Source of the DNA: Bacteroidaceae bacterium
GTDB taxonomy: Bacteria > Bacteroidota > Bacteroidia > Bacteroidales > Bacteroidaceae
Reading direction: 5' to 3'
Length of the DNA stretch: 64,000 nucleotides
Assembly (NCBI GenBank): GCA_017622815.1
Contig: JAGAQH010000042.1
Span: 62,001 to 126,000 of the forward strand
In this document: one piece after another, positions 1 to 64,000 of the stretch
Layout of the letters: every line of letters begins with the position of its first letter
Position numbering within the stretch: position 1 is the stretch's first letter
Program-made: the position numbers and the translations under genes
Notes under the pieces: model-generated
Databases searched by the model: none
What the model was told of the DNA's origin: nothing
The model's input: only the letters and a program-made list of their open reading frames with translations

Positions 1-545
1 TTTTTAAGATGTGTCCTTTTACCTTCGTGACAATGGCAAATAAATCGCTGGATACCGTCATTTTCTTTTCCGTCTGGTAGTCCCCATTGTTCGATAAAAT
101 CCTTGAAAGACTGCATTTCATCGACAACGGGAATCCAAGCCTTATGTGACTGCTTTGTTGCAGATATGACTATTTTCTCGACTCTTTCGGTCTTAATGTT
201 CCTACGCTCAGAGAACTGGCAGTTCAGGAATGATACCCTATCCCACCCTATCTCGGTTGCTTTCTCTACAAGCCATTCTATACGTTCATTGAGTTTGGTG
301 GGTGCCACGGCCAAATGTATGTTGCCACTCCATGCACGTTCCTGTTTTTCCTCTTCTATAATCTTGTACAGGCAATGGTGATTGGACGCTGTGGTGATTT
401 CTGCCCTATAGAAAGTTCCACATCCGTCCATGAGGTTTATCTCGTCGCCTTCTTTCATGCGCAACACGCGTACAGCATGCTTGGCTTCATCTTCAGGCAG
501 AGAACCGGAAACGGTAGGCGTATAGAAAAAACGAACCTCTTTCAT
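1..545 (-). CDS. rsmE: 16S rRNA m3U1498 methyltransferase RsmE (3' part outside window)
   Basis: This is the N-terminal 181 codons of an RsmE-family SPOUT methyltransferase, which N3-methylates U1498 of 16S rRNA in the 30S subunit. The reading frame runs open from an ATG at 543-545 to the left window edge. Visible hallmarks are the PUA-like N-terminus (MKEVRFFYTP, then HAVRVLRMKEGDEINLMDG) and the family segment LAVAPTKLNERIEWLVEKAT followed by CQFSERRNIKTERVEKI and SATKQSHKAW. The SAM-binding C-terminal knot lies beyond the edge. It starts 11 bases after the stop of the transporter gene, so it is probably the last gene of a leftward operon. The identification is firm; completeness cannot be judged. 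Confidence 0.93.
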   Translation of the reverse strand, partial: MKEVRFFYTPTVSGSLPEDEAKHAVRVLRMKEGDEINLMDGCGTFYRAEITTASNHHCLYKIIEEEKQERAWSGNIHLAVAPTKLNERIEWLVEKATEIGWDRVSFLNCQFSERRNIKTERVEKIVISATKQSHKAWIPVVDEMQSFKDFIEQWGLPDGKENDGIQRFICHCHEGKRTHLK

Positions 546-556
546 AGTCCAGACAA

Positions 557-1834
557 TCAATTTGTTTTTTCCGTGACGTGCTTGTATCTAAACAACAATG
601 CAAACAATATGGCAACAACCAAGGCATATATTGCAAATATGGTCCACGCTTCCTGCCAGCCACCTGTACCAGGCTTGTCTATCATCAGTCCGCTCTCATT
701 CACGGTGTACATGTTCATTACCCATCCTGCAACAATCATACCCAATGAAGCGCCAAAGCCATTGGTCATCATCATGAATACTCCTTGGGCAGAATTTCTT
801 ATACTGATATCCGTTTCCTTGTCAACAAACAGCGAACCGCTTATGTTGAAGAAGTCAAATGCTATACCATACACTATCATGCTAAGAATCAGCAACCACA
901 CGCCGTCACCGGGATTGCCTACGGCAAAGAAGCCGAACCTCAAAGCCCAAGCAAGCATGGACATGAGCATTACCTTCTTTATGCCGAAACGGCTGAGGAA
1001 GAATGGTATCAGCAAGATGCATAATGTCTCACTCATCTGTGACAATGATATAAGTATATTGGAATGCTCGACCCCGAAAGTTCCCTGATACATCTCGTTA
1101 ATACCGAATGATTGCAGGAATGGTCCGGCATAACCGTTTGTTATCTGCAAACAGCATCCCAACAACATGGAGAATATGAAGAACAGTGCCATCCTGTAAT
1201 TTCGGAATAATTTGAAAGCCTCCAATCCAAGTGCCTGTACAAAACTGTTGTTGCTTTTGTTGGCACTTGTTTCGCATTTGGGCATTGTCATAGAGTATAG
1301 TGCAAGAACAACAGACAATATTCCGCTCCATAGGAACTGGATAGATGTTGTCTGCCAACCGCTAAGGTCTACAATCCACATTGAGACGATGAAACCAACA
1401 GTACCAAACACACGAATTGGCGGAAAAGTCTTAACGGCGTCTAAACCTGCCTTATCCAATGCATTATACGAAACAGAGTTTGCCAAAGCAATGGTTGGCA
1501 TAAAGAAGGCTACACTTATAGAATACAGACCGAACAAAATAGAAAAGTCCACCTTGTCAGAAGTCTGGATACAATACATGCTTGCTGCTATCATCGCACC
1601 ACCTGCCAGAAAATGACATAGGCTCAATACCTTTTGTGCCTGCATCCATCTATCAGCAACTATTCCCATCAAGGCAGGCATGATAATTGACACAAAACCC
1701 TGTATGGAATAGAAATATCCTATATATGCTCCTAAACCGACACTTGCCAGGTAGCCACCCATGCTGGTCAGGTATGCACCCCAAACGGCAAATTCAAGAA
1801 AATTAAGTACTGTAAGTCTGATTTTTGTATTCAT
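557..1834 (-). CDS. MFS transporter, nucleoside:H+ symporter (NupG/XapB-like) family
   Basis: This 425-residue polytopic inner-membrane protein has about 12 hydrophobic segments. The N-terminal run MNTKIRLTVLNFLEFAVWGA with GYLASVGLGAYIGYFYSIQG, followed by PALMGIVADRW, is typical of the nucleoside:proton symporter branch of the major facilitator superfamily. The length fits the family (about 400-430). The substrate is probably a nucleoside, but substrate assignment rests on family resemblance only. It lies between the RlmI-like methyltransferase (51-base gap upstream) and rsmE (11-base gap downstream), all leftward. No truncation is seen. Confidence 0.8.
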   Translation of the reverse strand: MNTKIRLTVLNFLEFAVWGAYLTSMGGYLASVGLGAYIGYFYSIQGFVSIIMPALMGIVADRWMQAQKVLSLCHFLAGGAMIAASMYCIQTSDKVDFSILFGLYSISVAFFMPTIALANSVSYNALDKAGLDAVKTFPPIRVFGTVGFIVSMWIVDLSGWQTTSIQFLWSGILSVVLALYSMTMPKCETSANKSNNSFVQALGLEAFKLFRNYRMALFFIFSMLLGCCLQITNGYAGPFLQSFGINEMYQGTFGVEHSNILISLSQMSETLCILLIPFFLSRFGIKKVMLMSMLAWALRFGFFAVGNPGDGVWLLILSMIVYGIAFDFFNISGSLFVDKETDISIRNSAQGVFMMMTNGFGASLGMIVAGWVMNMYTVNESGLMIDKPGTGGWQEAWTIFAIYALVVAILFALLFRYKHVTEKTN

Positions 1835-1885
1835 GATGTTATTTGATTGTCATAGACGTAGGTTTAACAAAAGTGTACATTCACA

Positions 1886-3094
1886 TCATTCAATGTACAC
1901 CACCAGTCCTTTCAGGTATTCGCCTTCAGGATGGTTGATGTTGATAGGATGATCTGCCGGTTGATGCAACTGATGCAGTATCCTTATGTCTCTTCCTGTC
2001 TGCAGGGCGGCAGCGAATATTGCCGTTCGGAACTGCTCTTTGTTGACAGCCTGTGAGCAAGAGAAGGTAAACAGGATACTGCCTTTGGGCATTTTCTCCA
2101 TAGCCTTGGCATTTAACTTTGTATATCCTCTCAAAGCTTGCTTTAGGGCATCTCTGTGTTTGGCAAACGCAGGAGGGTCCAAAATTACGAGATCATAGTT
2201 TGATGCCATTTCATCAAGGAATTTGAAGGCATCTGCCGCAAAGGCTTTGTGTCTTGTATCGTTGGGAAAATTCAACGAAATGTTCTTGTTGACAAGTTCT
2301 ACAGCCTTGGCGCTGCTGTCCACACTATGCACAAGTTCAGCTCCTCCACGCATACTATATACGCTGAATCCTCCTGTATAGCAGAACATGTTCAGCACAC
2401 GACGTCCCTTGGAGTATTGCTCCAGAAGTGCCCGGTTATCTCTTTGGTCTACAAAGAATCCCGTCTTCTGACCTTTCAGCCAGTCTATATGGAACTTCAA
2501 TCCGTTTTCTATAGCAATGTCATTGTTGGATTGGCCAATAAGAAAACCGTTCTCTTGTCCTAACTCAGCCTTGAACGGCAAAGTTGTTTCGCTCTTATAG
2601 TATACGGCCTTAAGGTCATCACCCATGATTTTTTTCAGCGAGTTTGCAATAAGCATTCTGTCTACATGCATTCCTACACTGTGTGCCTGCATTACAGCAA
2701 CTCCATCATACATGTCTATTACCAGACCAGGCAAACCATCTCCCTCACCATGCACAAGTCGGTATGTAGAGTTTCTGTCATGCTCGTCCGTATCTTCGCC
2801 ATTTCGGAGTAATCCGATGCTTCGTCTTATATCCAGAGCGACAGAAAGTTTGTTTTCATAGAATTCATCGTCTACGCATTGGTCGGAAAAAGACAAGACT
2901 CTCACAGCTATACTGCCTATTTGCCAATGGCCTACAGCAATAAAATCCCCTTGTGAAGTTAGAACCCTGACAACATCACCTTCTTGCAGTTCTCCTTCGC
3001 TATGGTGTATTGCCCCTGAGAAAATCCATGGATGCTTTCTTAACAGGCTATCCTCCTTCCCCTTTTTCAGTACTATGGTCTTGATTTTAGACAT
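1886..3094 (-). CDS. rlmI: Class I rRNA methyltransferase, RlmI/YccW-like (PUA + SAM domains)
   Basis: This 402-residue protein has an N-terminal PUA domain (residues about 1-75, with KHPWIFSGAI and EGDVVRVLTSQGDF), an EEHI-like linker, and a C-terminal Rossmann methyltransferase. The SAM motif is VLNMFCYTGGFSVYSMRGG, the catalytic-region motif is LVILDPPAFAKHRDAL, and FTFSCSQAV carries a conserved Cys. This matches the RlmI family, which makes m5C in 23S rRNA (position 1962 in E. coli). The exact base modified here is inferred. It is co-directional with the RNase D-like gene (23-base gap) and the transporter downstream. Confidence 0.88.
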   Translation of the reverse strand: MSKIKTIVLKKGKEDSLLRKHPWIFSGAIHHSEGELQEGDVVRVLTSQGDFIAVGHWQIGSIAVRVLSFSDQCVDDEFYENKLSVALDIRRSIGLLRNGEDTDEHDRNSTYRLVHGEGDGLPGLVIDMYDGVAVMQAHSVGMHVDRMLIANSLKKIMGDDLKAVYYKSETTLPFKAELGQENGFLIGQSNNDIAIENGLKFHIDWLKGQKTGFFVDQRDNRALLEQYSKGRRVLNMFCYTGGFSVYSMRGGAELVHSVDSSAKAVELVNKNISLNFPNDTRHKAFAADAFKFLDEMASNYDLVILDPPAFAKHRDALKQALRGYTKLNAKAMEKMPKGSILFTFSCSQAVNKEQFRTAIFAAALQTGRDIRILHQLHQPADHPININHPEGEYLKGLVVYIE

Positions 3095-3117
3095 TATTGG
3101 TATTGTGTATATGTGTA

Positions 3118-3903
3118 TTATGCGATATTCTGGAGTTTTTCTTTCTCTTTCCTTGCTTTGTTTTTGCGTCTATGTGCCTTTGCCTTCATGGCCTTGCGTT
3201 TGCGTGACTTGGCTTCTTTCTGCTCTTTTCGTATCTTTTTCTTTTCCTGGTCTTCTGCGCTCGGTCCGGGTTGTTCCGTTTTTTCTGGCTCTGGTATGAT
3301 TTCCAGCATATAGCCATTTGCGTCCAGTTGCATTATTTCCTCGTAAATCTGTATGCATGCCCAAGCGTCTGTTGCAGCATATCGTTTCTGAGCCTCAGTA
3401 AGAACATCCGCCTCCCAATTTGTCAGCTGCTGTGTCTTGCTGATACGCTGGCCGAAAAAGTTGGCATATAGTTTCTGCAGAGACTGGTCAACGATTCCCA
3501 TCTCTTTTACCAACTGTTGCAACTCGGCATGTCTGCCGGCTACAAACTGTTTGCGTCTGGCAAGCTGTGTAAAATCATCCTTCAGAGAAAGCCCCACTTT
3601 CAGTACCTTATCATCACTCATCAGGCGTATCAGGTCATCAGTATAGCCAATGTGGTTTAACCTGAATAAAAAACATGTATCATACGTTGAAACCTGCAGT
3701 AATGCAACAGGATTCATCCCTGCGCCCTTCTTGAACACGGGTTTCGTTTCCGTATCTATACCTATAATTTCTTGGCTTAGAAGGTAATCAACAGCCTTTG
3801 CCGCTTCCTCCTTGCTCTGTATGACAATTATCCGCCCTTGAAAAAGAACCTTTGGCAATTGGCCAATCAGTTTTTTGTCGTACCTGTTTACTAATGTCTT
3901 CAT
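3118..3903 (-). CDS. 3'-5' exonuclease, RNase D-like DEDDy family
   Basis: This 261-residue protein contains a DEDDy exonuclease fold. Exo I is IIGIDTET (DxE, about residues 46-53), Exo II lies in KVLKVGLSLKDDFTQL, and Exo III is RYAATDAWACIQIY (YxxxD). It lacks the HRDC domains of classical RNase D, so it is the short Bacteroidetes-type relative. From about residue 215 the protein ends in a very basic tail (KEQKEAKSRKRKAMKAKAHR and onwards), suited to nucleic-acid binding. It is the first gene of the leftward operon. Its likely role is RNA or DNA 3'-end processing; the substrate is unknown. Confidence 0.85.
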   Translation of the reverse strand: MKTLVNRYDKKLIGQLPKVLFQGRIIVIQSKEEAAKAVDYLLSQEIIGIDTETKPVFKKGAGMNPVALLQVSTYDTCFLFRLNHIGYTDDLIRLMSDDKVLKVGLSLKDDFTQLARRKQFVAGRHAELQQLVKEMGIVDQSLQKLYANFFGQRISKTQQLTNWEADVLTEAQKRYAATDAWACIQIYEEIMQLDANGYMLEIIPEPEKTEQPGPSAEDQEKKKIRKEQKEAKSRKRKAMKAKAHRRKNKARKEKEKLQNIA

Positions 3904-3988
3904 TTTGTGGAAAGGCTGAACCTATCTTTGTCTCAATATTTTTAATTTAATGGGCAGGCAGTAATTACCATACTGGATTATTCGAATA

Positions 3989-3996
3989 CAAAATTA
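3989..3996 (-). promoter_or_regulatory. Putative -7 element for the leftward rlmI operon
   Basis: On the minus strand this reads TAATTTTG, matching the Bacteroidetes -7 consensus TAnnTTTG. It lies about 90 bases before the exonuclease ATG. No convincing -33 TTG was seen. Confidence 0.4.
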
Positions 3997-4039
3997 TGAA
4001 AAAAACATCATTTATTCCACTATTTCCGTTTTTTTCCAC

Positions 4040-4047
4040 TAAATTTG
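4040..4047 (+). promoter_or_regulatory. -7 promoter element of ftsK
   Basis: TAAATTTG matches TAnnTTTG exactly and lies 25 bases before the ATG at 4072. The longest open frame of ftsK begins with a TTG inside this element, which would lie upstream of the transcription start. The promoter therefore decides for the ATG at 4072. Confidence 0.6.
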
Positions 4048-4071
4048 CAGAAGAAATTCCAATGGAGACTT

Positions 4072-6612
4072 ATGGCAAACACTAAAATAGACAAAAGAAC
4101 CGTCAAGAAAGGACAAAGTAAAACCAAAAACGAGCCAAAATCATCATACTTCCAGAAAATCCGCAATTTTTGGAAAGGTTCAAATGATTCTGCTCCTACA
4201 GACAACAGCGACAATATGTCCAAGGCAGAAATAACACGTTTCTGCATAGGTGCAGTATTGTTTATTGTCAGTTGTTTTATTTTCCTTAGTCTTGTTTCTC
4301 ATCTCTTCACTGCCACCGAGGATTCTACTTGGGTGGAGGGAGACCGTGCACATAACTGGATGGGAACATTGGGCCTGGCCACAGCAAGGTTTTTCATTGA
4401 CCAATGCTGGGGAGTATCGTCCATTTTCATACCTTTATTCCTCATTGTTGCATCGCTGCGCATTATGCAGGTTTACAAGGTAAGACTCTGGAAATGGTTC
4501 CTGAACTGCTCAATACTAATGATTTGGTCATCCGCCTTTTCATATTTTCTTCTGCAGCCCATCCTTGACAAATTCAGAAGTCCTATATCCCTTGGAGGAG
4601 GCATAGGCATGACTGAAGTTTCATTCCTTGAAGCCAAGGTCGGTGCTATCGGTACATTCTTCATACTTGTTGCCATTGCAGTAGGTTACCTGATTTACCT
4701 GTCGGACGAGACAATCAGAATCATACGTAAGATACTTTCTCCCGTTGACTACATCAAGTCTGCGCGCAACAAACAGCAGGAAGACAATACGGAAACTGAG
4801 ATTGACGATGTAGACGTTGAAACCGAAGGAATTACATCTGCGTCTAACTATTCAGGCCTTAGCCCCGAAGAAACTGCCACAACCATTGAGTTTAACGACG
4901 TTTCGTTGGCAGACAACACTTCTTCAACGGCTAATAACGATAATCCTTTGGACATTGAGATTGTCCTCTCCAATAATGAGGATGACAATTCTGAGCATGG
5001 CGATGAAACCACAGGAAACAACAATGACGACAAGACTATGGTCGTTCATAAGGGAGTAGAAGAGGAAGAAGCACATCTTGACGAATCACGTCAATTGGAA
5101 CCGTACGACCCCAAACTGGATCTGGAGAACTACAAGTATCCCACCATTGATTTGCTGAAACATTATGACATAGACACCTCTATAGACATGGAGGAGCAGC
5201 AGCAGAACAAGAACCGCATTATCCAGGTATTGTCGGACTTCGGTGTAAAGATTTCAAGCATCAAGGCTACAGTAGGTCCAACTATCACCCTGTATGAAAT
5301 CACCCCGGCTCCTGGAGTGCGTATTTCCAAAATCAGAAACCTTGAGGACGACATTGCCTTGTCCCTCTCTGCATTAGGCATACGTATCATTGCCCCCATA
5401 CCCGGCAAAGGCACAATAGGCATTGAGGTTCCCAATGCCAAACCTCAGATTGTGTCTATGGAAAGCATTATAAACAGTCGCAAGTTCCAGGAAACTCAAT
5501 TTGAACTCCCCATGGCCTTGGGCAAGACCATTACCAATGAACTGTATATGGTAGACTTGGCCAAGATGCCGCACCTTCTTGTTGCAGGTGCAACAGGTCA
5601 GGGTAAGTCTGTCGGTCTTAATGCAATCATCACATCACTTCTCTACAAGAAACACCCAGCAGAACTCAAACTCGTGATGGTTGACCCCAAGAAGGTTGAA
5701 TTCAGCGTGTACTCGCCTATCATCAACCATTTCCTGGCCCAAGTAGAGGGAACGGAAGGCGACGAACCCATTATCACCGATGTACAGAAAGTAGTGCAGA
5801 CGCTTAAGTCACTCTGTGTGGAGATGGACAACAGATATGACCTGCTCAAAAAAGCCGGAGCGAGAAATCTGCGCGAATACAACGAGAAGTTCAAGTCACG
5901 TCACCTCAATCCGGAGAACGGACACCGTTTCATGCCATACATCGTTGTTATAATAGACGAGTTTGGCGACCTCATCATGACTGCCGGCAAGGAAATAGAA
6001 CTTCCCATTTGCCGTATAGCCCAGTTGGCCCGTGCCGTTGGCATACATATGATCATAGCCACCCAGCGTCCCACCACCAACATTATCACCGGTACCATCA
6101 AGGCCAACTTCCCAGGCCGAATGGCATTCAAGGTAAGTGCAATGGTTGATAGCCGTACCATTCTGGACCGTGCAGGTGCACAGCAGCTGGTAGGTAAAGG
6201 TGATATGCTTGTACTTGGCGGAGGAGCAGAACCCGTCCGTGTGCAGTGTGCCTTTGTAGATACTCCCGAGGTAGAGGCCATTACCAAGTACATAGCATGC
6301 CAGCAGAGTTATCTTGGCCCGGCACCCCTGCCTCCTGTTGCCATGGAAGGAGAGGATGGAGATGGTCCCGATGTGGATATGCAGAATCTTGATCCTATGT
6401 TTGAGGAAGTTGCGCGTCTGGTTGTACAGACCCAGCAAGGCTCTACCAGCATGATACAGCGAAAGTTCTCTATCGGTTACAATCGTGCAGGACGTCTTAT
6501 GGACCAACTGGAAGTGGCAGGTATTGTTGGCCCGGCACATGGTAGCAAGCCCCGCGAAGTACTTTGCATCAGCGAAGAGGATCTGCAGTTCCGTATCGAT
6601 AATATGCGATAA
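4072..6612 (+). CDS. ftsK: DNA translocase FtsK/SpoIIIE
   Basis: This 846-residue ATP-driven DNA pump coordinates chromosome dimer resolution with septation. It has a short basic cytoplasmic N-terminus, four membrane segments (about residues 50-220), an acidic low-complexity linker (about 230-340), then the alpha/beta motor. Walker A is VAGATGQGKSVGLNA and Walker B is YIVVIIDEFGDLIM, followed by QRPTTNIITG. The C-terminal gamma winged-helix domain contains SMIQRKFSIGYNRAGRLMDQ, the KOPS-reading module. ATG 4072 is preferred over TTG 4045, because the TTG is part of the promoter. It is followed at 41 bases by a LolA-like gene, the usual Bacteroidetes neighbour. Confidence 0.95.
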   Translation: MANTKIDKRTVKKGQSKTKNEPKSSYFQKIRNFWKGSNDSAPTDNSDNMSKAEITRFCIGAVLFIVSCFIFLSLVSHLFTATEDSTWVEGDRAHNWMGTLGLATARFFIDQCWGVSSIFIPLFLIVASLRIMQVYKVRLWKWFLNCSILMIWSSAFSYFLLQPILDKFRSPISLGGGIGMTEVSFLEAKVGAIGTFFILVAIAVGYLIYLSDETIRIIRKILSPVDYIKSARNKQQEDNTETEIDDVDVETEGITSASNYSGLSPEETATTIEFNDVSLADNTSSTANNDNPLDIEIVLSNNEDDNSEHGDETTGNNNDDKTMVVHKGVEEEEAHLDESRQLEPYDPKLDLENYKYPTIDLLKHYDIDTSIDMEEQQQNKNRIIQVLSDFGVKISSIKATVGPTITLYEITPAPGVRISKIRNLEDDIALSLSALGIRIIAPIPGKGTIGIEVPNAKPQIVSMESIINSRKFQETQFELPMALGKTITNELYMVDLAKMPHLLVAGATGQGKSVGLNAIITSLLYKKHPAELKLVMVDPKKVEFSVYSPIINHFLAQVEGTEGDEPIITDVQKVVQTLKSLCVEMDNRYDLLKKAGARNLREYNEKFKSRHLNPENGHRFMPYIVVIIDEFGDLIMTAGKEIELPICRIAQLARAVGIHMIIATQRPTTNIITGTIKANFPGRMAFKVSAMVDSRTILDRAGAQQLVGKGDMLVLGGGAEPVRVQCAFVDTPEVEAITKYIACQQSYLGPAPLPPVAMEGEDGDGPDVDMQNLDPMFEEVARLVVQTQQGSTSMIQRKFSIGYNRAGRLMDQLEVAGIVGPAHGSKPREVLCISEEDLQFRIDNMR

Positions 6613-6653
6613 GTCCTCCTGCTATTATATATATAAATAAGGTATAGACAGGT

Positions 6654-7292
6654 ATGAAAAAGATTGTTCTAATGCTTCTTGCCGTAACATTGGCAAATAC
6701 TCCTTCCGTCGCACAGGAAAAACTTTCTGCGCTTAGTATCCTTGACCGCACATCGGAACGGATGCTGACACCTGGTGGTGTAAGCGCCAACTTCACAACA
6801 ACAATGTTCCAGGGCACACAACCACAGGAAACAATAAGCGGAACTATTGATATTCTTGGCGAAAAGTATGTAATGAAGACACCAGGCATGTCCACATGGT
6901 TTAACGGGACAGACCAATGGAGTCTTATTGCCGGTAACGGTGAAGTAACCCTCTCCTCCCCTACCCCCGAAGAACTTCAGGCCTCCTCTCCCATGGCTTT
7001 TATCGGAATATACAAGCAAGGATTTAATCTTTCCTACAAGAAAGCAGAATTACGAGGTCGTAAGGTGTGGGATGTCTCATTAAAACCCAAGAAGCGAGGA
7101 CAAGAACCTTCCGTAATTATTATCAGTATAGACTGCAAGACATTCGATCCCATGTGCATTCGCATTCGTAACAAAAAAGATTGGACACGAATCAGCATAA
7201 ATGATTTCAAATCTGGCGCCGGACTTCCTGTAGGTCATTTCAACTACCCCGCCAATGAATATCCGGAATACGAAATTATAGACATGAGATAA
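6654..7292 (+). CDS. LolA-like outer-membrane lipoprotein carrier
   Basis: This 212-residue periplasmic protein has a signal peptide (MKKIVLMLLAVTLANTPSVA, cleavage near AQ). The body resembles the LolA half-barrel, with an early segment for chafing apolar substrates (SANFTTTMFQ, ETISGTIDILGEKYVMKTPG, STWFNGTDQWSL) and the late LKPKKRGQEPSVIIISIDCK. LolA carries lipoproteins from LolCDE across the periplasm. Bacteroidetes LolA homologues are often found directly after ftsK, as here. It is the last gene of that operon. Sequence-level support is moderate because the family is divergent. Confidence 0.8.
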   Translation: MKKIVLMLLAVTLANTPSVAQEKLSALSILDRTSERMLTPGGVSANFTTTMFQGTQPQETISGTIDILGEKYVMKTPGMSTWFNGTDQWSLIAGNGEVTLSSPTPEELQASSPMAFIGIYKQGFNLSYKKAELRGRKVWDVSLKPKKRGQEPSVIIISIDCKTFDPMCIRIRNKKDWTRISINDFKSGAGLPVGHFNYPANEYPEYEIIDMR

Positions 7293-7343
7293 TCTTAACG
7301 TTATTTTCTTCTCGTTTTTCTTGCGTGTGTGCAAAAATGAGCG

Positions 7344-7351
7344 TACCTTTG
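7344..7351 (+). promoter_or_regulatory. -7 promoter element of the DUF2147 gene
   Basis: TACCTTTG matches TAnnTTTG and is followed by GCAC; the ATG is 28 bases downstream. Confidence 0.6.
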
Positions 7352-7379
7352 CACGGAATTTAAGAAAACGAGAAGAAGA

Positions 7380-7835
7380 ATGAAGAAATTTATTATCATG
7401 CTTGCATGTGCATTTATGGCTGTATGCCCCACATTTGCACAGGGAATCAATGACAAGGCCGACAACATTGTCGGAGAGTATCTAACAGACCGCGGTGGCA
7501 GCAAGAGCAAGGTCCGCATTACCAAAAACGCTCAAGGTACATACGATGCACAAGTATTTTGGGTAGAACATCCCCTTGGCAAAGACGGCAAGAAGCGCAA
7601 GGATGTCAAGAACCCGGACAAATCATTACGCAATGTAGACATAGACAAGGTTGTCATCGTCCGTGGTCTGAAGTACGATCCTGAGGACAAAGACTGGAGC
7701 GGAGCAAAGATATATGACCCTACCAAGGGCATGCGAGTAAATGCTACAGCCAAGTTTGAAACTGCAAAGAAACTGAAACTTCGTGCCACCATCATGGGCA
7801 TTGGCCAGACCCTTTACTGGGAGAAGATAAAGTAA
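7380..7835 (+). CDS. DUF2147 secreted protein
   Basis: This 151-residue protein has a signal peptide (cleavage near TFAQG). The mature domain fits DUF2147: IVGEYLTDRGGSKSKVRITK, then a central PLGKDGKKRKDVKNPDKSLR, GLKYDPEDKDWSGAKIYDPT, and the closing LRATIMGIGQTLYWEKIK. It is a small lipocalin-like beta fold of unknown function, found in the periplasm or outer envelope of many Bacteroidetes. It has its own promoter and a strong terminator 29 bases after the stop, so it is probably monocistronic. Confidence 0.85.
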   Translation: MKKFIIMLACAFMAVCPTFAQGINDKADNIVGEYLTDRGGSKSKVRITKNAQGTYDAQVFWVEHPLGKDGKKRKDVKNPDKSLRNVDIDKVVIVRGLKYDPEDKDWSGAKIYDPTKGMRVNATAKFETAKKLKLRATIMGIGQTLYWEKIK

Positions 7836-7863
7836 ATAATTATACTTTGCCATAAAGGCACGT

Positions 7864-7906
7864 ATATAAGAAAAGTCCCAACAACTCATTGGGACTTTTC
7901 TTATAT
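7864..7906 (+). terminator. Strong hairpin terminator after the DUF2147 gene
   Basis: An 18-bp perfect stem (7864-7881 with 7889-7906) closes a 7-base loop. The outer arms are A-rich and T-rich, so the RNA ends in UUUUCUUAUAU. The structure can act in both directions. Confidence 0.85.
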
Positions 7907-8027
7907 CTGTTTTTTGGGGATACTCCCCTATTCAACGCCTGGTCAAAAGCGACTTGCCTTGCCGATATACAGGTAACAATAAATAATCAACAGAACTTAA
8001 GCTCAAATCGGGCATTAACCTTATATA

Positions 8028-8109
8028 CAATCAACAAGAACTTAGACAAGACTTTAAACGAGATTATTTCTGATTAGATTCCAGCAACACAGTTAGCCTG
8101 TTGGAATTA
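8028..8109 (-). repeat. Truncated, reverse-oriented copy of the folded intergenic repeat
   Basis: Read on the minus strand this has the end and linker of the 27/33-kb repeats: GTTGCTGGAATCTAATCAG, an A-rich stretch, then CTCGTTTAAAGTC and TGTTGATTG. The inner cassette is missing. After the GCAAC arm the sequence runs straight to TTGGAATT, giving a small solo hairpin. It fills most of the 300-base gap before the toxin-antitoxin pair; the rest (7907-8027) shows nothing recognisable. Confidence 0.6.
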
Positions 8110-8136
8110 TATATATCATCGGTTACAAGGTCTTCG

Positions 8137-8523
8137 CTAAAGAGTTTTTGTCGCGTCCAAATCGTTCATCATTCGACAAATCGTCTGCAATAGGTTTGGA
8201 AATTCGTTTTTTACCACATTGAATACGACCTCAGCATCTAACTCAAAATAATGATGAGCAATAATATCCCGAATACCCATGGCACCTTTCCAATCAACTT
8301 CAGGGTATAGGGGCAATAATTCCTTGCCTGTTATCTTATCAATCCCTTTAATACTTTCACCAATAGCAATGAGTAGCATGCAAGTGCTCTCAAGACGCTC
8401 CATACCTGCAGGTGACATATAATAATACTTATATGAAGCAATCTGCTCAGAATTGGAAATCACACGCTCTACTGTTTGTTTTATCTTAGCAAGAGCGGTA
8501 AGCACATATTCTGTTTTATGCAT
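8137..8523 (-). CDS. hepT: HepT-like ribonuclease toxin (DUF86)
   Basis: This 128-residue helical protein belongs to the HEPN superfamily. The diagnostic RX4HXY motif is present as RDIIAHHY near residue 87. In characterised MntA/HepT systems HepT is an RNase toxin, and MntA neutralises it by adenylylating the tyrosine of this motif. The start codon overlaps the end of the preceding mntA-like gene by 8 bases, the usual translational coupling. The pair sits in a repeat-rich accessory patch. The function as an active toxin is inferred from family and arrangement. Confidence 0.85.
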   Translation of the reverse strand: MHKTEYVLTALAKIKQTVERVISNSEQIASYKYYYMSPAGMERLESTCMLLIAIGESIKGIDKITGKELLPLYPEVDWKGAMGIRDIIAHHYFELDAEVVFNVVKNEFPNLLQTICRMMNDLDATKTL

Positions 8524-8809
8524 AGATACCCTCCCTCATAATATCGCGTTTCAGCAATGCATCCATCTCTGGCCGAATACGAATAATGTCTACCGGATTG
8601 CCAAAAAGTTGCTGAAGCTCTTCTTTGATATGTACCATGTAGAACAAAGAGGGGGTCTTCAAATCGACACAAATATCAACATCACTACCTTCGGTATGTT
8701 CTCCACGAGCCACTGAACCAAAGATGCCTATGCGAGAAATCCCATACTGCATAGCCCTCATCGCTTTGTAGTCTTTAAGCAACTGTAGATATTCACTTGT
8801 CGTTTTCAT
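8516..8809 (-). CDS. mntA: MntA-like minimal nucleotidyltransferase antitoxin
   Basis: This 97-residue minimal nucleotidyltransferase has the signature GSX10DXD, seen as GSVARGEHTEGSDVDI at about residues 31-46. The length is standard for the antitoxin partner of HepT. It lies directly upstream of the hepT-like gene with an 8-base overlap and is preceded by a TATATTTG promoter element. Its probable activity is transfer of AMP to the HepT tyrosine. Confidence 0.85.
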   Translation of the reverse strand: MKTTSEYLQLLKDYKAMRAMQYGISRIGIFGSVARGEHTEGSDVDICVDLKTPSLFYMVHIKEELQQLFGNPVDIIRIRPEMDALLKRDIMREGIYA

Positions 8810-8843
8810 AAAGTATACGTTATGATAGCCGCCATTACGTTTG

Positions 8844-8851
8844 CAAATATA
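8844..8851 (-). promoter_or_regulatory. -7 promoter element of mntA-hepT
   Basis: The minus strand reads TATATTTG (TAnnTTTG), 34 bases before the mntA-like ATG. Confidence 0.5.
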
Positions 8852-8984
8852 TAAATATTCCTTGATACTACCAAACAGAGCAACAGTTTTAATGATGAAG
8901 GCTTAGCGCTTACGAAATAGTTTTCCGTTTGACTTGACTTAACGTCGATCTTTGCTGCTGTTTGTTAACTATGTATCTCCTCAC

Positions 8985-9187
8985 GTTGATAAGAAATAAC
9001 AATCAACAGATTTAACTGATTAAAACGGCAAAATCGTATACAGATTAGATTCCAGCAACATCTGTTGCCGAGACGTCCGTCTCCAGTATGCTATTCTGAA
9101 GACAAAGATAAATTCATTTATATTTCTCTAAAGAACAGCATTAGTCAGAATCTAATCCCTCCGTGGAATCCGTGTCATCGTGTTGAT
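8985..9187 (-). repeat. Diverged, reverse-oriented copy of folded repeat type Y
   Basis: The inverted ends TTAGATTCC (9045-9053) and GAATCTAA (9148-9155) bound a 111-base core. It contains the GCAAC/GTTGC hairpin (loop ATCT) and a 6-bp GAGACG/CGTCTC hairpin. On the minus strand the order of blocks follows cassette Y of the 27/33-kb copies. Sequence identity is low, but the positions of the stems are kept. Confidence 0.6.
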
Positions 9188-9466
9188 AACACAAATTCGT
9201 TATTCGTTAAACATTAAACATTAACGTTCTCCGTTTTCCTTTCGTCATCTCTTCGCCCTCCGTCGCGTGCAACTACGACCCCTCCAGCGCCAGCGTCAAC
9301 AGTAAGGTAATAACTTTGCGCTATTTGCGTCCTCCGCGTGAGATATAACTTGAAACCTTAAACGTTATTATTCACCTTTGGTTCATCAAGCTAAAGCAGT
9401 CGCAAGCTCATCAAGCTACGCAAGTCAACTTTAAACGTTCAACGTTCAACGTTCAACGTTCCAATA
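9188..9466. other. Gene-free stretch with short repeats
   Basis: No gene is seen. Positions 9434-9461 hold four perfect copies of the 7-mer AACGTTC. Positions 9381-9401 hold a 21-base block that recurs exactly, inverted, at 27136-27156. The remainder is degenerate sequence rich in homopurine and homopyrimidine fragments. Confidence 0.6.
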
Positions 9467-11011
9467 TTATCCCTCCACCAGCCAGCGCTCGATATTACGT
9501 GTTGAACTAGTAATGTTCGCCCCTATCTTGATTACTTTACGGCCATCGGTTGTAAAAGGAAGGGCATAATCCTTGGAATTTATCTGTGCCATAGCCTCCT
9601 CAGCACTGCCATCAAGCTTAAGCTCTATCACATAGACATACTTGTCTGTAGCTATCAGCAAATCTATACGGCCACAAGACGTGTGATATTCTGCCTGAGT
9701 GTAAAAGCCCATAAGCCTGGTAAAGATATACATTACATTTTGGTAATGGTTCTCTAAATCCTTTATAATTTCATAAGGAGTATCCGCCATAAGGGCCTTA
9801 AGGCGCTTCATGAAATCATCAACCCTACATGCACGAACTTCTCTAACAAACTTGCCGATGAATGAAGGCGAGTCTAATTCAGATATGGCAGTGTACATAG
9901 GCATCAGGAAACGTATAAATCCTTCCTCTACCTCCTTGTTTGGAAAATCCAGAGAGTACAACTGCAATTCCTTGTCGTACCCCTTGATGGTAAGATAACC
10001 ACTCTGGTATAGTACTGCTATGGGATTATCTACACTTATCTGTATACTGTCCAGTTCAGAGGCACTGGCCTCGTAGCCAGACAATGCAGAGGGATTGAGG
10101 TCAGCCGCCTTCATCAACTGTACCAGGTATGTTGGTGTACCTGTGCTGAACCAGTAACTGCCGTATTCTCTCTTTTGCAAAGCCAGGAGTACGCTGAACG
10201 GATTGTACATTCCCGAAGCATTGGGGCAGAAGTGGTAGCCATCATAACGCTGGCGCAATGTCTCGTAAGCCTCCTCCTTGCTTTGCTCGTTGGCGACAGC
10301 CAGTTTGCCAATCTCCTCGTCAAAGACATCACGCAGTTCCTGTTGGGATATTCCGCATATTTCATTGTAGCGGTCATCCATGGAAATATCGTTTAGGTTG
10401 TTCAAGTCGCTGAACACACTCACCTTGCTGAACTTGGTCACACCCGTTAGCATGGCAAAACGCAAGTCACCATCAGCGCTCTTAAGCACACCATAGAATG
10501 CCTTCAGAGCATTACGGAACTCCGTCTGCAACTCTTCGTTGCCTATAGCCTGAAGCATGGGCTTGTCATACTCGTCAACAAGAACCACCACATTCCTGCC
10601 AGTCTTCTGCTTGGCAGCACGTATTAACTGACGCAAACGTCCCTCTGGGCTTTTGTCTACAGCCACGCTACCATACATATTTTCATATACGGTAAGCTGA
10701 TCATTAAGCAAGTCATATAAATCCTGAATTATTTTGAAAGGTTTGGCATTCAAATCTATATGCAAGACAGCATGTTCTGCCCATTCCGTTTCCAACTGCT
10801 CTATGGCAAGTCCCTTGAACAAGTGCTTCTTTCCTTGGAAATAAGCTTCCAACGTAGACAACAGCATGCTCTTGCCGAAACGACGAGGACGGCTCAGGAA
10901 GAAGTATTTTCCCCCTGTTGCCATATTATATACGTGTGCTGTTTTATCCACATATATCCAATCGCCCAAACGATTTTCCTCAAACTGCTGTATGCCTATC
11001 GGGAACTTCAT
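9467..11011 (-). CDS. AAA-ATPase-like / PD-(D/E)XK nuclease-like protein
   Basis: This 514-residue protein belongs to the large Bacteroidales family with an N-terminal AAA-ATPase_like domain and a C-terminal PD-(D/E)XK-type domain. The start IGIQQFEENRLGDWIYVDKT, the P-loop SRPRRFGKSMLLSTL and Walker B VVVLVDEYDKPM are clear. The C-terminal GRIDLLIATDKYVYVIELKL gives the D...ExK pattern of the nuclease fold. Such proteins occur in many dispersed copies; their role (mobile or defence-related) is not established. It has its own promoter, with TAACTTTG at 11037-11044 on the minus strand. Confidence 0.85.
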   Translation of the reverse strand: MKFPIGIQQFEENRLGDWIYVDKTAHVYNMATGGKYFFLSRPRRFGKSMLLSTLEAYFQGKKHLFKGLAIEQLETEWAEHAVLHIDLNAKPFKIIQDLYDLLNDQLTVYENMYGSVAVDKSPEGRLRQLIRAAKQKTGRNVVVLVDEYDKPMLQAIGNEELQTEFRNALKAFYGVLKSADGDLRFAMLTGVTKFSKVSVFSDLNNLNDISMDDRYNEICGISQQELRDVFDEEIGKLAVANEQSKEEAYETLRQRYDGYHFCPNASGMYNPFSVLLALQKREYGSYWFSTGTPTYLVQLMKAADLNPSALSGYEASASELDSIQISVDNPIAVLYQSGYLTIKGYDKELQLYSLDFPNKEVEEGFIRFLMPMYTAISELDSPSFIGKFVREVRACRVDDFMKRLKALMADTPYEIIKDLENHYQNVMYIFTRLMGFYTQAEYHTSCGRIDLLIATDKYVYVIELKLDGSAEEAMAQINSKDYALPFTTDGRKVIKIGANITSSTRNIERWLVEG

Positions 11012-11036
11012 AACTTTATCTTTATGTTTTCAGCTA

Positions 11037-11044
11037 CAAAGTTA
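11037..11044 (-). promoter_or_regulatory. -7 promoter element of the AAA/PD-(D/E)XK gene
   Basis: The minus strand reads TAACTTTG; a TTG lies 18 bases upstream. The ATG follows at 25 bases. Confidence 0.55.
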
Positions 11045-11183
11045 TACTTTTTTATCTAAAAACAATATATGCGACCTTCAAGAATTTTTGGCGTTGATTG
11101 TTTTACCTAACGATTATCCGGGAGTTATCCGAGGTATTATGTTATGTACGTCATACCAATCGTATGCTTTTTGACATAATAAA

Positions 11184-11213
11184 CCCCGAAAGTTTTTCGT
11201 CTAACTTTCGGGG
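11184..11213 (-). terminator. Terminator of the polysaccharide operon
   Basis: An 11-bp perfect stem, CCCCGAAAGTT (11184-11194) with AACTTTCGGGG (11203-11213), has an 8-base loop. In the leftward direction it is followed by TTTATTATG. It lies about 90 bases after the last operon stop at 11302. Confidence 0.75.
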
Positions 11214-11301
11214 GTCTATTCAAGTCTTTGCTCTACGCCCTAAATCAAATGAAAGGACAAAAATTGGTTTTATACAAGTCTGCCTATGAGCAGTTCACCT
11301 T

Positions 11302-12396
11302 TCAATAACCATGATATTTCCTCCATGTAAAATGCCATATCTTAAACAATGGAGTCCATAGTACTTCAGATGGATAACTTCTGATAAAACGAAGATTACG
11401 TATTGTCCTACGAAGGAAAACATGCAGTGCACTCTCGTTTGCAACACGCTTTATGCGTTTGTCATAATGTCCGAAATTACCTGCCTGCATTATTTCGTTC
11501 AGTAGGAAACGTCCTTCCTTCTCATCTGGTGGTAAAAGCAGAAACGCATCCTTCATCCCGAATACCGTTTGCAACACATACATTACAGCTCCAGCAAAAC
11601 GTAACATCTTCAAAGACCTCAGTATATTCAGTGTTTCACTTCGTTCCTCTTCTGTAAAACCTTGGCATAATACATGGTAATAATCCATCAATTGCCTTAG
11701 GCCTATTCCTTCTCCAAACAAGTGACGATAAATATGTACCAAGATAAACACGCGGTTAAACTCCAACGGAGGTACCGGCAACAGTTTGTAACAACAGCTT
11801 CCATCCTCTGAAATAACAAGGTGCTCCTCGTTACAGAAAATCTTCTTGGAATACTGGCGGAAGAAGTTCTGCAATGTTCTGTTGGTAAAATAACAATTCA
11901 TCCATGAAGGAGTAAAGTGAACCTCTATTTCTGTCCCCCCTATAGGACATATTGATACATTGTGATAAACAGGAGCATTCTTCGGTGAATAATCAGACAC
12001 CCAATTCATTATTGTCTTTCTGTCACCCTCAATCCAAATATCTATATCACCAGGAACCCTATATTCCCCTTTTGCATAAAGTTGGGCCATTCCTTGCCCT
12101 TTTAGTATAACTGATTTAAAACCATCCTTGAGGAAACGGTTAGCGACAGCCAAGGATTTTCGGTCTTGCTCAGCATTCCTCACCTTTATCAGGTTTGCCA
12201 AGGAGTACCATTGCATCAACAACATTTTAGGTGGTCTTTGCTCCACAGGCAATAGCTCTATTCCTGTAAAGGCAATACCTACCAAAGTTTGTTCTTGGGC
12301 GAAAGAAAACAGTTCAGTCCATTCCGTCTCTGATGGAGTTACAGACAAACATTCCCTATTGCCCAAGGCAATTTGTAACAGTTCGAAAAATAACAT
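11302..12396 (-). CDS. Nucleotidyltransferase-fold protein of polysaccharide loci (NTP_transf_5-like)
   Basis: This 364-residue protein carries a nucleotidyltransferase-fold metal motif, VPGDIDIWIEGD, around residues 114-125. It is preceded by FKSVILKGQGMAQLYAKGEY, which is characteristic of the uncharacterised PF14907-type family. These proteins are often the last gene in surface-polysaccharide or exopolysaccharide clusters, as here. The donor and acceptor are unknown; a role in phospho-modification or priming of a glycan is speculative. It is the terminal gene of the leftward operon, 57 bases after the WecG-like gene. Confidence 0.75.
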   Translation of the reverse strand: MLFFELLQIALGNRECLSVTPSETEWTELFSFAQEQTLVGIAFTGIELLPVEQRPPKMLLMQWYSLANLIKVRNAEQDRKSLAVANRFLKDGFKSVILKGQGMAQLYAKGEYRVPGDIDIWIEGDRKTIMNWVSDYSPKNAPVYHNVSICPIGGTEIEVHFTPSWMNCYFTNRTLQNFFRQYSKKIFCNEEHLVISEDGSCCYKLLPVPPLEFNRVFILVHIYRHLFGEGIGLRQLMDYYHVLCQGFTEEERSETLNILRSLKMLRFAGAVMYVLQTVFGMKDAFLLLPPDEKEGRFLLNEIMQAGNFGHYDKRIKRVANESALHVFLRRTIRNLRFIRSYPSEVLWTPLFKIWHFTWRKYHGY

Positions 12397-12453
12397 TAAA
12401 AGGTCTCCCTCCCCTTCTCTGTTTACAAAAATCCCATCCCCTCAACCAATGAA

Positions 12454-13161
12454 TCAAATCATTCCTAATTGCACCATCAACCAATATCGGTTTAGATGTA
12501 TCTGTCGCTTTATTCGCGAAGGCTGTCTAATCAATCTATATGCAAATTCCAGATTATGATCTACCCACCATTTCGGAGCACGCTTTACATTTCCTGTATA
12601 TACATCAAAACTACCACCCAAGCCTTGATATATAGCAGGATGTCTTTGCATCATTTCCTCCATCAGCAGTTCCTGCTTTGGCGAACCCATTGCAACGAAG
12701 ACAACGTCCGGTTTCTTTGATGCAATATCATCTATCAAGGCCTGTTTTTCCTCATCTGTTTTAATGTAACCGTTTCTGTAGTTCGCTATTTGGATTCCCG
12801 GGAAATGTTCTTTAAGTTTCTGAATTGTCTGTTCTATTACCTCTTGTTTCCCTCCAACCAGATAAAAGGACTTTCCCTTCTTGTATGTCGCATATATGAT
12901 ACTTAGCCAAAGCTCACATCCGGGAATTTTGACGGCATCTCTATAACCCTTTTTCTTCAATGCCATCACAGCCCCATATCCATCACAATACCCTATGTTA
13001 CGATTTATTATAGAACGTGTCTCTGGTGTTGCATGCAAAATCTTCTCTGCATTTATAGCAACCAGGATACCCTTCTTCTCACTAACATAATCTAATAAAT
13101 CCTCACGCGAAGTAAAAGGATGCACCTTCACTCCATTCAGTTCTACTCTATTGTCTTGCAT
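12454..13161 (-). CDS. WecG/TagA/CpsF family glycosyltransferase (GT26)
   Basis: This 235-residue membrane-associated GT26 transferase shows family hallmarks: IGYCDGYGAVMALKKKG, VFVAMGSPKQELLMEE, GLGGSFDVYTGNVKRAPKWW and HNLEFAYRLIRQPSRI. WecG-type enzymes add ManNAcA, and TagA-type enzymes add ManNAc, to lipid-linked GlcNAc. The wecB/wecC genes at 30.7-33.0 kb would supply UDP-ManNAcA, so a WecG-like second-sugar transfer is a reasonable inference. It lies between the acetyltransferase (15-base gap) and the nucleotidyltransferase. Confidence 0.9.
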   Translation of the reverse strand: MQDNRVELNGVKVHPFTSREDLLDYVSEKKGILVAINAEKILHATPETRSIINRNIGYCDGYGAVMALKKKGYRDAVKIPGCELWLSIIYATYKKGKSFYLVGGKQEVIEQTIQKLKEHFPGIQIANYRNGYIKTDEEKQALIDDIASKKPDVVFVAMGSPKQELLMEEMMQRHPAIYQGLGGSFDVYTGNVKRAPKWWVDHNLEFAYRLIRQPSRIKRQIHLNRYWLMVQLGMI

Positions 13162-13176
13162 CTTGATTCAGATTAA

Positions 13177-13593
13177 TTATTCTAACTGTCCAAATTTGCC
13201 GGTATTAATTCCTTCTTTTATTATTTTTGCCGGATTTCCTGCAACAATACAATTTGGGGGCACATCCTTTGTTACAATAGCTCCACTTCCAACAATAACT
13301 TCATCACCAATTGTCACACCACACATAATAATTGCGTTTGCTCCAATAAAACAACGTTTACCTATAAATGTGTCTTTATGAATTCCTCTTGAGAAGTCGT
13401 GTGTAAATACTATTGCTCCCGATGCAATATAGCTTTCTTCACCTATATGTATTCCTTTAGGATTTGTCTTGTCAAGTTTTGCTCCGTATGAAATGCGTGC
13501 CTTTTTATCGATATTCATTCCGTAAATCCTGCAAAGAATAAAGTGTCTGATGCTTATAACTACTAACCTTACAACATTTCTTATAGTCCTCAT
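13177..13593 (-). CDS. Left-handed beta-helix acyltransferase (CysE/LacA/NodL-like)
   Basis: This 138-residue protein is made of hexapeptide repeats, seen in KLDKTNPKGIHIGEESYIAS, GAIVFTHDFSRGIHKDTFIG and CFIGANAIIMCGVTIGDEVI, ending with VPPNCIVAGNPAKIIKEG. It belongs to the trimeric acyl-CoA-dependent O- or N-acyltransferases that decorate sugars, normally with acetyl groups. The basic N-terminus (VVRLVVISIRHFILCRIYG) may be amphipathic. The start overlaps the previous stop by 4 bases (ATGA). Confidence 0.85.
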   Translation of the reverse strand: MRTIRNVVRLVVISIRHFILCRIYGMNIDKKARISYGAKLDKTNPKGIHIGEESYIASGAIVFTHDFSRGIHKDTFIGKRCFIGANAIIMCGVTIGDEVIVGSGAIVTKDVPPNCIVAGNPAKIIKEGINTGKFGQLE

Positions 13594-14807
13594 AATTCTA
13601 CTGTATTATTAATGTAGTAACTCATGCCATAGAACATCCAGGCATTAGGCCAGCGCATATAACAAGTTTTATTTACTGAACGACCTGTCCTTTGGAAATA
13701 GAAATATCCCTTTTTGTCTTGCATATTATCAATTGCCCACTTGAGACATTTTGCCATTAGTGCTGTTGTATATTCATCATATTTCTTCAACTTATGTATT
13801 GTGGGTATTGCTTGAGCAACACAATGAAGGTCTACTGTGTCGTTCTCAGTACTGTTGTCGTAGTATTTTGCTAATCCTGTTTCGGGAATAAAATAGTTTT
13901 CAATCCAATATTTGTAACCTTTTTCAATGTTTTCTGCAAATGATGTATCGTCGCACATCTGTTGGTAAATAGCCAGGCTCTCAAGTTTAAAACCTGTGTG
14001 GAAACTATCTCGCCATTTGTTTCTTACCTGGTCGCTATGAGGAAACGAACCATCTGCATTTTGTTCGTCACACACAGCTTGTGCTGATGCACGTGCTGCA
14101 TTCTTGTATTCTTCGTTTCTTGTGTATTTGTAGATTAATGCAAGCGTCTTTGTTCCGAGTAGTGTTGCATTATACACCGCTCTATTATCAAGCGGAGAGT
14201 ATGAAAACATAAAACCATTAGTTTTTTCAATTCTGTTCAGGTTGTTTAAAATGAATCCTGCAGATGATAGCGCTGTATCTAGATACTGCTTATTTCTGGT
14301 TATTTCGTATGCACTCAAAAGTGCTTCTACCACAAACGACGTTGCAACAACTGTTGGTGTGTTTATTGGCAAAAAAAAAGCTTTAGACTGCCAATCAAAC
14401 GTATACCCCCAACATGCACCGCTATACCCTTTTGACTGCATGGATATGAGCAGTTCTGCAAGTTCGTTTATCTGTTTCTCGATATCCTTTAGAGTTCCAA
14501 ACTCTTTTCCAAGACCCGCGTTGTTTTTTACAGCATGGTATAGGTTGCAATATCCACTAAGGAACAATCCTATGCCTTTCGCATTATGCTGTTTAGGAAC
14601 CATTGCTATACGGCGAAGGTTAAACGGGCAGCGCTTGAATCCTTGGATAACTACAAGACGGCACAAAGCGGAATTCTTAAAGAACGGAAGGAATTGGAAT
14701 ACCTTGGAGTTCAATCCATCGTATGGATCCCAACCTTTGAATTGTTCTGCTTCACAGAATTTTTTTAATTCTTTGAAGGATGATATAATATACATATTTT
14801 TATTCAT
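13590..14807 (-). CDS. Six-hairpin-fold protein of polysaccharide loci, function unknown
   Basis: This 405-residue protein has many repeated helical hairpins with the look of an (alpha/alpha)6 barrel: SKGYSGACWGYTFDWQSKAF, FVVEALLSAYEITRNKQYLD, ARASAQAVCDEQNADGSFPH and FHTGFKLESLAIYQQMC. Homologues are sometimes labelled delta-aminolevulinic acid dehydratase, but the sequence has no such TIM-barrel features. A six-hairpin glycosidase or lyase-like role on the glycan is plausible but unproven. It overlaps its upstream GT4 gene by 8 bases and the acetyltransferase by 4, so it is translationally coupled within the operon. Confidence 0.7.
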   Translation of the reverse strand: MNKNMYIISSFKELKKFCEAEQFKGWDPYDGLNSKVFQFLPFFKNSALCRLVVIQGFKRCPFNLRRIAMVPKQHNAKGIGLFLSGYCNLYHAVKNNAGLGKEFGTLKDIEKQINELAELLISMQSKGYSGACWGYTFDWQSKAFFLPINTPTVVATSFVVEALLSAYEITRNKQYLDTALSSAGFILNNLNRIEKTNGFMFSYSPLDNRAVYNATLLGTKTLALIYKYTRNEEYKNAARASAQAVCDEQNADGSFPHSDQVRNKWRDSFHTGFKLESLAIYQQMCDDTSFAENIEKGYKYWIENYFIPETGLAKYYDNSTENDTVDLHCVAQAIPTIHKLKKYDEYTTALMAKCLKWAIDNMQDKKGYFYFQRTGRSVNKTCYMRWPNAWMFYGMSYYINNTVEL

Positions 14808-15843
14808 ATTGCTTTAAAATATTTTCTATTTTATTAGCAACCTGGGATGCCATAAAATTTTTCATAGCATAATTATAATTGTAAATAGAGATCTCTTTGT
14901 TTTTTAGAGGATTATTTATATACGATTCAATGACTTTTGCATACTCTTGCGGGTCAAGGCTTTCTATTAGCAGTCCCATCTTGTCGTTCTCAAAAAAGTC
15001 GCATATACCACCTACAGGGCGTGTGATTATTGGAAGACCGAAGGCCATTGCTTCTAGTACACTTGTAGGCATTCCTTCTCCGTGTGTTGGTAAGATGTAT
15101 ATATTGGCTGTATTAAATTCATTTATAAGAGTGTCACCAGATATGCTTCCAAGAAAGTCTACTGCAATGTTGTTGTCTATTGCATATTGCTTGGCATTTT
15201 TAAGTTCCCCGCCTGTTCCGGCAACTCTAAATTTTATTCCCTTGTCTTTCTCTTGTAGAATTTTTACAGCATCCAATGCGGTGTAGATTCCTTTTGCTTT
15301 TTCAATGCGTGCAAGAAAAAGTATATTTTGGGTGTTATAGTTTTTTGTTGCAATATCAAATCCATCAATTAATCTATTATCAACTTTTGTTGTAGTGAGG
15401 TGGATAGGGGCTGTTACTCCCCACGATTTTACAATATTGGCAAACTCTTTTGCAAGAATAAGAATACATTCGCATTTGTTGAGATTGTTCCTCAAATATT
15501 CCGTGTTTAAATATTTGATGGTATCGGTATTGAATCCGTGAAAAAATATTGCGGTTTTCTTTCCAAATAACTTTGCGATCTTCAGGAACAAGAAATCTCG
15601 TTTTATTGCACTCTTTCCTAAAGAGGGATTAAGCAGTATAATATCTGGTTGCAGAAAAATAATCTTTACTATAAACTTTACTATGTCAAATGGCAACCAA
15701 TATACACCATTGCCCGATTTTTCGCTTCGTTTGCCAATCTGGTTATAGATTACCTTTTCGTTCCAATATGGCTTAAGACCTTTGTAATGGTTTGCTACGC
15801 CACCTGCTAGGGATAGGTGTGGGGTATTTATTAGAATTTTCAT
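14800..15843 (-). CDS. GT4 family glycosyltransferase
   Basis: This 347-residue GT-B retaining transferase begins MKILINTPHLSLAGGVANHY, a nucleotide-sugar transferase N-terminus. The donor-binding domain has ILFLARIEKAKGIYTALDA and the EX7E motif in HGEGMPTSVLEAMAFGLPII, followed by TRPVGGICDFF. It is cytoplasmic and membrane-associated, adding one sugar to the lipid-linked repeat unit. Donor and linkage cannot be read from the sequence. Base composition is clearly more AT-rich than the flanking housekeeping genes. Confidence 0.88.
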   Translation of the reverse strand: MKILINTPHLSLAGGVANHYKGLKPYWNEKVIYNQIGKRSEKSGNGVYWLPFDIVKFIVKIIFLQPDIILLNPSLGKSAIKRDFLFLKIAKLFGKKTAIFFHGFNTDTIKYLNTEYLRNNLNKCECILILAKEFANIVKSWGVTAPIHLTTTKVDNRLIDGFDIATKNYNTQNILFLARIEKAKGIYTALDAVKILQEKDKGIKFRVAGTGGELKNAKQYAIDNNIAVDFLGSISGDTLINEFNTANIYILPTHGEGMPTSVLEAMAFGLPIITRPVGGICDFFENDKMGLLIESLDPQEYAKVIESYINNPLKNKEISIYNYNYAMKNFMASQVANKIENILKQYE

Positions 15844-15847
15844 AATT

Positions 15848-16939
15848 TTATTTCAGTAGATTCTTGTAAACTTCGTAGTACTTGCTAACACAAACTTCTA
15901 TCGTGTAGTTCTCTTCGTAGCCTTTTATTATCTGTTGCTTGTTGATAACAAAATCATTGTCAAAAATCTTTGCCACAGTATTGTAAAAGTCTTCTGTTTC
16001 AAATGTAGGGCACAACAAACCATTCTTTCCATCTGTGATTACATCTACAACTCCACCGGCTGGCGTGCTTATGGGGATACAACCCATAGACATTGCCTCA
16101 AGCAATGATAGTGGCAGTCCTTCATAAAGTGATGACAGTACAAAATAGTCGGCACAGGCAAGGTAGTCGCCTACATTTTGTTTTGCACCTAACATCTTGA
16201 CATATCCTGTGTCATTCAAGTGCATGTATGGGCTATTGTCAAAGCCCGCACCAATTACAATAAGCAAGAATTCTTTGCTGCTATTGTGAAGTTTTGTAAA
16301 TGCATCGAAAAGCAACTTCTGATTTTTTTCTTTTGAATATCTTGCTACGTGAATGAATACAGGGATATCTTTATTTTGCCTGTAATCTGCAATTTCGTCT
16401 TGTACAGACTTGTATTTATCTGTCGTTCCCAATCTGGCGCGGCCGTTTGTAATGCAAATGGCATTGTCCTGTTTGTAGAAGTCTATATATGACTGTTGAC
16501 AGATATTGGAAATTGTCACTGGTTGTATACGCTTCTTGAACAACCACTTCTGGAATCCACGTAGCCATTGGAAACTTATGGCTTTGTTGGCAAGCGTGTG
16601 TAATGTCTGTAAATATTTAGCTTTCCTATAGAACATAGCCGGCAGATATATAAGTATAGGACTGCAATGTATGTGTACAATGTCTGGCTTAATTTGTTTG
16701 ATGGCTTTGTATACACCTGTAATGCTCTTGAGTGATAAGCCATTTGATGCTCCTATGTCGGTGTGTATTACTTGTGGTGATAACGTGCTGAGGTAATGGC
16801 AATGTTTTGGAGTGTTTGCATTTATAGTCAACAAAAACACTTCGTTGTTGTTGTTGTTTACAAGTTCATTACAGGTATCAACAACAAAACGCTCACCTCC
16901 ACCTTGTGAAAGATTATATATTATTTGAAGTATTCTCAT
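15848..16939 (-). CDS. GT4 family glycosyltransferase
   Basis: This 363-residue GT-B transferase starts MRILQIIYNLSQGGGERFVV, a typical glycine-rich acceptor-side loop. It has VFIHVARYSKEKNQKLLFDA and the EX7E motif in LYEGLPLSLLEAMSMGCIPI, followed by STPAGGVVDVI. It is 4 bases from the next gene and overlaps the upstream GT by 4, indicating tight coupling. It probably adds a sugar to the undecaprenyl-linked repeat unit; donor unknown. Confidence 0.88.
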   Translation of the reverse strand: MRILQIIYNLSQGGGERFVVDTCNELVNNNNNEVFLLTINANTPKHCHYLSTLSPQVIHTDIGASNGLSLKSITGVYKAIKQIKPDIVHIHCSPILIYLPAMFYRKAKYLQTLHTLANKAISFQWLRGFQKWLFKKRIQPVTISNICQQSYIDFYKQDNAICITNGRARLGTTDKYKSVQDEIADYRQNKDIPVFIHVARYSKEKNQKLLFDAFTKLHNSSKEFLLIVIGAGFDNSPYMHLNDTGYVKMLGAKQNVGDYLACADYFVLSSLYEGLPLSLLEAMSMGCIPISTPAGGVVDVITDGKNGLLCPTFETEDFYNTVAKIFDNDFVINKQQIIKGYEENYTIEVCVSKYYEVYKNLLK

Positions 16940-17997
16940 TGTCGTATATCTAACATTTGCATTAACTTGTCATACATATTTTCAGGGCTATGAGCATCTG
17001 CGAAGTATTTCTTTATAGCTTTTTGTTTCTCATTGTAATTTTTGCTATCTATAATCTGTGGAATGTTTTCATTCATCTCCTCATATTCTGTCACAAGTGT
17101 ACCAAGATTATGCTTTTGGATAATGTCACTTGGTGCAAATGTAGTCAATACCGGTATGTTGTTCGACCATGCTTGCAGGAATGTGTTGGGAAATCCTTCC
17201 ATTGTGGATGTGCAAACAAAACAACGTGCGTGTGTAAAAATCTCGTTTACTTCATTGAATGGTTTGCCACCGAGGAATTTCAGATTAGGAATATTTGCTG
17301 CTTCTTTCTCGCAGGCTTCATATAATCCTTTGTCATATCTGCCACCCACCATGGTGAACTTGTACAGCGGGTTATCCTTGGCAAGTTTGATGAACCAATC
17401 GGGGTGCTTGAGTTCTCTGAAATTACTCACCCAAAGGAAATCAATATCCTTGTCATTGGTGTCGTTGTTGTTCGTCGGCCATATATTGGGTATTATAATA
17501 CACTCCTTATCTCCGTAGTTTTTCAATACAAGTTTTTTCTGTTGCTCGTTCTGTGCAACAACGTAGTTTATTCTTTTTATTCCTTTGCGATATAACCTTT
17601 TGTCTCTTTCTGCATTTATCAGTTCTTCGCCAATAATAAAGTCGGAATTGCTGGCACCAAAGAACACAAGCTTTGCATTCACAAGTCTTGTCCACAGCGA
17701 CAAGTAGAATGTATTCCTTGAAGCGCCACGCGCGATAATAACTTGGGGTCTTTTGACTACAATGTAGTAAAATGACATAATAAACTCAATTAATATTCCG
17801 ATGTAACGAATGTTGGGGAATTTCAGAAAAGAAACGTTGTTATATTCTTTCTGTTTTTTTTCAGACAGTGAATATACTTTCCAACCCTTTTGTGCAAATA
17901 TATGGGCCCAGTAGCTCATTTGTATTGCCAAGCCACCAGGATTACCTTCGTTGCGATATAGTTTGTCGACAAATGTCGTCCAAATGAATACTTTCAT
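16936..17997 (-). CDS. GT4 family glycosyltransferase with variant EX7E motif
   Basis: This 353-residue GT-B transferase begins MKVFIWTTFVDKLYRNEGNP and contains FLWVSNFRELKHPDWFIKLA. The donor-site motif reads STMEGFPNTFLQAWSNNIPV, so the second glutamate of EX7E is Gln. Gln at this place occurs in other members of this GT4 branch, so activity is still expected. It is the first of three consecutive GT4 genes in transcription order, 26 bases after wzy, and overlaps the next by 4 bases. Confidence 0.85.
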   Translation of the reverse strand: MKVFIWTTFVDKLYRNEGNPGGLAIQMSYWAHIFAQKGWKVYSLSEKKQKEYNNVSFLKFPNIRYIGILIEFIMSFYYIVVKRPQVIIARGASRNTFYLSLWTRLVNAKLVFFGASNSDFIIGEELINAERDKRLYRKGIKRINYVVAQNEQQKKLVLKNYGDKECIIIPNIWPTNNNDTNDKDIDFLWVSNFRELKHPDWFIKLAKDNPLYKFTMVGGRYDKGLYEACEKEAANIPNLKFLGGKPFNEVNEIFTHARCFVCTSTMEGFPNTFLQAWSNNIPVLTTFAPSDIIQKHNLGTLVTEYEEMNENIPQIIDSKNYNEKQKAIKKYFADAHSPENMYDKLMQMLDIRQ

Positions 17998-18023
17998 AGC
18001 CTATGAGCGTTATAATGTTTGAC

Positions 18024-19241
18024 TTATGCTTGTTTGGGGAAAATTGTATTTTGTTTCTTGGTATAGCCTATGACTGTACCAATAACTGCAAAATAGAAAG
18101 GAAAATCATAGGTCCAGGCAGTTAACGAAATAAATAGTATTGCCAATATAGCACTAAAAACAATCATACGTGATGATTTTTCGAGTGATAATGATTTATG
18201 ATATTTAAAAATATTTGATATAATAGATGAGTAGAACAACACGTACAAGAAAGTTCCGACTATGCCACATTCGCAAAGTTGGACGATGTATTCTGTGTGT
18301 ATTACGATGTTCGTCTTTGTGTAGACACCAAAATTAGATAACCCAATGCCACATAAAGGATTATTAGTAAACACATCCCATCCAGTAATGTAGAAGAAGA
18401 CTCTATCACCAAGCATTTTTAGGAATGGATTGTCTGTGTCCGATAACATTTCCGAACTCTCCTCTATTTTTGTAAAGCGTTCTCCTATATATGTGTTGTT
18501 TATTATAAAGTCAATGCCGATATAGATTATTATAAATATGATCAGGTATTTGATGACGTTGCTTAATGTTGGTTTGATTTGAGAAAATAGGTAGAATGCA
18601 TAAATTATAACTACTGCGCCAAAAGCCTTTCTTGTTGCAGAAAGGGTGATGATTGTGCCGGCAAATGCTAGGAATAGATAGAATGCATTAATACTTATTA
18701 CTTTATTGTTACATAGCAAAGCTGCATAAAAAGAAATAAATACTGTGTTTAGTGCAAGTAGATTACCTAGTGTGTTGTTAGCACTTCTGCCTTCTTGCAT
18801 TGCAATGTAAAAGTTATCCATAAAATAGAAACCTATTATACTATATATAACAAAGGTTCCTAGCATAGACTTTAAGAAACGATTCTCATTTTTGGAAAAT
18901 TCGTAGGAAGCTGTAACCATTATAACATATGGAGATAGAATTTTTAATACAAAATAGTATCCCATTGGTAAGTCGACAGAATATCCTTGAACTGTTGCAT
19001 TTATAATTGCATAAATACACCATATTAGCCAAATAACAGCAGGACGACTGAAAGCAAATTTTCTAAAACTATTGTATTGTCCATTTACAATCATTACAAT
19101 TATTGTGAGAAAAAACAGTGTTCTAGCTTTTCCGTCAAATTGCAAGAATGTTTTTTGAATAGGTAACCATAAAATTGTAGTTATTATATAAATGTAATTT
19201 AGTAATGATATGGCTGTGATTTTATTGTTGATCTTTTGCAT
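18024..19241 (-). CDS. O-antigen/capsule polymerase (Wzy-like)
   Basis: This 405-residue, very hydrophobic protein has about 10-12 membrane segments. It has a large periplasmic loop before the conserved C-terminal part, where GWDVFTNNPLCGIGLSNFGV resembles the Wzy_C region. The C-terminus includes SLTAWTYDFPFYFAVIGTVI. It would polymerise repeat units on the periplasmic face after flipping. A decayed fragment with a homologous C-terminus lies at 25148-25350. It is strongly AT-rich, like the rest of the operon. Wzy proteins are poorly conserved, so the call rests on topology, motif and context. Confidence 0.82.
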   Translation of the reverse strand: MQKINNKITAISLLNYIYIITTILWLPIQKTFLQFDGKARTLFFLTIIVMIVNGQYNSFRKFAFSRPAVIWLIWCIYAIINATVQGYSVDLPMGYYFVLKILSPYVIMVTASYEFSKNENRFLKSMLGTFVIYSIIGFYFMDNFYIAMQEGRSANNTLGNLLALNTVFISFYAALLCNNKVISINAFYLFLAFAGTIITLSATRKAFGAVVIIYAFYLFSQIKPTLSNVIKYLIIFIIIYIGIDFIINNTYIGERFTKIEESSEMLSDTDNPFLKMLGDRVFFYITGWDVFTNNPLCGIGLSNFGVYTKTNIVIHTEYIVQLCECGIVGTFLYVLFYSSIISNIFKYHKSLSLEKSSRMIVFSAILAILFISLTAWTYDFPFYFAVIGTVIGYTKKQNTIFPKQA

Positions 19242-19383
19242 ACAGTATCTCTTATTATCTAGCCTTTCATATTGTATATACTTGAATACAGCTGGAATAT
19301 AAGTTCTTTTAAGTTCTAGGAGTTCATAAATAAATTACAGCAAATGCCATGAACACCTAGAACTTACCGGTTTATGGTTATAA

Positions 19384-20652
19384 TTACAATCTCGCATCAA
19401 TGATTGCCTTGGGCAATGTACCCTTTACATCATATATAACATGCTTCTCGTTTACAAACTGTGTAACATCAAGTTCCTTGAACTCGTTGTGGGCAACACC
19501 CATGATAAGTGTGTCGAACTTCACTGTTGGCAGTTCGTTTGTCACAACAATTCCATACTCGTGCTTTGCAATGGCTGGATTAGCCCATGGATCATATACA
19601 GTGATGTTTACATTGTATTCTTTGAGTGCACGGTAGATGTCGATAATCTTTGTGTTGCGAACATCGGGACAGTTCTCCTTGAATGTGAAACCAAAGATTA
19701 CGATATTACTACCCAGCACCTGAATGCCTTTCTTGAGCATATGTTTGATGGTCTCTGTGGCAACATATTCGCCCATGCCGTCATTCATGCGGCGGCCAGC
19801 GAGGATAATCTCGGGGTTGTAACCGTAGCGCTGTGCGCACTGTGCAAGGTAGTATGGATCAACGCCAATGCAGTGCCCGCCAACCAAACCTGGGCGGAAT
19901 GGAAGGAAGTTCCACTTTGTGCCAGCTGCTTCAAGAACATCAAGGGTGTCAATGCCCATCTTTGTAAAGATTTTTGAAAGCTCGTTCACGAATGCGATGT
20001 TGATGTCGCGCTGTGAATTCTCAATAACCTTGGCAGCCTCGGCAACCTTCATTGTTGGTGCAAGATGAGTTCCAGCAGTAATGACTGAAGAGTAAACGCC
20101 ATCGACTATTTTGCCAATTTCGGGTGTAGAACCACTGGTTACCTTCTTGATCTTTTCAACAGTGTGGAGCTTATCGCCAGGGTTAATGCGTTCGGGTGAG
20201 TAGCCTGCGAAGAAGTCGACATTGAACTTCATACCTGAAACCTTCTCCACTACAGGAATACACTCGTCCTCTGTCACGCCTGGGTAAACGGTTGACTCAT
20301 AAACAACGATGTCACCCTTTGAGATGACTTTACCAACGGTGGTTGATGCACCATAGAGTGGTGTGAGGTCAGGGTTGTTGTTCTCGTCAACAGGTGTTGG
20401 GACTGCCACAACATAAAAGTTGCAGTCGCGGATAGCCTCAATGTCGGCTGTGCAGACAAAGCCATGGTTATTTATGGCATCCTGCAACAGTTCGTCGCTT
20501 ACCTCGAGTGTTGAGTCATGACCTGCCATAAGTGCCTCGCAACGCTTGGCATTCATGTCGAAACCTACTGTCTTGTACTTAGTCGAAAACAGACGTGCCA
20601 ATGGCAAACCAACGTAACCGAGACCGATTACACAAATTTTAATCTCTTTCAT
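19384..20652 (-). CDS. tviB: UDP-N-acetyl-D-glucosamine 6-dehydrogenase (TviB/WbpA-type)
   Basis: This 422-residue nucleotide-sugar dehydrogenase has the N-terminal NAD motif VIGLGYVGLPLARLF, VPTPVDENNNPDLTPL, and the catalytic-cysteine segment FRPGLVGGHCIGVDPYYLAQ (Cys near residue 265). The C-terminal domain has FTFKENCPDVRNTKIIDIY. It most resembles the TviB branch, which oxidises UDP-GlcNAc to UDP-GlcNAcA. It is adjacent to a TviC-like epimerase (19-base gap), so the pair should make UDP-GalNAcA. Its base composition is closer to housekeeping genes than the neighbouring GTs. The 142-base gap to wzy holds an unexplained AT-rich stretch with two AGTTCTAGG-like blocks. Confidence 0.88.
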   Translation of the reverse strand: MKEIKICVIGLGYVGLPLARLFSTKYKTVGFDMNAKRCEALMAGHDSTLEVSDELLQDAINNHGFVCTADIEAIRDCNFYVVAVPTPVDENNNPDLTPLYGASTTVGKVISKGDIVVYESTVYPGVTEDECIPVVEKVSGMKFNVDFFAGYSPERINPGDKLHTVEKIKKVTSGSTPEIGKIVDGVYSSVITAGTHLAPTMKVAEAAKVIENSQRDINIAFVNELSKIFTKMGIDTLDVLEAAGTKWNFLPFRPGLVGGHCIGVDPYYLAQCAQRYGYNPEIILAGRRMNDGMGEYVATETIKHMLKKGIQVLGSNIVIFGFTFKENCPDVRNTKIIDIYRALKEYNVNITVYDPWANPAIAKHEYGIVVTNELPTVKFDTLIMGVAHNEFKELDVTQFVNEKHVIYDVKGTLPKAIIDARL

Positions 20653-20671
20653 TGTGTTATGTTGTTTAATA

Positions 20672-21649
20672 TTATTTCAGGTTCTCCCAATACCATTTGC
20701 ATGCCTCACGCAAACCATCGCGCATGCTGAACTGCGGGTTGTAGCCAAGCAAGTTTTTTGCTTTGTCGATGCATGCAAGTGAGTGAGGGATGTCGCCGAC
20801 ACGGTTAGGACCGTGTGTCGGTTCAACATTAGCTATCTCTGGGTCATATTCCGACAAGAACTCTTTCAACCCTTCAACCAACTGGTTTAGGGTGGTGCGT
20901 TCGCCGTATGCAGTGTTGTATATCTGGTTAATTGCGGCTGGGTTGTCGGTGTCAATGGCACGCAGGTTCATCTCAATCACGTTGTCGATATACGTAAAGT
21001 CGCGGCTGTACTCACCGTCACCGTTGATGTTGGGAGCTTCATGTGCCATAAACTTCTTTACGAACAAAGGAATTACAGCTGCGTATGCTCCGTTGGGGTC
21101 CTGACGTCGTCCGAATACATTGAAGTAGCGCAAGCCTACATACTCGAAACCTTCGTATGTGCGTGCAAATACATCAGCATAAAGCTCATCTACATACTTT
21201 GTGATAGCGTATGGCGAGAGTGGCTTGCCAATCACGTCTTCAACCTTCGGGAGGCTCTTGCTGTCGCCGTATGTTGAACTGCTGGCCGCAAAAACGAAAC
21301 GTTTTACACCGGCATCACGTGATGCTATAATCATATTTAAGAAACCGCCTATGTTTACATCATTTGTGGTTGCAGGGTCCTTGATTGAACGTGGAACGGA
21401 ACCAAGTGCTGCCTCGTGCAAAACATAATCTACTCCCTCAACAGCTTTTTTGCAATCCTCGATATTGCGGATGTCTCCAACAATGAGTTTGAATTTGTTG
21501 GGGTAATCATTCATCAAAGGGATGAGATTGTGCATGTGTCCTGTTGCAAAATTGTCGAGACATACGACATTGTCGCCACGTTTCAAAAGTGCTTCACACA
21601 AGTTGGAGCCAATAAAACCTGCTCCGCCGGTTACTAAAACGGTTTTCAT
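20672..21649 (-). CDS. tviC: UDP-GlcNAcA/GlcNAc 4-epimerase (TviC/WbpP-type SDR)
   Basis: This 325-residue extended short-chain dehydrogenase has VTGGAGFIGSNL at the N-terminus, the AALGSVPRSIKDP loop typical of the WbpP/TviC group, and SSSTYGDS with PLSPYAITKYVDELYA giving the YxxxK pair. The segment GLRYFNVFGRRQDPNGAYAA follows. It interconverts gluco and galacto configurations of UDP-HexNAc or UDP-HexNAcA. With the neighbouring TviB-type dehydrogenase it probably produces UDP-GalNAcA. It lies 7 bases downstream of the GT2 gene in transcription order. Confidence 0.88.
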   Translation of the reverse strand: MKTVLVTGGAGFIGSNLCEALLKRGDNVVCLDNFATGHMHNLIPLMNDYPNKFKLIVGDIRNIEDCKKAVEGVDYVLHEAALGSVPRSIKDPATTNDVNIGGFLNMIIASRDAGVKRFVFAASSSTYGDSKSLPKVEDVIGKPLSPYAITKYVDELYADVFARTYEGFEYVGLRYFNVFGRRQDPNGAYAAVIPLFVKKFMAHEAPNINGDGEYSRDFTYIDNVIEMNLRAIDTDNPAAINQIYNTAYGERTTLNQLVEGLKEFLSEYDPEIANVEPTHGPNRVGDIPHSLACIDKAKNLLGYNPQFSMRDGLREACKWYWENLK

Positions 21650-21656
21650 ATATACT

Positions 21657-22517
21657 TTATTTAGTATGTTTATATCTGCAATTCTTATATAGACTTCTTA
21701 ATGGTCTGTAAATTTTATTTTCGAATATAAGTAGAACTTTATATACAGTGTATAGTATATTGTAACTTCCTGTATTCAAGAACATACTGGAACTTGCAAG
21801 CAAATATTCCTTTCTTAGCTTTTTGTCCTTTATTTCGGAAACGATGTTCGGATGCATATATTTATATAGGTACTCAATTCCTTCGGCTCTGCCTTTGGGG
21901 TTACCGTCAAGACTGGAAACTCCATCAAGGTAGAAAAGCGACAATGGAATTGGAATGTGTCTGTATGTTACGTTGTCAATAATCATTGCATCGTAGAAGA
22001 ACATCCAGTCTCCGGCAACTTTAGATTCCTCATTATATCTGAACTTCTTGATAAGTGATGTCTTGATAAGTGTTGAAGGGTGAGGGAATGGGTTACGCAT
22101 TGATATGTACAATTTTGTGGGCTTGTTCTTTGGTGCCGATCTGAAATTGCATATTTTGTCGTTGTTGGTAAATAGGTCACAGCATATTATATCCTCTTCC
22201 AAATCATCGCTTTCCAGCACGTTTGCCAGTGAGTCTGGGGTAAGAAGTTTGTCACCTGAGTTCAAAAAAAGGCAATAGTCTCCGCTTGCCGCATCAACAC
22301 CTTTGTTCATTGCATTGTAGATACCTTTGTCCTTCTCGCTAATCCAATACGATATCATTTTGGCATAATTCTTTATAATCTCAACGCTATTGTCGGTAGA
22401 AGCGCCGTCAATAATGATATACTCAATGTTGCCATATGACTGTTCAACTACGCTTTTGATAGTTCTTTCAAGTCCTGCAGCATTATTCCGGTTTATGGTT
22501 ATGATTGATATTTTCAT
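21657..22517 (-). CDS. GT2 family glycosyltransferase
   Basis: This 286-residue GT-A transferase shows MKISIITINRNNAAGLERTI, IEYIIIDGASTDNSVEII, and the donor-binding segment KDKGIYNAMNKGVDAASGDY with LFLNSGDKLL. This subgroup (KGIYxAMNKG) is common in colanic-acid-like and capsule loci. The start overlaps the flippase stop by 4 bases. It adds an unknown sugar to the lipid-linked intermediate on the cytoplasmic face. Confidence 0.9.
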   Translation of the reverse strand: MKISIITINRNNAAGLERTIKSVVEQSYGNIEYIIIDGASTDNSVEIIKNYAKMISYWISEKDKGIYNAMNKGVDAASGDYCLFLNSGDKLLTPDSLANVLESDDLEEDIICCDLFTNNDKICNFRSAPKNKPTKLYISMRNPFPHPSTLIKTSLIKKFRYNEESKVAGDWMFFYDAMIIDNVTYRHIPIPLSLFYLDGVSSLDGNPKGRAEGIEYLYKYMHPNIVSEIKDKKLRKEYLLASSSMFLNTGSYNILYTVYKVLLIFENKIYRPLRSLYKNCRYKHTK

Positions 22518-24040
22518 CTTTTTATATTCTTAGAACCCCTATTAATTACCAGTTTTATTTGCTGTCTGTTATCATTGTTGAGAATAATGAAATAGCAATA
22601 TGTCATAAAAACTATAAAGTATACGACTGTTATAACCAGCACTTTTAGTATTGAAGACTCCATTCCCATTATAATAGGGATTATGGGAATAATGGATACT
22701 AAACCTGCAAATATTACGCCCATGCAGTTCCAGGTAATCTTTATGATATTCAGTGACGGTATCATGGATCTGATAAGGACCAACTCAATAATAATCATTA
22801 GTACTGCTGAACATAAAAGGACATAGTATGCATATTCAGGACTTAAGGTAAAGGATCTGAACAATATATATATAACAGGAAGGTTTAGCAGGGCTATTGT
22901 TCCTGCCATAAAACTCAACGTCTTTACTTTACCGGTTGCATGAATGGATATTGTCAGGATGTTATTTATGACGCCGAAGATGTTCATTATCAAAAGAATT
23001 CTGCAGAATATTGGCGCATATTGAGGCACATCGCCCAACCATAGTGTCATAATGTAGTCAATCTCTATACACAATGGAACTGAAATAATCATAAGCATAA
23101 GGACTGAAAACTTAATTGCATTGCTTATTAGGTTTTCCATCCTTGTATATTCCTTGACTGCATATGACTTGATTATCTGTGGACGGAATGCCTGAAGAAT
23201 GTTTCCTGAAAACCCGGAAATGATACCTTGTACCATTGTTGCAATTCCGCTTGCTGCGTTTAGCACAACTCCGAAGAACATGTTCAATATGAAATTTGTA
23301 CCCTGCTGTCTTGAAGTCACACTCATATTGCCATATAAGTCCCACAAAGAGAAAGCGAACATTGGTTTGATTATTGCAGGCCTGTATACAAACCGTATAT
23401 GTGTTTCATCGAAATGTTTTACACAGTATATTCTGTATATAAATGCTATAAGTGCGCTTACACAAAGTACCAGTGTAGCATATAGAATAAGTTTGTCAAA
23501 GTTGCCGATAAGGAGTATATATACAATAACAAGCTTGAGAGTGACATTTAGGAGCTCAACATATGCATATATGTCCATCTTTTCGTGAGCGATTATTGTT
23601 GCATTGTATGGTACTTGTGTTATTGTAATTATCATACTTGAGACGGAAAGTTGGTAAACAATTTCTGCAGCAAACATCCTTTCTTCTGGTATTACAAGTT
23701 TGTTATGAAGGAACCATAAACCAATTGTTTCAGCCAATATTAATATCAGAAGGGCTATTCCAATATGTATTATAAGCGCGCTGTTGAAAGTGTCCCTCAA
23801 ATTTTCTTTGTTCTCTTTTGCCATTTCATGGGTAAGAAAACGTGCAGTTGCTCCACTCATCGCGGTATTGAGAAAAGTAAACATCGCTACAACAGAGCCG
23901 ACAAGACCGTATATGCCGTAGTTCTCTTCGCCAAGTACTTGCAATACTACGCGTGACGTATATAAAGATATTGCAATTGACAACAACATCCTTATATACA
24001 AGAAAAGTGCATTTTTGGCAATACGCTTATTATTATTCAT
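22514..24040 (-). CDS. Polysaccharide flippase (Wzx-like, MOP superfamily)
   Basis: This 508-residue protein has about 14 predicted membrane helices. The N-terminus, with YTSRVVLQVLGEENYGIYGL followed by TAMSGATARFLTHEMAKE, is the Bacteroidales Wzx/PST pattern. It would move undecaprenyl-linked repeat units across the inner membrane for Wzy polymerisation. It follows the ATP-grasp gene by 10 bases and overlaps the GT2 gene by 4. Its AT-rich composition agrees with horizontal exchange of the repeat-unit genes. Confidence 0.9.
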   Translation of the reverse strand: MNNNKRIAKNALFLYIRMLLSIAISLYTSRVVLQVLGEENYGIYGLVGSVVAMFTFLNTAMSGATARFLTHEMAKENKENLRDTFNSALIIHIGIALLILILAETIGLWFLHNKLVIPEERMFAAEIVYQLSVSSMIITITQVPYNATIIAHEKMDIYAYVELLNVTLKLVIVYILLIGNFDKLILYATLVLCVSALIAFIYRIYCVKHFDETHIRFVYRPAIIKPMFAFSLWDLYGNMSVTSRQQGTNFILNMFFGVVLNAASGIATMVQGIISGFSGNILQAFRPQIIKSYAVKEYTRMENLISNAIKFSVLMLMIISVPLCIEIDYIMTLWLGDVPQYAPIFCRILLIMNIFGVINNILTISIHATGKVKTLSFMAGTIALLNLPVIYILFRSFTLSPEYAYYVLLCSAVLMIIIELVLIRSMIPSLNIIKITWNCMGVIFAGLVSIIPIIPIIMGMESSILKVLVITVVYFIVFMTYCYFIILNNDNRQQIKLVINRGSKNIKR

Positions 24041-24050
24041 TAAAAATGCT

Positions 24051-25076
24051 TCAAATCGTTTTAATCAAATTATTTATAATCCAGCCACAGAAATTAAAGT
24101 TCTCTCCTGTGTGCCATTGCATATCATCAGTCCAATATCCTTCACATCTTTTATATGCCGGTCCGGCATACCCATAACTTATTTCAACAATAAGAGGGTT
24201 GTTGTCGGCATCAAAAACGAAGTCGTATGCAATAGACTGCATATTAAGTTTTTTATTTATTTCAAACGCTATTTTTACACATCTTTCATCAATTTCCTCT
24301 TTTCTATAAATGATATTTCCACTGCCGGATGCGCGGAAGTCATTCTCTCTTGTTAGGCGTTTTAGCCCGAATGCTTTATCTCCTACAATACATATTCGTA
24401 TGTCACAGTTGTTATTAGGAATGAATTCCTGAAAATAGGCATATCCGCACTCGTTGCCGTGGTAATGTGCAAATTCAGTGGGGAATTTCTTAAAGAAATT
24501 AAGGTATATTGGCCGAATAACGGCTTTGAGACTCCCATTGCCATTTTTGTATTTTCGGAACTCCTCTTTCATAACCTCTTTCCAACGATACTGCTTAAAC
24601 CCATTTCTGAATGACTTCTTTATCAAGTCAGTCGCTTCCTTTAAGTTCCTGGCAAGTTTGACATTAGATGCACCAGCACCGCCTTTGAGCTTGAAAACTT
24701 TTGGGTAGGTCGTGCTCTTTGCCCATTCTATTGCTTCCTCTTCAGTATAGAATACATATGTTGGGGCTAATGGGGCATTTATAGCCTCTAAAAGATATTT
24801 TTGCGCAATTTTATCATCAAAATGCCAACATGTGTTAGTGTTGGGGAATGTTTTTATTCCTTTGCTTTCAAGTGATTTTATTAGTGATCGTGCAAACTTC
24901 ATATCGCGATAATCGCCATGATGAAAATGCCACATAAATGCATCACAATCATTTAGCTGGTCAACAATATCGTTGTCATATGCGTTTACTATTTTATATT
25001 CGATATTATTGAGCTTGCAATATTGTATCCACCCTTCGGAGAAGGAACCTGCTCTGTTATGAATTGCTATTTTCAT
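24051..25076 (-). CDS. ATP-grasp domain protein (RimK-like), capsule-associated
   Basis: This 341-residue protein has an ATP-grasp core: PNTNTCWHFDDKIAQKYLLE, VFKLKGGAGASNVKLARN (ATP-binding lid region), CGYAYFQEFIPNNNCDIRIC and AYDFVFDADNNPLIVEISYG. ATP-grasp enzymes form amide or thioester bonds through acyl-phosphates. Members in capsule loci are thought to attach amino acids or similar groups to sugars; the substrate here is unknown. It is the first intact gene of the operon. Its ATG is preceded by an 8-bp tandem repeat (25078-25100) with no visible ribosome-binding site. Confidence 0.8.
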   Translation of the reverse strand: MKIAIHNRAGSFSEGWIQYCKLNNIEYKIVNAYDNDIVDQLNDCDAFMWHFHHGDYRDMKFARSLIKSLESKGIKTFPNTNTCWHFDDKIAQKYLLEAINAPLAPTYVFYTEEEAIEWAKSTTYPKVFKLKGGAGASNVKLARNLKEATDLIKKSFRNGFKQYRWKEVMKEEFRKYKNGNGSLKAVIRPIYLNFFKKFPTEFAHYHGNECGYAYFQEFIPNNNCDIRICIVGDKAFGLKRLTRENDFRASGSGNIIYRKEEIDERCVKIAFEINKKLNMQSIAYDFVFDADNNPLIVEISYGYAGPAYKRCEGYWTDDMQWHTGENFNFCGWIINNLIKTI

Positions 25077-25077
25077 T

Positions 25078-25100
25078 ATTTTATTATTTTATTATTTTAT
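25078..25100 (-). repeat. ATTTTATT tandem repeat at the translation start of the ATP-grasp gene
   Basis: There are 2.9 copies of the 8-mer, ending one base before the start codon. It occupies the place where ribosome binding would occur. Confidence 0.7.
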
Positions 25101-25147
25101 CAAAACTTAATTTATCATACCCTATGGCGAATTTAATTTAGTGCGTA

Positions 25148-25350
25148 TTAAGTTAACGATATATTATCTGTTTTAGTAGCACCGATTATAGTCCCCAAGT
25201 ATGCAAAATATACGCTAAACTCATATGTCCATGCAGTAAAACTTAGCGGCTACTGTACATTTTTATATAGGTTTTAAACAGCGCGACTATGAAATTGTTG
25301 ACCACCATCAGATATATAAAAATTGCGAATAATATTACAGAAATGTCAAG
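25148..25350 (-). pseudogene. Decayed C-terminal fragment of a second Wzy polymerase
   Basis: Translating the minus strand at 25148-25243 gives SFTAWTYEFSVYFAYLGTII then GATKTDNISLT and a stop. This aligns without gaps to the intact polymerase C-terminus (SLTAWTYDFPFYFAVIGTVI GYTKK). In another frame, 25246-25350 reads DISVILFAIFIYLMVVNNFI, then VALFKTYIKMYSSR, a hydrophobic stretch like the preceding membrane helix. The two parts are out of frame and nothing longer is open. It is a remnant just upstream of the present operon, probably left by replacement of capsule genes. It fills most of the 336-base gap; the remainder holds only the tandem repeat. Confidence 0.7.
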
Positions 25351-25412
25351 TCATGGGCAATATGCGAAAATTGGACTGTTACAATATTACTTGTTACTAT
25401 ATGCGTGTATTC

Positions 25413-25894
25413 TTATATAATCTGTAAGGATTTTAGGAGTCCTCTGTGTAAAACAATATTTTCTTCCATGTTATAAGTCATATTTGTATGCAAATACTTA
25501 AAGAAAAGCCTTCCCTCATGATACCTTTCTTCGTTACCTATAACACTGAAATTAAACAGTACATCAAGAACATATGTACTGTTTCTTTGCTGAACTATTC
25601 CTAAATCAATTAATTTTTTATATTCTTTAGAGAATTCTTGTCCTGTAAAGATTTGCTTTCTAATCTTTGAAATGATTTGAAAAATTGACTCTATCTCTGG
25701 AAGTAAAGGAAATATCTCATCTATTATTTCTCCTTTTAAATAATTAGAAAAAGCACGGTCTACCAACTTGATTGTCCTTGCTGATATTAATGTTTCTTTT
25801 CTTTCTATGGCATATGCACAGCACGTTTGAATGTATTTGATAAAATCACGTGGTCTCATGTGGGTACTTCTTGCTATGAAATCAAACGAAGAAA
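25413..25894 (-). pseudogene. Sll1717-family P-loop ATPase, C-terminal part (frameshifted)
   Basis: The frame holding MRPRDFIKYIQTCCAYAIER (ATG 25859) reads backwards without a stop through SSFDFIARSTH to the A6 tract at 25895-25900, where the upstream ORF ends its shared sequence. RPRD followed by a helical C-terminal domain is the expected continuation of an Sll1717-type ATPase. Adding one A to the tract would join both parts into one protein of about 485 residues. As the sequence stands this portion lacks its own ATPase and is probably not made, unless it is translated from the internal ATG. Confidence 0.75.
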
Positions 25895-26860
25895 TTTTTT
25901 AGACATATTTCTTCCATAACGAACCTTACCAGGAGCAAAAATTCTATCCCAGGCATTATTAAAAGTCAACACAGAATTTCCATTGTTAACATCGCATGAT
26001 ATTCGATAAGCAATCATTTTTTTTATCTTATCCTCAGTCCATTCAAGCTCTATTTTGAAATCACTCCATTTATTCTTATCTGCATCATTAAGTAATGCAT
26101 AAATATCATCTCTTAGAAATACTATTGGCATTATTCTAAGATTTGTTGTTGAAAACGTTGCCTTAACGTCTTGCACTGCCTTAAATAGAGACGTTAGTAG
26201 ACTTTTATATAATTTTACATCTGTGTCATTGTCGCGAAGTTCTCTATAGTCCTCATCTAATTCGTCAAAAACTATGTAATATTTAGATTCATCACAATGA
26301 TTTGCTATTATATCTTCCAATATATTTACTTTATCTAACCAAGATATTGAAGCCTGAGGATTAGTTATTGTTCTATCAGCCTTTAAGTTTCCGCCATTTC
26401 CTAACACATTAATTCCAAATTCGGCAGAAGTCCATTCTGAGACTCTTCTCGCTAATTGCTTAATATTGTTCTTCGGATAAATCTTTAATAGTTCATTACG
26501 GACATCAGTATCTATTGCCTCATTCTCAGACATAAGTTTACAAACTGATGAATATATCAAATATTTCCATAATGTAATATATTGATTAGGTGCAGTATAT
26601 CTGTCATTATATAAAGAATACAACTCATTAAAAGGATAATTTTTAAAATTTAGTCTTTCTGAGAAGCAATCATAATCTTTTTTATTAACAATATGACTAC
26701 ATATTGCTGTTTTTCCTGTACCCTTCCTACCTATAACAAAACATTTGGTATTATCTAATATTGCACTAACCTCTGTATAATGGTAGAAATACCGAGAGGC
26801 TTCTAATTTCGCTTCTAATTTCCAATTTTGAGAAATAGTGTGTAATAAACTGTTTTCCAT
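25874..26860 (-). pseudogene. Sll1717-family P-loop ATPase, N-terminal part (frameshifted)
   Basis: This 328-residue piece has a P-loop (FVIGRKGTGKTAICSHIV, about residues 41-58), an aspartate-rich Walker B-like segment (YYIVFDELDEDYREL) and a sensor-like IMPIVFLRDDIYALL. This fits the P-loop ATPases of the Sll1717 family, whose function is not established. It stops 15 bases before the ATG of the downstream piece, immediately after KKFLRLIS, which is out-of-frame sequence following a run of six A on the coding strand. It is AT-rich and isolated between the Wzy remnant and the folded repeats. It could be phase-variable, a recent mutant or a sequencing error. Confidence 0.75.
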
Positions 26861-27222
26861 ATATATATATCGTCTTCCAAATTTAAAGTATAGTAACTAT
26901 TATAAACATATTACAAAAGTCCAACGACTTATAATTGACGTATAGACACTAGTATTTTTTTAGATATTACAGCTCTTAGTAATCTGCACATCGTAGGACG
27001 TTGGATAATTGTCTTCTGAGGGAAGTAGTACTAACTTCTCCAACTAAAGGCCTTTACTTGGCAAAGTTGAGGCCTTTACTTTGGCAAGTAAGTAGTACTG
27101 ACTTTGGGGAGGATAAACGTTGAACGATGAAAGTTGACTGCTTTAGCTTGATGAACGCAGGCGAATAACGTTGAAAGAGTGTTGCACACAGACACCACAT
27201 GTTCACTGCTTAATAATATTTA
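26861..27222. other. Gene-free stretch with short direct repeats
   Basis: No gene is seen. AAGTAGTACT occurs at about 27024 and 27091, and AGGCCTTTACTT twice between them. Positions 27136-27156 repeat, inverted and exact, a 21-base block found at 9381-9401. Confidence 0.6.
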
Positions 27223-27700
27223 ATCAACATGATTACACTGATTGTACGGAATTATTTTTATCGCACACAGAAAGCACGGATTTCACAGAATAACACTGAT
27301 ATATTATAGATTCCTATGGCTGACATTCAACGGTATCACTCAAACGAGTTTGGATGATCCTATTGTTTGTCATCCTTGAAGACAGGCCTTCGCAACAGTG
27401 TTGCTGGAATCTAATCAGAAAAAAACTCGTTTAAAGTCTTGTGCTATCTGTTGATTGTTTATATTTTCAACGCGATGACACTGATTATACGGAATTATTA
27501 TTATCGCACACAGAAGACACGGAAAGCACAGATTTTCACTGTTTCATTTTGATTTCCACAGAACGATTAGATTCCTGTGTATGCCCTTATATAGAAAACT
27601 ACAAATTCATTTGCATTTGTCTATAGAATTGCATACTGACGACAAATGTCTCGGTAACTATGTTGCTGGAATCTAATTGTGAATACAGAAAGACGTTGAT
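27223..27700 (+). repeat. 478-bp folded repeat, cassette order X then Y
   Basis: The element has a leader beginning ATCAACATGATTACACTG, cassette X (core 27307-27413 bounded by TAGATTCC and GGAATCTA), a linker, cassette Y (core 27567-27676 bounded by TTAGATTCC and GGAATCTAA) and a tail ending GAATACAGAAAGACGTTGAT. Both cores end in a GCAAC/GTTGC-type hairpin. Core Y contains a nested stem GTATGC, TATAG, ACAAAT with ATTTGT, CTATA, GCATAC. The element abuts the stop codon of the gene at 27700. A sister copy with the cassettes swapped lies at 33188-33665. Confidence 0.8.
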
Positions 27701-28353
27701 TATTTTTTTCTTTCTTCTGAAATATTCTGTAACTGCTGAGCAGTCTTTGCTTTGGGGGCTATGATATTATTGCCTCCGCAGATATTGTAGATGATGGTGG
27801 GGTCCTGGTGCTCCTTAAGGCTTTCTATGACATCGTGGTACTCCCGAGGAAACATCTTGCGGAGGAGGCATTTTACACGGGAGAGGTCGGCGCTGTGGTT
27901 TTCATTGAGGAATTCCTGAGCCAGGGATATCTGATTGAGACACTGAGCATCCAGGGCTTCTGACACATAAAACGGTTGTGGGGTGTGGCAAAGTGTCTCT
28001 ATCAGTTCCGGAAGTTCTGTCTTTATTTGCTCTACAACAGCATTAACAAGTTCCTTGTCTATACTTGTTTTTCTCTTGGCGGAAGAACGGGGAGCCGGAG
28101 AGCGTTGCGGTTTTCCCTCACTTGATTTCTTGCGTGCCCTGGCTGGTTTCTTCACTTGGGGCTCTGAAATCTGCTCTTTAAGCTCGGAGGTCAATGAGGC
28201 TGCAGGTGCCATGGGAAGGGACAAACTAAGGGATACAGTTGTATCGGATTCACGCTTTTGCTTCTTCTTTGGTTCTGCAAGGGGAAACAAATTCTTGTTC
28301 AGGATAGAGTTTATGGCAACAGCAATAAGGAGAGTGGCGGATTCTAAAAGCAT
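27700..28353 (-). CDS. Hypothetical protein with C-terminal GGNN-IAP motif
   Basis: This 217-residue protein is of unknown function. It has an N-terminal hydrophobic segment (MLLESATLLIAVAINSIL, possible membrane anchor), a long low-complexity basic and Ser/Pro-rich middle (about residues 28-100), and a folded C-terminal part. It ends YNICGGNNIIAPKAKTAQQL and a basic tail. The GGNN-I-IAP...A.Q signature is also present near the N-terminus of the protein encoded just upstream (28394-28927), suggesting a shared interaction module. The gene pair lies leftward between HU and the folded repeat. No enzyme motif is visible. Confidence 0.65.
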   Translation of the reverse strand: MLLESATLLIAVAINSILNKNLFPLAEPKKKQKRESDTTVSLSLSLPMAPAASLTSELKEQISEPQVKKPARARKKSSEGKPQRSPAPRSSAKRKTSIDKELVNAVVEQIKTELPELIETLCHTPQPFYVSEALDAQCLNQISLAQEFLNENHSADLSRVKCLLRKMFPREYHDVIESLKEHQDPTIIYNICGGNNIIAPKAKTAQQLQNISEERKK

Positions 28354-28393
28354 GTCACGTTATGAGGTTTCTAAATAGATATCTGCTAAAATG

Positions 28394-28927
28394 TTATCTG
28401 TTTCTTGGACGTCTGGCCAATGCGTCGTTTATGCGTTGGCGCACATTGCCTATGCTGGTACCCTTACTAATATTAGTGGCAAATGGCAGAAGCTGGCTGA
28501 TGAAGCGTTCCTTTACTATCTCCTCTACAGTGAGGCGCGGTTCCTGTTCTGCCATCTTTACGACTACCATGGCCAGTTCTGTGGCACTACGGCATTCCGC
28601 TATCTGGGCCAGATATTCCTGAAGCCTTACCTTATCTATATTTATGGAGAGTCGGGCTAGTTCGCCCAGTGCCTCTTCTTCAGCATCGGGAAGGGGGGAC
28701 ACGACCTCTGCCTGTTCGTATTGATTTGCCTTATTGTCGGCATTGGCATAGATCGTTTGGGTGGCGTTGGTGGAGTTTGGGGCAATCAGATTATTACCTC
28801 CGTGGATGTTGAATTCTACCTTACACATAATGGAGTCGTGTTTAAAGTCGTGTTTCATCTCGTTGATTGTTATGTTGAGGTAGTGTTTAAGGTCACACTT
28901 AATTTTGTTGATTTCACTTACGCCCAT
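28394..28927 (-). CDS. Hypothetical protein with N-terminal GGNN-IAP motif
   Basis: This 177-residue protein is of unknown function. After a possible leader it has VEFNIHGGNNLIAPNSTNAT, an acidic linker, then a helical C-terminal domain with EEIVKERFISQLLPFATNIS. The motif resembles short glycine/asparagine-rich strands placed before effector or adaptor domains in other Bacteroidetes proteins, but no named family was recognised. The start could instead be Met24 or Met34. It is 40 bases upstream of the second GGNN gene, with which it is probably co-transcribed. A near-consensus promoter (TAACTTTA) overlaps the first codon, which favours a downstream start. Confidence 0.6.
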   Translation of the reverse strand: MGVSEINKIKCDLKHYLNITINEMKHDFKHDSIMCKVEFNIHGGNNLIAPNSTNATQTIYANADNKANQYEQAEVVSPLPDAEEEALGELARLSINIDKVRLQEYLAQIAECRSATELAMVVVKMAEQEPRLTVEEIVKERFISQLLPFATNISKGTSIGNVRQRINDALARRPRNR

Positions 28928-29057
28928 AAAGTTAAAGCAGTCAGCATTAAACGTAAAATCTTATAAGTTTTTCCATCTGGACTATATGATTTATGAACGG
29001 ACTGTGAACAGTTTGTAAACGGTTGTGAATAGAATTGACTTTGGATTTCCTGCGACG

Positions 29058-29065
29058 TACCTTTG
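29058..29065 (+). promoter_or_regulatory. -7 promoter element of the HU-amidase group
   Basis: TACCTTTG is followed by GCATCG. It lies about 70 bases before the HU start. Confidence 0.55.
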
Positions 29066-29134
29066 CATCGTCGGGCGGTGAAGCAACGTTGCAAACCGTA
29101 AATACCAAGTCCCATACCGACGATGGGCAGATTT

Positions 29135-29632
29135 ATGATTAACTATTCTATTTTTCTGTGGAAGAATCCTCTGATTGACGATGCGGAGGAAAAGGCTTAC
29201 GCCAAAAACCAGGTGACTAAGGTGATGAGTTTTGATGAGTTTGTAGCGCACATTTCCTCGCATAACGGGGTATTCTCGCGCGGCACAGTGAAGGGAGTTG
29301 TCTCTGATACCTGTACGTGTCTGGTGGAACAATTACTGAACGGCAACAAGGTGAAGTTCGGTGAGCTGGGCACATTTGGAATCTCGTTGCAGTGTGAAGC
29401 TGCGGAATCTCTGGACAAGTTCTCGGCAAAGAACATCAAGGAGGTAAACATCTGCTTCTCCCCCGGTCCTGATTTCGAGAACCTGCGCTCGAAGGCAGAA
29501 TTCAAACTGGTTACCAGCCGTGCAACCCAAACAGCTTCGCTGAAGGCTCTGAAGGAAGGTGGTTCTGAGAACACCGGTGGAGAAGAGTCCAATGGCAACA
29601 ACAGCGGAAGCGGTGAAGGCAGCCTGGGCTAA
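29135..29632 (+). CDS. HU-family DNA-binding protein (HU-HIG type)
   Basis: This 165-residue Bacteroidales HU-like protein runs MINYSIFLWKNPLIDD, KNQVTKVMSFDEFVAHISSH, FSRGTVKGVVSDTCTCLVEQ and GNKVKFGELGTFGISLQCE. It is an HU fold with an extended glycine/asparagine/serine-rich C-terminal tail. HU-HIG proteins usually start MxINYSI, so the second ATG (29135) is preferred; an in-frame ATG exists at 29123. It is followed by a small membrane peptide and an amidase, the standard trio found beside Bacteroidales capsule loci and mobile regions. The specific DNA target is unknown. Confidence 0.88.
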   Translation: MINYSIFLWKNPLIDDAEEKAYAKNQVTKVMSFDEFVAHISSHNGVFSRGTVKGVVSDTCTCLVEQLLNGNKVKFGELGTFGISLQCEAAESLDKFSAKNIKEVNICFSPGPDFENLRSKAEFKLVTSRATQTASLKALKEGGSENTGGEESNGNNSGSGEGSLG

Positions 29633-29695
29633 TAACGACCATACTAAGAGCGATTCATGAAACTGATTCTATTCATCTATCTAAAAACAACTACC

Positions 29696-29791
29696 ATGAA
29701 ACCTAATTGGAAAAAGGTCCTGACGTATCTCATCCGCCTTGTAGAGTTACTGATTACCGGTGCTGCCGGTGGGGCGATGATGAATGTTTAA
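29696..29791 (+). CDS. Small membrane peptide of 31 residues ('smalltalk'-like)
   Basis: The short frame encodes MKPNWKKVLTYLIRLVELLI followed by TGAAGGAMMNV: a basic N-terminus and one hydrophobic helix ending in small residues. Such roughly 30-residue peptides between HU-HIG and the amidase gene are a recurrent Bacteroidales arrangement, named smalltalk protein in some annotations. An in-frame ATG at 29657 would add 13 residues. The location suggests a holin-like or signalling partner of the amidase, but this is not established. Confidence 0.65.
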   Translation: MKPNWKKVLTYLIRLVELLITGAAGGAMMNV

Positions 29792-29798
29792 TCAAACT

Positions 29799-29952
29799 CG
29801 ATTCATTAGACTGTTACGCGCCAATGAAGCCATATTCTTATCATCTGTTCCGTTGCTTCTCGGTTACAATGGAACCCCATTGCGCCATCAAAGCAGCAAA
29901 ACATCTGTTGAAAGATAATGGTTATTATCATCATAACGCTAATGATTGATTT
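29799..29952. repeat. Folded repeat, GTTACG/CATAAC type, copy 1
   Basis: Nested arms CATTAG (29804-29809) with CTAATG (29939-29944) and GTTACG (29813-29818) with CATAAC (29932-29937) have unpaired bases ACT and G at the same places as in copy 2 (48690-48795). The loop carries a CAATGG/CCATTG hairpin. It fills the gap between the small peptide and the amidase. Confidence 0.6.
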
Positions 29953-30015
29953 AGGCTTAACAAACTGAGAGAAGACTGACGCTGAATAGCAGTCTGGAAC
30001 TAATTACCTGAAGTG

Positions 30016-30043
30016 TAGCGGACACGGCGTGCCGTGTCCCTAC
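30016..30043. repeat. REP-like palindrome GGACACGGC/GCCGTGTCC
   Basis: Nine-bp perfect arms (30020-30028, 30031-30039) with a GT loop are extended by GTAG/CTAC across a C-C mismatch. Palindromes of the type GGGACACGGC occur dispersed in many bacteria. Confidence 0.65.
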
Positions 30044-30064
30044 CTGATAAACACAATTATTCTG

Positions 30065-30469
30065 ATGAGAAAGATTACACTTATTATTGTACATTGCTCC
30101 GCAAATCGTGAAGGGAGCAAACTGAGGATGGCTGACATTGATCGCTATCATCGTTCCTTAGGTTGGAAGGGGTGCGGATATCACTATGTGATTCCTACGG
30201 ACGGAACAATAGAAGCAGGACGAGCGGAGGAAAGGATTGGCGCTCACTGCAGGAACCATAACCGTCATTCCATAGGAGTATGCTATATAGGTGGACTCGC
30301 TGCAGACGGAGTTACTCCCAAGGATACCAGAACGAGGGCACAGAAACTGGCATTAAAGAGATTGCTGGAAGACCTGCATCAACGTTATCCAAAGGCCTTG
30401 ATTCTCGGACATTGTGACTTGGAACCTATGAAACCGGATTGTCCCGGATTTAAGGTCTCGGGAGGTTAA
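30065..30469 (+). CDS. N-acetylmuramoyl-L-alanine amidase (amidase_2, phage-lysin-like)
   Basis: This 134-residue zinc amidase has ITLIIVHCSANREGSKLRMA, GWKGCGYHYVIPTDGTIEAG, GAHCRNHNRHSIGVCYIGGL and ILGHCDLEPMKPDCPGF. The zinc ligands are the His of IVHC, the His of GHCD and a Cys or Asp in the last motif. It cleaves the bond between MurNAc and L-Ala in peptidoglycan. ATG 30065 (MRKITL) is chosen over an upstream in-frame ATG at 30029, because family members begin at the first beta-strand. It has no signal peptide. It is short for the family at the C-terminus (ends KVSGG), which is common in this HU-associated group. Confidence 0.85.
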   Translation: MRKITLIIVHCSANREGSKLRMADIDRYHRSLGWKGCGYHYVIPTDGTIEAGRAEERIGAHCRNHNRHSIGVCYIGGLAADGVTPKDTRTRAQKLALKRLLEDLHQRYPKALILGHCDLEPMKPDCPGFKVSGG

Positions 30470-30570
30470 TACTGATAACAGAAGGGAGAGGCAATGTGTG
30501 ATGAACGGTTAGAGATATTTGCAAGATTATCAAGCAATGCTATTGATTAGTGAGGCATCAGGAAGATTAC

Positions 30571-30602
30571 GAGGTTGGGGGAACGTGATGCCCCCCAGCC
30601 TC
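30571..30602. terminator. Bidirectional terminator between amidase and wecC
   Basis: GAGGTTGGGGG pairs with CCCCCCAGCCTC across a 9-10 base loop, with one G-U pair. It sits between the convergent amidase and wecC genes. Confidence 0.6.
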
Positions 30603-30662
30603 ATAAATGTGATTTGGGCCTATAACTAGTTCTCTATGCGCACTTCGTTCAAATTTATACCC

Positions 30663-31868
30663 CTACTTCTTATATATTCCGCAGAAGTCCAGGATTACCT
30701 TGTTCTCATCGTAGGGCAGAGTCTTGAACTGGTCGTGGGCAGTGAGCATAACAACGATGTCAGCCTTATCGTATGCTTCCTGATATGGTGTGAGTTTGAA
30801 GGTATTGTGCTCTTCTACATTCGGTTCAACAATAAGAATCTCTGCATTATTGCACATCTGCATTACCTTGCCTACAATAGTCTTGGAGGGAGACTCGCGA
30901 AGGTCGTCAATATTGGGTTTAAATGCCAAGCCCATCATGGCAACAACGGGCTTGCGGCTATGCTTAAGTTCGTATTCCAACATAGTGCTCTTAACCTTTT
31001 CTGCACACCAGAAACTCTTGTAGTTGTTGATGTTGCGGGCTGTGGCGATAATCTTGCTCTCAGCAGGATAGTCGGCTGTGATGAAATAGGGGTCAACTGC
31101 AATGCAACGTCCACCTACGCCACAGCCTGGTTGCAGGATGTTTACACGGGGATGCTTGTTGGCAAGGTTGATGAGTTCCCATACGTTGATACCTGCCTTA
31201 TCACAGATAAGTGAAAGCTCGTTGGCAAACGCAATCTGTACGTCACGGCTTGAGTTCTCGGTAAGTTTACACATCTCAGCAGTACGGCTGTTGGTCTTGT
31301 GCAACTGTCCCTGAACGAACTGTGAATAGAACTCTATAGCCTTGTCTGTAGATTCGGGATTCATACCACCGATAACACGATCGTTGTGTACAAGTTCATA
31401 TATAACGTTGCCAGGCAATACACGTTCGGGGCAGTATGCAATGTATATCTTGTCTTTAAGTTCGGGACGTTCTGTGAAGATGATGTTTGCCATCATCTCT
31501 GTTGTACCTACAGGTGATGTTGACTCAATGACATAGAGGTCGCCTTCCTTCAAGAGGGGAAGGACTGCACGGGTAGCAGCCTCTACGTAAGAAACGTCAG
31601 GTTCGTGGTCACCCTTGAAGGGTGTGGGGACTACCATGAAATAGGCATCACACTCTTGTGGAGTGGTATATGCCTTGAACTTACCTGCAGCGATAACTTC
31701 CTGCAGCATTTCCTCCATTCCGGGTTCAATGATGTGCAGGATTCCCTGATTTGTTTTCTCTACTACCTTGGCATTAATGTCTACACCTATAACATCAACT
31801 CCGTGCTTTGCCGCGATAATTGCTGTGGGAAGGCCTATGTAGCCCAAACCCATAAAACATGCTTTCAT
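30663..31868 (-). CDS. wecC: UDP-N-acetyl-D-mannosamine dehydrogenase
   Basis: This 401-residue nucleotide-sugar dehydrogenase oxidises UDP-ManNAc to UDP-ManNAcA with NAD. Seen are the NAD motif FMGLGYIGLPTAIIAAKHGV, VPTPFKGDHEPDVSYVEAAT, the catalytic Cys in QPGCGVGGRCIAVDPYFITA (about residue 258), and GLAFKPNIDDLRESPS. Lys and Arg of the active site are in place. The length is as expected for WecC. It is 19 bases after wecB. It is distinct from the TviB-type enzyme at 19.4 kb, so the locus can make two different aminouronic acids. Confidence 0.93.
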   Translation of the reverse strand: MKACFMGLGYIGLPTAIIAAKHGVDVIGVDINAKVVEKTNQGILHIIEPGMEEMLQEVIAAGKFKAYTTPQECDAYFMVVPTPFKGDHEPDVSYVEAATRAVLPLLKEGDLYVIESTSPVGTTEMMANIIFTERPELKDKIYIAYCPERVLPGNVIYELVHNDRVIGGMNPESTDKAIEFYSQFVQGQLHKTNSRTAEMCKLTENSSRDVQIAFANELSLICDKAGINVWELINLANKHPRVNILQPGCGVGGRCIAVDPYFITADYPAESKIIATARNINNYKSFWCAEKVKSTMLEYELKHSRKPVVAMMGLAFKPNIDDLRESPSKTIVGKVMQMCNNAEILIVEPNVEEHNTFKLTPYQEAYDKADIVVMLTAHDQFKTLPYDENKVILDFCGIYKK

Positions 31869-31887
31869 ATTATAATATTTTAATTGA

Positions 31888-33039
31888 TTATTTCAGTGCT
31901 TCTGCAATTCTTCCACAAGCCAAGCCATCTCCATAGGGATTAACTGCCTTGCTCATTGTATCGTAATGGGCTTGGTCATCAAGCAACAAGGACACTTCGT
32001 TGACAATCTTGTCATAGTCTGTACCTACAAGTTTTACTGTTCCTGCCTCCAATGCCTCGGGACGCTCGGTGGTATCTCGCATAACCAAGACTGGTTTGCC
32101 AAGACCTGGTGCTTCCTCCTGTATGCCACCGCTGTCGGTGAGCACTATGTTGCTCTTTTCCATGAGGTAAACGAATGAGAGGTATTCAAGAGGTTCTATG
32201 AAGAACATATTGCCCAGATTACTCAAATCTTCTCCAAAGACTTCATGAATAGGTTTGCGTACATTAGGATTGAGGTGCATGGGATATACAAAATCAACAT
32301 CAGGGTATTTCTGTGTGAGATCACGTATTGCAGTGCACATGTTTATGAAGCCGTCACCAAAGTTCTCGCGACGGTGACCTGTGATAAGGACAAGCTTCTT
32401 TCCATCTGCAAGGCGCGTGATGTCGTAGCCAGCTTGTGCAAGAAGGTTCTGCAATTCTTCATTAAGAACCTTGTCTTCCTTAATCTTGTTTACCACCCAA
32501 TAAAGTGCGTCAATTACAGTATTGCCTGTAACTGTGATGCATTTCTCTGCCACAGCCTCACGCAAAAGGTTGGATTTGCTCAATGGGGTTGGTGCAAAGT
32601 TATATGTTGCTATACGGCCTGTTATCTGACGGTTCATTTCCTCTGGCCAAGGACTGTAGATATTGTGGGTACGCAGACCTGCCTCAACATGGCCTACAGG
32701 TATCTGCTGATAAAAAGCGGCAAGGGCTGCAGCCGTGCTCGTTGTTGTATCTCCATGAACAAGTACCACATCGGGCTGTGATTCCTTCAGTACATCACGC
32801 ATGCCAGTAAGCACTCGGGCTGTAACATCATATAAGTCCTGACCTTGCTTCATGATATTCAGATCATAATCCGGTATTATCCCAAACAACTGCAGTACCT
32901 GGTCAAGCATCTGGCGATGCTGGCCTGTTACGCACACTATGGTTTTAAATGTCTCTGGATACTTCTGGAACTCCTTTACAAGAGGGGCCATCTTGATGGC
33001 CTCAGGACGAGTTCCGAAAACGAGCATTACATTTTTCAT
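31888..33039 (-). CDS. wecB: UDP-N-acetylglucosamine 2-epimerase (non-hydrolysing)
   Basis: This 383-residue GT-B-like epimerase converts UDP-GlcNAc to UDP-ManNAc. Hallmarks are FGTRPEAIKMAPLVKEF, VHGDTTTSTAAALAAFY, HVEAGLRTHNIYSPWPEEMN, ITGHRRENFGDGF and LTDSGGIQEEAPGLGKPVLV followed by RDTTERPEA. All expected substrate-binding residues appear intact. It is upstream of wecC in the same transcript. The 692-base gap to the next upstream gene (upxY) is mostly the folded repeat at 33188-33665. Confidence 0.95.
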   Translation of the reverse strand: MKNVMLVFGTRPEAIKMAPLVKEFQKYPETFKTIVCVTGQHRQMLDQVLQLFGIIPDYDLNIMKQGQDLYDVTARVLTGMRDVLKESQPDVVLVHGDTTTSTAAALAAFYQQIPVGHVEAGLRTHNIYSPWPEEMNRQITGRIATYNFAPTPLSKSNLLREAVAEKCITVTGNTVIDALYWVVNKIKEDKVLNEELQNLLAQAGYDITRLADGKKLVLITGHRRENFGDGFINMCTAIRDLTQKYPDVDFVYPMHLNPNVRKPIHEVFGEDLSNLGNMFFIEPLEYLSFVYLMEKSNIVLTDSGGIQEEAPGLGKPVLVMRDTTERPEALEAGTVKLVGTDYDKIVNEVSLLLDDQAHYDTMSKAVNPYGDGLACGRIAEALK

Positions 33040-33187
33040 AAACTTTTAATATTTGCTATTTGTTTAGACATTTAACGAATGAGAAACGGAAAGGAAATGC
33101 TTCGGGTTTCACGAGTTAATTTCTATCAACACGATGACACTGATTTCGGTCTAAGGTCACGTGGTATCTCGTTGAATGTTTAAATAC

Positions 33188-33665
33188 ATCAACATGATTA
33201 CACTGATTGTACGGAATTATTATTATCGCACACAGAGGGCACGGAAAGCACAGATTTTCACTGTTTCATTTTGATTCCCACGGAACGATCTGATTCCTGT
33301 GTATGCCCTTATATAGAAAACTACAAATTCATTTGCATTTGTCTATAGAATTGCATACTGACGACAAATGTCTCGGCAACTATGTTGCTGGAATCTAATC
33401 AGAAAAAATCGTTTAAAGTCACTTCTAAATTCTTGTTGATTATCTTATCTTCAACGCGATGACACTGATTTTACGGAATTATTTTTATCGCACACAGAAG
33501 GCACGGAAAGCACAGAATAACACTGATATATTATAGATTCCTATGGCTGACATTCAATGGTATCACTCAAACGAGTTTGGATGATCCTATTGGCTATCAT
33601 CCTTGAAGACAGGTCTTCGCAACTGTGTTGCTGGAATCTAGTTGGGAATACAGAAAGACGTTGAT
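33188..33665 (+). repeat. 478-bp folded repeat, cassette order Y then X
   Basis: This has the same leader, linker and tail as the copy at 27223-27700 and exactly the same length, but cassette Y (core about 33289-33398) comes first and X (core 33534-33640) second. Core X folds into consecutive hairpins ACTC/GAGT, GGATGAT/ATCATCC, GAAGAC/GTCTTC and GCAAC/GTTGC, closed by TAGATTCC/GGAATCTA. In core Y the left end is reduced to TGATTCC. No open reading frame is present. Confidence 0.8.
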
Positions 33666-33731
33666 AGTTTATCGTTTAACGAGGATAGAGTGTAAGGAGG
33701 GTATAGATGGTAAGGGGCTGGGAGTTATGAA

Positions 33732-34292
33732 CTAAGCGTTAAGGGGTTCCAACTGGTGTTTGGGAATGTATGTGGTGGCATAGGAGATGATGCCGGGGAT
33801 GGTGACAACGACACGAGTTTGGGTGTGGATGCGTGCAACACGGCCTATGACTCCTTTGAAAGGGCCGTCGGTGATGCGGACGGGAGCACCGGGACGGTAG
33901 TGTATCTCGGCATCGGTGACAGAATAGGATTGGGGCATGCCCACATTGACAAGGCGAATGAGGTTGTCCATGTCTTCCTCGGGAACGGTGATGGGGGTAT
34001 CTGGAGCGGTGAGTGAGGAGCGGTGAGAGGTGAGAGAAAGATGCTGGATGACTTCTGACTGGTGCACAAATTGGGTGGTGGTGTTCTTTATGATGTTATG
34101 GATGTTGTCGTAGGTGCCGTACACAAAGAGCAGGTCCGGACGTGATGGAACCTGCTGCCACACCTTGTCCTGTCCTATGGTCATAGCACGGTATTCCGTG
34201 GGGACGAACACGCGCAGACCTTTACTCTGCATGAGTTCGCCAAGTTCTGTGGCATTGGCAGATGGGGTGCGGAGAATGTACCAGCGGTGCAT
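33732..34292 (-). CDS. UpxY-family transcription antiterminator (second)
   Basis: This 186-residue NusG-like protein has an NGN domain starting RWYILRTPSANATELGELMQ, then KGLRVFVPTEYRAM and PDLLFVYGTYDNI. The C-terminal KOW domain has PGAPVRITDGPFKGVIGRVA and VVVTIPGIISYATTYIP. UpxY proteins bind polymerase at capsule promoters and suppress premature termination in the 5' leader of their own locus. It is the second of two adjacent upxY-like genes; a 248-base leader with hairpins and three direct repeats separates them. Its target is probably the downstream wecBC/capsule genes. Confidence 0.88.
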   Translation of the reverse strand: MHRWYILRTPSANATELGELMQSKGLRVFVPTEYRAMTIGQDKVWQQVPSRPDLLFVYGTYDNIHNIIKNTTTQFVHQSEVIQHLSLTSHRSSLTAPDTPITVPEEDMDNLIRLVNVGMPQSYSVTDAEIHYRPGAPVRITDGPFKGVIGRVARIHTQTRVVVTIPGIISYATTYIPKHQLEPLNA

Positions 34293-34342
34293 GTTGTAAA
34301 AGGAACAGGATTGGGGTTATAAGTATTTGGTATACATCCTTT

Positions 34343-34440
34343 GCTTTAGCCTACGTTAAACTGTTCATAGACCACTTCGCTTTACCCAACGTTAAATAGT
34401 TTACAGCCCCCCTCCGCTTCGCTTTACCCAACGTTAAACT
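34343..34440. repeat. Three 20-bp direct repeats between the two upxY genes
   Basis: GCTTTAGCCTACGTTAAACT (34343-34362), GCTTTACCCAACGTTAAATA (34379-34398) and GCTTTACCCAACGTTAAACT (34421-34440) repeat with centre spacings of 36 and 42 bases. Confidence 0.75.
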
Positions 34441-34453
34441 GGAGAGTTTAACC

Positions 34454-34530
34454 CTCAGAGGACACAGAATGACATTTAGTCATTCCTCTAAAGAGTCTCT
34501 TCGCCCTCTGACTCAGAGGGACGAAGTAGA
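34454..34530 (-). promoter_or_regulatory. Structured leader of the second upxY gene
   Basis: Two hairpins, GAATGAC/GTCATTC (around 34466-34486) and CCCTCTG/CAGAGGG (34505-34521), lie just after the first upxY stop. Leader terminators of this sort are what UpxY proteins overcome in studied capsule loci. Confidence 0.45.
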
Positions 34531-34540
34531 TGTGGAGGAG

Positions 34541-35110
34541 TTATCTGTCGAGTACCTGGATATATCCGTCATTAAGATTAGCAATAATCACGGCGGCAAT
34601 ACCTTCTGCAAGGACAACGACCTTTTTCCGTTTTCCTTTTTCTATCCTGACAAACGTGCCTTCAATGCCATCAAAAGATCCGCAGACAATTCTGACAGGT
34701 GTGCCCTCCTGCAGGTTGATTTCGTCCGGTGCAAGATAAATAAGTTTCTCATTGAATGTGTTGCACGCTGCAATGAATTGCTGCATCTGATATTCCGGAA
34801 CGGTGATGGGGACCCTTCTTACACCTGCAGGGCGTGTATGGTATTGCAGGTACTCCACACCCGACTTCAAGGACTGAATACGCTGACGCGTAGTGTGAAC
34901 AAATATCAGATTCTTTACTGCCGGAACCAGTTGCCTGGTTTTCTTTCCATCGCGCACTTTGGCAATTTCGTAACGCATGGGCACGAAACATTCCACATTG
35001 TTCTTTTCAAGAAAAGCCTTTGCCTTCAGTTCCCTGCCAAACGTAGCACTCATAGCAAACCAGAGCATGTCTGCATCAGTATAGTTAGACAGGTTTCCTA
35101 CATTTGTCAT
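34541..35110 (-). CDS. UpxY-family transcription antiterminator (first, next to invertible promoter)
   Basis: This 189-residue NusG-like protein has MLWFAMSATFGRELKAKAFL, VECFVPMRYEIAKVRDGKK and VPAVKNLIFVHTTRQRIQSL (NGN), then EGTPVRIVCGSFDGIEGTFV and KKVVVLAEGIAAVIIANLND (KOW). The longest frame starts with GTG at 35116; the ATG at 35110 is preferred. It is the first gene downstream (leftward) of the inverted-repeat-bounded promoter segment, the usual position of upxY in phase-variable Bacteroidales capsules. In the orientation shown no consensus promoter faces it, so it is predicted to be off. Confidence 0.88.
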   Translation of the reverse strand: MTNVGNLSNYTDADMLWFAMSATFGRELKAKAFLEKNNVECFVPMRYEIAKVRDGKKTRQLVPAVKNLIFVHTTRQRIQSLKSGVEYLQYHTRPAGVRRVPITVPEYQMQQFIAACNTFNEKLIYLAPDEINLQEGTPVRIVCGSFDGIEGTFVRIEKGKRKKVVVLAEGIAAVIIANLNDGYIQVLDR

Positions 35111-35262
35111 TAACACACGTCTTTCATGATGGTATATTCTTCTGGCTCCCCAAGGCCTTGCGTTTATTGCTCAGCCTTAGGCAATTAGGCGCTATCACCG
35201 ATGAGTAATCCTCCATCGCTAATGTCCTTGCAAACCACATAACAGCCATTCCCTGATACAGT

Positions 35263-35281
35263 AGGTCTTCTTTTAGAAGAT
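35263..35281 (+). repeat. Left inverted repeat of the invertible promoter
   Basis: AGGTCTTCTTTTAGAAGAT, 19 bases, is the exact reverse complement of 35463-35481. It contains an internal dyad, TCTTCT/AGAAGA around TTT, like a tyrosine-recombinase crossover site. Confidence 0.88.
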
Positions 35282-35462
35282 TGACCGGCATTAGTCGTAT
35301 GTTGAAATAAAGAACTTTAGTATTCATGAAAACAACATATCTGCTTAAACAAGGCCAAATCCATACACTCGAACTTCACGTCTGGATAATCTTTTTAAAG
35401 GAAAAAGCCATGCAGACACAACATTATTTAATATTTTTTCTTACCTTTGCTTGTGATTCCAC
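35282..35462. promoter_or_regulatory. 181-bp invertible promoter segment, OFF orientation
   Basis: This gene-free AT-rich segment lies between perfect 19-bp inverted repeats. Its only TAnnTTTG element (35442-35449) points right, away from the upxY gene at 35110. After inversion the element would map to 35295-35302 on the minus strand, giving a leader of about 180 bases before upxY. A recombinase gene lies 47 bases beyond the right repeat. Confidence 0.82.
35442..35449 (+). promoter_or_regulatory. -7 element of the invertible promoter
   Basis: TACCTTTG is preceded by an A/T-rich spacer. No strong -33 TTG is seen, as is common in the phylum. Confidence 0.65.
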
Positions 35463-35481
35463 ATCTTCTAAAAGAAGACCT
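35463..35481 (-). repeat. Right inverted repeat of the invertible promoter
   Basis: ATCTTCTAAAAGAAGACCT is the reverse complement of 35263-35281. On the leftward transcript it also supplies the U-rich tail after the recombinase terminator hairpin. Confidence 0.88.
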
Positions 35482-35503
35482 GTGCCGGTATCTGCACAGG
35501 TCT
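35478..35503. terminator. Hairpin between recombinase and invertible segment
   Basis: GACCTGTGC pairs with GCACAGGTC (9 bp, loop of 8). Leftward it is followed by TTCTTTT, so it should end the recombinase transcript. Rightward it stands directly in the path of the OFF-oriented promoter. Confidence 0.75.
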
Positions 35504-35527
35504 AATGATGTTGTTGTCAGGTTGTGT

Positions 35528-36475
35528 CTATAACAGTCTTAGGATTTTTCTGTTGGCTTTGTCTATCACTTCGGTTTTCAAAGAGTCAAGGTATATTTGT
35601 GTTGTCTTTTCCGAGTCATGTCCCATGCCTTCGCTTATTACAGAAAGAGGGATGCCTTCGTTGCGTGCAATACTTGCCCATGAATGTCGCGCACAATACA
35701 TGGTTAGCGGATGCTGCAATCCTATTTCTGTGCCTATGATCTTCAGACTTCGGTTGACACTACACATGGCATTCAGGTATTGCCTCCTGTGATTGCCATC
35801 CAAATCCTTTATGATGGAGAACAGGTAGGGAGATGATGGCGGCGCAAGATACTTTTGCAGAATGCTGTGCATGCAGGGTTCCCAAAAGATTGTCAGTTGC
35901 TGGTTTGTCTTTTTCCTCCGGTAGTACAGTATGCCGTTTCTTATACTTTTCTTCTTGAGGAAGGCTATATCCACAAACGACATTCCCCGGGTATAGAAAC
36001 TGAAAAGAAACATGTCTCTGGCAAATTCCTTTGATGGTGAACCACTGAGGTCCATTGACTTTATTTTCCTGATACTCTTCAGGCTCAGGGCACGCTTGCC
36101 GGTCTTTTCTATAGATGTGTTTACGCGCTTGAACGGATGCCGGTCTACGATAAGTTCTTCGTCCACCGCCCTGTTGTAGACGGCTCTGAGGTGCTTCATG
36201 TAGAACGATATGGTGTTGGGCGACAAGTTACTGTTTCTCAGATAACATTCGTACGACTCCATCTGTTCGGAACATATATCCCGAAGTGTGATGTCGGCAT
36301 TCTTTCTGTACCTGCGAAAACTGTTAAGTGTACTGGAGTAGGTTTCGCTTGTTCTGACACGGCCCTGCTCCTGGTACTGTGCAATGGTCTGTTCCATGTA
36401 GCGGAACAGAGTGTTGTTTGGTTTCCTTACTTTTCCAATGGTTGTCGGTACGGATTTTGTTTTTACTGATAGCAT
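35528..36475 (-). CDS. Tyrosine site-specific recombinase (Tsr/invertase type)
   Basis: This 315-residue phage-integrase-family recombinase has a SAM-like core-binding domain (LFRYMEQTIAQYQEQGRVRT to about residue 110) and a catalytic domain. The catalytic residues are visible: Arg in FYTRGMSFVDI, Lys in YYRRKKTNQ, Tyr-x-x-Arg in TMYCARHSWAS (Tyr in place of the first His, usual in Bacteroidetes), His in EGMGHDSEKT and the nucleophile Tyr in TQIYLDSL. ATG 36475 is chosen because the longer frame runs through the promoter, a leader hairpin and the neighbour's terminator. Its position beside the 19-bp inverted repeats makes it the likely inverter of the capsule promoter. Confidence 0.9.
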   Translation of the reverse strand: MLSVKTKSVPTTIGKVRKPNNTLFRYMEQTIAQYQEQGRVRTSETYSSTLNSFRRYRKNADITLRDICSEQMESYECYLRNSNLSPNTISFYMKHLRAVYNRAVDEELIVDRHPFKRVNTSIEKTGKRALSLKSIRKIKSMDLSGSPSKEFARDMFLFSFYTRGMSFVDIAFLKKKSIRNGILYYRRKKTNQQLTIFWEPCMHSILQKYLAPPSSPYLFSIIKDLDGNHRRQYLNAMCSVNRSLKIIGTEIGLQHPLTMYCARHSWASIARNEGIPLSVISEGMGHDSEKTTQIYLDSLKTEVIDKANRKILRLL

Positions 36476-36502
36476 AGTGCAAGTTTTGGTTAATAATGTA
36501 AG

Positions 36503-36549
36503 AAGGTCCCGACAATTCAGGACCTTCATACAAATTAAGCCAAATATAT
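36503..36549 (-). promoter_or_regulatory. Recombinase promoter and leader hairpin
   Basis: The minus strand reads TATATTTG at 36542-36549 (TAnnTTTG). The transcript would then form GAAGGTCC/GGACCTTC (36503-36528) followed by UUACAUUAUU before the ATG at 36475, resembling an attenuator. Confidence 0.5.
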
Positions 36550-36560
36550 TTATAACAGAA

Positions 36561-36600
36561 CTCAGCGAAGTGTAACTTTTGGCATACACTTCGCTGAGTC
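36561..36600 (-). terminator. Terminator of the secreted GEVED-protein gene
   Basis: This is a 15-bp perfect stem, ACTCAGCGAAGTGTA with TACACTTCGCTGAGT, with a 10-base loop. It lies 51 bases after the stop at 36651 and is followed leftward by TCTGTTATAAAT. Confidence 0.8.
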
Positions 36601-36650
36601 GCATTTAGGGGCACTCCCCTATCAAGTCCGTTGTGACGATGCAGTCACGC

Positions 36651-39062
36651 TTACTTACGTACTACCTTCTTCTTGCCATTGACGATGAACACGCCTTCCT
36701 TGGGCAGTGCATGAAGTTTCTGGCCCTGCATGTTGTAGATGCCCTGCTGGATAGTGGCGGCGCCCCCGGCAGGGATGTCCTGGATGGAGGTTACCAGGTC
36801 GGTAACCTCCACGTTGGGATTCTCTATGATGTACATTACAGAACCGTGGTCGTTCCATGTCCAGTTGCGAACGGCACATGAAGCCTCGTTGGTAACGATA
36901 CAGGCAAAATAGGTAGAATTCTCTGAATATCCGCCACCGGCATGGAAACTGAAAGTACCGTCGCCATTGTCACGAATCTTGTCCAGCGCTGTCTTGTTAA
37001 CGGTGAAGACATAGTCGCGACCGTTACGTGTTACGTAGGACTGATTTGCGGGCTGGTAAAGGTAGTATTCATCCCCTTCCTTCAGGATTTGCCAGATGAC
37101 GGTGGAATCAAAAGGGCTGACTTCCTCCTTATATATATTTACAATGGCCTCGTTGGAGGGAAACTTGTTGTAACTGGAGTTGGTTACGCCACGAAGGCTG
37201 ACATAGGTGTTGGTTATGGTAGGGTTCCATGCCAGGTAGCCCTCGCCGCTCTTTGCCTTGATGTGGTAGGCCATGTCGTTGCGCAGTTCGGAAAGGCTGC
37301 TTATGTTCCTGTATGCCTGAATGGCCTTGTAGGTAACGGTGAGCACCTTGGAGGCAGCATCCAGAGAAGCGGAACAGATGTATCCTTCGATCTGAATGGG
37401 GGTAACGTCGTCGGCAGAGAAATACTGTGATGCGTCTATGATGTCCTCGTGTCCGTACTCCTTGCCAAGGAAGTTAACACCGCCCTGCCCCTCGGGAGCG
37501 CCTACCACATTGACGGTATAGTGCTGAACCTGCTGCATGTCGCCCTTGATGCTCACGTATCCGCCGCGGATGTACTCGGCAGGGATGGTGTAGGTGCTGT
37601 CCAGGGCAGAGATGGCGGTTACGGGTACGTCCACAACTATCCAGTTGGGGTTGCCGTTCTCGTCCAGTTGGTCCACTGCATTCACGTTGTAGCCGTACTT
37701 CAGTTGGAAGCCGTTCTGCACAAAGCCCTTTTCGGGAATGACCTTCACCTTGAGTGCCTTGCCGTATTCGGCCTGATAGGCCTGCAAGGGAGAAAGGTCC
37801 TCGGCCAGGACGATATCGCCGTTCAACTGTGAAGCGCTTACGCTGACCATATCGCCATGCACGTCCAGAGTGAGATCAACGTAGCCACCGCCGTTGGAGA
37901 TGAGGCTCATAGCACCTGCAGGGTTGAGGTCGTCCCAGTCCACCTTGTAGCGCATGCGGTAGAAACCGTTGGCTGTAGAGGCAGGAACGGTAAATGCGGG
38001 CACACCGCTCTGTATGGTGTTTCCGTTGGCCGAGGTGCTGCCGTCGCTCTTGCGCCATGTGCCGTTAACCTGTGCGGCACTGTAGGAAACAATGTCGCTG
38101 CCCGTGGCAGGTGTGCCGTTGTCGTTCACCTCGTAGGAGAAGACACCGTCGTTGCCCCAGTCGGCATAGACGTATCCGCTCATCCATGAACCGCTGTACT
38201 TGAAGGTGGGCTGTACCTGTTCGCCTGCCTTGGCAGAGAACACATTGGTACACGTCATATCGGTGTAGATGAGTTTGTCGGCACCCATGGCGGTCTGCTC
38301 TGTAGCGCCAACCTTGAAACCAACACCGTTCAGACGGCGGTCATTGCGTGTGGGCTTTGCATCAGGGGCGAAGCTAAGTGCGTACTTGTCTGTGCTGAAA
38401 CGCTTCTCTGGATTGTTGTCCACCACGATTTCGTCGAAGTATGCCACCCAGTCGCTCTGGTCGGCATGGGGCGAACGGAGGTCGGGGATGATGACCAGAG
38501 AATGGATATCGATACCGCTATTCTCATTCTCTTCCTTGGAATATGAGAAGCCCTTGAAACTTACGACAACGTCCTGCCAGCCTTCCTTGGCCTTGACGGG
38601 AGCATTGGTCCAGGCCCAGAACTGCTCGTCCTCGCCTGTCTGCCATTCCCAACTCTTTTCCAGACGCTTGCCCAGACCTATCACCATCATACGCGAGTCG
38701 GCGGGCTTGTCCTTCAGGTATGCCATCACATGGATGTACTGCAACTGCTTGGTCATGCGGATGGGTTCCTTCAGGTCTATCCTCACACCATAGGCATTGC
38801 CTGCGAAGCGGCTTCTCTGGAATGCCACAACCTTGGCAGAGGAGTTGGGTGCTGCACCCAGTACCTCGTCAACATTTGTATCGGGGTTGTCGGCCACACC
38901 TGCATTGCCTGCCAGCGTGCCAACACGGAAAGGACTCTTTTCCCATTGGTCGTAAACGCCAATCTTTGCATAGTCCTCGGCATCAAAACTGATTGTTGTC
39001 TGTGCCTTGGCAGCCAAGCCTGCTATCAGCAAGGCTGCGGGGAGTATATATTTCTTTATCAT
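36651..39062 (-). CDS. Large secreted multidomain protein (GEVED-like, Prevotella-type C-terminal tail)
   Basis: This 803-residue protein has a signal peptide (cleavage near LAAKAQ). The N-terminal third resembles a carbohydrate-binding beta-sandwich (GVRIDLKEPIRMTKQLQYIH and later FDEIVVDNNPEKRF). A middle segment fits a GEVED-like domain (SGYVYADWGNDGVFSYEVND, YRMRYKVDWDDLNPAG). The last 30 residues, QGIYNMQGQKLHALPKEGVF ending in NGKKKVVRK, are the tail seen on many Prevotella secreted proteins. No catalytic motif was recognised. It is transcribed after the alpha-L-fucosidase gene (10-base gap), so it probably helps bind or present fucosylated glycans. Confidence 0.7.
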   Translation of the reverse strand: MIKKYILPAALLIAGLAAKAQTTISFDAEDYAKIGVYDQWEKSPFRVGTLAGNAGVADNPDTNVDEVLGAAPNSSAKVVAFQRSRFAGNAYGVRIDLKEPIRMTKQLQYIHVMAYLKDKPADSRMMVIGLGKRLEKSWEWQTGEDEQFWAWTNAPVKAKEGWQDVVVSFKGFSYSKEENENSGIDIHSLVIIPDLRSPHADQSDWVAYFDEIVVDNNPEKRFSTDKYALSFAPDAKPTRNDRRLNGVGFKVGATEQTAMGADKLIYTDMTCTNVFSAKAGEQVQPTFKYSGSWMSGYVYADWGNDGVFSYEVNDNGTPATGSDIVSYSAAQVNGTWRKSDGSTSANGNTIQSGVPAFTVPASTANGFYRMRYKVDWDDLNPAGAMSLISNGGGYVDLTLDVHGDMVSVSASQLNGDIVLAEDLSPLQAYQAEYGKALKVKVIPEKGFVQNGFQLKYGYNVNAVDQLDENGNPNWIVVDVPVTAISALDSTYTIPAEYIRGGYVSIKGDMQQVQHYTVNVVGAPEGQGGVNFLGKEYGHEDIIDASQYFSADDVTPIQIEGYICSASLDAASKVLTVTYKAIQAYRNISSLSELRNDMAYHIKAKSGEGYLAWNPTITNTYVSLRGVTNSSYNKFPSNEAIVNIYKEEVSPFDSTVIWQILKEGDEYYLYQPANQSYVTRNGRDYVFTVNKTALDKIRDNGDGTFSFHAGGGYSENSTYFACIVTNEASCAVRNWTWNDHGSVMYIIENPNVEVTDLVTSIQDIPAGGAATIQQGIYNMQGQKLHALPKEGVFIVNGKKKVVRK

Positions 39063-39072
39063 AGGTGTGTAA

Positions 39073-40602
39073 TCAATAAACGCTCAGGTTAGACAATAAG
39101 GGGCATGCTCTGCTGTCGAGGATGTTGATGCGGAGTTTCTTTGCCTTGTAACCCTCGCCATAACTCTCGGACGTACTGCCGTTCAGGGGAATGATTCTCT
39201 TGTAGCCCACGGTGGTAGTCTCCAGTGTGGGGCAGAGTTCGCGCCAAGTGCTGCCATCAGCACTGTACTCTATGGTGAAGTCCTTGATGCGCTGGCCCAG
39301 ACGGATGGGTTCCTGCATGAGCAGATAGCGCAGGGTCTGAGGCTCGTCCCATGACAGGGTGATGCTTGCCTGAAGGCTGCCGTCGTTGGTGCCCCAATAG
39401 GTGTCCTTATCGCCGTCGTTCAGGTTAGTGGCCTCGTACTTGCCGCCTGTGCGTGTCTCGCTCACCTCTATGGTAGCGGTCTTGGCCAGGTCCTTGGCAG
39501 CGGTGCTCTCGTCCTGTCCGTGAACGGGAACTGCCAGGCGCTCGTGAAGCAACTGGCCAAGTTTCTTCAGTTCATTCACTGTATTTGTGGGCAACACGCC
39601 ATACTGGTCGGGAGGGCAGTTCAGGATGAGTGTGGCATTGCGGCCTACGGTCTCCAGGTACATCTGGAACAGGCGTGCGGCACTCTTCATGGTCTCGCCC
39701 TGGTGCCAGAACCAACCGTTGTTTGTAGCCTTGGCATCGCTCTCGCCGGGATTCCAGAACCAGCCGTTGATGTCGCCCTCTTCGCGTACAACGGTTTCGG
39801 ACAGGTAGTCGGTCATTGCCCAGTTGGTATTGCCGGCATAACCGGACTCATTACCTATCCAACGTGCTTCGCCGCCCACACCCCACATAACGCAGTTGGG
39901 AGCAATACGGTGAACACGTGCACGGAGGTTGGGGATGTCATAGTAGATGGCGGCATCCACCTGGCGTGTACCGCCCTCGCCGCCATAGTAGCCGTCGCCG
40001 CCATTGGCACCGTCGAACCACATCTCAAACTGGTCGCTACCGTACTCGGCCAGTTCCTCGCACTGCTTCAGGAATACCTCGGTTACGTATGTATCCTTGC
40101 CATAGTGCGCAGAGTTGCGGTCCCAGGGAGAGATGTAGAAACCGTATTTCATGCCATGCTTCTGACTTGCCTTGGCATAGAGTTCGGGAATGTTTGCCGT
40201 ACGTCCGTATTCACTGCCTGCACGGGTGATGTTGTGAGTGGTAGTGGCAGTGGGCCACAGGCAGAAACCGTCGTGATGCTTCACTACGGCAATGCCACCT
40301 GTCATACCGGCAGCCTTCACTGAAGTAATCCATTGCTCTGGGTTGGGCATGGCCTTGGGGGCATAGATATTCTCTGCCTCGTCGCCATTGCCCCATTCCT
40401 TGCCGGTGAATGTGTTCATTCCGTAATGGAAGAATGCATAGAACTCGGTTTCGTTCCAAAGAATCAGTCGTTCATGGGGAACGGGATGACATGGCAACGG
40501 AGCGTTGTCCGGATTGGAAAGCTCCTGCGATACCAGTTTAAAGTCTTGGGCAAATCCCGTTATGGGGATAGCGAGTCCAAGAAGAAGGGTCTTAATCTTC
40601 AT
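39073..40602 (-). CDS. Alpha-L-fucosidase (GH29) with C-terminal F5/8-type domain
   Basis: This 509-residue secreted glycoside hydrolase has a signal peptide ending near GFAQ. The GH29 TIM barrel has ETEFYAFFHYGMNTFTGKEW, GGIAVVKHHDGFCLWPTATT, YGFYISPWDRNSAHYG and the nucleophile aspartate in FEMWFDGANGG. The C-terminal 150 residues (KYEATNLNDGDKDTYWGTND, LRYLLMQEPIRLGQRIKDFT) form a discoidin-like carbohydrate-binding module. It should remove L-fucose from host or dietary glycans in the periplasm or outside the cell. It is first in a two-gene leftward operon, and no susCD pair is nearby. Confidence 0.9.
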   Translation of the reverse strand: MKIKTLLLGLAIPITGFAQDFKLVSQELSNPDNAPLPCHPVPHERLILWNETEFYAFFHYGMNTFTGKEWGNGDEAENIYAPKAMPNPEQWITSVKAAGMTGGIAVVKHHDGFCLWPTATTTHNITRAGSEYGRTANIPELYAKASQKHGMKYGFYISPWDRNSAHYGKDTYVTEVFLKQCEELAEYGSDQFEMWFDGANGGDGYYGGEGGTRQVDAAIYYDIPNLRARVHRIAPNCVMWGVGGEARWIGNESGYAGNTNWAMTDYLSETVVREEGDINGWFWNPGESDAKATNNGWFWHQGETMKSAARLFQMYLETVGRNATLILNCPPDQYGVLPTNTVNELKKLGQLLHERLAVPVHGQDESTAAKDLAKTATIEVSETRTGGKYEATNLNDGDKDTYWGTNDGSLQASITLSWDEPQTLRYLLMQEPIRLGQRIKDFTIEYSADGSTWRELCPTLETTTVGYKRIIPLNGSTSESYGEGYKAKKLRINILDSRACPLLSNLSVY

Positions 40603-40859
40603 AGGGTTAAATTTGTTTAGGTTTCACTTAAAATTAGTTGTTTATTAACGTTTATTCTGCGCAAATATATCACATTAATGACATATATGAATTATGCTTA
40701 AAACGGCGTTAGTATTTTTTTTTTTTTCTTTAACGTTTGTTTAGAAAACCAGAGACTCGTCTGCAAACAACATTTGTTTGACGTAATGTTGATATGAAAG
40801 GAAATTGTTGTAAATTTGTCTCCGCATAACCTGAATCCACAAGAAAAACATAACAATAC
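40603..40859. promoter_or_regulatory. Divergent promoter region with a T13 tract
   Basis: The fucosidase side has TATATTTG on the minus strand (40662-40669). The acyltransferase side has a full promoter: TTG at 40789-40791, 19-base spacer, TAAATTTG at 40811-40818. A run of 13 T occupies 40715-40727 between them. Confidence 0.65.
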
Positions 40860-42053
40860 ATGAAAACAGATTTCCACCAAAGCGGAGTTAGCGGCATGTT
40901 GGGCGCAGAATCAAAATCCCGCCTTGTCTGGTGCGATGCCATGCGCCTGCTTGCATTCATCCTGCTTCTGTGTTGCCATGCCGCAGATCCGTTCTACGCG
41001 GCAGCAGCCTATGCCTCGTCTGGTGTGGAAGGGGATGCCGACCTGGTTCTGTGGGGAACACGCTGGGGTTCATTCTCGCGCCCGTGCGTACCCTTGTTTG
41101 TCATGCTTACCGGAGTACTGTCCTTGCCAGTGGGCAGAAGCATGGGCAACTTCTACAAGCATCGCATACCCCGTGTGGTGATACCCTTCCTGATATGGTC
41201 CGTCCTGTATTATCTCACGCCGTGGTTTACTGGAGTTCTGGGCATGGACAGCAGCGTGGTGTATAAGTTGTTCAGTTGGGCAGAGACGGACAGCCAGAGC
41301 CTTGCAAACGGAATGAGGAACGTGATGCGCATACCGTATGCCTTCAGTTTCGTGGCCTGCCACATGTGGTACATATACATGCTTGTGGGCCTGTACCTGT
41401 ACCTGCCCGTTTTTTCCGCGTGGGTGGAAAGAGCAAGCAAGAGGGAAAAAGAGGTGTTCCTGCTCATTTGGGCCATAAGCACCATGTTGCCATACTTCAC
41501 CGAGTATGTGAGCAAGTACTGTTTCGGCACCTGCGAGTGGAACTCCTTCGGCATGTTCTACTATTTTGCAGGGTTCAGCGGTTACATGCTGCTGGGACAC
41601 TACATACAGCAGTACGTCAGGTGGTCGTGGAGGAAGACACTCCTTGTGGCACTGCCCCTGCTGGCCGGAGGATATGCCATAACGCACTTGGGGTACTCGC
41701 ACATCATGTCCTTGCCGGAAAAGACACCGGAACAGATAGAGTTGTTCTGGACTTATTGCACGCCTAACGTGGTAATGATGACCATAGCGTGGTTCCTGAT
41801 TGTGTGCCGCGTGCATGTGGCGGAAGGCAGTAAGGTTTCCGGATGGCTTGCCCACCTTACGGCATGCGGTTTCGGCATATATATGATACACTATTATTTT
41901 ATTTTCCTGGGATACGACCTCGGTGCATGGCTTTGCCTTCCCGCACCTATGCGCATACCGTTCTCGGCACTCGTCATCCTGGCATGCTCGTGGATGGCGG
42001 TGGCTTTCATACGCAAGGTCACGGGCAAATATTCAAGATACCTGATGGGCTGA
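40860..42053 (+). CDS. Acyltransferase-3 family membrane protein
   Basis: This 397-residue protein has about 10 membrane helices. The early segment SRLVWCDAMRLLAFILLLCC, followed by RPCVPLFVMLTGVL and YKHRIPRVVIPFLIWSVLYY, is the Acyl_transf_3 (OafA/WecH-like) pattern; FACHMWYIYMLVGLYLYLPV and CGFGIYMIHYYFIFLGYD complete it. Such enzymes transfer acetyl or other acyl groups to extracytoplasmic sugars. The catalytic His normally found early is present as CCHAADP. The substrate is unknown. It has its own well-formed promoter. Confidence 0.85.
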   Translation: MKTDFHQSGVSGMLGAESKSRLVWCDAMRLLAFILLLCCHAADPFYAAAAYASSGVEGDADLVLWGTRWGSFSRPCVPLFVMLTGVLSLPVGRSMGNFYKHRIPRVVIPFLIWSVLYYLTPWFTGVLGMDSSVVYKLFSWAETDSQSLANGMRNVMRIPYAFSFVACHMWYIYMLVGLYLYLPVFSAWVERASKREKEVFLLIWAISTMLPYFTEYVSKYCFGTCEWNSFGMFYYFAGFSGYMLLGHYIQQYVRWSWRKTLLVALPLLAGGYAITHLGYSHIMSLPEKTPEQIELFWTYCTPNVVMMTIAWFLIVCRVHVAEGSKVSGWLAHLTACGFGIYMIHYYFIFLGYDLGAWLCLPAPMRIPFSALVILACSWMAVAFIRKVTGKYSRYLMG

Positions 42054-42130
42054 AATTTGTCTGCAGGAAGAAGAAGCCATAGTATAGCATTGCTTTAACC
42101 ACAAAGGCATAACACACTAAATTACAGATA

Positions 42131-42889
42131 TTGACACTGACATACATTTTTCACAGCGGCTTCGTACTGGAAACTGAAAAGGCGGTTCTGGTCTTCGACT
42201 ATTGGCTTGACCCGGCAGAGGTGATGCCGCGTGTACTGTCCAACAGAAAACACGTGTATGTGTTATGCAGCCATTTCCACAGAGACCACTTCACCCGACA
42301 GGTTTTCAAGTGGAGGGAGCAGTGGCCCAATCACCGCTACACCTACATCCTGTCCCGCGACATACTGAAAAGGGGCCGGGCCGAGGAGCACGAGGTGGAT
42401 GTGTGGCTTTCCAAGGGAGGCGTGTGGGCCGACGGAAACATCCGCGTTCATGCCATGGGAAGCAACGATTGCGGTGTGTCGTGGATAGTGGAGATAGAGG
42501 GCAGGCGTCTGTTCCATGCCGGAGACCTGAACAACTGGTATGCGCACCTCCTGTCCGAAGAACATGCCGTACGGCGCAAGGGAATATTGGGCATGGGCCC
42601 CGAGATAGATGCCGTGTACGAGGAAAAGCGTTTTCTTGGCGAGTTGAAGAACATTGCCAAGGAGTACAAGGCTTTCGACATAGTGCTGTTTCCCATAGAC
42701 GGACGCATAGGCAACGGCTATACCAGAGGGGCAAGGCAGTTCTTGGAGCGCTTTTCTGTAGGGATGTTCGTACCGATGCATTTTGTTGCCAGCGGCTTTG
42801 CATCGGCATGGAGAATGGAAACCTTTACCGAGAAGAAGGACATTCCGTTCTGGAGGATTGACCACGAGGGAGCGCAGATAGAGGTCTGA
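42131..42889 (+). CDS. Metallo-beta-lactamase-fold hydrolase
   Basis: This 252-residue MBL-fold protein has the zinc motif VYVLCSHFHRDHFTRQVFKW (HxHxDH, about residues 41-52), then RLFHAGDLNNWYAHL and VPMHFVASGFASAWRME, giving the later Asp and His ligands. Small stand-alone members hydrolyse varied phosphodiester or ester substrates; none can be assigned here. No in-frame ATG exists upstream and the frame opens with TTG at 42131, so the start is unusual. It follows the acyltransferase gene by 77 bases. Confidence 0.82.
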   Translation: MTLTYIFHSGFVLETEKAVLVFDYWLDPAEVMPRVLSNRKHVYVLCSHFHRDHFTRQVFKWREQWPNHRYTYILSRDILKRGRAEEHEVDVWLSKGGVWADGNIRVHAMGSNDCGVSWIVEIEGRRLFHAGDLNNWYAHLLSEEHAVRRKGILGMGPEIDAVYEEKRFLGELKNIAKEYKAFDIVLFPIDGRIGNGYTRGARQFLERFSVGMFVPMHFVASGFASAWRMETFTEKKDIPFWRIDHEGAQIEV

Positions 42890-42941
42890 CGTGTCATTTA
42901 TTTTCCACTATCAGAATGAGGAACACCAGTGGGTCCGCAAG

Positions 42942-43080
42942 GGGGCTCGCGCTCATCGTCGTGACGACACTCTGAAGTCCTCCCGACGACAAGGGTTTGT
43001 TGTCCCCGATGACACGCGCTTGTCAACGTGAGGACAAGGCTTTGTTCTCACGACGACAAAACAGGGTTTCCCAGAGGCAG
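42942..43080. repeat. Degenerate tandem GTTGTC/GACAAC-rich repeat
   Basis: Imperfect units of about 24-26 bases such as CCCGACGACAAGGGTTTGTT and CCCGATGACACGCGCTTGTC lie in the gap before the ribE terminator. A similar array lies at 62950-63085. Confidence 0.5.
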
Positions 43081-43154
43081 AAAACAGCCCTCATAATCAA
43101 CAACTTACAATTTCCATGAAATATACGACAAATTTCCTTTGCTATACAAAAGAA

Positions 43155-43195
43155 ACTGACACCTCGGCCTAAAAATCAGAACCTGAGGTGTCAGT
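43155..43195. terminator. Bidirectional terminator between the MBL gene and ribE
   Basis: ACTGACACCTC (43155-43165) pairs with GAGGTGTCAGT (43185-43195). Rightward it is followed by ATTTTTTTT, and leftward by TTCTTTTG. The genes on both sides converge here. Confidence 0.85.
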
Positions 43196-43212
43196 ATTTT
43201 TTTTACTTATAT

Positions 43213-43815
43213 TCAAAGCAGAGAGTTCATCCGGGCCAAGTACTTGCCTATGATGTCGAACTCGAGGTTGACCACCGTACCTACCTTGAAGTTATGGAAG
43301 TTGGTATGCTTGAAAGTATATGGGATGATGCAAACCTGAAAGGTGTCGTCCGTAGGGCGGCATACGGTGAGGGAGACACCGTTGACGGTGACACTGCCCT
43401 TGTCCACACAGAAATACCCCCGGCGCACCATGTCCTTGTTGCTCTCATACCTGAAAGTGAACTGATGCGAGCCTTCCTGGTCCTCTATGGCTATGCAACG
43501 TGCCGTCTGGTCCACATGCCCCTGTACGATATGGCCGTCCAGGCGGCCGTTCATCAGCATGGAACGCTCCACATTTACTTCGTCGCCCACGGCAAGAAGG
43601 CCGATATTAGTACACTCCAGAGTCTCGCGCATGGCGGTAACGGTGTATGTACCGTCCTGAATGCTGACCACCGTCAGGCACACTCCGTTGTGTGCCACAC
43701 TCTGGTCTATACTCAATTCGTCCACAAACGAGCACGACAGAGTAAGATGCACATTATCCTGGTCGTGAACTATACCAACCACCTTGGCGGTCTCTTCTAC
43801 TATTCCACTGAACAT
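43213..43815 (-). CDS. ribE: Riboflavin synthase, alpha chain
   Basis: This 200-residue enzyme converts two 6,7-dimethyl-8-ribityllumazine molecules to riboflavin. It shows the internal duplication of lumazine-binding domains: MFSGIVEETAKVVGI and SVAHNGVCLTVVSIQDGTYT in the first, LDGHIVQGHVDQTARCIAIE and GSVTVNGVSLTVCRPTDDTF in the second. ATG 43815, preceded by AAAAGGAT, is the start. A longer frame opens with TTG inside the promoter element TACCTTTG (43852-43859, minus strand) and is rejected. It appears monocistronic, with a strong terminator 18 bases after the stop. Confidence 0.95.
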   Translation of the reverse strand: MFSGIVEETAKVVGIVHDQDNVHLTLSCSFVDELSIDQSVAHNGVCLTVVSIQDGTYTVTAMRETLECTNIGLLAVGDEVNVERSMLMNGRLDGHIVQGHVDQTARCIAIEDQEGSHQFTFRYESNKDMVRRGYFCVDKGSVTVNGVSLTVCRPTDDTFQVCIIPYTFKHTNFHNFKVGTVVNLEFDIIGKYLARMNSLL

Positions 43816-43851
43816 ATCCTTTTTATTCTCTTGATTGTTGTTATATGCGGA

Positions 43852-43859
43852 CAAAGGTA
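43852..43859 (-). promoter_or_regulatory. -7 promoter element of ribE
   Basis: The minus strand reads TACCTTTG; the transcript starts about 30 bases before the ATG. No FMN riboswitch-like structure is seen in this short leader. Confidence 0.6.
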
Positions 43860-44022
43860 CAAAGTTTTGTGCACATAACAGTCCATTTGCGAGTCCTAAA
43901 AAATGTTAACGGAGAAAACCAAAGGCATCCTCAGATGTCAAAAAGAGGATTTGACGTTCATAATAGCATTACAGCCAATGATATTAGATGAGGAAATTGC
44001 ACCGACAAACGAATTTATTTAT

Positions 44023-44030
44023 TAACTTTG
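44023..44030 (+). promoter_or_regulatory. -7 promoter element of the efflux operon
   Basis: TAACTTTG is followed by CACGAG, with the TolC-like ATG 39 bases downstream. Confidence 0.6.
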
Positions 44031-44068
44031 CACGAGAATTCATAAACGACATTCCATAAATACCAATT

Positions 44069-45397
44069 ATGAGAAAATCAGCAATCGCTCTGTTCCTGAT
44101 ATGCTCCATGGGGGCATGGGCAGAGAACTGGACCTTGCGCGACTGCATACAGCATGCGTTGCAGAACAACATTACCGTACGCAAGAACCGCATCAGCGAG
44201 GAAAGCAGTCAGGCATCACTGACGCAAAGCAAGAGTGCCCTGTGGCCATCACTCAGTTTCAGCACATCGCACGGCGTAAACTACCGCCCTGGACAGGAAA
44301 CGGAGTCCATCCGTCCGGTCGACGGAGAACTCGTCAGCACACCCAACACCAGTTGGAACAGTTCATACGGAATAAACATGAACTGGACCGTGTGGAACGG
44401 AGGCATTAACCACAAGAATGTGGAGGCACAGGAAGTGACCAACGAAATCAGCCGTCTTGCCACGGAAACAAGCGAACTGACCGTACAGGAGCAGATAGTA
44501 CAACTCTACGTGCAGATAATGTACACGAAGGAGGCGGTGAAAGTGAACCGCTCTCTTGTGGAAACAGCACGCCAGCAGTACGAGAGAGGACAGGAACTGC
44601 ACAAGGAAGGACAGATGTCCAAGGCCGACCTGGTACAACTGGAGGCACAGTATGCCAGTGCACAGTACGATGTGGTGAACAGCGAAACCCAGGTGCAGAA
44701 CTACATAATGCAACTGAAGAAACTCCTGCAACTGGACATGGACACAGACTTCAACGTAACCGGAGAAATCCCTGCCGACGAGGATGTTATGGCAGCCATA
44801 CCGCAGGCAGAGAACGTATATGAAAAGGCATTGCTCACACGCCCCGAGATACGCAGCGCCGAGAAGAGCATAGAGAGTGCCGAACTGCAGTACAACATTG
44901 CCAAGCGGGGATACTACCCCACCATCGGCCTAAACGCAGGCATATCTGACAGCCACAATTCGGGCAGCCAGAACGATGTGGGCAAGCAGATGAAGAACAA
45001 CCTGAACATGAGCGCATCGGTGAGCCTCAGCGTGCCCATCTGGGACCAGCGCCGTACCAGCACGAACAAGCAGAAGGCCCTCCTGCAGAAGACAACGGCA
45101 CAACTGGACCTGGAGGACAAGAAGAACAACCTGTCCAACACCATAGAGCAGTTCTGGCTGAATGCGGTAACCGGACAGAACCGTTTTGTCTCCGCACAGG
45201 CCATATGCAAGAGCCAGCAGGCAAGTTACGAACTGGTAAACGAGCAGTTCAACAACGGCCTGAAGAACGTGGTGGACGTATTGCAGAGCCGCGACAACAT
45301 CCTGGCGGCAGAACAGGACAAACTGCAGAGCAAATACACCTTCCTGCTGAACCTGCAACTGCTCAAGTTCTACATGGGCGAGACACTGGACATGTAG
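44069..45397 (+). CDS. TolC-family outer-membrane efflux channel
   Basis: This 442-residue protein has a signal peptide (cleavage near GAWAEN). The mature start NWTLRDCIQHALQNNITVRK and the repeat half beginning YEKALLTRPEIRSAEKSIES are the two outer_efflux domains. It has long heptad-rich helices, such as YERGQELHKEGQMSKADLVQ and the C-terminal YELVNEQFNNGLKNVVDVLQ. TolC proteins form trimeric tunnels across the outer membrane and periplasm. It is first in a four-gene operon with a MacA-like adaptor and ABC components. Confidence 0.93.
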   Translation: MRKSAIALFLICSMGAWAENWTLRDCIQHALQNNITVRKNRISEESSQASLTQSKSALWPSLSFSTSHGVNYRPGQETESIRPVDGELVSTPNTSWNSSYGINMNWTVWNGGINHKNVEAQEVTNEISRLATETSELTVQEQIVQLYVQIMYTKEAVKVNRSLVETARQQYERGQELHKEGQMSKADLVQLEAQYASAQYDVVNSETQVQNYIMQLKKLLQLDMDTDFNVTGEIPADEDVMAAIPQAENVYEKALLTRPEIRSAEKSIESAELQYNIAKRGYYPTIGLNAGISDSHNSGSQNDVGKQMKNNLNMSASVSLSVPIWDQRRTSTNKQKALLQKTTAQLDLEDKKNNLSNTIEQFWLNAVTGQNRFVSAQAICKSQQASYELVNEQFNNGLKNVVDVLQSRDNILAAEQDKLQSKYTFLLNLQLLKFYMGETLDM

Positions 45398-45450
45398 GAA
45401 AGGACAGACAGACAACTTGATTCATAACAAGAAACAACATCATAACAGAC

Positions 45451-46605
45451 ATGAAGAAGAACATACTTACGGCATTGGCCATTGCCTCTGTGCTGGTTGC
45501 CTGCAAGGGCGGCCCAAGCTTTGAGTACACGGAGAGCGAAGTTGCTCGTGGCAATATCACCACCAGCGTAACAGCAACGGGAACCATAGAACCCGTGACA
45601 AGCGTACAGGTGGGCACACAGGTGTCCGGCATTGTCAGCAAACTCTATGTGGACTACAACAGCGTGGTAAGGGCCGGACAGGTAATAGCGGAACTGGACC
45701 GCACAAACCTGATATCGGAACTGGAAAGCGCCACGGCACAGTTGCGCAGCGCTGAAAGCGACTACGAATACCAGAAGACAAACCACGAAAGATACAAGAA
45801 CCTGTACGACAAAGGTCTGGTGTCGGCCAACGACTACGAAAAGGCCCGCCTTTCATACAGCCAGTCACAACAGACAGTAACCCAGCGCAGGGAAAACGTG
45901 AAGAAGGCACGCACCAACCTGGGATATGCCACCATCACCAGCCCCATAGACGGCGTGGTGCTTAGCAAGGAGGTGGAAGAGGGACAGACCGTGGCATCAA
46001 GCTTCAATACCCCCACCCTCTTCAACATAGCACAGGACCTGACACAGATGCGAGTGATTGCCGATGTGGACGAGGCCGACATAGGCGAGGTGCGCGAAGG
46101 CCAGCGTGTAAGTTTCACCGTGGATGCCTTCCCCAGCATGGTGTTCGAGGGCAGCGTGCAGCAGGTTCGCCAGGAGGCGGCAACGGAAAGCAACGTCGTT
46201 ACATACGAAGTGGTTATCTCCGCTCCCAACGACGACCTGAAACTGAAGCCCGGCCTTACCGCCAACGTGACAATATTCACCATGGAGGTGAACGACGTAA
46301 CCACCGTTCCTGCCAAAGCACTGAGATTCACTCCCCGCGAAATGATGCTTAACAAGGGAGAGACCATCGAGGACTGCCAGGGAAAGACAAAGGTGTGGAT
46401 TCGCAAGGACAACTCCTACAAGGCCATACCAGTGGAAACCGGAGTGACCAACGGCATGCTTACCGAAGTGAAGAGCGGACTGAAACCCGGCGACATGGTT
46501 GTTACCGACATTCGTGCCAACATGCCTGAAGTGGAAGAACAACAGACACAGAACCCCTTCATGCCCGGACGACGCAACAACAACAACAAGAATGCAAAGA
46601 AGTAA
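45451..46605 (+). CDS. macA: Periplasmic adaptor of ABC efflux pump (MacA/HlyD-like)
   Basis: This 384-residue membrane-fusion protein has a lipoprotein-type N-terminus (ALAIASVLVAC, Cys near residue 18). The biotinyl-lipoyl half-motifs flank a coiled-coil hairpin: GTQVSGIVSKLYVDYNSVVR, then YEYQKTNHERYKNLYDKGLV and YATITSPIDGVVLSKEVEEG. Beta-barrel and membrane-proximal domains follow (IGEVREGQRVSFTVDAFPSM, LKLKPGLTANVTIFTMEV). It should link the inner-membrane MacB-type transporter with the TolC protein encoded upstream. The tail is Asn/Lys-rich. Confidence 0.92.
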   Translation: MKKNILTALAIASVLVACKGGPSFEYTESEVARGNITTSVTATGTIEPVTSVQVGTQVSGIVSKLYVDYNSVVRAGQVIAELDRTNLISELESATAQLRSAESDYEYQKTNHERYKNLYDKGLVSANDYEKARLSYSQSQQTVTQRRENVKKARTNLGYATITSPIDGVVLSKEVEEGQTVASSFNTPTLFNIAQDLTQMRVIADVDEADIGEVREGQRVSFTVDAFPSMVFEGSVQQVRQEAATESNVVTYEVVISAPNDDLKLKPGLTANVTIFTMEVNDVTTVPAKALRFTPREMMLNKGETIEDCQGKTKVWIRKDNSYKAIPVETGVTNGMLTEVKSGLKPGDMVVTDIRANMPEVEEQQTQNPFMPGRRNNNNKNAKK

Positions 46606-46646
46606 GGCAGAGGGCCAAAGGCCCGAACCCGCACAATACTACAACT

Positions 46647-47432
46647 ATGGCTGAATTCAAGGAAAACACCAACGTGGACGAACACGGACGCAAGTGTATC
46701 ATAGAACTGCAGAACGTGAAACGCGAATTCCATGTGGGCAGCGAAACAGTAAGGGCATTGCGTGGCGTATCGTTCAAGATTCACGAGGGCGAATTCGTCA
46801 CCATCATGGGCACGTCCGGTTCGGGCAAGTCAACACTGCTGAACCAACTGGGCTGCCTGGACACCCCCACCAGCGGCGAATACTTCCTGGACGGAGTCCC
46901 CGTAAGGAAAATGAAACGCAGGGAAAGGGCCGTGCTCAGGAACAGGAAGATAGGTTTCATCTTCCAGAACTACAACCTGCTGGCCAAGACCACTGCCGTG
47001 GAGAACGTGGAACTGCCTCTGATGTACAACAAGAACTACAATTCGCGCCAGAGACGCGATGCGGCAATAAAGGCTCTGCAACAGGTGGGGCTGGGCGACC
47101 GTCTGGAACACAAGTCGAACCAGATGTCGGGCGGTCAGATGCAGCGAGTTGCCATTGCACGCGCATTGGTAAACAATCCCGCCGTGATACTTGCCGATGA
47201 GGCTACGGGTAATCTCGATACCAGAACCTCGTTCGAAATACTATGCCTCTTCCAGGAACTGCACCGCCAGGGACGCACCATCATCTTCGTGACACACAAC
47301 CCGGAAATAGCACAGTACTCGAGCCGCAACATCATGCTGCGAGACGGAAAGATACGCTCCGACATCATGAACGATAACATCCTCAGTGCAAAGGAGGCGC
47401 TTGATGCGCTGCCCTTGCCACAGGACGACTAA
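46647..47432 (+). CDS. MacB-type ABC transporter ATP-binding protein
   Basis: This 261-residue nucleotide-binding subunit has Walker A GTSGSGKSTLLNQLG, the Q-loop in IGFIFQNYNLL, signature SGGQMQRVAIARALV, and Walker B VILADEATGNLDTRTS. It is a LolD/MacB-class ATPase. In Bacteroidetes the ATPase and FtsX-type permease are often separate, as here, in contrast to the fused E. coli MacB. It is 41 bases downstream of the adaptor. The exported substrate (drug, peptide or lipid) is unknown. Confidence 0.93.
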   Translation: MAEFKENTNVDEHGRKCIIELQNVKREFHVGSETVRALRGVSFKIHEGEFVTIMGTSGSGKSTLLNQLGCLDTPTSGEYFLDGVPVRKMKRRERAVLRNRKIGFIFQNYNLLAKTTAVENVELPLMYNKNYNSRQRRDAAIKALQQVGLGDRLEHKSNQMSGGQMQRVAIARALVNNPAVILADEATGNLDTRTSFEILCLFQELHRQGRTIIFVTHNPEIAQYSSRNIMLRDGKIRSDIMNDNILSAKEALDALPLPQDD

Positions 47433-47457
47433 CCCAACATAAACAGAAGAAACCAAA

Positions 47458-48684
47458 ATGAGTTATCTGAATCTACTGAAAGTGGCAATACGCGCCATAC
47501 TCAGCAACAAGTTCCGTTCTTTCCTGAGCATGCTGGGTATAATAATAGGTGTTGCCGCCGTAATCATAATGATGGCCATAGGTCAGGGCTCCAAGGAGAA
47601 CGTGAAGGCGGAACTCAGCAAGATGGGCACCAACCTGCTGACAATACGCCCGGGTGCCGAACGACGCTTTGCCGGTGCACGCCCCGACCCTGCCAGCATG
47701 CAGACCCTGAAGGAGGAAGACGTGGAAGCCATCAGACGCGAAGCAACGCTGATAACATACATCTCCGCTGAAGTAACCGCCAGCGGACAGGTTATCTACG
47801 GAAACAAGAACACTACAGCCACACTGTATGGCGAGAGTCCGGATTACCTCGACATAAAGAAATGGGAACTGGCAGAAGGAGACTGCTTTACCGAGGAGGA
47901 CTGCATAAAGAACGCAAAGGTGTGCGTTGTCGGTACAACCGTCGTGGAACAACTCTTCGGTGACAAGAACTACAACTGCATAGGCAAGAACATACGCTTC
48001 AAGAACATACCCTTCCGCATCGTTGGCATACTGAAATCAAAGGGTTACAACAACTGGGGCATGGACCAGGACAACCTGCTCATTGCCCCCAACACCACAG
48101 TGATGAAACGCGTGGCGGCACAGACCTGGTATTCTTCTATAGCAGTAAGTGCCCTTAGCGAGGAAATGTCGGAAGCAGCCATTGAAGAGTTGAAGGAAAT
48201 CCTGCGCAGAAGCCATAAGATAAAGGAAGGTGACGAAGACAACTTCACCATCCGCTCGCAACAGGAAATGATGGACACCATGTCCTCCACCATGGACGGC
48301 ATCACGCTGATTCTCGTTGTTGCCGCGGCATTCTCGCTGCTTGTGGCTGGTATCGGCATCATGAACATCATGCTGGTGAGCGTGACGGAACGTACCAAGG
48401 AAATCGGTCTCCGCATGAGCGTTGGCGCCAGCGGTCTGGACATCATGCTGCAGTTCCTTATCGAAAGTATAATGATATCCCTGACCGGTGCTTTCCTTGG
48501 TGTGGCACTGGGCTATGGAGGTTCCTTTGCCGCCAAGACATTCCTGATGATGCCATGCAGCGTTCCCCTGTGGTCAGTATGGCTGAGTTTCGGAGTCTGT
48601 GCCTTCATAGGCATATTCTTCGGTTATCTGCCGGCACGAAAGGCGGCACGCATGGATCCTATTGAGGCTATCCGATACGAATAG
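47458..48684 (+). CDS. MacB/FtsX-type ABC transporter permease
   Basis: This 408-residue protein has an N-terminal membrane helix (FRSFLSMLGIIIGVAAVIIM), a periplasmic MacB_PCD domain (about residues 45-260), and three C-terminal helices. These include FSLLVAGIGIMNIMLVSVTE followed by RTKEIGLRMSVGA, the FtsX motif. It couples ATP hydrolysis to mechanotransmission through the adaptor and TolC rather than classical transport through itself. It is the last gene of the operon; a folded repeat 6 bases after the stop probably ends transcription. Confidence 0.93.
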   Translation: MSYLNLLKVAIRAILSNKFRSFLSMLGIIIGVAAVIIMMAIGQGSKENVKAELSKMGTNLLTIRPGAERRFAGARPDPASMQTLKEEDVEAIRREATLITYISAEVTASGQVIYGNKNTTATLYGESPDYLDIKKWELAEGDCFTEEDCIKNAKVCVVGTTVVEQLFGDKNYNCIGKNIRFKNIPFRIVGILKSKGYNNWGMDQDNLLIAPNTTVMKRVAAQTWYSSIAVSALSEEMSEAAIEELKEILRRSHKIKEGDEDNFTIRSQQEMMDTMSSTMDGITLILVVAAAFSLLVAGIGIMNIMLVSVTERTKEIGLRMSVGASGLDIMLQFLIESIMISLTGAFLGVALGYGGSFAAKTFLMMPCSVPLWSVWLSFGVCAFIGIFFGYLPARKAARMDPIEAIRYE

Positions 48685-48689
48685 GATTT

Positions 48690-48795
48690 ACCTAAACACA
48701 AATCGGCCGTCAGGCTGTTACGGGCTAATGGAGGCTTCCGGTTTAAAACCAAAGACTATTATCATCGTAACGCTGACGGCCGATTTGGGTTAAAA
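48690..48795. repeat. Folded repeat, GTTACG/CGTAAC type, copy 2 (probable terminator)
   Basis: The 15-bp perfect outer arms CAAATCGGCCGTCAG (48699-48713) and CTGACGGCCGATTTG (48773-48787) enclose GTTACG/CGTAAC. Unpaired GCT and G are placed as in copy 1 at 29.8 kb. The loop block CTGTTACGGGCTAATGGAGG is similar to that copy. Confidence 0.65.
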
Positions 48796-48841
48796 GAAGT
48801 AAAAAACGGCACAATGCATACGAAATGTCAAATATTTGTTG

Positions 48842-48849
48842 TAAGTTTG
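48842..48849 (+). promoter_or_regulatory. -7 promoter element of the DUF4468-porin operon
   Basis: TAAGTTTG is followed by CAG, with the ATG 55 bases downstream. Confidence 0.5.
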
Positions 48850-48904
48850 CAGTTGGAAACATAAGCAAACAAAGGCAACATCAATATTAAAAAGACACAT
48901 AGCT

Positions 48905-49579
48905 ATGAAAAAGATCATTCTTATATTACTGCTCCTGATGCCTGTTATGGTAATGGCCCAGAAGGTGAAGGAAGACAAGAATGCCCCCAAGTACCTTAAA
49001 GGAGCGGTGCCTGTAGAGAACGGTATCGTCACATTCAAGAAGACTTTCCGCGTGCCCGGCCAAACCGATGCACAGCTGTACGAGAATATGTTGTTCTACG
49101 TGAAGGACAACCTTGTGGTAAAGGGCATAGAGGATGCATGGACACGTATGCTCAGCGACGGCGAGAAAGACGGTGTCATTGCTGCGCGTGTGGAGGAATG
49201 GATGGTGTTCAGCAAGAAGTTCCTGTCGCTTGACCAGGCACGTTTCCGCTACCAGATAAACGTGACCACAGGTCAGGGTGCGGTGAACATCACCGTGACA
49301 CAGGTATCATATCTCTATGGCGAAGAGTGGCACGAGAACAAGCCCTCTGGAACAGGCGGTGAAATCTACCGTGCCGAAGAGTGGATTACCGATGAGCATG
49401 CCCTGAACAAGAAGGGTACAAAGGTTCTTTCCGGTAGTGGCAAATTCCGCCGCAAGACCATTGACAGAGTGAATGAAATCTTCGAGAATGCAATGGACAT
49501 GTTCGAAGAGAAGGTCAAGGAGGAAATGGCAAAGCAGAAGGAAGAGAAAGTACAGAAGCGCCAGTTTGTCGTTGAATAA
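48905..49579 (+). CDS. DUF4468 domain-containing secreted protein
   Basis: This 224-residue protein has a signal peptide ending near VMAQ. The DUF4468 core is recognisable in IVTFKKTFRVPGQTDAQLYE and INVTTGQGAVNITVTQVSYL. The C-terminus is a charged helix (EKVKEEMAKQKEEKVQKR) that may form a coiled coil. DUF4468 proteins are common in Bacteroidetes, have a TBP-like fold and no proven role. It is first in an operon with a small membrane protein and a Porin_10 protein, which suggests an envelope function. Confidence 0.85.
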   Translation: MKKIILILLLLMPVMVMAQKVKEDKNAPKYLKGAVPVENGIVTFKKTFRVPGQTDAQLYENMLFYVKDNLVVKGIEDAWTRMLSDGEKDGVIAARVEEWMVFSKKFLSLDQARFRYQINVTTGQGAVNITVTQVSYLYGEEWHENKPSGTGGEIYRAEEWITDEHALNKKGTKVLSGSGKFRRKTIDRVNEIFENAMDMFEEKVKEEMAKQKEEKVQKRQFVVE

Positions 49580-49591
49580 AGCACTGTTGTC

Positions 49592-49831
49592 ATGGCAAAG
49601 GAAGAACTGAGTCTGGAAGAGCAGGTTGAACGCATAAGGGCAAAACGCAACGGTTCAGGAGAATGGAAGGAACGCGCAAGGAGAATCCTGAATAATGTTT
49701 TCCTCATACTGGGTGTTTGCGGTTTGGTAACATACTTTTCCGGAGACGAGAACCGCCTGAACGGCATGATACTGGTTGGTATAGCAATGGCTTTCAAAGT
49801 GGTGGAAATCATCATAAGGATAATCAGATAA
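49592..49831 (+). CDS. Small membrane protein, function unknown
   Basis: This 79-residue protein has a charged, helical N-terminus (MAKEELSLEEQVERIRAKR) and two hydrophobic segments (LNNVFLILGVCGLVTYF and GMILVGIAMAFKVVEIII). No family was recognised. It starts 12 bases after the DUF4468 stop and precedes the porin gene by 33 bases, so it is almost certainly in that operon. The topology (two helices, N- and C-termini cytoplasmic) is predicted from charge only. Confidence 0.75.
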   Translation: MAKEELSLEEQVERIRAKRNGSGEWKERARRILNNVFLILGVCGLVTYFSGDENRLNGMILVGIAMAFKVVEIIIRIIR

Positions 49832-49864
49832 GAAGAGCACAAACGGCTCTATATTGCAACTACA

Positions 49865-52099
49865 TTGAGAAAACTACTGACAATACTGGCATTGATAACT
49901 ATAGTGGGCCTACCTTCGTGGGCCCGCTTTGCTGTATCAGGCCAAAGCGATGACTACCTGTTGGAGGACATCCAGGAAGAATACAGAGAACAGGACAACG
50001 ACAGGAATTCCACCTCGTGGGGACGAGACACAACACGCGGAAAACAGAAACCGCTGCCCATGGGAGTGTTCCAGTGGAAAATAGACAAACGCCTGGGAAC
50101 CGTAATACCGGCAGAGAATACTGACACGGCCGTACATAACTTCCAGAACTGGAAGATGCAGGATGGCATGACAGGAGCGTATTCACATATCGGCAATACA
50201 GGCTCTGCACGCATGTCGCGTATATTCATGGACAGAAAGGAGGACCGCGACTTTATCTTCCTGACACCCTTGACCTACTTCCGAAACAGTGTTTCCGACT
50301 TCCTCTTTACAAACACAAAAAGTCCTATCACCAACATAGCATACCACTCCTGTGGCAACAAACAAAATGGAGAAGACAGGGTAAGAGGTAATTTCGCGAC
50401 AAACATCAACAAGATTTCCGGCATAGGCTTCTGCCTGGACTACAACTATGCACGCGGATACTACTCAAACCAGCAAAACAGCCAGTTCGGAGCAGTCATA
50501 TATGGCTATTATAGGGGTGACCGTTACAACATGCATGCCTACATCAATGCCAACCACATGAAGAATGCAGAGAACGGCGGATTGGTGGAAGACTCCTACA
50601 TAACGGAACCATGGAAATACCAGCAGAAGTTCGGCACCAAGGACATACCCGTAAACCTCAACTCCACATGGAACAAGAATGATGACCAGAACTACTACCT
50701 GACCCACAGATACAATATGGGCTATGACCGCGAGATTGAGGTTCCGGATTCTCTGAAACCCCAACCTCCCTCTGACTCGGAACTGCTTTATGAACTTGAC
50801 GACTCTATCCGTGTACAACTTAATTCCGACAGCGTTTCACGCCAACTCGCCATTGACTCTCTTCGCGCCAAATGGGAGCGTGAACTGATAAAGCCAACAG
50901 AGTTCGTTTCCGTGGCAAGTGTCATACATACGCTACAGATAAGGAATCTGAATCACACATTTTACGATCAGGGCAACAACTCGGGATATTACACCAACAT
51001 ATATTGGGGTGAAGGCGGCAACATCAAGGACGTAACCAACGTAATGAGTGTCCGCAACACTGTTGGCCTTGCCATGAACGAAGGCTTCAGGAAATGGGTG
51101 AAAATGGGCCTGACGTTCTTTGCCACGCATGAATACCGGAAATACAGACAGCCCACACACCTGCCGGACACGACCTTCCAGAGCAGCGAAAGCGAGCATG
51201 AGGTGCTTATAGGCGCAGAATTGCGAAAGGCAAAAGGAAAGACTCTGCACTATAATGCCAATGGCGAGTTTTGCCTTGTGGGACCTAATGTGGGCGATTT
51301 CAACATAAGGGCTGAGGGTGACCTGAATTTCAGACTTGGCAAACGCGACACCGCCACACTGATAGTGAGGGCAAACATACAAAACCAGAAGCCTACATAC
51401 CTGTTGCGGAATTATCGCAATGCCTACGTACATTGGGACAACAACAACCTTTCCAGACAATTCCGCACCGGACTGCAAGGTGAAATAAAATATAGCAGGA
51501 CACGTACAAGACTGCGCTTCGGGTGGGAGAACCTCACCAATTACACGTATCTGGCAATGCAGAACACGCTAAAGCCGGGAGCAGCCACAGGAAGCACCAT
51601 ACCAGGCGACTATACCCATAGTGTCTGTGTGCGTCAGAGTGATGCAAGCGTGCAGGTCTTCACGGCATCCATATCCCAGGACCTGGTATGGAAGATATTG
51701 GGGTGGGAAAACGAGGTTACCTTCCAGCACAGCACTAACCAGGACATACTGCCGTTGCCGGCCATAAACATATATTCAAACCTCTATTTGCATTTCCGCA
51801 TAGCCAAGGTTCTGCGCGTGCAACTGGGCGGTGATATACGTTTCTTTACCGGCTACCATGCCCCGGACTATTTCGGTGCTGTCGGATTGTTCGCTGTCCA
51901 GGATGCCAACAATCCTCGAATGACAATCGGAAAATACCCGATAGTCAATGTTTACGCAAACTTGCATCTTAAACATTGCCGTATTTATGTCAATGCCGCA
52001 CATGTCAATGCAGGAGCTGGCAACATGTTCCTTGCACCGCACATGCCAATGAATCCGATGACCATAAACTTCGGCGTATCGTGGAACTTCTTTAACTAA
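49865..52099 (+). CDS. Putative outer-membrane porin (Porin_10 family)
   Basis: This 744-residue protein has a signal peptide (RKLLTILALITIVGLPSWA). The N-terminal part FLTPLTYFRNSVSDFLFTNT with SPITNIAYHSCGNKQNGEDR matches Bacteroidetes Porin_10 proteins. The rest is rich in alternating aromatic beta-strands and ends in a terminal Phe-containing strand (NFGVSWNFFN), suited to BAM insertion. The frame opens with TTG at 49865 and no in-frame ATG precedes the signal peptide, so a TTG start is likely. The solute is unknown. The oxidoreductase gene follows at 6 bases. Confidence 0.85.
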   Translation: MRKLLTILALITIVGLPSWARFAVSGQSDDYLLEDIQEEYREQDNDRNSTSWGRDTTRGKQKPLPMGVFQWKIDKRLGTVIPAENTDTAVHNFQNWKMQDGMTGAYSHIGNTGSARMSRIFMDRKEDRDFIFLTPLTYFRNSVSDFLFTNTKSPITNIAYHSCGNKQNGEDRVRGNFATNINKISGIGFCLDYNYARGYYSNQQNSQFGAVIYGYYRGDRYNMHAYINANHMKNAENGGLVEDSYITEPWKYQQKFGTKDIPVNLNSTWNKNDDQNYYLTHRYNMGYDREIEVPDSLKPQPPSDSELLYELDDSIRVQLNSDSVSRQLAIDSLRAKWERELIKPTEFVSVASVIHTLQIRNLNHTFYDQGNNSGYYTNIYWGEGGNIKDVTNVMSVRNTVGLAMNEGFRKWVKMGLTFFATHEYRKYRQPTHLPDTTFQSSESEHEVLIGAELRKAKGKTLHYNANGEFCLVGPNVGDFNIRAEGDLNFRLGKRDTATLIVRANIQNQKPTYLLRNYRNAYVHWDNNNLSRQFRTGLQGEIKYSRTRTRLRFGWENLTNYTYLAMQNTLKPGAATGSTIPGDYTHSVCVRQSDASVQVFTASISQDLVWKILGWENEVTFQHSTNQDILPLPAINIYSNLYLHFRIAKVLRVQLGGDIRFFTGYHAPDYFGAVGLFAVQDANNPRMTIGKYPIVNVYANLHLKHCRIYVNAAHVNAGAGNMFLAPHMPMNPMTINFGVSWNFFN

Positions 52100-52105
52100 G
52101 CGAAA

Positions 52106-53086
52106 ATGAAAAACATTAACTGGGGATTTATAGGATGCGGTGAAGTGACCGAACGGAAAAGCGGCCCGGCCTTCAACAAGATAGAAGGCAGCAGTATCGT
52201 GGCGGTGATGTCGCGCAGCAAGGAAAAGGCGGCATCCTATGCAGAGCGGCACAACATACCGCGATACTACACGGATGCACAGTCGCTCATCAACGACCCT
52301 CAGGTAAATGCCGTCTACATCGCCACCCCACCCTCGTCTCATGCCACGTATGCCATTATGGCCATGAAGGCAGGAAAGCCCGTGTATGTGGAAAAACCAT
52401 TGGCGGCATCGTACATGGATTGCCAACGTGTAATGCACATCAGCGCCCAAACCGGCGTACCGTGCTTTGTGGCGTATTACCGCAGGTGTCTTCCTTACTT
52501 CAACAAGATACGCACTCTTATAGAGCAAGGCACGATAGGCAAGGTCATAAACGTACAGATACGATTCTCTGCACCTCCGCGCGACCTTGACTACAACAGT
52601 ACCAACCTGCCATGGCGTGTCCAGCGCGATATTGCCGGAGGAGGATATTTCTATGACCTTGCCCCGCATCAGATAGACTTGCTTCAGGAACTTTTCGGAC
52701 CAATAGTCTATGTTGCCGGATTTCACGGAAACAGAGGCGGGCTTTATCAGACAGAAGACACGGTATCTGCTTCCTTCGCTTTCCAGGACGGCCTTCCGGG
52801 AAGCGGCAGCTGGTGCTTTGTCGGACACGAAAGTGCCAAGACCGACCAGATAGAACTGATTGGAGAAAAGGGGCGTATATGCTTCTCCGTATTTACATAC
52901 GACCCCATCATTCTTCAGACAAGCAACGGACGAGAGGAAATCGTTGTCCAAAATCCCAACCATGTCCAACTTCCGCTCATCCAACAAGTGGTAAGGCATC
53001 TGCAGGGCCTTGAGACATGCAATTCTGATTGTGTTTCCGCAACAACCGTCAACTGGGTTATGGACCGTATTCTGGGTAAGATTTGA
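52106..53086 (+). CDS. Gfo/Idh/MocA-family oxidoreductase
   Basis: This 326-residue NAD(P)-dependent dehydrogenase has a Rossmann domain with NWGFIGCGEVTERKSGPAFN, VNAVYIATPPSSHATYAIMA and the EKP motif (KPVYVEKPLAASYMDC). The C-terminal domain has GGGYFYDLAPHQIDLLQELF, where His is the likely catalytic residue. The family oxidises or reduces sugars, inositols and related polyols. The substrate cannot be assigned. It is the last gene of the DUF4468-porin operon. Confidence 0.9.
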   Translation: MKNINWGFIGCGEVTERKSGPAFNKIEGSSIVAVMSRSKEKAASYAERHNIPRYYTDAQSLINDPQVNAVYIATPPSSHATYAIMAMKAGKPVYVEKPLAASYMDCQRVMHISAQTGVPCFVAYYRRCLPYFNKIRTLIEQGTIGKVINVQIRFSAPPRDLDYNSTNLPWRVQRDIAGGGYFYDLAPHQIDLLQELFGPIVYVAGFHGNRGGLYQTEDTVSASFAFQDGLPGSGSWCFVGHESAKTDQIELIGEKGRICFSVFTYDPIILQTSNGREEIVVQNPNHVQLPLIQQVVRHLQGLETCNSDCVSATTVNWVMDRILGKI

Positions 53087-53131
53087 CGTCCGGCCACATG
53101 CCCCTGCTCTTGGTTTAACTTGATACATGTG

Positions 53132-53185
53132 TATATATAATAAGGGTTCCAAAGCCGACAATCCGGTCACACCTTATTATATATA
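53132..53185. terminator. Long AT-rich hairpin after the oxidoreductase gene
   Basis: TATATATAATAAGG (53132-53145) pairs with CCTTATTATATATA (53172-53185), extended outside by further TA pairs; the loop is 26 bases. It probably terminates the porin operon, though the large loop is unusual. Confidence 0.55.
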
Positions 53186-53241
53186 TACATACATTATACC
53201 AAAAAGTGCATCAAGTATTTGGCATTAGTCTAAATATTTCC

Positions 53242-53249
53242 TATCTTTG
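53242..53249 (+). promoter_or_regulatory. -7 promoter element of the phosphosugar mutase gene
   Basis: TATCTTTG matches TAnnTTTG and lies 46 bases before the ATG. Confidence 0.6.
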
Positions 53250-53295
53250 TATGCACGAATGTGATTATTTATTAACATTAAATCTATAATTTATC

Positions 53296-55038
53296 ATGGA
53301 TCAGGAATTGATTTTGCGTTGTCAGGCCGAGGCTCAGAAGTGGCTCGACAGTGACAAGTATGATGCCGAAACAAAGGCAGAGGTGAAGGCTCTCTTGGAC
53401 AATGAGGACAAGACTCCTCTGATTGACGCCTTCTATCAGAGTCTGGAATTCGGTACAGGTGGTCTGCGCGGTATCATGGGCGTGGGCACCAACCGCATGA
53501 ACAAGTACATCGTGGGCATGGCCACACAGGGCTTTGCCAACTACATCAACAAGGCCTTCCCCGAGGGAGGACAGAGCGTGGTTGTTGGTCATGACTGCCG
53601 CAACAACGGACGCATGTTTGCCGAGAGCGTTGCCGCCATCTTCAGTGCCAACGGTATCAAGGCATACTTGTTTGAAAGCCTCCGTCCCACACCCGAAATC
53701 AGTTTTGCCATCCGTCAGTTGGGTGCTGTTGCCGGTGTAAACGTAACCGCTTCCCACAACCCCAAGGAGTACAACGGATACAAGGCTTACTGGGCAGACG
53801 GTGCACAGGTACTAGCTCCACACGACAAGGGTATCATCGACGAGGTGAACAAGGTGCAGATTGAAGACGTCAAGTTTGAACCCAACTGGGACCTCATCCA
53901 GGTTATCGGCGGCGAAATGGACTATGACTACATGACCGCCGTGAAGGAGGCCATGATAGACCAGGATGTCATCCTGCGCCAGAAGGACCTGAACATCGTT
54001 TACAGCGCCATGCACGGTACAGGCCGTGTCATCGTTCCCTTGTGTCTGCGCTCATGGGGCTTCCAGAACATCAACGTTGTTCCCGAGCAGATGATTGTGG
54101 ACGGCGACTTCCCCACCGTTGTCAGCCCCAACCCCGAGAATGCCGAGGCTATGACACTGGGCATGAACCTGGGCACCAAGTTGAATGCCGACCTCGTTGT
54201 TGCAACCGACCCCGACGCCGACCGTCTGGCCATCGTTTGCCGCAACCCCGAGGGCGAATGGCAGATTATCAACGGCAACCAGACCGCCATGATGTTCGTT
54301 TACTACATCATCAAGAACAAGATTGCCCTTGGCCAACTCAAGCCCAGCGACTTCCTCGTGAAGACCATCGTTACCACCGAGGTAATCGCCGAGATGGCAA
54401 AGAAGAACAACGTGGAACTGCGCGACTGCTACACCGGTTTCAAGTGGATTGCACGCGAGATAGCCATTTCCGAAGGCAAGCAGAAGTACATCGGTGGCGG
54501 TGAGGAAAGTTTCGGCTTCCTGCCCTACGACAAGGTACGCGACAAGGACGCTCCAGCCAGCATCTGCCTTATCTGTGAAATCGCAGCATGGGCCAAGGAT
54601 CAGGGCAAGACCCTGTACGACCTGCTGATGGACATCTACAAGGAGTATGGCTTCAGTTTCGAGTACACCATCAACGTTACCAAGCCCGGTAAGTCAGGTG
54701 CCGACGAAATCAAGCAGATGATGGTAGATTTCCGCGGCGACAAGGCTCCCAAGGAGATTGCCGGCAGTCCTGTTGTCCTCACCAAGGACTACCAGACTCT
54801 GGTTGCCAAGGACGGTCAGGGCAACGAAAGCAAACTGGACTTCCCCGCAACAAGCAACGTGCTGCAGTACTTCTGCGAGGACGGCACAAAGATAAGCGTA
54901 CGTCCCTCCGGCACAGAGCCGAAGATCAAGTTCTATTGCGAAATCAAGGACACCATGTCCTGCGCATGCCAGTACACAGAACTGGTAGAGAAGGCCAAGG
55001 CCAAGGTGGAGGAAATCAAGAAGTCCCTCGGACTTTAA
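53296..55038 (+). CDS. Phospho-sugar mutase (phosphoglucomutase/phosphomannomutase family)
   Basis: This 580-residue alpha-D-phosphohexomutase has all four domains: the N-terminal FGTGGLRGIMGVGTNRMN, the phosphoserine loop VTASHNPKEYNGYKAYWADG, the metal loop VATDPDADRLAIVCRN, the sugar loop GGGEESFGFLPYDKVRDKDA, and the phosphate-binding RPSGTEPKIKFYCEIK. The length and GEESFG loop place it with PgcA-like glucose-1-phosphate/glucose-6-phosphate mutases. It links central metabolism to UDP-sugar supply. The codon bias is strong, as for a highly expressed gene. Its last 55 bases and terminator recur 650 bases downstream. Confidence 0.94.
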   Translation: MDQELILRCQAEAQKWLDSDKYDAETKAEVKALLDNEDKTPLIDAFYQSLEFGTGGLRGIMGVGTNRMNKYIVGMATQGFANYINKAFPEGGQSVVVGHDCRNNGRMFAESVAAIFSANGIKAYLFESLRPTPEISFAIRQLGAVAGVNVTASHNPKEYNGYKAYWADGAQVLAPHDKGIIDEVNKVQIEDVKFEPNWDLIQVIGGEMDYDYMTAVKEAMIDQDVILRQKDLNIVYSAMHGTGRVIVPLCLRSWGFQNINVVPEQMIVDGDFPTVVSPNPENAEAMTLGMNLGTKLNADLVVATDPDADRLAIVCRNPEGEWQIINGNQTAMMFVYYIIKNKIALGQLKPSDFLVKTIVTTEVIAEMAKKNNVELRDCYTGFKWIAREIAISEGKQKYIGGGEESFGFLPYDKVRDKDAPASICLICEIAAWAKDQGKTLYDLLMDIYKEYGFSFEYTINVTKPGKSGADEIKQMMVDFRGDKAPKEIAGSPVVLTKDYQTLVAKDGQGNESKLDFPATSNVLQYFCEDGTKISVRPSGTEPKIKFYCEIKDTMSCACQYTELVEKAKAKVEEIKKSLGL

Positions 55039-55070
55039 TCACTACCGTAACAGGTAAGATAATCTAATAA

Positions 55071-55100
55071 AGGGCTCTAAATTTGTATATTTAGAGCCCT
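55071..55100 (+). terminator. Terminator of the mutase gene
   Basis: AGGGCTCTAAAT (55071-55082) pairs with ATTTAGAGCCCT (55089-55100) around a 6-base loop, then CTTGTT. Confidence 0.8.
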
Positions 55101-55128
55101 CTTGTTATAAATATCAGTCATAGAATAT

Positions 55129-55674
55129 ATGCGTAGCCTCCTTCAATCCAATAGATTTATATTATACATTTGCATCATTTTTACTGCCCTGACATGCAGT
55201 TCGTGCACTTCCGATGAAGAAGACAACGCACAGAACTCCGGTAATGGCATAATATACGTTAACGGCAAAAAGTACAAGTTGTTTTATGATTACCCGGAAA
55301 TATTCCCTCCTGCCTGTTATGACAAGTCATATGGGGATTTGTTCTTTACGACAAACTTTTGGTATATAGAAGGCAGAGCGGAATTTTCCTTTAAGTTGGC
55401 AGATATAGGCTCTATTGATGAACTGAAGATAGGTAAGGATTATGTTGCAGAAGAGATAGTCGAGGTGCTGTATATGGGATATTTTGGCGACTATCTTACA
55501 AAGTTTGACGACATCAGCAGTAAACTAACGGTAGAAGAAAAGGGAGATAACTATATTAATATCAGATTAAAGGACTTCTCATTCCTAAAGTCCTTTGAGG
55601 GGTCGGAACGTGCAAACAGATTTACTATAAACGGTAAGATTAAATACACTAAGTCAGAAAATATCTGCGATTAG
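55129..55674 (+). CDS. Hypothetical lipoprotein
   Basis: This 181-residue protein has a lipoprotein signal (FILYICIIFTALTCSSC; lipid-modified Cys near residue 25) followed by the Asp/Glu-rich SDEEDN, which is like the outer-surface export signal of Bacteroidetes lipoproteins. The mature part is a beta-rich domain (GIIYVNGKKYKLFYDYPEIF, GRAEFSFKLADIGSIDELKI) of no recognised family. It is AT-rich and uses rarer codons than the mutase before it. It is bracketed by two copies of the mutase 3' end with terminator, so it looks like an insertion. Confidence 0.75.
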   Translation: MRSLLQSNRFILYICIIFTALTCSSCTSDEEDNAQNSGNGIIYVNGKKYKLFYDYPEIFPPACYDKSYGDLFFTTNFWYIEGRAEFSFKLADIGSIDELKIGKDYVAEEIVEVLYMGYFGDYLTKFDDISSKLTVEEKGDNYINIRLKDFSFLKSFEGSERANRFTINGKIKYTKSENICD

Positions 55675-55685
55675 CCACCCACCGC

Positions 55686-55742
55686 TCTGGTAGAGAAGGC
55701 CAGGGCCAAGGTGGAGGAAAACAAGAATTCCCTCTGGCTTTA
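55686..55742 (+). repeat. Degenerate second copy of the mutase 3' end
   Basis: CTGGTAGAGAAGGCCAGGGC and the following bases match 54982-55038 with a few substitutions; the original stop codon context is altered (CTTTACTC for CTTTAATC). It is not open as a gene. Confidence 0.8.
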
Positions 55743-55785
55743 CTCTCTCTCCACCATCGCCTGCTGAGGCAAATAAAATAAATAT

Positions 55786-55817
55786 AGGGTTCTAACATTT
55801 TGCCATGTTAGAACCCT
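55786..55817 (+). terminator. Terminator after the lipoprotein gene
   Basis: AGGGTTCTAACAT pairs with ATGTTAGAACCCT around a 6-base loop, then TATTCATTG. It resembles the mutase terminator in sequence (AGGGnTCTAA) and position after the duplicated 3' end, and it also faces panB. Confidence 0.8.
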
Positions 55818-55874
55818 TATTCATTGTCAATGTTATTTATGTCATCCCGGAAGGTAGCAATGCCGTTTCCGTTC

Positions 55875-56693
55875 TTAGTACCTCTCTCCCTCGTTGGGGA
55901 AGTCCTCGGTCTTCACGTCGGTGATGTACTGGCCGATGGCTTCGGTCATGACTGAGAAGAGGTCGGCATAGCGACGAAGGAACTTGGGAGAGAAACCCTT
56001 GTTCATGCCCAGCATGTCGTGGATGACAAGCACCTGACCGTCGGCAGGACCTGCGCCTATGCCTATGACGGGGATGGTGAGTTCCTGGCACACTCGCTGG
56101 CAGAGGGCGGCGGGAATCTTCTCCAGCACCAGGGCAAAACATCCGGCGTCCTCCAGGGCATGGGCATCGGAAATAAGTTTCTCCGCCTCGGCATCCTCCT
56201 TGGCACGTACGGTATATGTACCATACTTGTTGATGCTCTGGGGCATGAGGCCGAGGTGCCCCATCACGGGGATACCGGCATCGAGGATGGCACGCACGGT
56301 GTCTATTATCTCCACGCCTCCCTCCAGTTTGAGGGCATCGGCATGGGTTTCCTTCATGATGCGTATGGCATTGGCAACACCCTCGGTGCGGCTCACCTGA
56401 TATGAACCGAAGGGCATGTCACAAACCACCAGTGAGCGCCTTACACCGCGTACCACGCTCTTGGCATGATATATCATCTGCTCCACGCTGATGGGCAGAG
56501 TGGTTACGTTGCCCGCCATTACGTTGGAGGCACTGTCTCCCACCAGGATGATGTCCATTCCTGCCTGGTCAACGATCTGTGCCATGGTGTAGTCGTAAGC
56601 CGTAAGCATGGCAATCTTCTTGCCCTGCTGCTTCATCTCTATGAGTCGGTGTGTAGTAACCTTTCGTGTGTCTTCTACTAAATATCCAGCCAT
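55875..56693 (-). CDS. panB: 3-methyl-2-oxobutanoate hydroxymethyltransferase
   Basis: This 272-residue TIM-barrel enzyme makes ketopantoate from alpha-ketoisovalerate and 5,10-methylene-THF, the first step of pantothenate synthesis. Clear motifs are [81 protein letters not shown] and [20 protein letters not shown]. The metal ligands (Asp in GDSAS, Asp, Glu in LEGG) and catalytic Glu are present. It has a TACCTTTG promoter (56723-56730, minus strand) divergent from the helicase gene. Confidence 0.96.
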
Positions 56694-56722
56694 TAGTTTC
56701 TTCTTTTATCCTTAAACGCGTG

Positions 56723-56760
56723 CAAAGGTACAACAATTTGGTGGAAAATAAGTATCTTTG
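56723..56760. promoter_or_regulatory. Divergent promoters of panB and the AddA-like gene
   Basis: The minus strand TACCTTTG at 56723-56730 serves panB. The plus strand TATCTTTG at 56753-56760 serves the helicase, whose ATG is at 56786. The elements are only 22 bases apart, so the two polymerases would compete. Confidence 0.65.
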
Positions 56761-56785
56761 CGGGCATAAAACAAACTATGACGGC

Positions 56786-59700
56786 ATGAATTCCACACTG
56801 AACATATACAAGGCTTCGGCGGGTAGCGGAAAGACCTTCACGCTGACCGTGGAGTACATCTACCTGATGGTGCGCCCTCAGGCCGAGGAGGAATACAGAC
56901 ACACGCTGGCGGTGACTTTCACCAACAAGGCTACGGCCGAGATGAAGAACCGCATACTGCAGCACCTCTACGGCATCTGGAAGGCACTGCCCAGCAGCAA
57001 GGGCTATGTTGGCAAACTGATGGAGAAACTCGGCGGCAACGGCTATGACATGAGCCTGGAGCAGTTGCGCGAAAGAAGCGGCGAGGCACTGAGCATGATA
57101 CTGCACGACTACAGCCATTTCCGTGTGGAGACGATAGACAGTTTCTTCCAGAGCGTACTGAGGTCGCTGGCCAGGGAACTGGGACAGAGTTCCAAGATGC
57201 AGGTGGACCTGAATGACACTGAGGTGCTGGAACTGGCCGTGGACCGCATGATTGACTCGCTGGACATAGACAATACACTCAGAAAGATAGTGGTGCAGTA
57301 CGTTACGGACGAACTGGACGAGAACGGCAGGTGGAACATACAGGCCTCTATCAAGGACTTTGCAAAGTGCATCTTCAAAGAGGACTTCATGCAAAGGAGC
57401 AACGAGGAGCGCGACACCATTTCCGACTACGCCAAGGTGAGGCAGTTCCGCACCGAGATGAAACGTCTGATGGAAGAGGCTACAGAAGAATTGAAGGCAC
57501 AGGCAGGGAGCATGCTCGGGGACGTACAACGCACCTGCACACCGGAACTGGTGGGCAAGAGACTGCCGTCGCCGGCAACGTACCTGCTGAACATCCTCAA
57601 GGAAAAAGAGAACAGGCAGGTGACCAAGGGCAAGACCTTCAATGAATTCCTGGAGGACGGTTCGGTACTGCTGCTGACAAAGTACAGGAGCGATGCCTCT
57701 GCCTGCTCGGCAATGCATGCGCTGAGCGACAGGTTCTGCAAGTTCCTTGAAATGGAGAAGGAACTGAACCGCAAGTTCAACACCGCCAAACTGGCCAGAA
57801 ACTATACCAACCAACTCCAACTCCTCTCACGCATAGACGAGATAGTGAGGGACATCAACGAAGAGAGGGAAACCTTCCCCCTGTCGCGCACACCCACCCT
57901 GCTCTCTCGCCTGATAGACGGTCAGGACAATCCCTTCGTGTTCGAGAAGATTGGCACCGTGTTGAGGAACATCATGATAGACGAGTTCCAGGACACGAGC
58001 CGCCTGCAATGGGACAACTTCCGAGTGCTCCTGTTCGAGAACCAGGCACTGGGCGGCACCGACCTCATAGTGGGCGACATAAAGCAGAGCATCTACCGCT
58101 GGAGGGGCGGAGAATGGAGCCTGCTGAGCAACCTGGCCGACAATATGGGAACGTGGAACCCGCGCACCGAGACGCTGGACACCAACTACCGAAGCGAGCA
58201 CCGCATCATAGACTTCAACAACCGCCTATTCCCCAAGGCGGCACTACTGCTGGACAACATAGCGCCTGATGCCAGGTTCCGCATAGGAGGTGAAGGGGGA
58301 ATATATGCCGACGTGGTGCAGAAGACCTCGCCCGGCAAGGTCAGGGACCCCAAGGGATTCTGGAGCGTGTCCCTTCGCATCAAGGGCACAAAGACCAACG
58401 GACACCCCGTGCTCACCAGCGAAGAGGAACAGGAGTGGATGTACGGCGACATGCTACGCCAGATATGCTCCCTGCACGATGCAGGCCTGCCCCTGGAAAA
58501 GATGGCCATACTTCTGCGAAAGAACAACAATACCACCTCCATACTTGAATACTTCGAGCAGCACGCCCCCGAGGGCATACGCATAGCCAGCGACGAGGCC
58601 TACCTGCTGGGCAACAGTTCCATAGTGACGATACTCATCTCCGCCATGCGCATACTCATAGAGGACTACGAGGCAAAGCCCCTGCCCTACCACCAGTTCC
58701 TGATGCACTACATGCCCAGGATAAAGAAGGCGGACCTGAGCATGGACAACATCATGCGCACCAATGCCATGGACCTGCTGCCGGCCTTCCTCACCGAGGA
58801 GCGAGACAGGCTCAAACAGATGCCTCTCTACGAACTGGTGGAGGAACTCTACCGCAGGCTTGACCTGAAGGAACTATCCGAACAGGAGGCCTACCACTAT
58901 GCCTTCCTGGACACGGTGCAGACATACCTGAGGGACAACCCCAACGACCTGCATTCCTTCCTGAACGAATGGGACACCACCCTGCACAAGCAGGCCATAC
59001 CATCGGGCAAGCAGGAGGGCATAAGGGTGCTGACCATACACAAGTCCAAGGGACTGGAGTTCCACACCGTACTGCTTCCGCATTGCGACTGGAACCTGGA
59101 GAAGGACATGGGCGACACCCTGTGGTGCGAGGCCGAAGACGGACACGAGGAATACAACACTCTGGGCAGAATGCCGGTGGCAAAGACTGGTGTCATGGCC
59201 AAGTCATACTACCAGGGACGATACCACGAGGAACACCTGCAAAGCCGCGTGGACGAACTGAACGCCCTGTATGTGGCACTGACACGCGCCTCGTGCAACA
59301 TGTACATCTGGGCCTCGTACAACGGCAAGAGCGTGGTGGAGACACAGGAGGTGGGAAACCTGCTGAACGATTGCCTGAACCCCAAGGGAGAATACACCGA
59401 TGGAGTGTGGCACGGGCAGGAGGGCACTCCCATCACCGCGGTGGAACAGGAGAAGGCAAGCGACAACCGCATGCTGCCCGACTTCAGCCCCCACATCGTG
59501 AAGATGCAGAGTTACAAGGCACGGCTGAACTTCCGCCAGAGCAACGAGGCAAAGGAGATGTTCGGACACAGCGACGAGGCACGCTCGCTGGGCGTCCTGT
59601 ACCACAATGTGATGGCCGAAATCAGGGATGCCGCCGACATTGTCCAGACCTTGGAAAGGAACCGCATGAAAGGCATGCTCACACAGGAGCAGCACGACGA

Positions 59701-60016
59701 ACTCCTTGGATATCTGGAACAGACAAGGACCGACGAACTCGTGGCCTCGTGGTTCGACCCCGATAACCATGTCTTCGCCGAATGCGAGATACTGGACCCC
59801 ACGGCACGCAGGAGCAACAAGCGCGACCAGCGCCCCGACCGCATAGTAATGAAGGACAGGCGGATAACGGTAATCGACTATAAGTTCGGTGACGAGCACG
59901 ACAACTACAAAGGGCAGGTGAAAAACTACATGCGACTGCTCCGCAAACTTTATCCCGGGCACAAAGTCGTAGGGTATCTGTGGTATGTGAAAAACGGTAG
60001 GACAGAAGAAGTATAG
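56786..60016 (+). CDS. AddA/RecB-like UvrD-type helicase-nuclease
   Basis: This 1076-residue SF1 helicase has Walker A YKASAGSGKTFTLTVEYIYL, followed by VTFTNKATAEMKNRIL. Motif II is NIMIDEFQDTSRLQWDNFRV, motif III GDIKQSIYRWRGGEW, motif V HKSKGLEFHTVLLPH and motif VI LYVALTRASCNMYIWAS. The C-terminal RecB-like nuclease motif is ITVIDYKFGDEHDNYKGQVK. It should process double-strand breaks for recombination with the nuclease encoded 9 bases downstream. ATG 56786 is chosen; a longer frame runs back through both promoters and into panB. Confidence 0.92.
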   Translation: MNSTLNIYKASAGSGKTFTLTVEYIYLMVRPQAEEEYRHTLAVTFTNKATAEMKNRILQHLYGIWKALPSSKGYVGKLMEKLGGNGYDMSLEQLRERSGEALSMILHDYSHFRVETIDSFFQSVLRSLARELGQSSKMQVDLNDTEVLELAVDRMIDSLDIDNTLRKIVVQYVTDELDENGRWNIQASIKDFAKCIFKEDFMQRSNEERDTISDYAKVRQFRTEMKRLMEEATEELKAQAGSMLGDVQRTCTPELVGKRLPSPATYLLNILKEKENRQVTKGKTFNEFLEDGSVLLLTKYRSDASACSAMHALSDRFCKFLEMEKELNRKFNTAKLARNYTNQLQLLSRIDEIVRDINEERETFPLSRTPTLLSRLIDGQDNPFVFEKIGTVLRNIMIDEFQDTSRLQWDNFRVLLFENQALGGTDLIVGDIKQSIYRWRGGEWSLLSNLADNMGTWNPRTETLDTNYRSEHRIIDFNNRLFPKAALLLDNIAPDARFRIGGEGGIYADVVQKTSPGKVRDPKGFWSVSLRIKGTKTNGHPVLTSEEEQEWMYGDMLRQICSLHDAGLPLEKMAILLRKNNNTTSILEYFEQHAPEGIRIASDEAYLLGNSSIVTILISAMRILIEDYEAKPLPYHQFLMHYMPRIKKADLSMDNIMRTNAMDLLPAFLTEERDRLKQMPLYELVEELYRRLDLKELSEQEAYHYAFLDTVQTYLRDNPNDLHSFLNEWDTTLHKQAIPSGKQEGIRVLTIHKSKGLEFHTVLLPHCDWNLEKDMGDTLWCEAEDGHEEYNTLGRMPVAKTGVMAKSYYQGRYHEEHLQSRVDELNALYVALTRASCNMYIWASYNGKSVVETQEVGNLLNDCLNPKGEYTDGVWHGQEGTPITAVEQEKASDNRMLPDFSPHIVKMQSYKARLNFRQSNEAKEMFGHSDEARSLGVLYHNVMAEIRDAADIVQTLERNRMKGMLTQEQHDELLGYLEQTRTDELVASWFDPDNHVFAECEILDPTARRSNKRDQRPDRIVMKDRRITVIDYKFGDEHDNYKGQVKNYMRLLRKLYPGHKVVGYLWYVKNGRTEEV

Positions 60017-60025
60017 GAGGAAACG

Positions 60026-62935
60026 ATGGAGACAAGCAATAAAGACAACTGGAGGGAAACGACATTCCTGGCCAACGTGGCCAAGGACCTGATGGTGCGT
60101 TTCGGCAAGGACATGACCAACGTGACGGTGGTGTTCCCCAACAAACGCGCACGCCTGTTCATGAACGAGGAGTTCCTTGCCCTGACCGACACCCCCATGT
60201 GGGCACCCGAGTATGCCACCATAGCGGAACTCTTCGGACGCATCGTGGGCGAGAACGTAATGGAACCCATCCCTGCCGTATGCACCCTATATAACATATA
60301 TAAGGAGCTGATGGGCGACAAGGCCGAGACACTGGACATGTTCTGGGGATGGGGCGAGATAATAATCTCCGACTTCGACGACATAGACAAGCATCTGGTG
60401 AATGCCGATGCCCTCTTCCTCAATGCAAAGGAACTGGGCGACATGGAGAGCCTGGACTTCCTCACCGACAACCAGCGGGAGGCTCTGGAGCAGTTCTTCG
60501 GCAGTTTCCAGGGCGAACACAGGACACGCCTGCAGGAGCGCTTCTCCGAACTATGGGGCATCATGCCCGAACTCTACCACAAGTTGAAGGAGAGCATGCC
60601 CCAGGGCACACAGCCATACCAGGGTGCCTTGGAGCGCAAGGCCGTGGAAGGCAAGGAACTGCTTCACCGCCTTGGAGAAGAGAAGACGTTTTGTTTCGTT
60701 GGCTTCAACATGCTCAGCGAGACGGAGAAGAAACTGATGTCCTATCTGCAGGACCGCGGACAGGCGCTCTTCTATTGGGACTTTGACAGGATGTATCTGG
60801 AGAACCGTGCCTTCGAGGCTGGCGACTTCATACGCGAAAACCTGCTCCGTTTCCCCAATGCCCTGTCGCATGCCGGCATCTACGACAACCTGCGGCACAA
60901 GGCCGGAGTGACCTTCGTGTCCACCAGTACGGACAGCATTGCCACACGCTACATACCCGAGTGGCTGAAGGACCACCTTACCACGGAAGAGAGGGAGACG
61001 GCACTGGTTCTGTGCGATGAACAACAACTTCAACCCGTGCTACATGCCATACCTGATACTAAGGAAGATAATAAAGAAGATAACGAGGAACACGTTAAAG
61101 AGGAGATGCCCAATGGCACTCCAGCCGACGTGAACATCACCATGGGCTATTCCCTGACAGGTACGCCCATATACAGCCTGATGCTTGCCCTCATAGCATT
61201 GCAGACAGAAGGGTGGGACGAGAGCAGGAAAAGGTTCAGACTCCCGTTCCTGAGAACGGTCAATTACCACCCCTACTCCAAGTTCATGGAGAAGGAACAA
61301 TGGGAACGCAGGACAGACCCCTCCGACATACCGGCACTGGTAAGATACCTGCTAGGAGTGCTGACCTCCCTGGCGGGAAAGATGCAGGACGATAACCTCT
61401 TTGACGATGTGCTGATGGTGGAGAGCCTCTTCCAGACACACCGTGCCTTGCGCCAGTTCCACGACATTGCCGCGGCATCTGACGCTGCCCTGCATCTGCA
61501 CCCCACCACGCTGAGACGCCTCCTGCGCAGGATTCTCGGAAGCCAGAGCATACCTTTCCACGGAGAACCGGCACAGGGTTTGCAGATTATGGGTGTGCTG
61601 GAGACGAGGTGCATTGATTTCAGGAACCTACTTATGCTTAACGTGGGAGAAGGCTTCCTGCCCAAGAACGGTGCCGACAACTCGCTCATACCCTACACTC
61701 TGCGAACGGGATTCGGCCTTACCACCGTGCGACACCGCATAGCCGTGTTCGCATACTACTTCTACCGCCTGATACAAAGGGCAGAGCACGTCACCTTCAT
61801 CTACAACGAGAACACGGCCGGCAACGTGCGTCACGAGATGAGCCGTTTCCTTCGTCAACTTCAGGCGGAGACAGACATACCCATCCGTTGCCTGCGCCTG
61901 GAATCCGAACAGGAGTGCCTGTTCACCGCACTGGACACCATAGCAAAGGACGGGGACATTATGCAGGCCCTTTACACAAAGTACGACCTGAACACAAATC
62001 CCGAGGCCAAGCCCCTGAGCCCCTCTGCCCTGAACCGCTATCTGGACTGCCCCATGAAATTCTATCTGTCCAGCATCTGCGGCATACGCGTGGAACCCGA
62101 CCCCGAAGACGGAGTGGACGCACGAATGATGGGCAACATCTTCCACAACTCGGCAGAGAGGATATACCGCGAAATCATGTCGCACTCCGGAAGCAATGTC
62201 ATCACCAGGGAACAACTCTCGGCATACACCACGGACAAGGGAAGCCGTCTGCAACCCATCATAGACGAGCAGTTCCAGATAGATGCCGGCATTACCGAGT
62301 TCCGGGGCGAGAACATACTGATACGCGGTGTGGTGGAGCGATACCTGCTGAACCTCCTGCGCTGGGACGAGCGCCATGCCCCCATCGTCATGGAGGCCAT
62401 GGAAGAGGACGTGGCCATGCAGATGGAAGTGGACGTGGACGGACAGAAGGTTTCCGTGCTGACCGGCGGACGCGTTGACCGCATGGACATACTCAAGGAC
62501 GAAGACGGCAAAGAGTATCTGCGCATACTTGACTACAAGACCGGTTCGCACGAGAACTCGGCAAAGACCTTCAAGGGCATCTTTTCGCGCGACACCAGGC
62601 ATGCCGGCTACTATTTCCAAACCTTCCTCTATGCCCTGGTGACAAGACACAGGAAGAAGCCGGATATGCCGGTGAAACCCGTACTCTTCTACACCGCCAA
62701 GGCAGGTAGGCAAGACTACGACCCCACCCTGCACATCGGTTCGGAGGACGGAAGGAACTCCGGCAGCCCCGTACCCCTGGGAGCAGTGGAAGACATATCG
62801 CTATATGAGGCAGAGTTCGAAAAGGAACTACACGAAGTAATCCGCGAGATATTCTCTCCGCAAACTCCATTCTGCAAGACAAGTTACCTCGAGGGATGCA
62901 AATATTGCGACTTCAGGCAACTCTGCAACAGATAG
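60026..62935 (+). CDS. AddB/RexB-like PD-(D/E)XK nuclease subunit
   Basis: This 969-residue protein has a degenerate helicase-like N-terminal half (TNVTVVFPNKRARLFMNEEF, where the P-loop is lost) and a C-terminal nuclease. The nuclease motif is LRILDYKTGSHENSAKTFKG. Four cysteines, one in RYLDCPMKFYLSS and three in EGCKYCDFRQLC at the very end, form the Fe-S cluster pattern of AddB nucleases. An acidic Asp/Glu insert occurs near residues 348-365. It is paired with the AddA-like gene and the complex resects DNA ends. Confidence 0.9.
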   Translation: METSNKDNWRETTFLANVAKDLMVRFGKDMTNVTVVFPNKRARLFMNEEFLALTDTPMWAPEYATIAELFGRIVGENVMEPIPAVCTLYNIYKELMGDKAETLDMFWGWGEIIISDFDDIDKHLVNADALFLNAKELGDMESLDFLTDNQREALEQFFGSFQGEHRTRLQERFSELWGIMPELYHKLKESMPQGTQPYQGALERKAVEGKELLHRLGEEKTFCFVGFNMLSETEKKLMSYLQDRGQALFYWDFDRMYLENRAFEAGDFIRENLLRFPNALSHAGIYDNLRHKAGVTFVSTSTDSIATRYIPEWLKDHLTTEERETALVLCDEQQLQPVLHAIPDTKEDNKEDNEEHVKEEMPNGTPADVNITMGYSLTGTPIYSLMLALIALQTEGWDESRKRFRLPFLRTVNYHPYSKFMEKEQWERRTDPSDIPALVRYLLGVLTSLAGKMQDDNLFDDVLMVESLFQTHRALRQFHDIAAASDAALHLHPTTLRRLLRRILGSQSIPFHGEPAQGLQIMGVLETRCIDFRNLLMLNVGEGFLPKNGADNSLIPYTLRTGFGLTTVRHRIAVFAYYFYRLIQRAEHVTFIYNENTAGNVRHEMSRFLRQLQAETDIPIRCLRLESEQECLFTALDTIAKDGDIMQALYTKYDLNTNPEAKPLSPSALNRYLDCPMKFYLSSICGIRVEPDPEDGVDARMMGNIFHNSAERIYREIMSHSGSNVITREQLSAYTTDKGSRLQPIIDEQFQIDAGITEFRGENILIRGVVERYLLNLLRWDERHAPIVMEAMEEDVAMQMEVDVDGQKVSVLTGGRVDRMDILKDEDGKEYLRILDYKTGSHENSAKTFKGIFSRDTRHAGYYFQTFLYALVTRHRKKPDMPVKPVLFYTAKAGRQDYDPTLHIGSEDGRNSGSPVPLGAVEDISLYEAEFEKELHEVIREIFSPQTPFCKTSYLEGCKYCDFRQLCNR

Positions 62936-62949
62936 GCTCCCCCACTCCC

Positions 62950-63085
62950 TGGCAACACCCTCATCCGGTCTCCCGAACAACACGCAAAGGCCTCCCGGAC
63001 AACAAGGAAGCGTCCTCCCGAGTGACACGCACTTGTTGTCCCGGGTGACGCGGACGTGTTGTCCGGGAGAACGTTTTTCACGTCG
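62950..63085. repeat. Degenerate tandem repeat before serS
   Basis: Units of about 23-26 bases such as CTCCCGGACAACAAGGAAGC, CTCCCGAGTGACACGCACTT and CCGGGTGACGCGGACGTGTT, each leading to GTTGTC, resemble the array at 42942-43080. Confidence 0.55.
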
Positions 63086-63214
63086 TGCCGGAGACATAAC
63101 CAGGCACTTCCGACGCCTTTTTAGCACCTTATTTAATATATAAGAGCGATATGTTGACGTATGTGCGTATTTTTTTGTAATTTTACGGCCGAAATATAAA
63201 AACACCAAAATAAG

Positions 63215-64000
63215 ATGCTTACATTAAAACTGATTACAGAAGAGACCGAGCGTGTGATTGCCGGTCTTGAGAAGAAACGTTTTGCCGGTGCACGTGAGGC
63301 CATCGCAGAGGTGATGGAGACAGACAAGAAGCGCCGTGCCGCACAGACACAGTTGGACAAGAACCTGTCCGATGCCAAGAAACTGGCGGCTGAGATTGGC
63401 GGCCTCATGAAGCAGGGCAAGAAGGAGGAGGCCGAGGCCGTGAAGGCTAAGGTGGCCGAAATAAAGACCGCCAACGAGGCTCTGAAGGCCGAGATGGAGA
63501 ATGCCGAGAAGGAACTGACAACGAAACTCTGCCAGATACCCAACATTCCATACGACGAGGTGCCCGAGGGTGCCTGTGCCGAGGACAACTGGGTGGTGAA
63601 GTCCAACCTGAAGGAGTGTGTCCTGGGTGTGGACAAGGTAGGCAACTGGGATGCCAACCCCGATAGCGACGAGGCACTCCTCCCCCACTGGGAACTGTGC
63701 AAGAAGTACAACCTGATAGATTTTGACCTGGGCGTGAAGATTACCGGTGCCGGCTTCCCCGTGTACCGCGGCTTGGGTGCAAGACTACAGCGTGCTCTGA
63801 TAAACTTCTTCCTGGACGAGGCACGCAAGAGCGGATACGAGGAGGTGATGCCTCCCACCGTGGTGAATGCCGCCAGCGGATACGGTACAGGCCAGTTGCC
63901 CGACAAGGAGGGACAGATGTACCATTGCGGACTGGACGACCTCTACCTGATTCCCACGGCAGAGGTGCCCGTAACGAACATCTACCGCGATGTCATCCTG
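63215..64000 (+). CDS. serS: Serine-tRNA ligase (3' part outside window)
   Basis: This is the first 262 codons of seryl-tRNA synthetase. The ATG at 63215 starts MLTLKLITEETERVIAGLEK. The N-terminal antiparallel coiled-coil arm (KRRAAQTQLDKNLSDAKKLA through EMENAEKELTTKLCQIPNIP) binds the long variable arm of tRNA-Ser. The catalytic core follows with HWELCKKYNLIDFDLGVKIT, GAGFPVYRGLGARLQRALIN (motif 1) and LYLIPTAEVPVTNIYRD, which leads into motif 2 beyond the edge. It is a class II synthetase, charging tRNA-Ser. A near-consensus TAATTTTA lies about 35 bases upstream. Confidence 0.96.
   Translation, partial: MLTLKLITEETERVIAGLEKKRFAGAREAIAEVMETDKKRRAAQTQLDKNLSDAKKLAAEIGGLMKQGKKEEAEAVKAKVAEIKTANEALKAEMENAEKELTTKLCQIPNIPYDEVPEGACAEDNWVVKSNLKECVLGVDKVGNWDANPDSDEALLPHWELCKKYNLIDFDLGVKITGAGFPVYRGLGARLQRALINFFLDEARKSGYEEVMPPTVVNAASGYGTGQLPDKEGQMYHCGLDDLYLIPTAEVPVTNIYRDVIL

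Follow-up and report, generated by a model that had tools for sequence, protein, structure and literature searches.

A predicted invertible promoter with a local tyrosine recombinase and a conserved leader hairpin precedes upxY in a polysaccharide locus of an uncultured Bacteroidaceae lineage

Invertible promoters of Bacteroidales polysaccharide loci, served by a local recombinase, are a type of switch already known from Bacteroides. The excerpted text of PMC13114119 describes invertible promoters before upxY in gut Bacteroidaceae, with recombinase genes frequently upstream, and inversion detected by PCR in Phocaeicola vulgatus. The polysaccharide locus of P. vulgatus PvCL10, as presented in that excerpt, resembles the one studied here: inverted repeats bound a promoter ahead of upxY, a gene for a site-specific recombinase lies upstream, and the polysaccharide operon is long. 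The neighbouring recombinase of PvCL10 is given as defective, whereas ours is intact, and our upxY is followed by a second UpxY-family gene (PMC13114119). In B. fragilis, according to excerpts of PMC12632263, one global DNA invertase serves the capsule promoters PSA-PSH, which likewise are invertible, precede upxY and come with UpxY antitermination. In contrast to that arrangement, our locus has a local tyrosine recombinase, a single site pair in the assembly and no visible upxZ. Both sources agree with the preliminary description of this DNA, made from the sequence alone, which had noted that phase-variable capsule promoters next to upxY are known from Bacteroides (PMC13114119 and PMC12632263, each in excerpt). 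In the leaders of its own operons, UpxY keeps transcription from terminating early (PMC7819879, in excerpt). LoaP, in the excerpted text of PMC12691694, is a specialised NusG protein that works through a leader RNA hairpin; the hairpin and the bacteria differ from ours, and binding is shown for LoaP whereas here the element is a candidate from sequence. The same excerpt cites Saba 2024 (Nat Commun 15:10862) for contact of UpxY with upstream DNA. The switch reported here is set apart by its local intact recombinase, by a second UpxY-family gene without visible upxZ, and by its leader signature.

We analysed a stretch of 64,000 nucleotides from a Bacteroidaceae bacterium (GCA_017622815.1, contig JAGAQH010000042.1), hereafter the window. 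We are confident that we are looking at a switch for the phase variation of a capsule or exopolysaccharide, in which the recombinase would flip a 181-bp segment, its promoter turning upxY and the operon on when pointing left and off when pointing right, with UpxY loading at a leader hairpin. In the course of events that we infer, the tyrosine recombinase would recombine two 19-bp sites and the segment would invert. In one orientation the TACCTTTG promoter would fire left, and transcription would cross a leader with a hairpin pause site before reaching upxY; the UpxY protein would then board RNA polymerase at the pause site and carry it through the long operon. In the sequenced orientation it would fire right, against the recombinase gene at its 3' end, leaving upxY without a recognisable promoter. 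The features of the switch are as follows.

35263-35281, plus strand: left inverted repeat, the recombination site, AGGTCTTCTTTTAGAAGAT
35282-35462: predicted invertible segment, 181 bp, delimited by the repeat pair here and in relatives
35442-35449, plus strand: promoter -7 element TACCTTTG, pointing right, which is OFF for upxY; after inversion at 35295-35302, minus strand
35463-35481, minus strand: right inverted repeat, reverse complement of the left repeat without mismatch
35476-35503, minus strand: terminator-like hairpin 3' of the recombinase gene, its 3' arm being the outer end of the right repeat
35528-36604, minus strand: tyrosine recombinase, probable invertase (PF13102, PF00589), probable start 36475
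36541-36548, minus strand: TATATTTG, probable promoter element of the recombinase

The two repeats are complementary at 19 of 19 positions, 181 nt apart, and each carries the inner dyad TCTTCT-TTT-AGAAGA, just as first described. They form the longest perfect inverted repeat at a spacing of up to 600 bp in the window. The maximum in 60 first-order Markov simulations with the same neighbour frequencies was 16, which rules out a chance origin. Searching the 2.57-Mb assembly for the 19-bp repeat with up to three mismatches returned both known sites and two lone matches with three mismatches, and a reversed-pattern control in the same search returned one match. The site is a single pair in the assembly, ruling out a genome-wide repeat family. 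Mpi, the global invertase of B. fragilis, is a serine recombinase; an Mpi-type global system is ruled out here, since the neighbour is a tyrosine recombinase and the site a single pair. Among 139 genomes of the genus we found no second copy of the segment; apart from the window's own sequence there were just two short matches, one of 24 and one of 31 nt. A search of a plasmid collection gave no match, and three single matches of the 19-mer in viral contigs were read as chance.

The segment holds a single TAnnTTTG element, on the plus strand at 35442, and none on the minus strand, with about 0.16 expected in 181 bp on both strands. By eye, TTTG is absent from the usual -33 place before TACCTTTG, and the -33 element is weak at this locus; the A/T-rich stretch before TACCTTTG looks like the promoters of relatives. 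As assembled, the promoter aims right, at the 3' end of the recombinase gene. The preliminary description had read the single rightward promoter in this way and had correctly placed it at 35295-35302, facing upxY, after inversion. It had also called the sequenced clone OFF: the orientation stands, the clone does not. The source (42 contigs, 88% complete, 2.57 Mb) is probably a metagenome assembly, like most named relatives, and "OFF" is therefore the orientation of the assembled majority. A promoter directly to the left of 35263, which the same description had named as an observation against its reading, was not found: toward upxY the leader contains no TAnnTTTG, even with one mismatch allowed, and its minus strand no sigma-70-type match.

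As the preliminary description had stated, a tyrosine recombinase gene adjoins the right repeat. Its end lies 46 bp from the repeat, toward which it is transcribed, and its product carries the SAM-like and catalytic domains of tyrosine recombinases (PF13102 and PF00589). Its matches in the PDB at E ≤0.001 are XerC-like, IntI4 and XerA recombinases only. Among 39 aligned relatives, R206 is conserved in 38 and K232, R306, H329 and Y338 in all 39; we take these five to be the catalytic residues. The gene is probably its own transcription unit, with TATATTTG at 36548-36541, a likely start behind it at 36475, and the terminator-like hairpin at its end. Because the gene is transcribed toward the segment, this hairpin would shield upxY from recombinase transcription in either orientation. 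Terminator-like hairpins number three in 1.7 kb, against 1.5 ± 1.4 in shuffles, a number that alone is not above chance. Another hairpin, AAGGTCC/GGACCTT (36500-36530, minus strand), lies between the probable promoter and the start of the recombinase and is possibly a control point of that gene.

The switch might instead be a frozen remnant, in which repeats and recombinase are intact while no inversion takes place in the lineage, the locus being either unexpressed or transcribed by read-through that starts at the recombinase promoter. A single orientation is known for the locus, from the assembly and 139 genomes of the genus, and the recombinase promoter does lie upstream in the same direction. 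However, the repeats are still perfect, the recombinase open reading frame and its conserved residues are intact, and a terminator-like hairpin separates the recombinase from the segment. We consider a frozen remnant very unlikely.

One scan of genome contigs supplied 60 related loci. Searches of the genus (139 genomes) and of the family (399 genomes) added further loci, those of the best matches only. The compared set comprises 20 distinct loci whose recombinase is at least 60% identical and followed by at least 300 nt, excluding the locus's own copies; L008 and L018 were dropped for their short flanks. An inverted-repeat pair lies downstream of the recombinase in 17 of the 20, within 700 nt in 16 and further out in L016. 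In a control stretch of the same size upstream, a pair was found in four of 20. The related recombinases of L011, L013 and L014 show no repeat pair by the same search. A upxY relative is found downstream in 12 of the 20 loci. Where upxY follows and the orientation is clear, the promoter points toward upxY (ON) in L010, L012, L015 and L095, the last with a recombinase below 60% identity, and away from it (OFF) in L005, L009, L020 and L076. These are different genomes, hence they are indirect evidence for inversion. L006, L007 and L016, each with several promoter elements, show no clear orientation, and L055 and L109 have repeats and upxY without TAnnTTTG.

A sister cassette, with a recombinase about 53% identical, TCTTAGACAGAGGGA sites and a 145-bp segment, exists in both orientations. 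The segment of L032 is inverted relative to that of L026 (135 of 145 positions identical to the reverse complement, against 38 of 145 in the same sense), while their flanks are identical at 60 of 60 and 195 of 200 positions. The other eight sister cassettes compared have the orientation of L026. Together, the recombinase family with its matching sites, the two orientations in relatives and the inversion of the sister cassette favour the invertible-promoter reading put forward in the preliminary description. It had also suggested searching other strains for both orientations: the segment itself has no second copy in the 139 genomes of the genus, and both orientations occur among the relatives and in the sister cassette.

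Several relatives have unusual architectures. L020 (6001-12459, Parabacteroides bouchesdurhonensis) carries a tandem array of three cassettes. All three have the same site pair, a upxY relative and a promoter element that points away from it; cassettes 2 and 3 retain only the 3' end of the recombinase gene. In L076, about 349-579 nt past the recombinase, the recombination cores are doubled in tandem in each repeat arm. L026, L028-L033, L035, L043 and L056 share a near-identical recombinase and 145-bp invertible cassette; they belong to several genera of Bacteroidales, among which a mobile element may have spread it.

The arms of the sites fall into classes by recombinase clade: TCTTCT, TCTCCT, CTCTT and TCTTAG. 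Within the class of the window, the three central bases vary from locus to locus (TTT, TTG, CAA, CGG, AAA, TGT) and are the same at both sites of any one locus, an agreement that the searches themselves favour. On a tree of 39 recombinases the four arm classes need three changes, which is the minimum, compared to a shuffled mean of 20.7, a difference that near-copies help. The tree takes 39 of 99 recombinases, 59 being unclassed by the patterns and one a second copy of the window's own recombinase; L006 and L078 were classed by hand. In tyrosine recombinases the protein binds the arms, and the centre of a site need only match that of its partner. The observed pattern fits this general understanding. 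The sequences indicate joint evolution of recombinase and site, which should allow the site to be guessed when a new recombinase is found.

These relatives also bear on the possibility that the recombinase serves a mobile element as integrase, the repeats being attachment sites or a terminator pair, with no invertible promoter. The domains are indeed general tyrosine-integrase ones, and the sister cassette, near-identical in ten records from several genera, may be mobile. Yet the sites are inverted and not direct, they bound a promoter and no genes, and the layout of recombinase, repeats and upxY recurs in relatives. We give such an integrase hardly any credence and return to the phase-variation switch.

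Past the left repeat lie the following features.

35132-35185, minus strand: leader element, an 8-bp hairpin then GGAGCCAGAAGAATA, candidate UpxY-loading pause site (52.7 bits, covariance model R1)
34541-35116, minus strand: upxY, the first gene past the switch (NF033644, 141.5 bits, cut-off 100; PF02357)
33732-34292, minus strand: second UpxY-family gene, in the usual place of upxZ (NF033644, 108.6 bits, cut-off 100)
11302-33039, minus strand: polysaccharide genes, among others wecB and genes for UDP-sugar dehydrogenases, glycosyltransferases, a Wzy_C protein and WecG/TagA

Reading leftward, the order is upxY, the second UpxY-family gene, wecB and a UDP-sugar dehydrogenase gene, then glycosyltransferases, the Wzy_C protein and WecG/TagA. 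The assignment of upxY and the polysaccharide genes to the left of the switch in the preliminary description is thus confirmed by the NF033644 match and by the gene content. The wzx gene that it mentioned is likely the 508-aa open reading frame at 22514-24040, which gave no Pfam or NCBIfam match. A upxZ as second gene, frequent in such loci and not required, is not visible: no UpxZ match was found among 28 proteins scanned against Pfam, and 33040-33731 contains no minus-strand open reading frame of at least 100 aa. The gap between the two UpxY-family genes contains a 25-nt direct repeat in three copies (34336-34438). Within the polysaccharide operon lies a Sll1717-family P-loop ATPase (25413-26860, minus strand), split into two open reading frames that correspond to model positions 13-300 and 315-454; it has one weak match to an anti-phage family, far under cut-off. 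Close to the far end of the locus is an open reading frame for a HepT-like ribonuclease (PF01934; 8137-8523, minus strand), of a family often found in toxin-antitoxin pairs.

The leader between the left repeat and upxY is 146 nt long and contains an element that the preliminary description lacked, a covarying hairpin with GGAGCC at the end. A hairpin followed by GGAGCCAARRGNAYG is common to the leaders of relatives. We defined a subfamily as UpxY proteins scoring at least 140 bits against the UpxY of the window, a cut-off picked after the data were seen; within it, the motif is present in 31 of 33 leaders, the window included, and L184 and L185 fall under the motif cut-off. Of 31 leaders from distant UpxY relatives one passes (L095), an unconvincing match that runs into the gene. 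Shuffled leaders passed in 21 of 1280 cases; the motif alone is therefore weaker evidence than motif and hairpin together.

With the pairing register fixed, the excess of pairs is weak (186 of 248, compared to a shuffled mean of 167.7 and maximum of 184), because the length of the loop varies. With the loop left free, the 31 elements together form 253 pairs; shuffling the 3' arms 500 times never gave more than 186. In the 22 elements that share a common register, 94.3% of the cells are paired. Both partners have changed in six of the eight pairs, and covariation scores 0.569 versus 0.283 when shuffled; sliding the partner lowers every measure. The nine elements left out of this alignment (L170, L173, L174, L177-L181 and L183) have the 5' arm elsewhere or a short helix, and L182 is out of register by one. 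RNAalifold recovers the same helix unaided.

Model R1, built from these 22 elements with the element of our locus among them, gives a single match in the window, at 35185-35132 on the minus strand. In the family it matches 29 places in 27 of 349 genomes, 16 of the 29 being sequences used to build it, and a upxY relative follows 26. Ten of the remaining 13 matches precede a upxY relative, seven already among our leaders and three fresh (G356, G168, G309). Three matches are without upxY. L202 precedes a gene that reads, by translation and without family search, as a sugar nucleotidyltransferase fused to an aminotransferase, and its genome, G015, has a UpxY relative on another contig. Similarly judged by translation, L208 lies 180 nt before a gene reading as a WecA-type membrane transferase. 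L205, with no evident polysaccharide gene downstream, is probably a false match. Rfam at E ≤10 gave eight matches in 30000-40000, all far under their gathering scores and none on the leader element. On contig 2 of G374 (L164, L188, L215), two divergent UpxY genes each have their own leader element.

From the end of the helix to a conserved pyrimidine-purine step the distance is 13 nt, close to the 11-12 nt between hairpin and pause in hairpin-stabilised pauses. The motif would sit where non-template DNA is exposed, and the element is probably the UpxY-loading pause site of this UpxY subfamily. Saba and colleagues reportedly described in 2024 how UpxY recognises paused polymerase, aided by nascent hairpins. 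As proposed for our element, UpxY recruitment in Bacteroides reportedly involves a signal in the leader to which a specialised NusG protein responds, together with a pause and a hairpin in the emerging RNA.

Hairpin and GGAGCC could also be an attenuator or a signal for the translation of upxY, and not the place where UpxY loads. The element does lie near the upxY start in most of the 33 leaders. Against such a role, no U-run follows the hairpin, the distance from element to start codon varies, and the element goes with a single UpxY subfamily, besides which it stands before two polysaccharide-type genes that have no upxY next to them. We regard this role as somewhat unlikely. As for the loading site, we tentatively propose that the hairpin and GGAGCCAARRGNAYG form a recruitment code of the UpxY subfamily, in which a hairpin-stabilised pause would expose a motif read by the cognate UpxY, and that UpxY made from one flipping promoter could act in trans on further polysaccharide operons, an idea we find plausible while leaning slightly against it. 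Action in trans is possible because the element precedes polysaccharide-type genes that have no adjacent upxY. In the literature searched, Saba 2024 (Nat Commun 15:10862) aside, we recognised no paper that describes the motif, and we make no claim of novelty in print.

With this locus, a known type of phase-variation switch is now seen in an uncultured lineage, most of whose closest named relatives are metagenome assemblies from animal guts. The leader element offers a concrete and testable candidate for the means by which a UpxY recognises the operon it belongs to. It also hints that a single switch might act on operons at other places in the genome.
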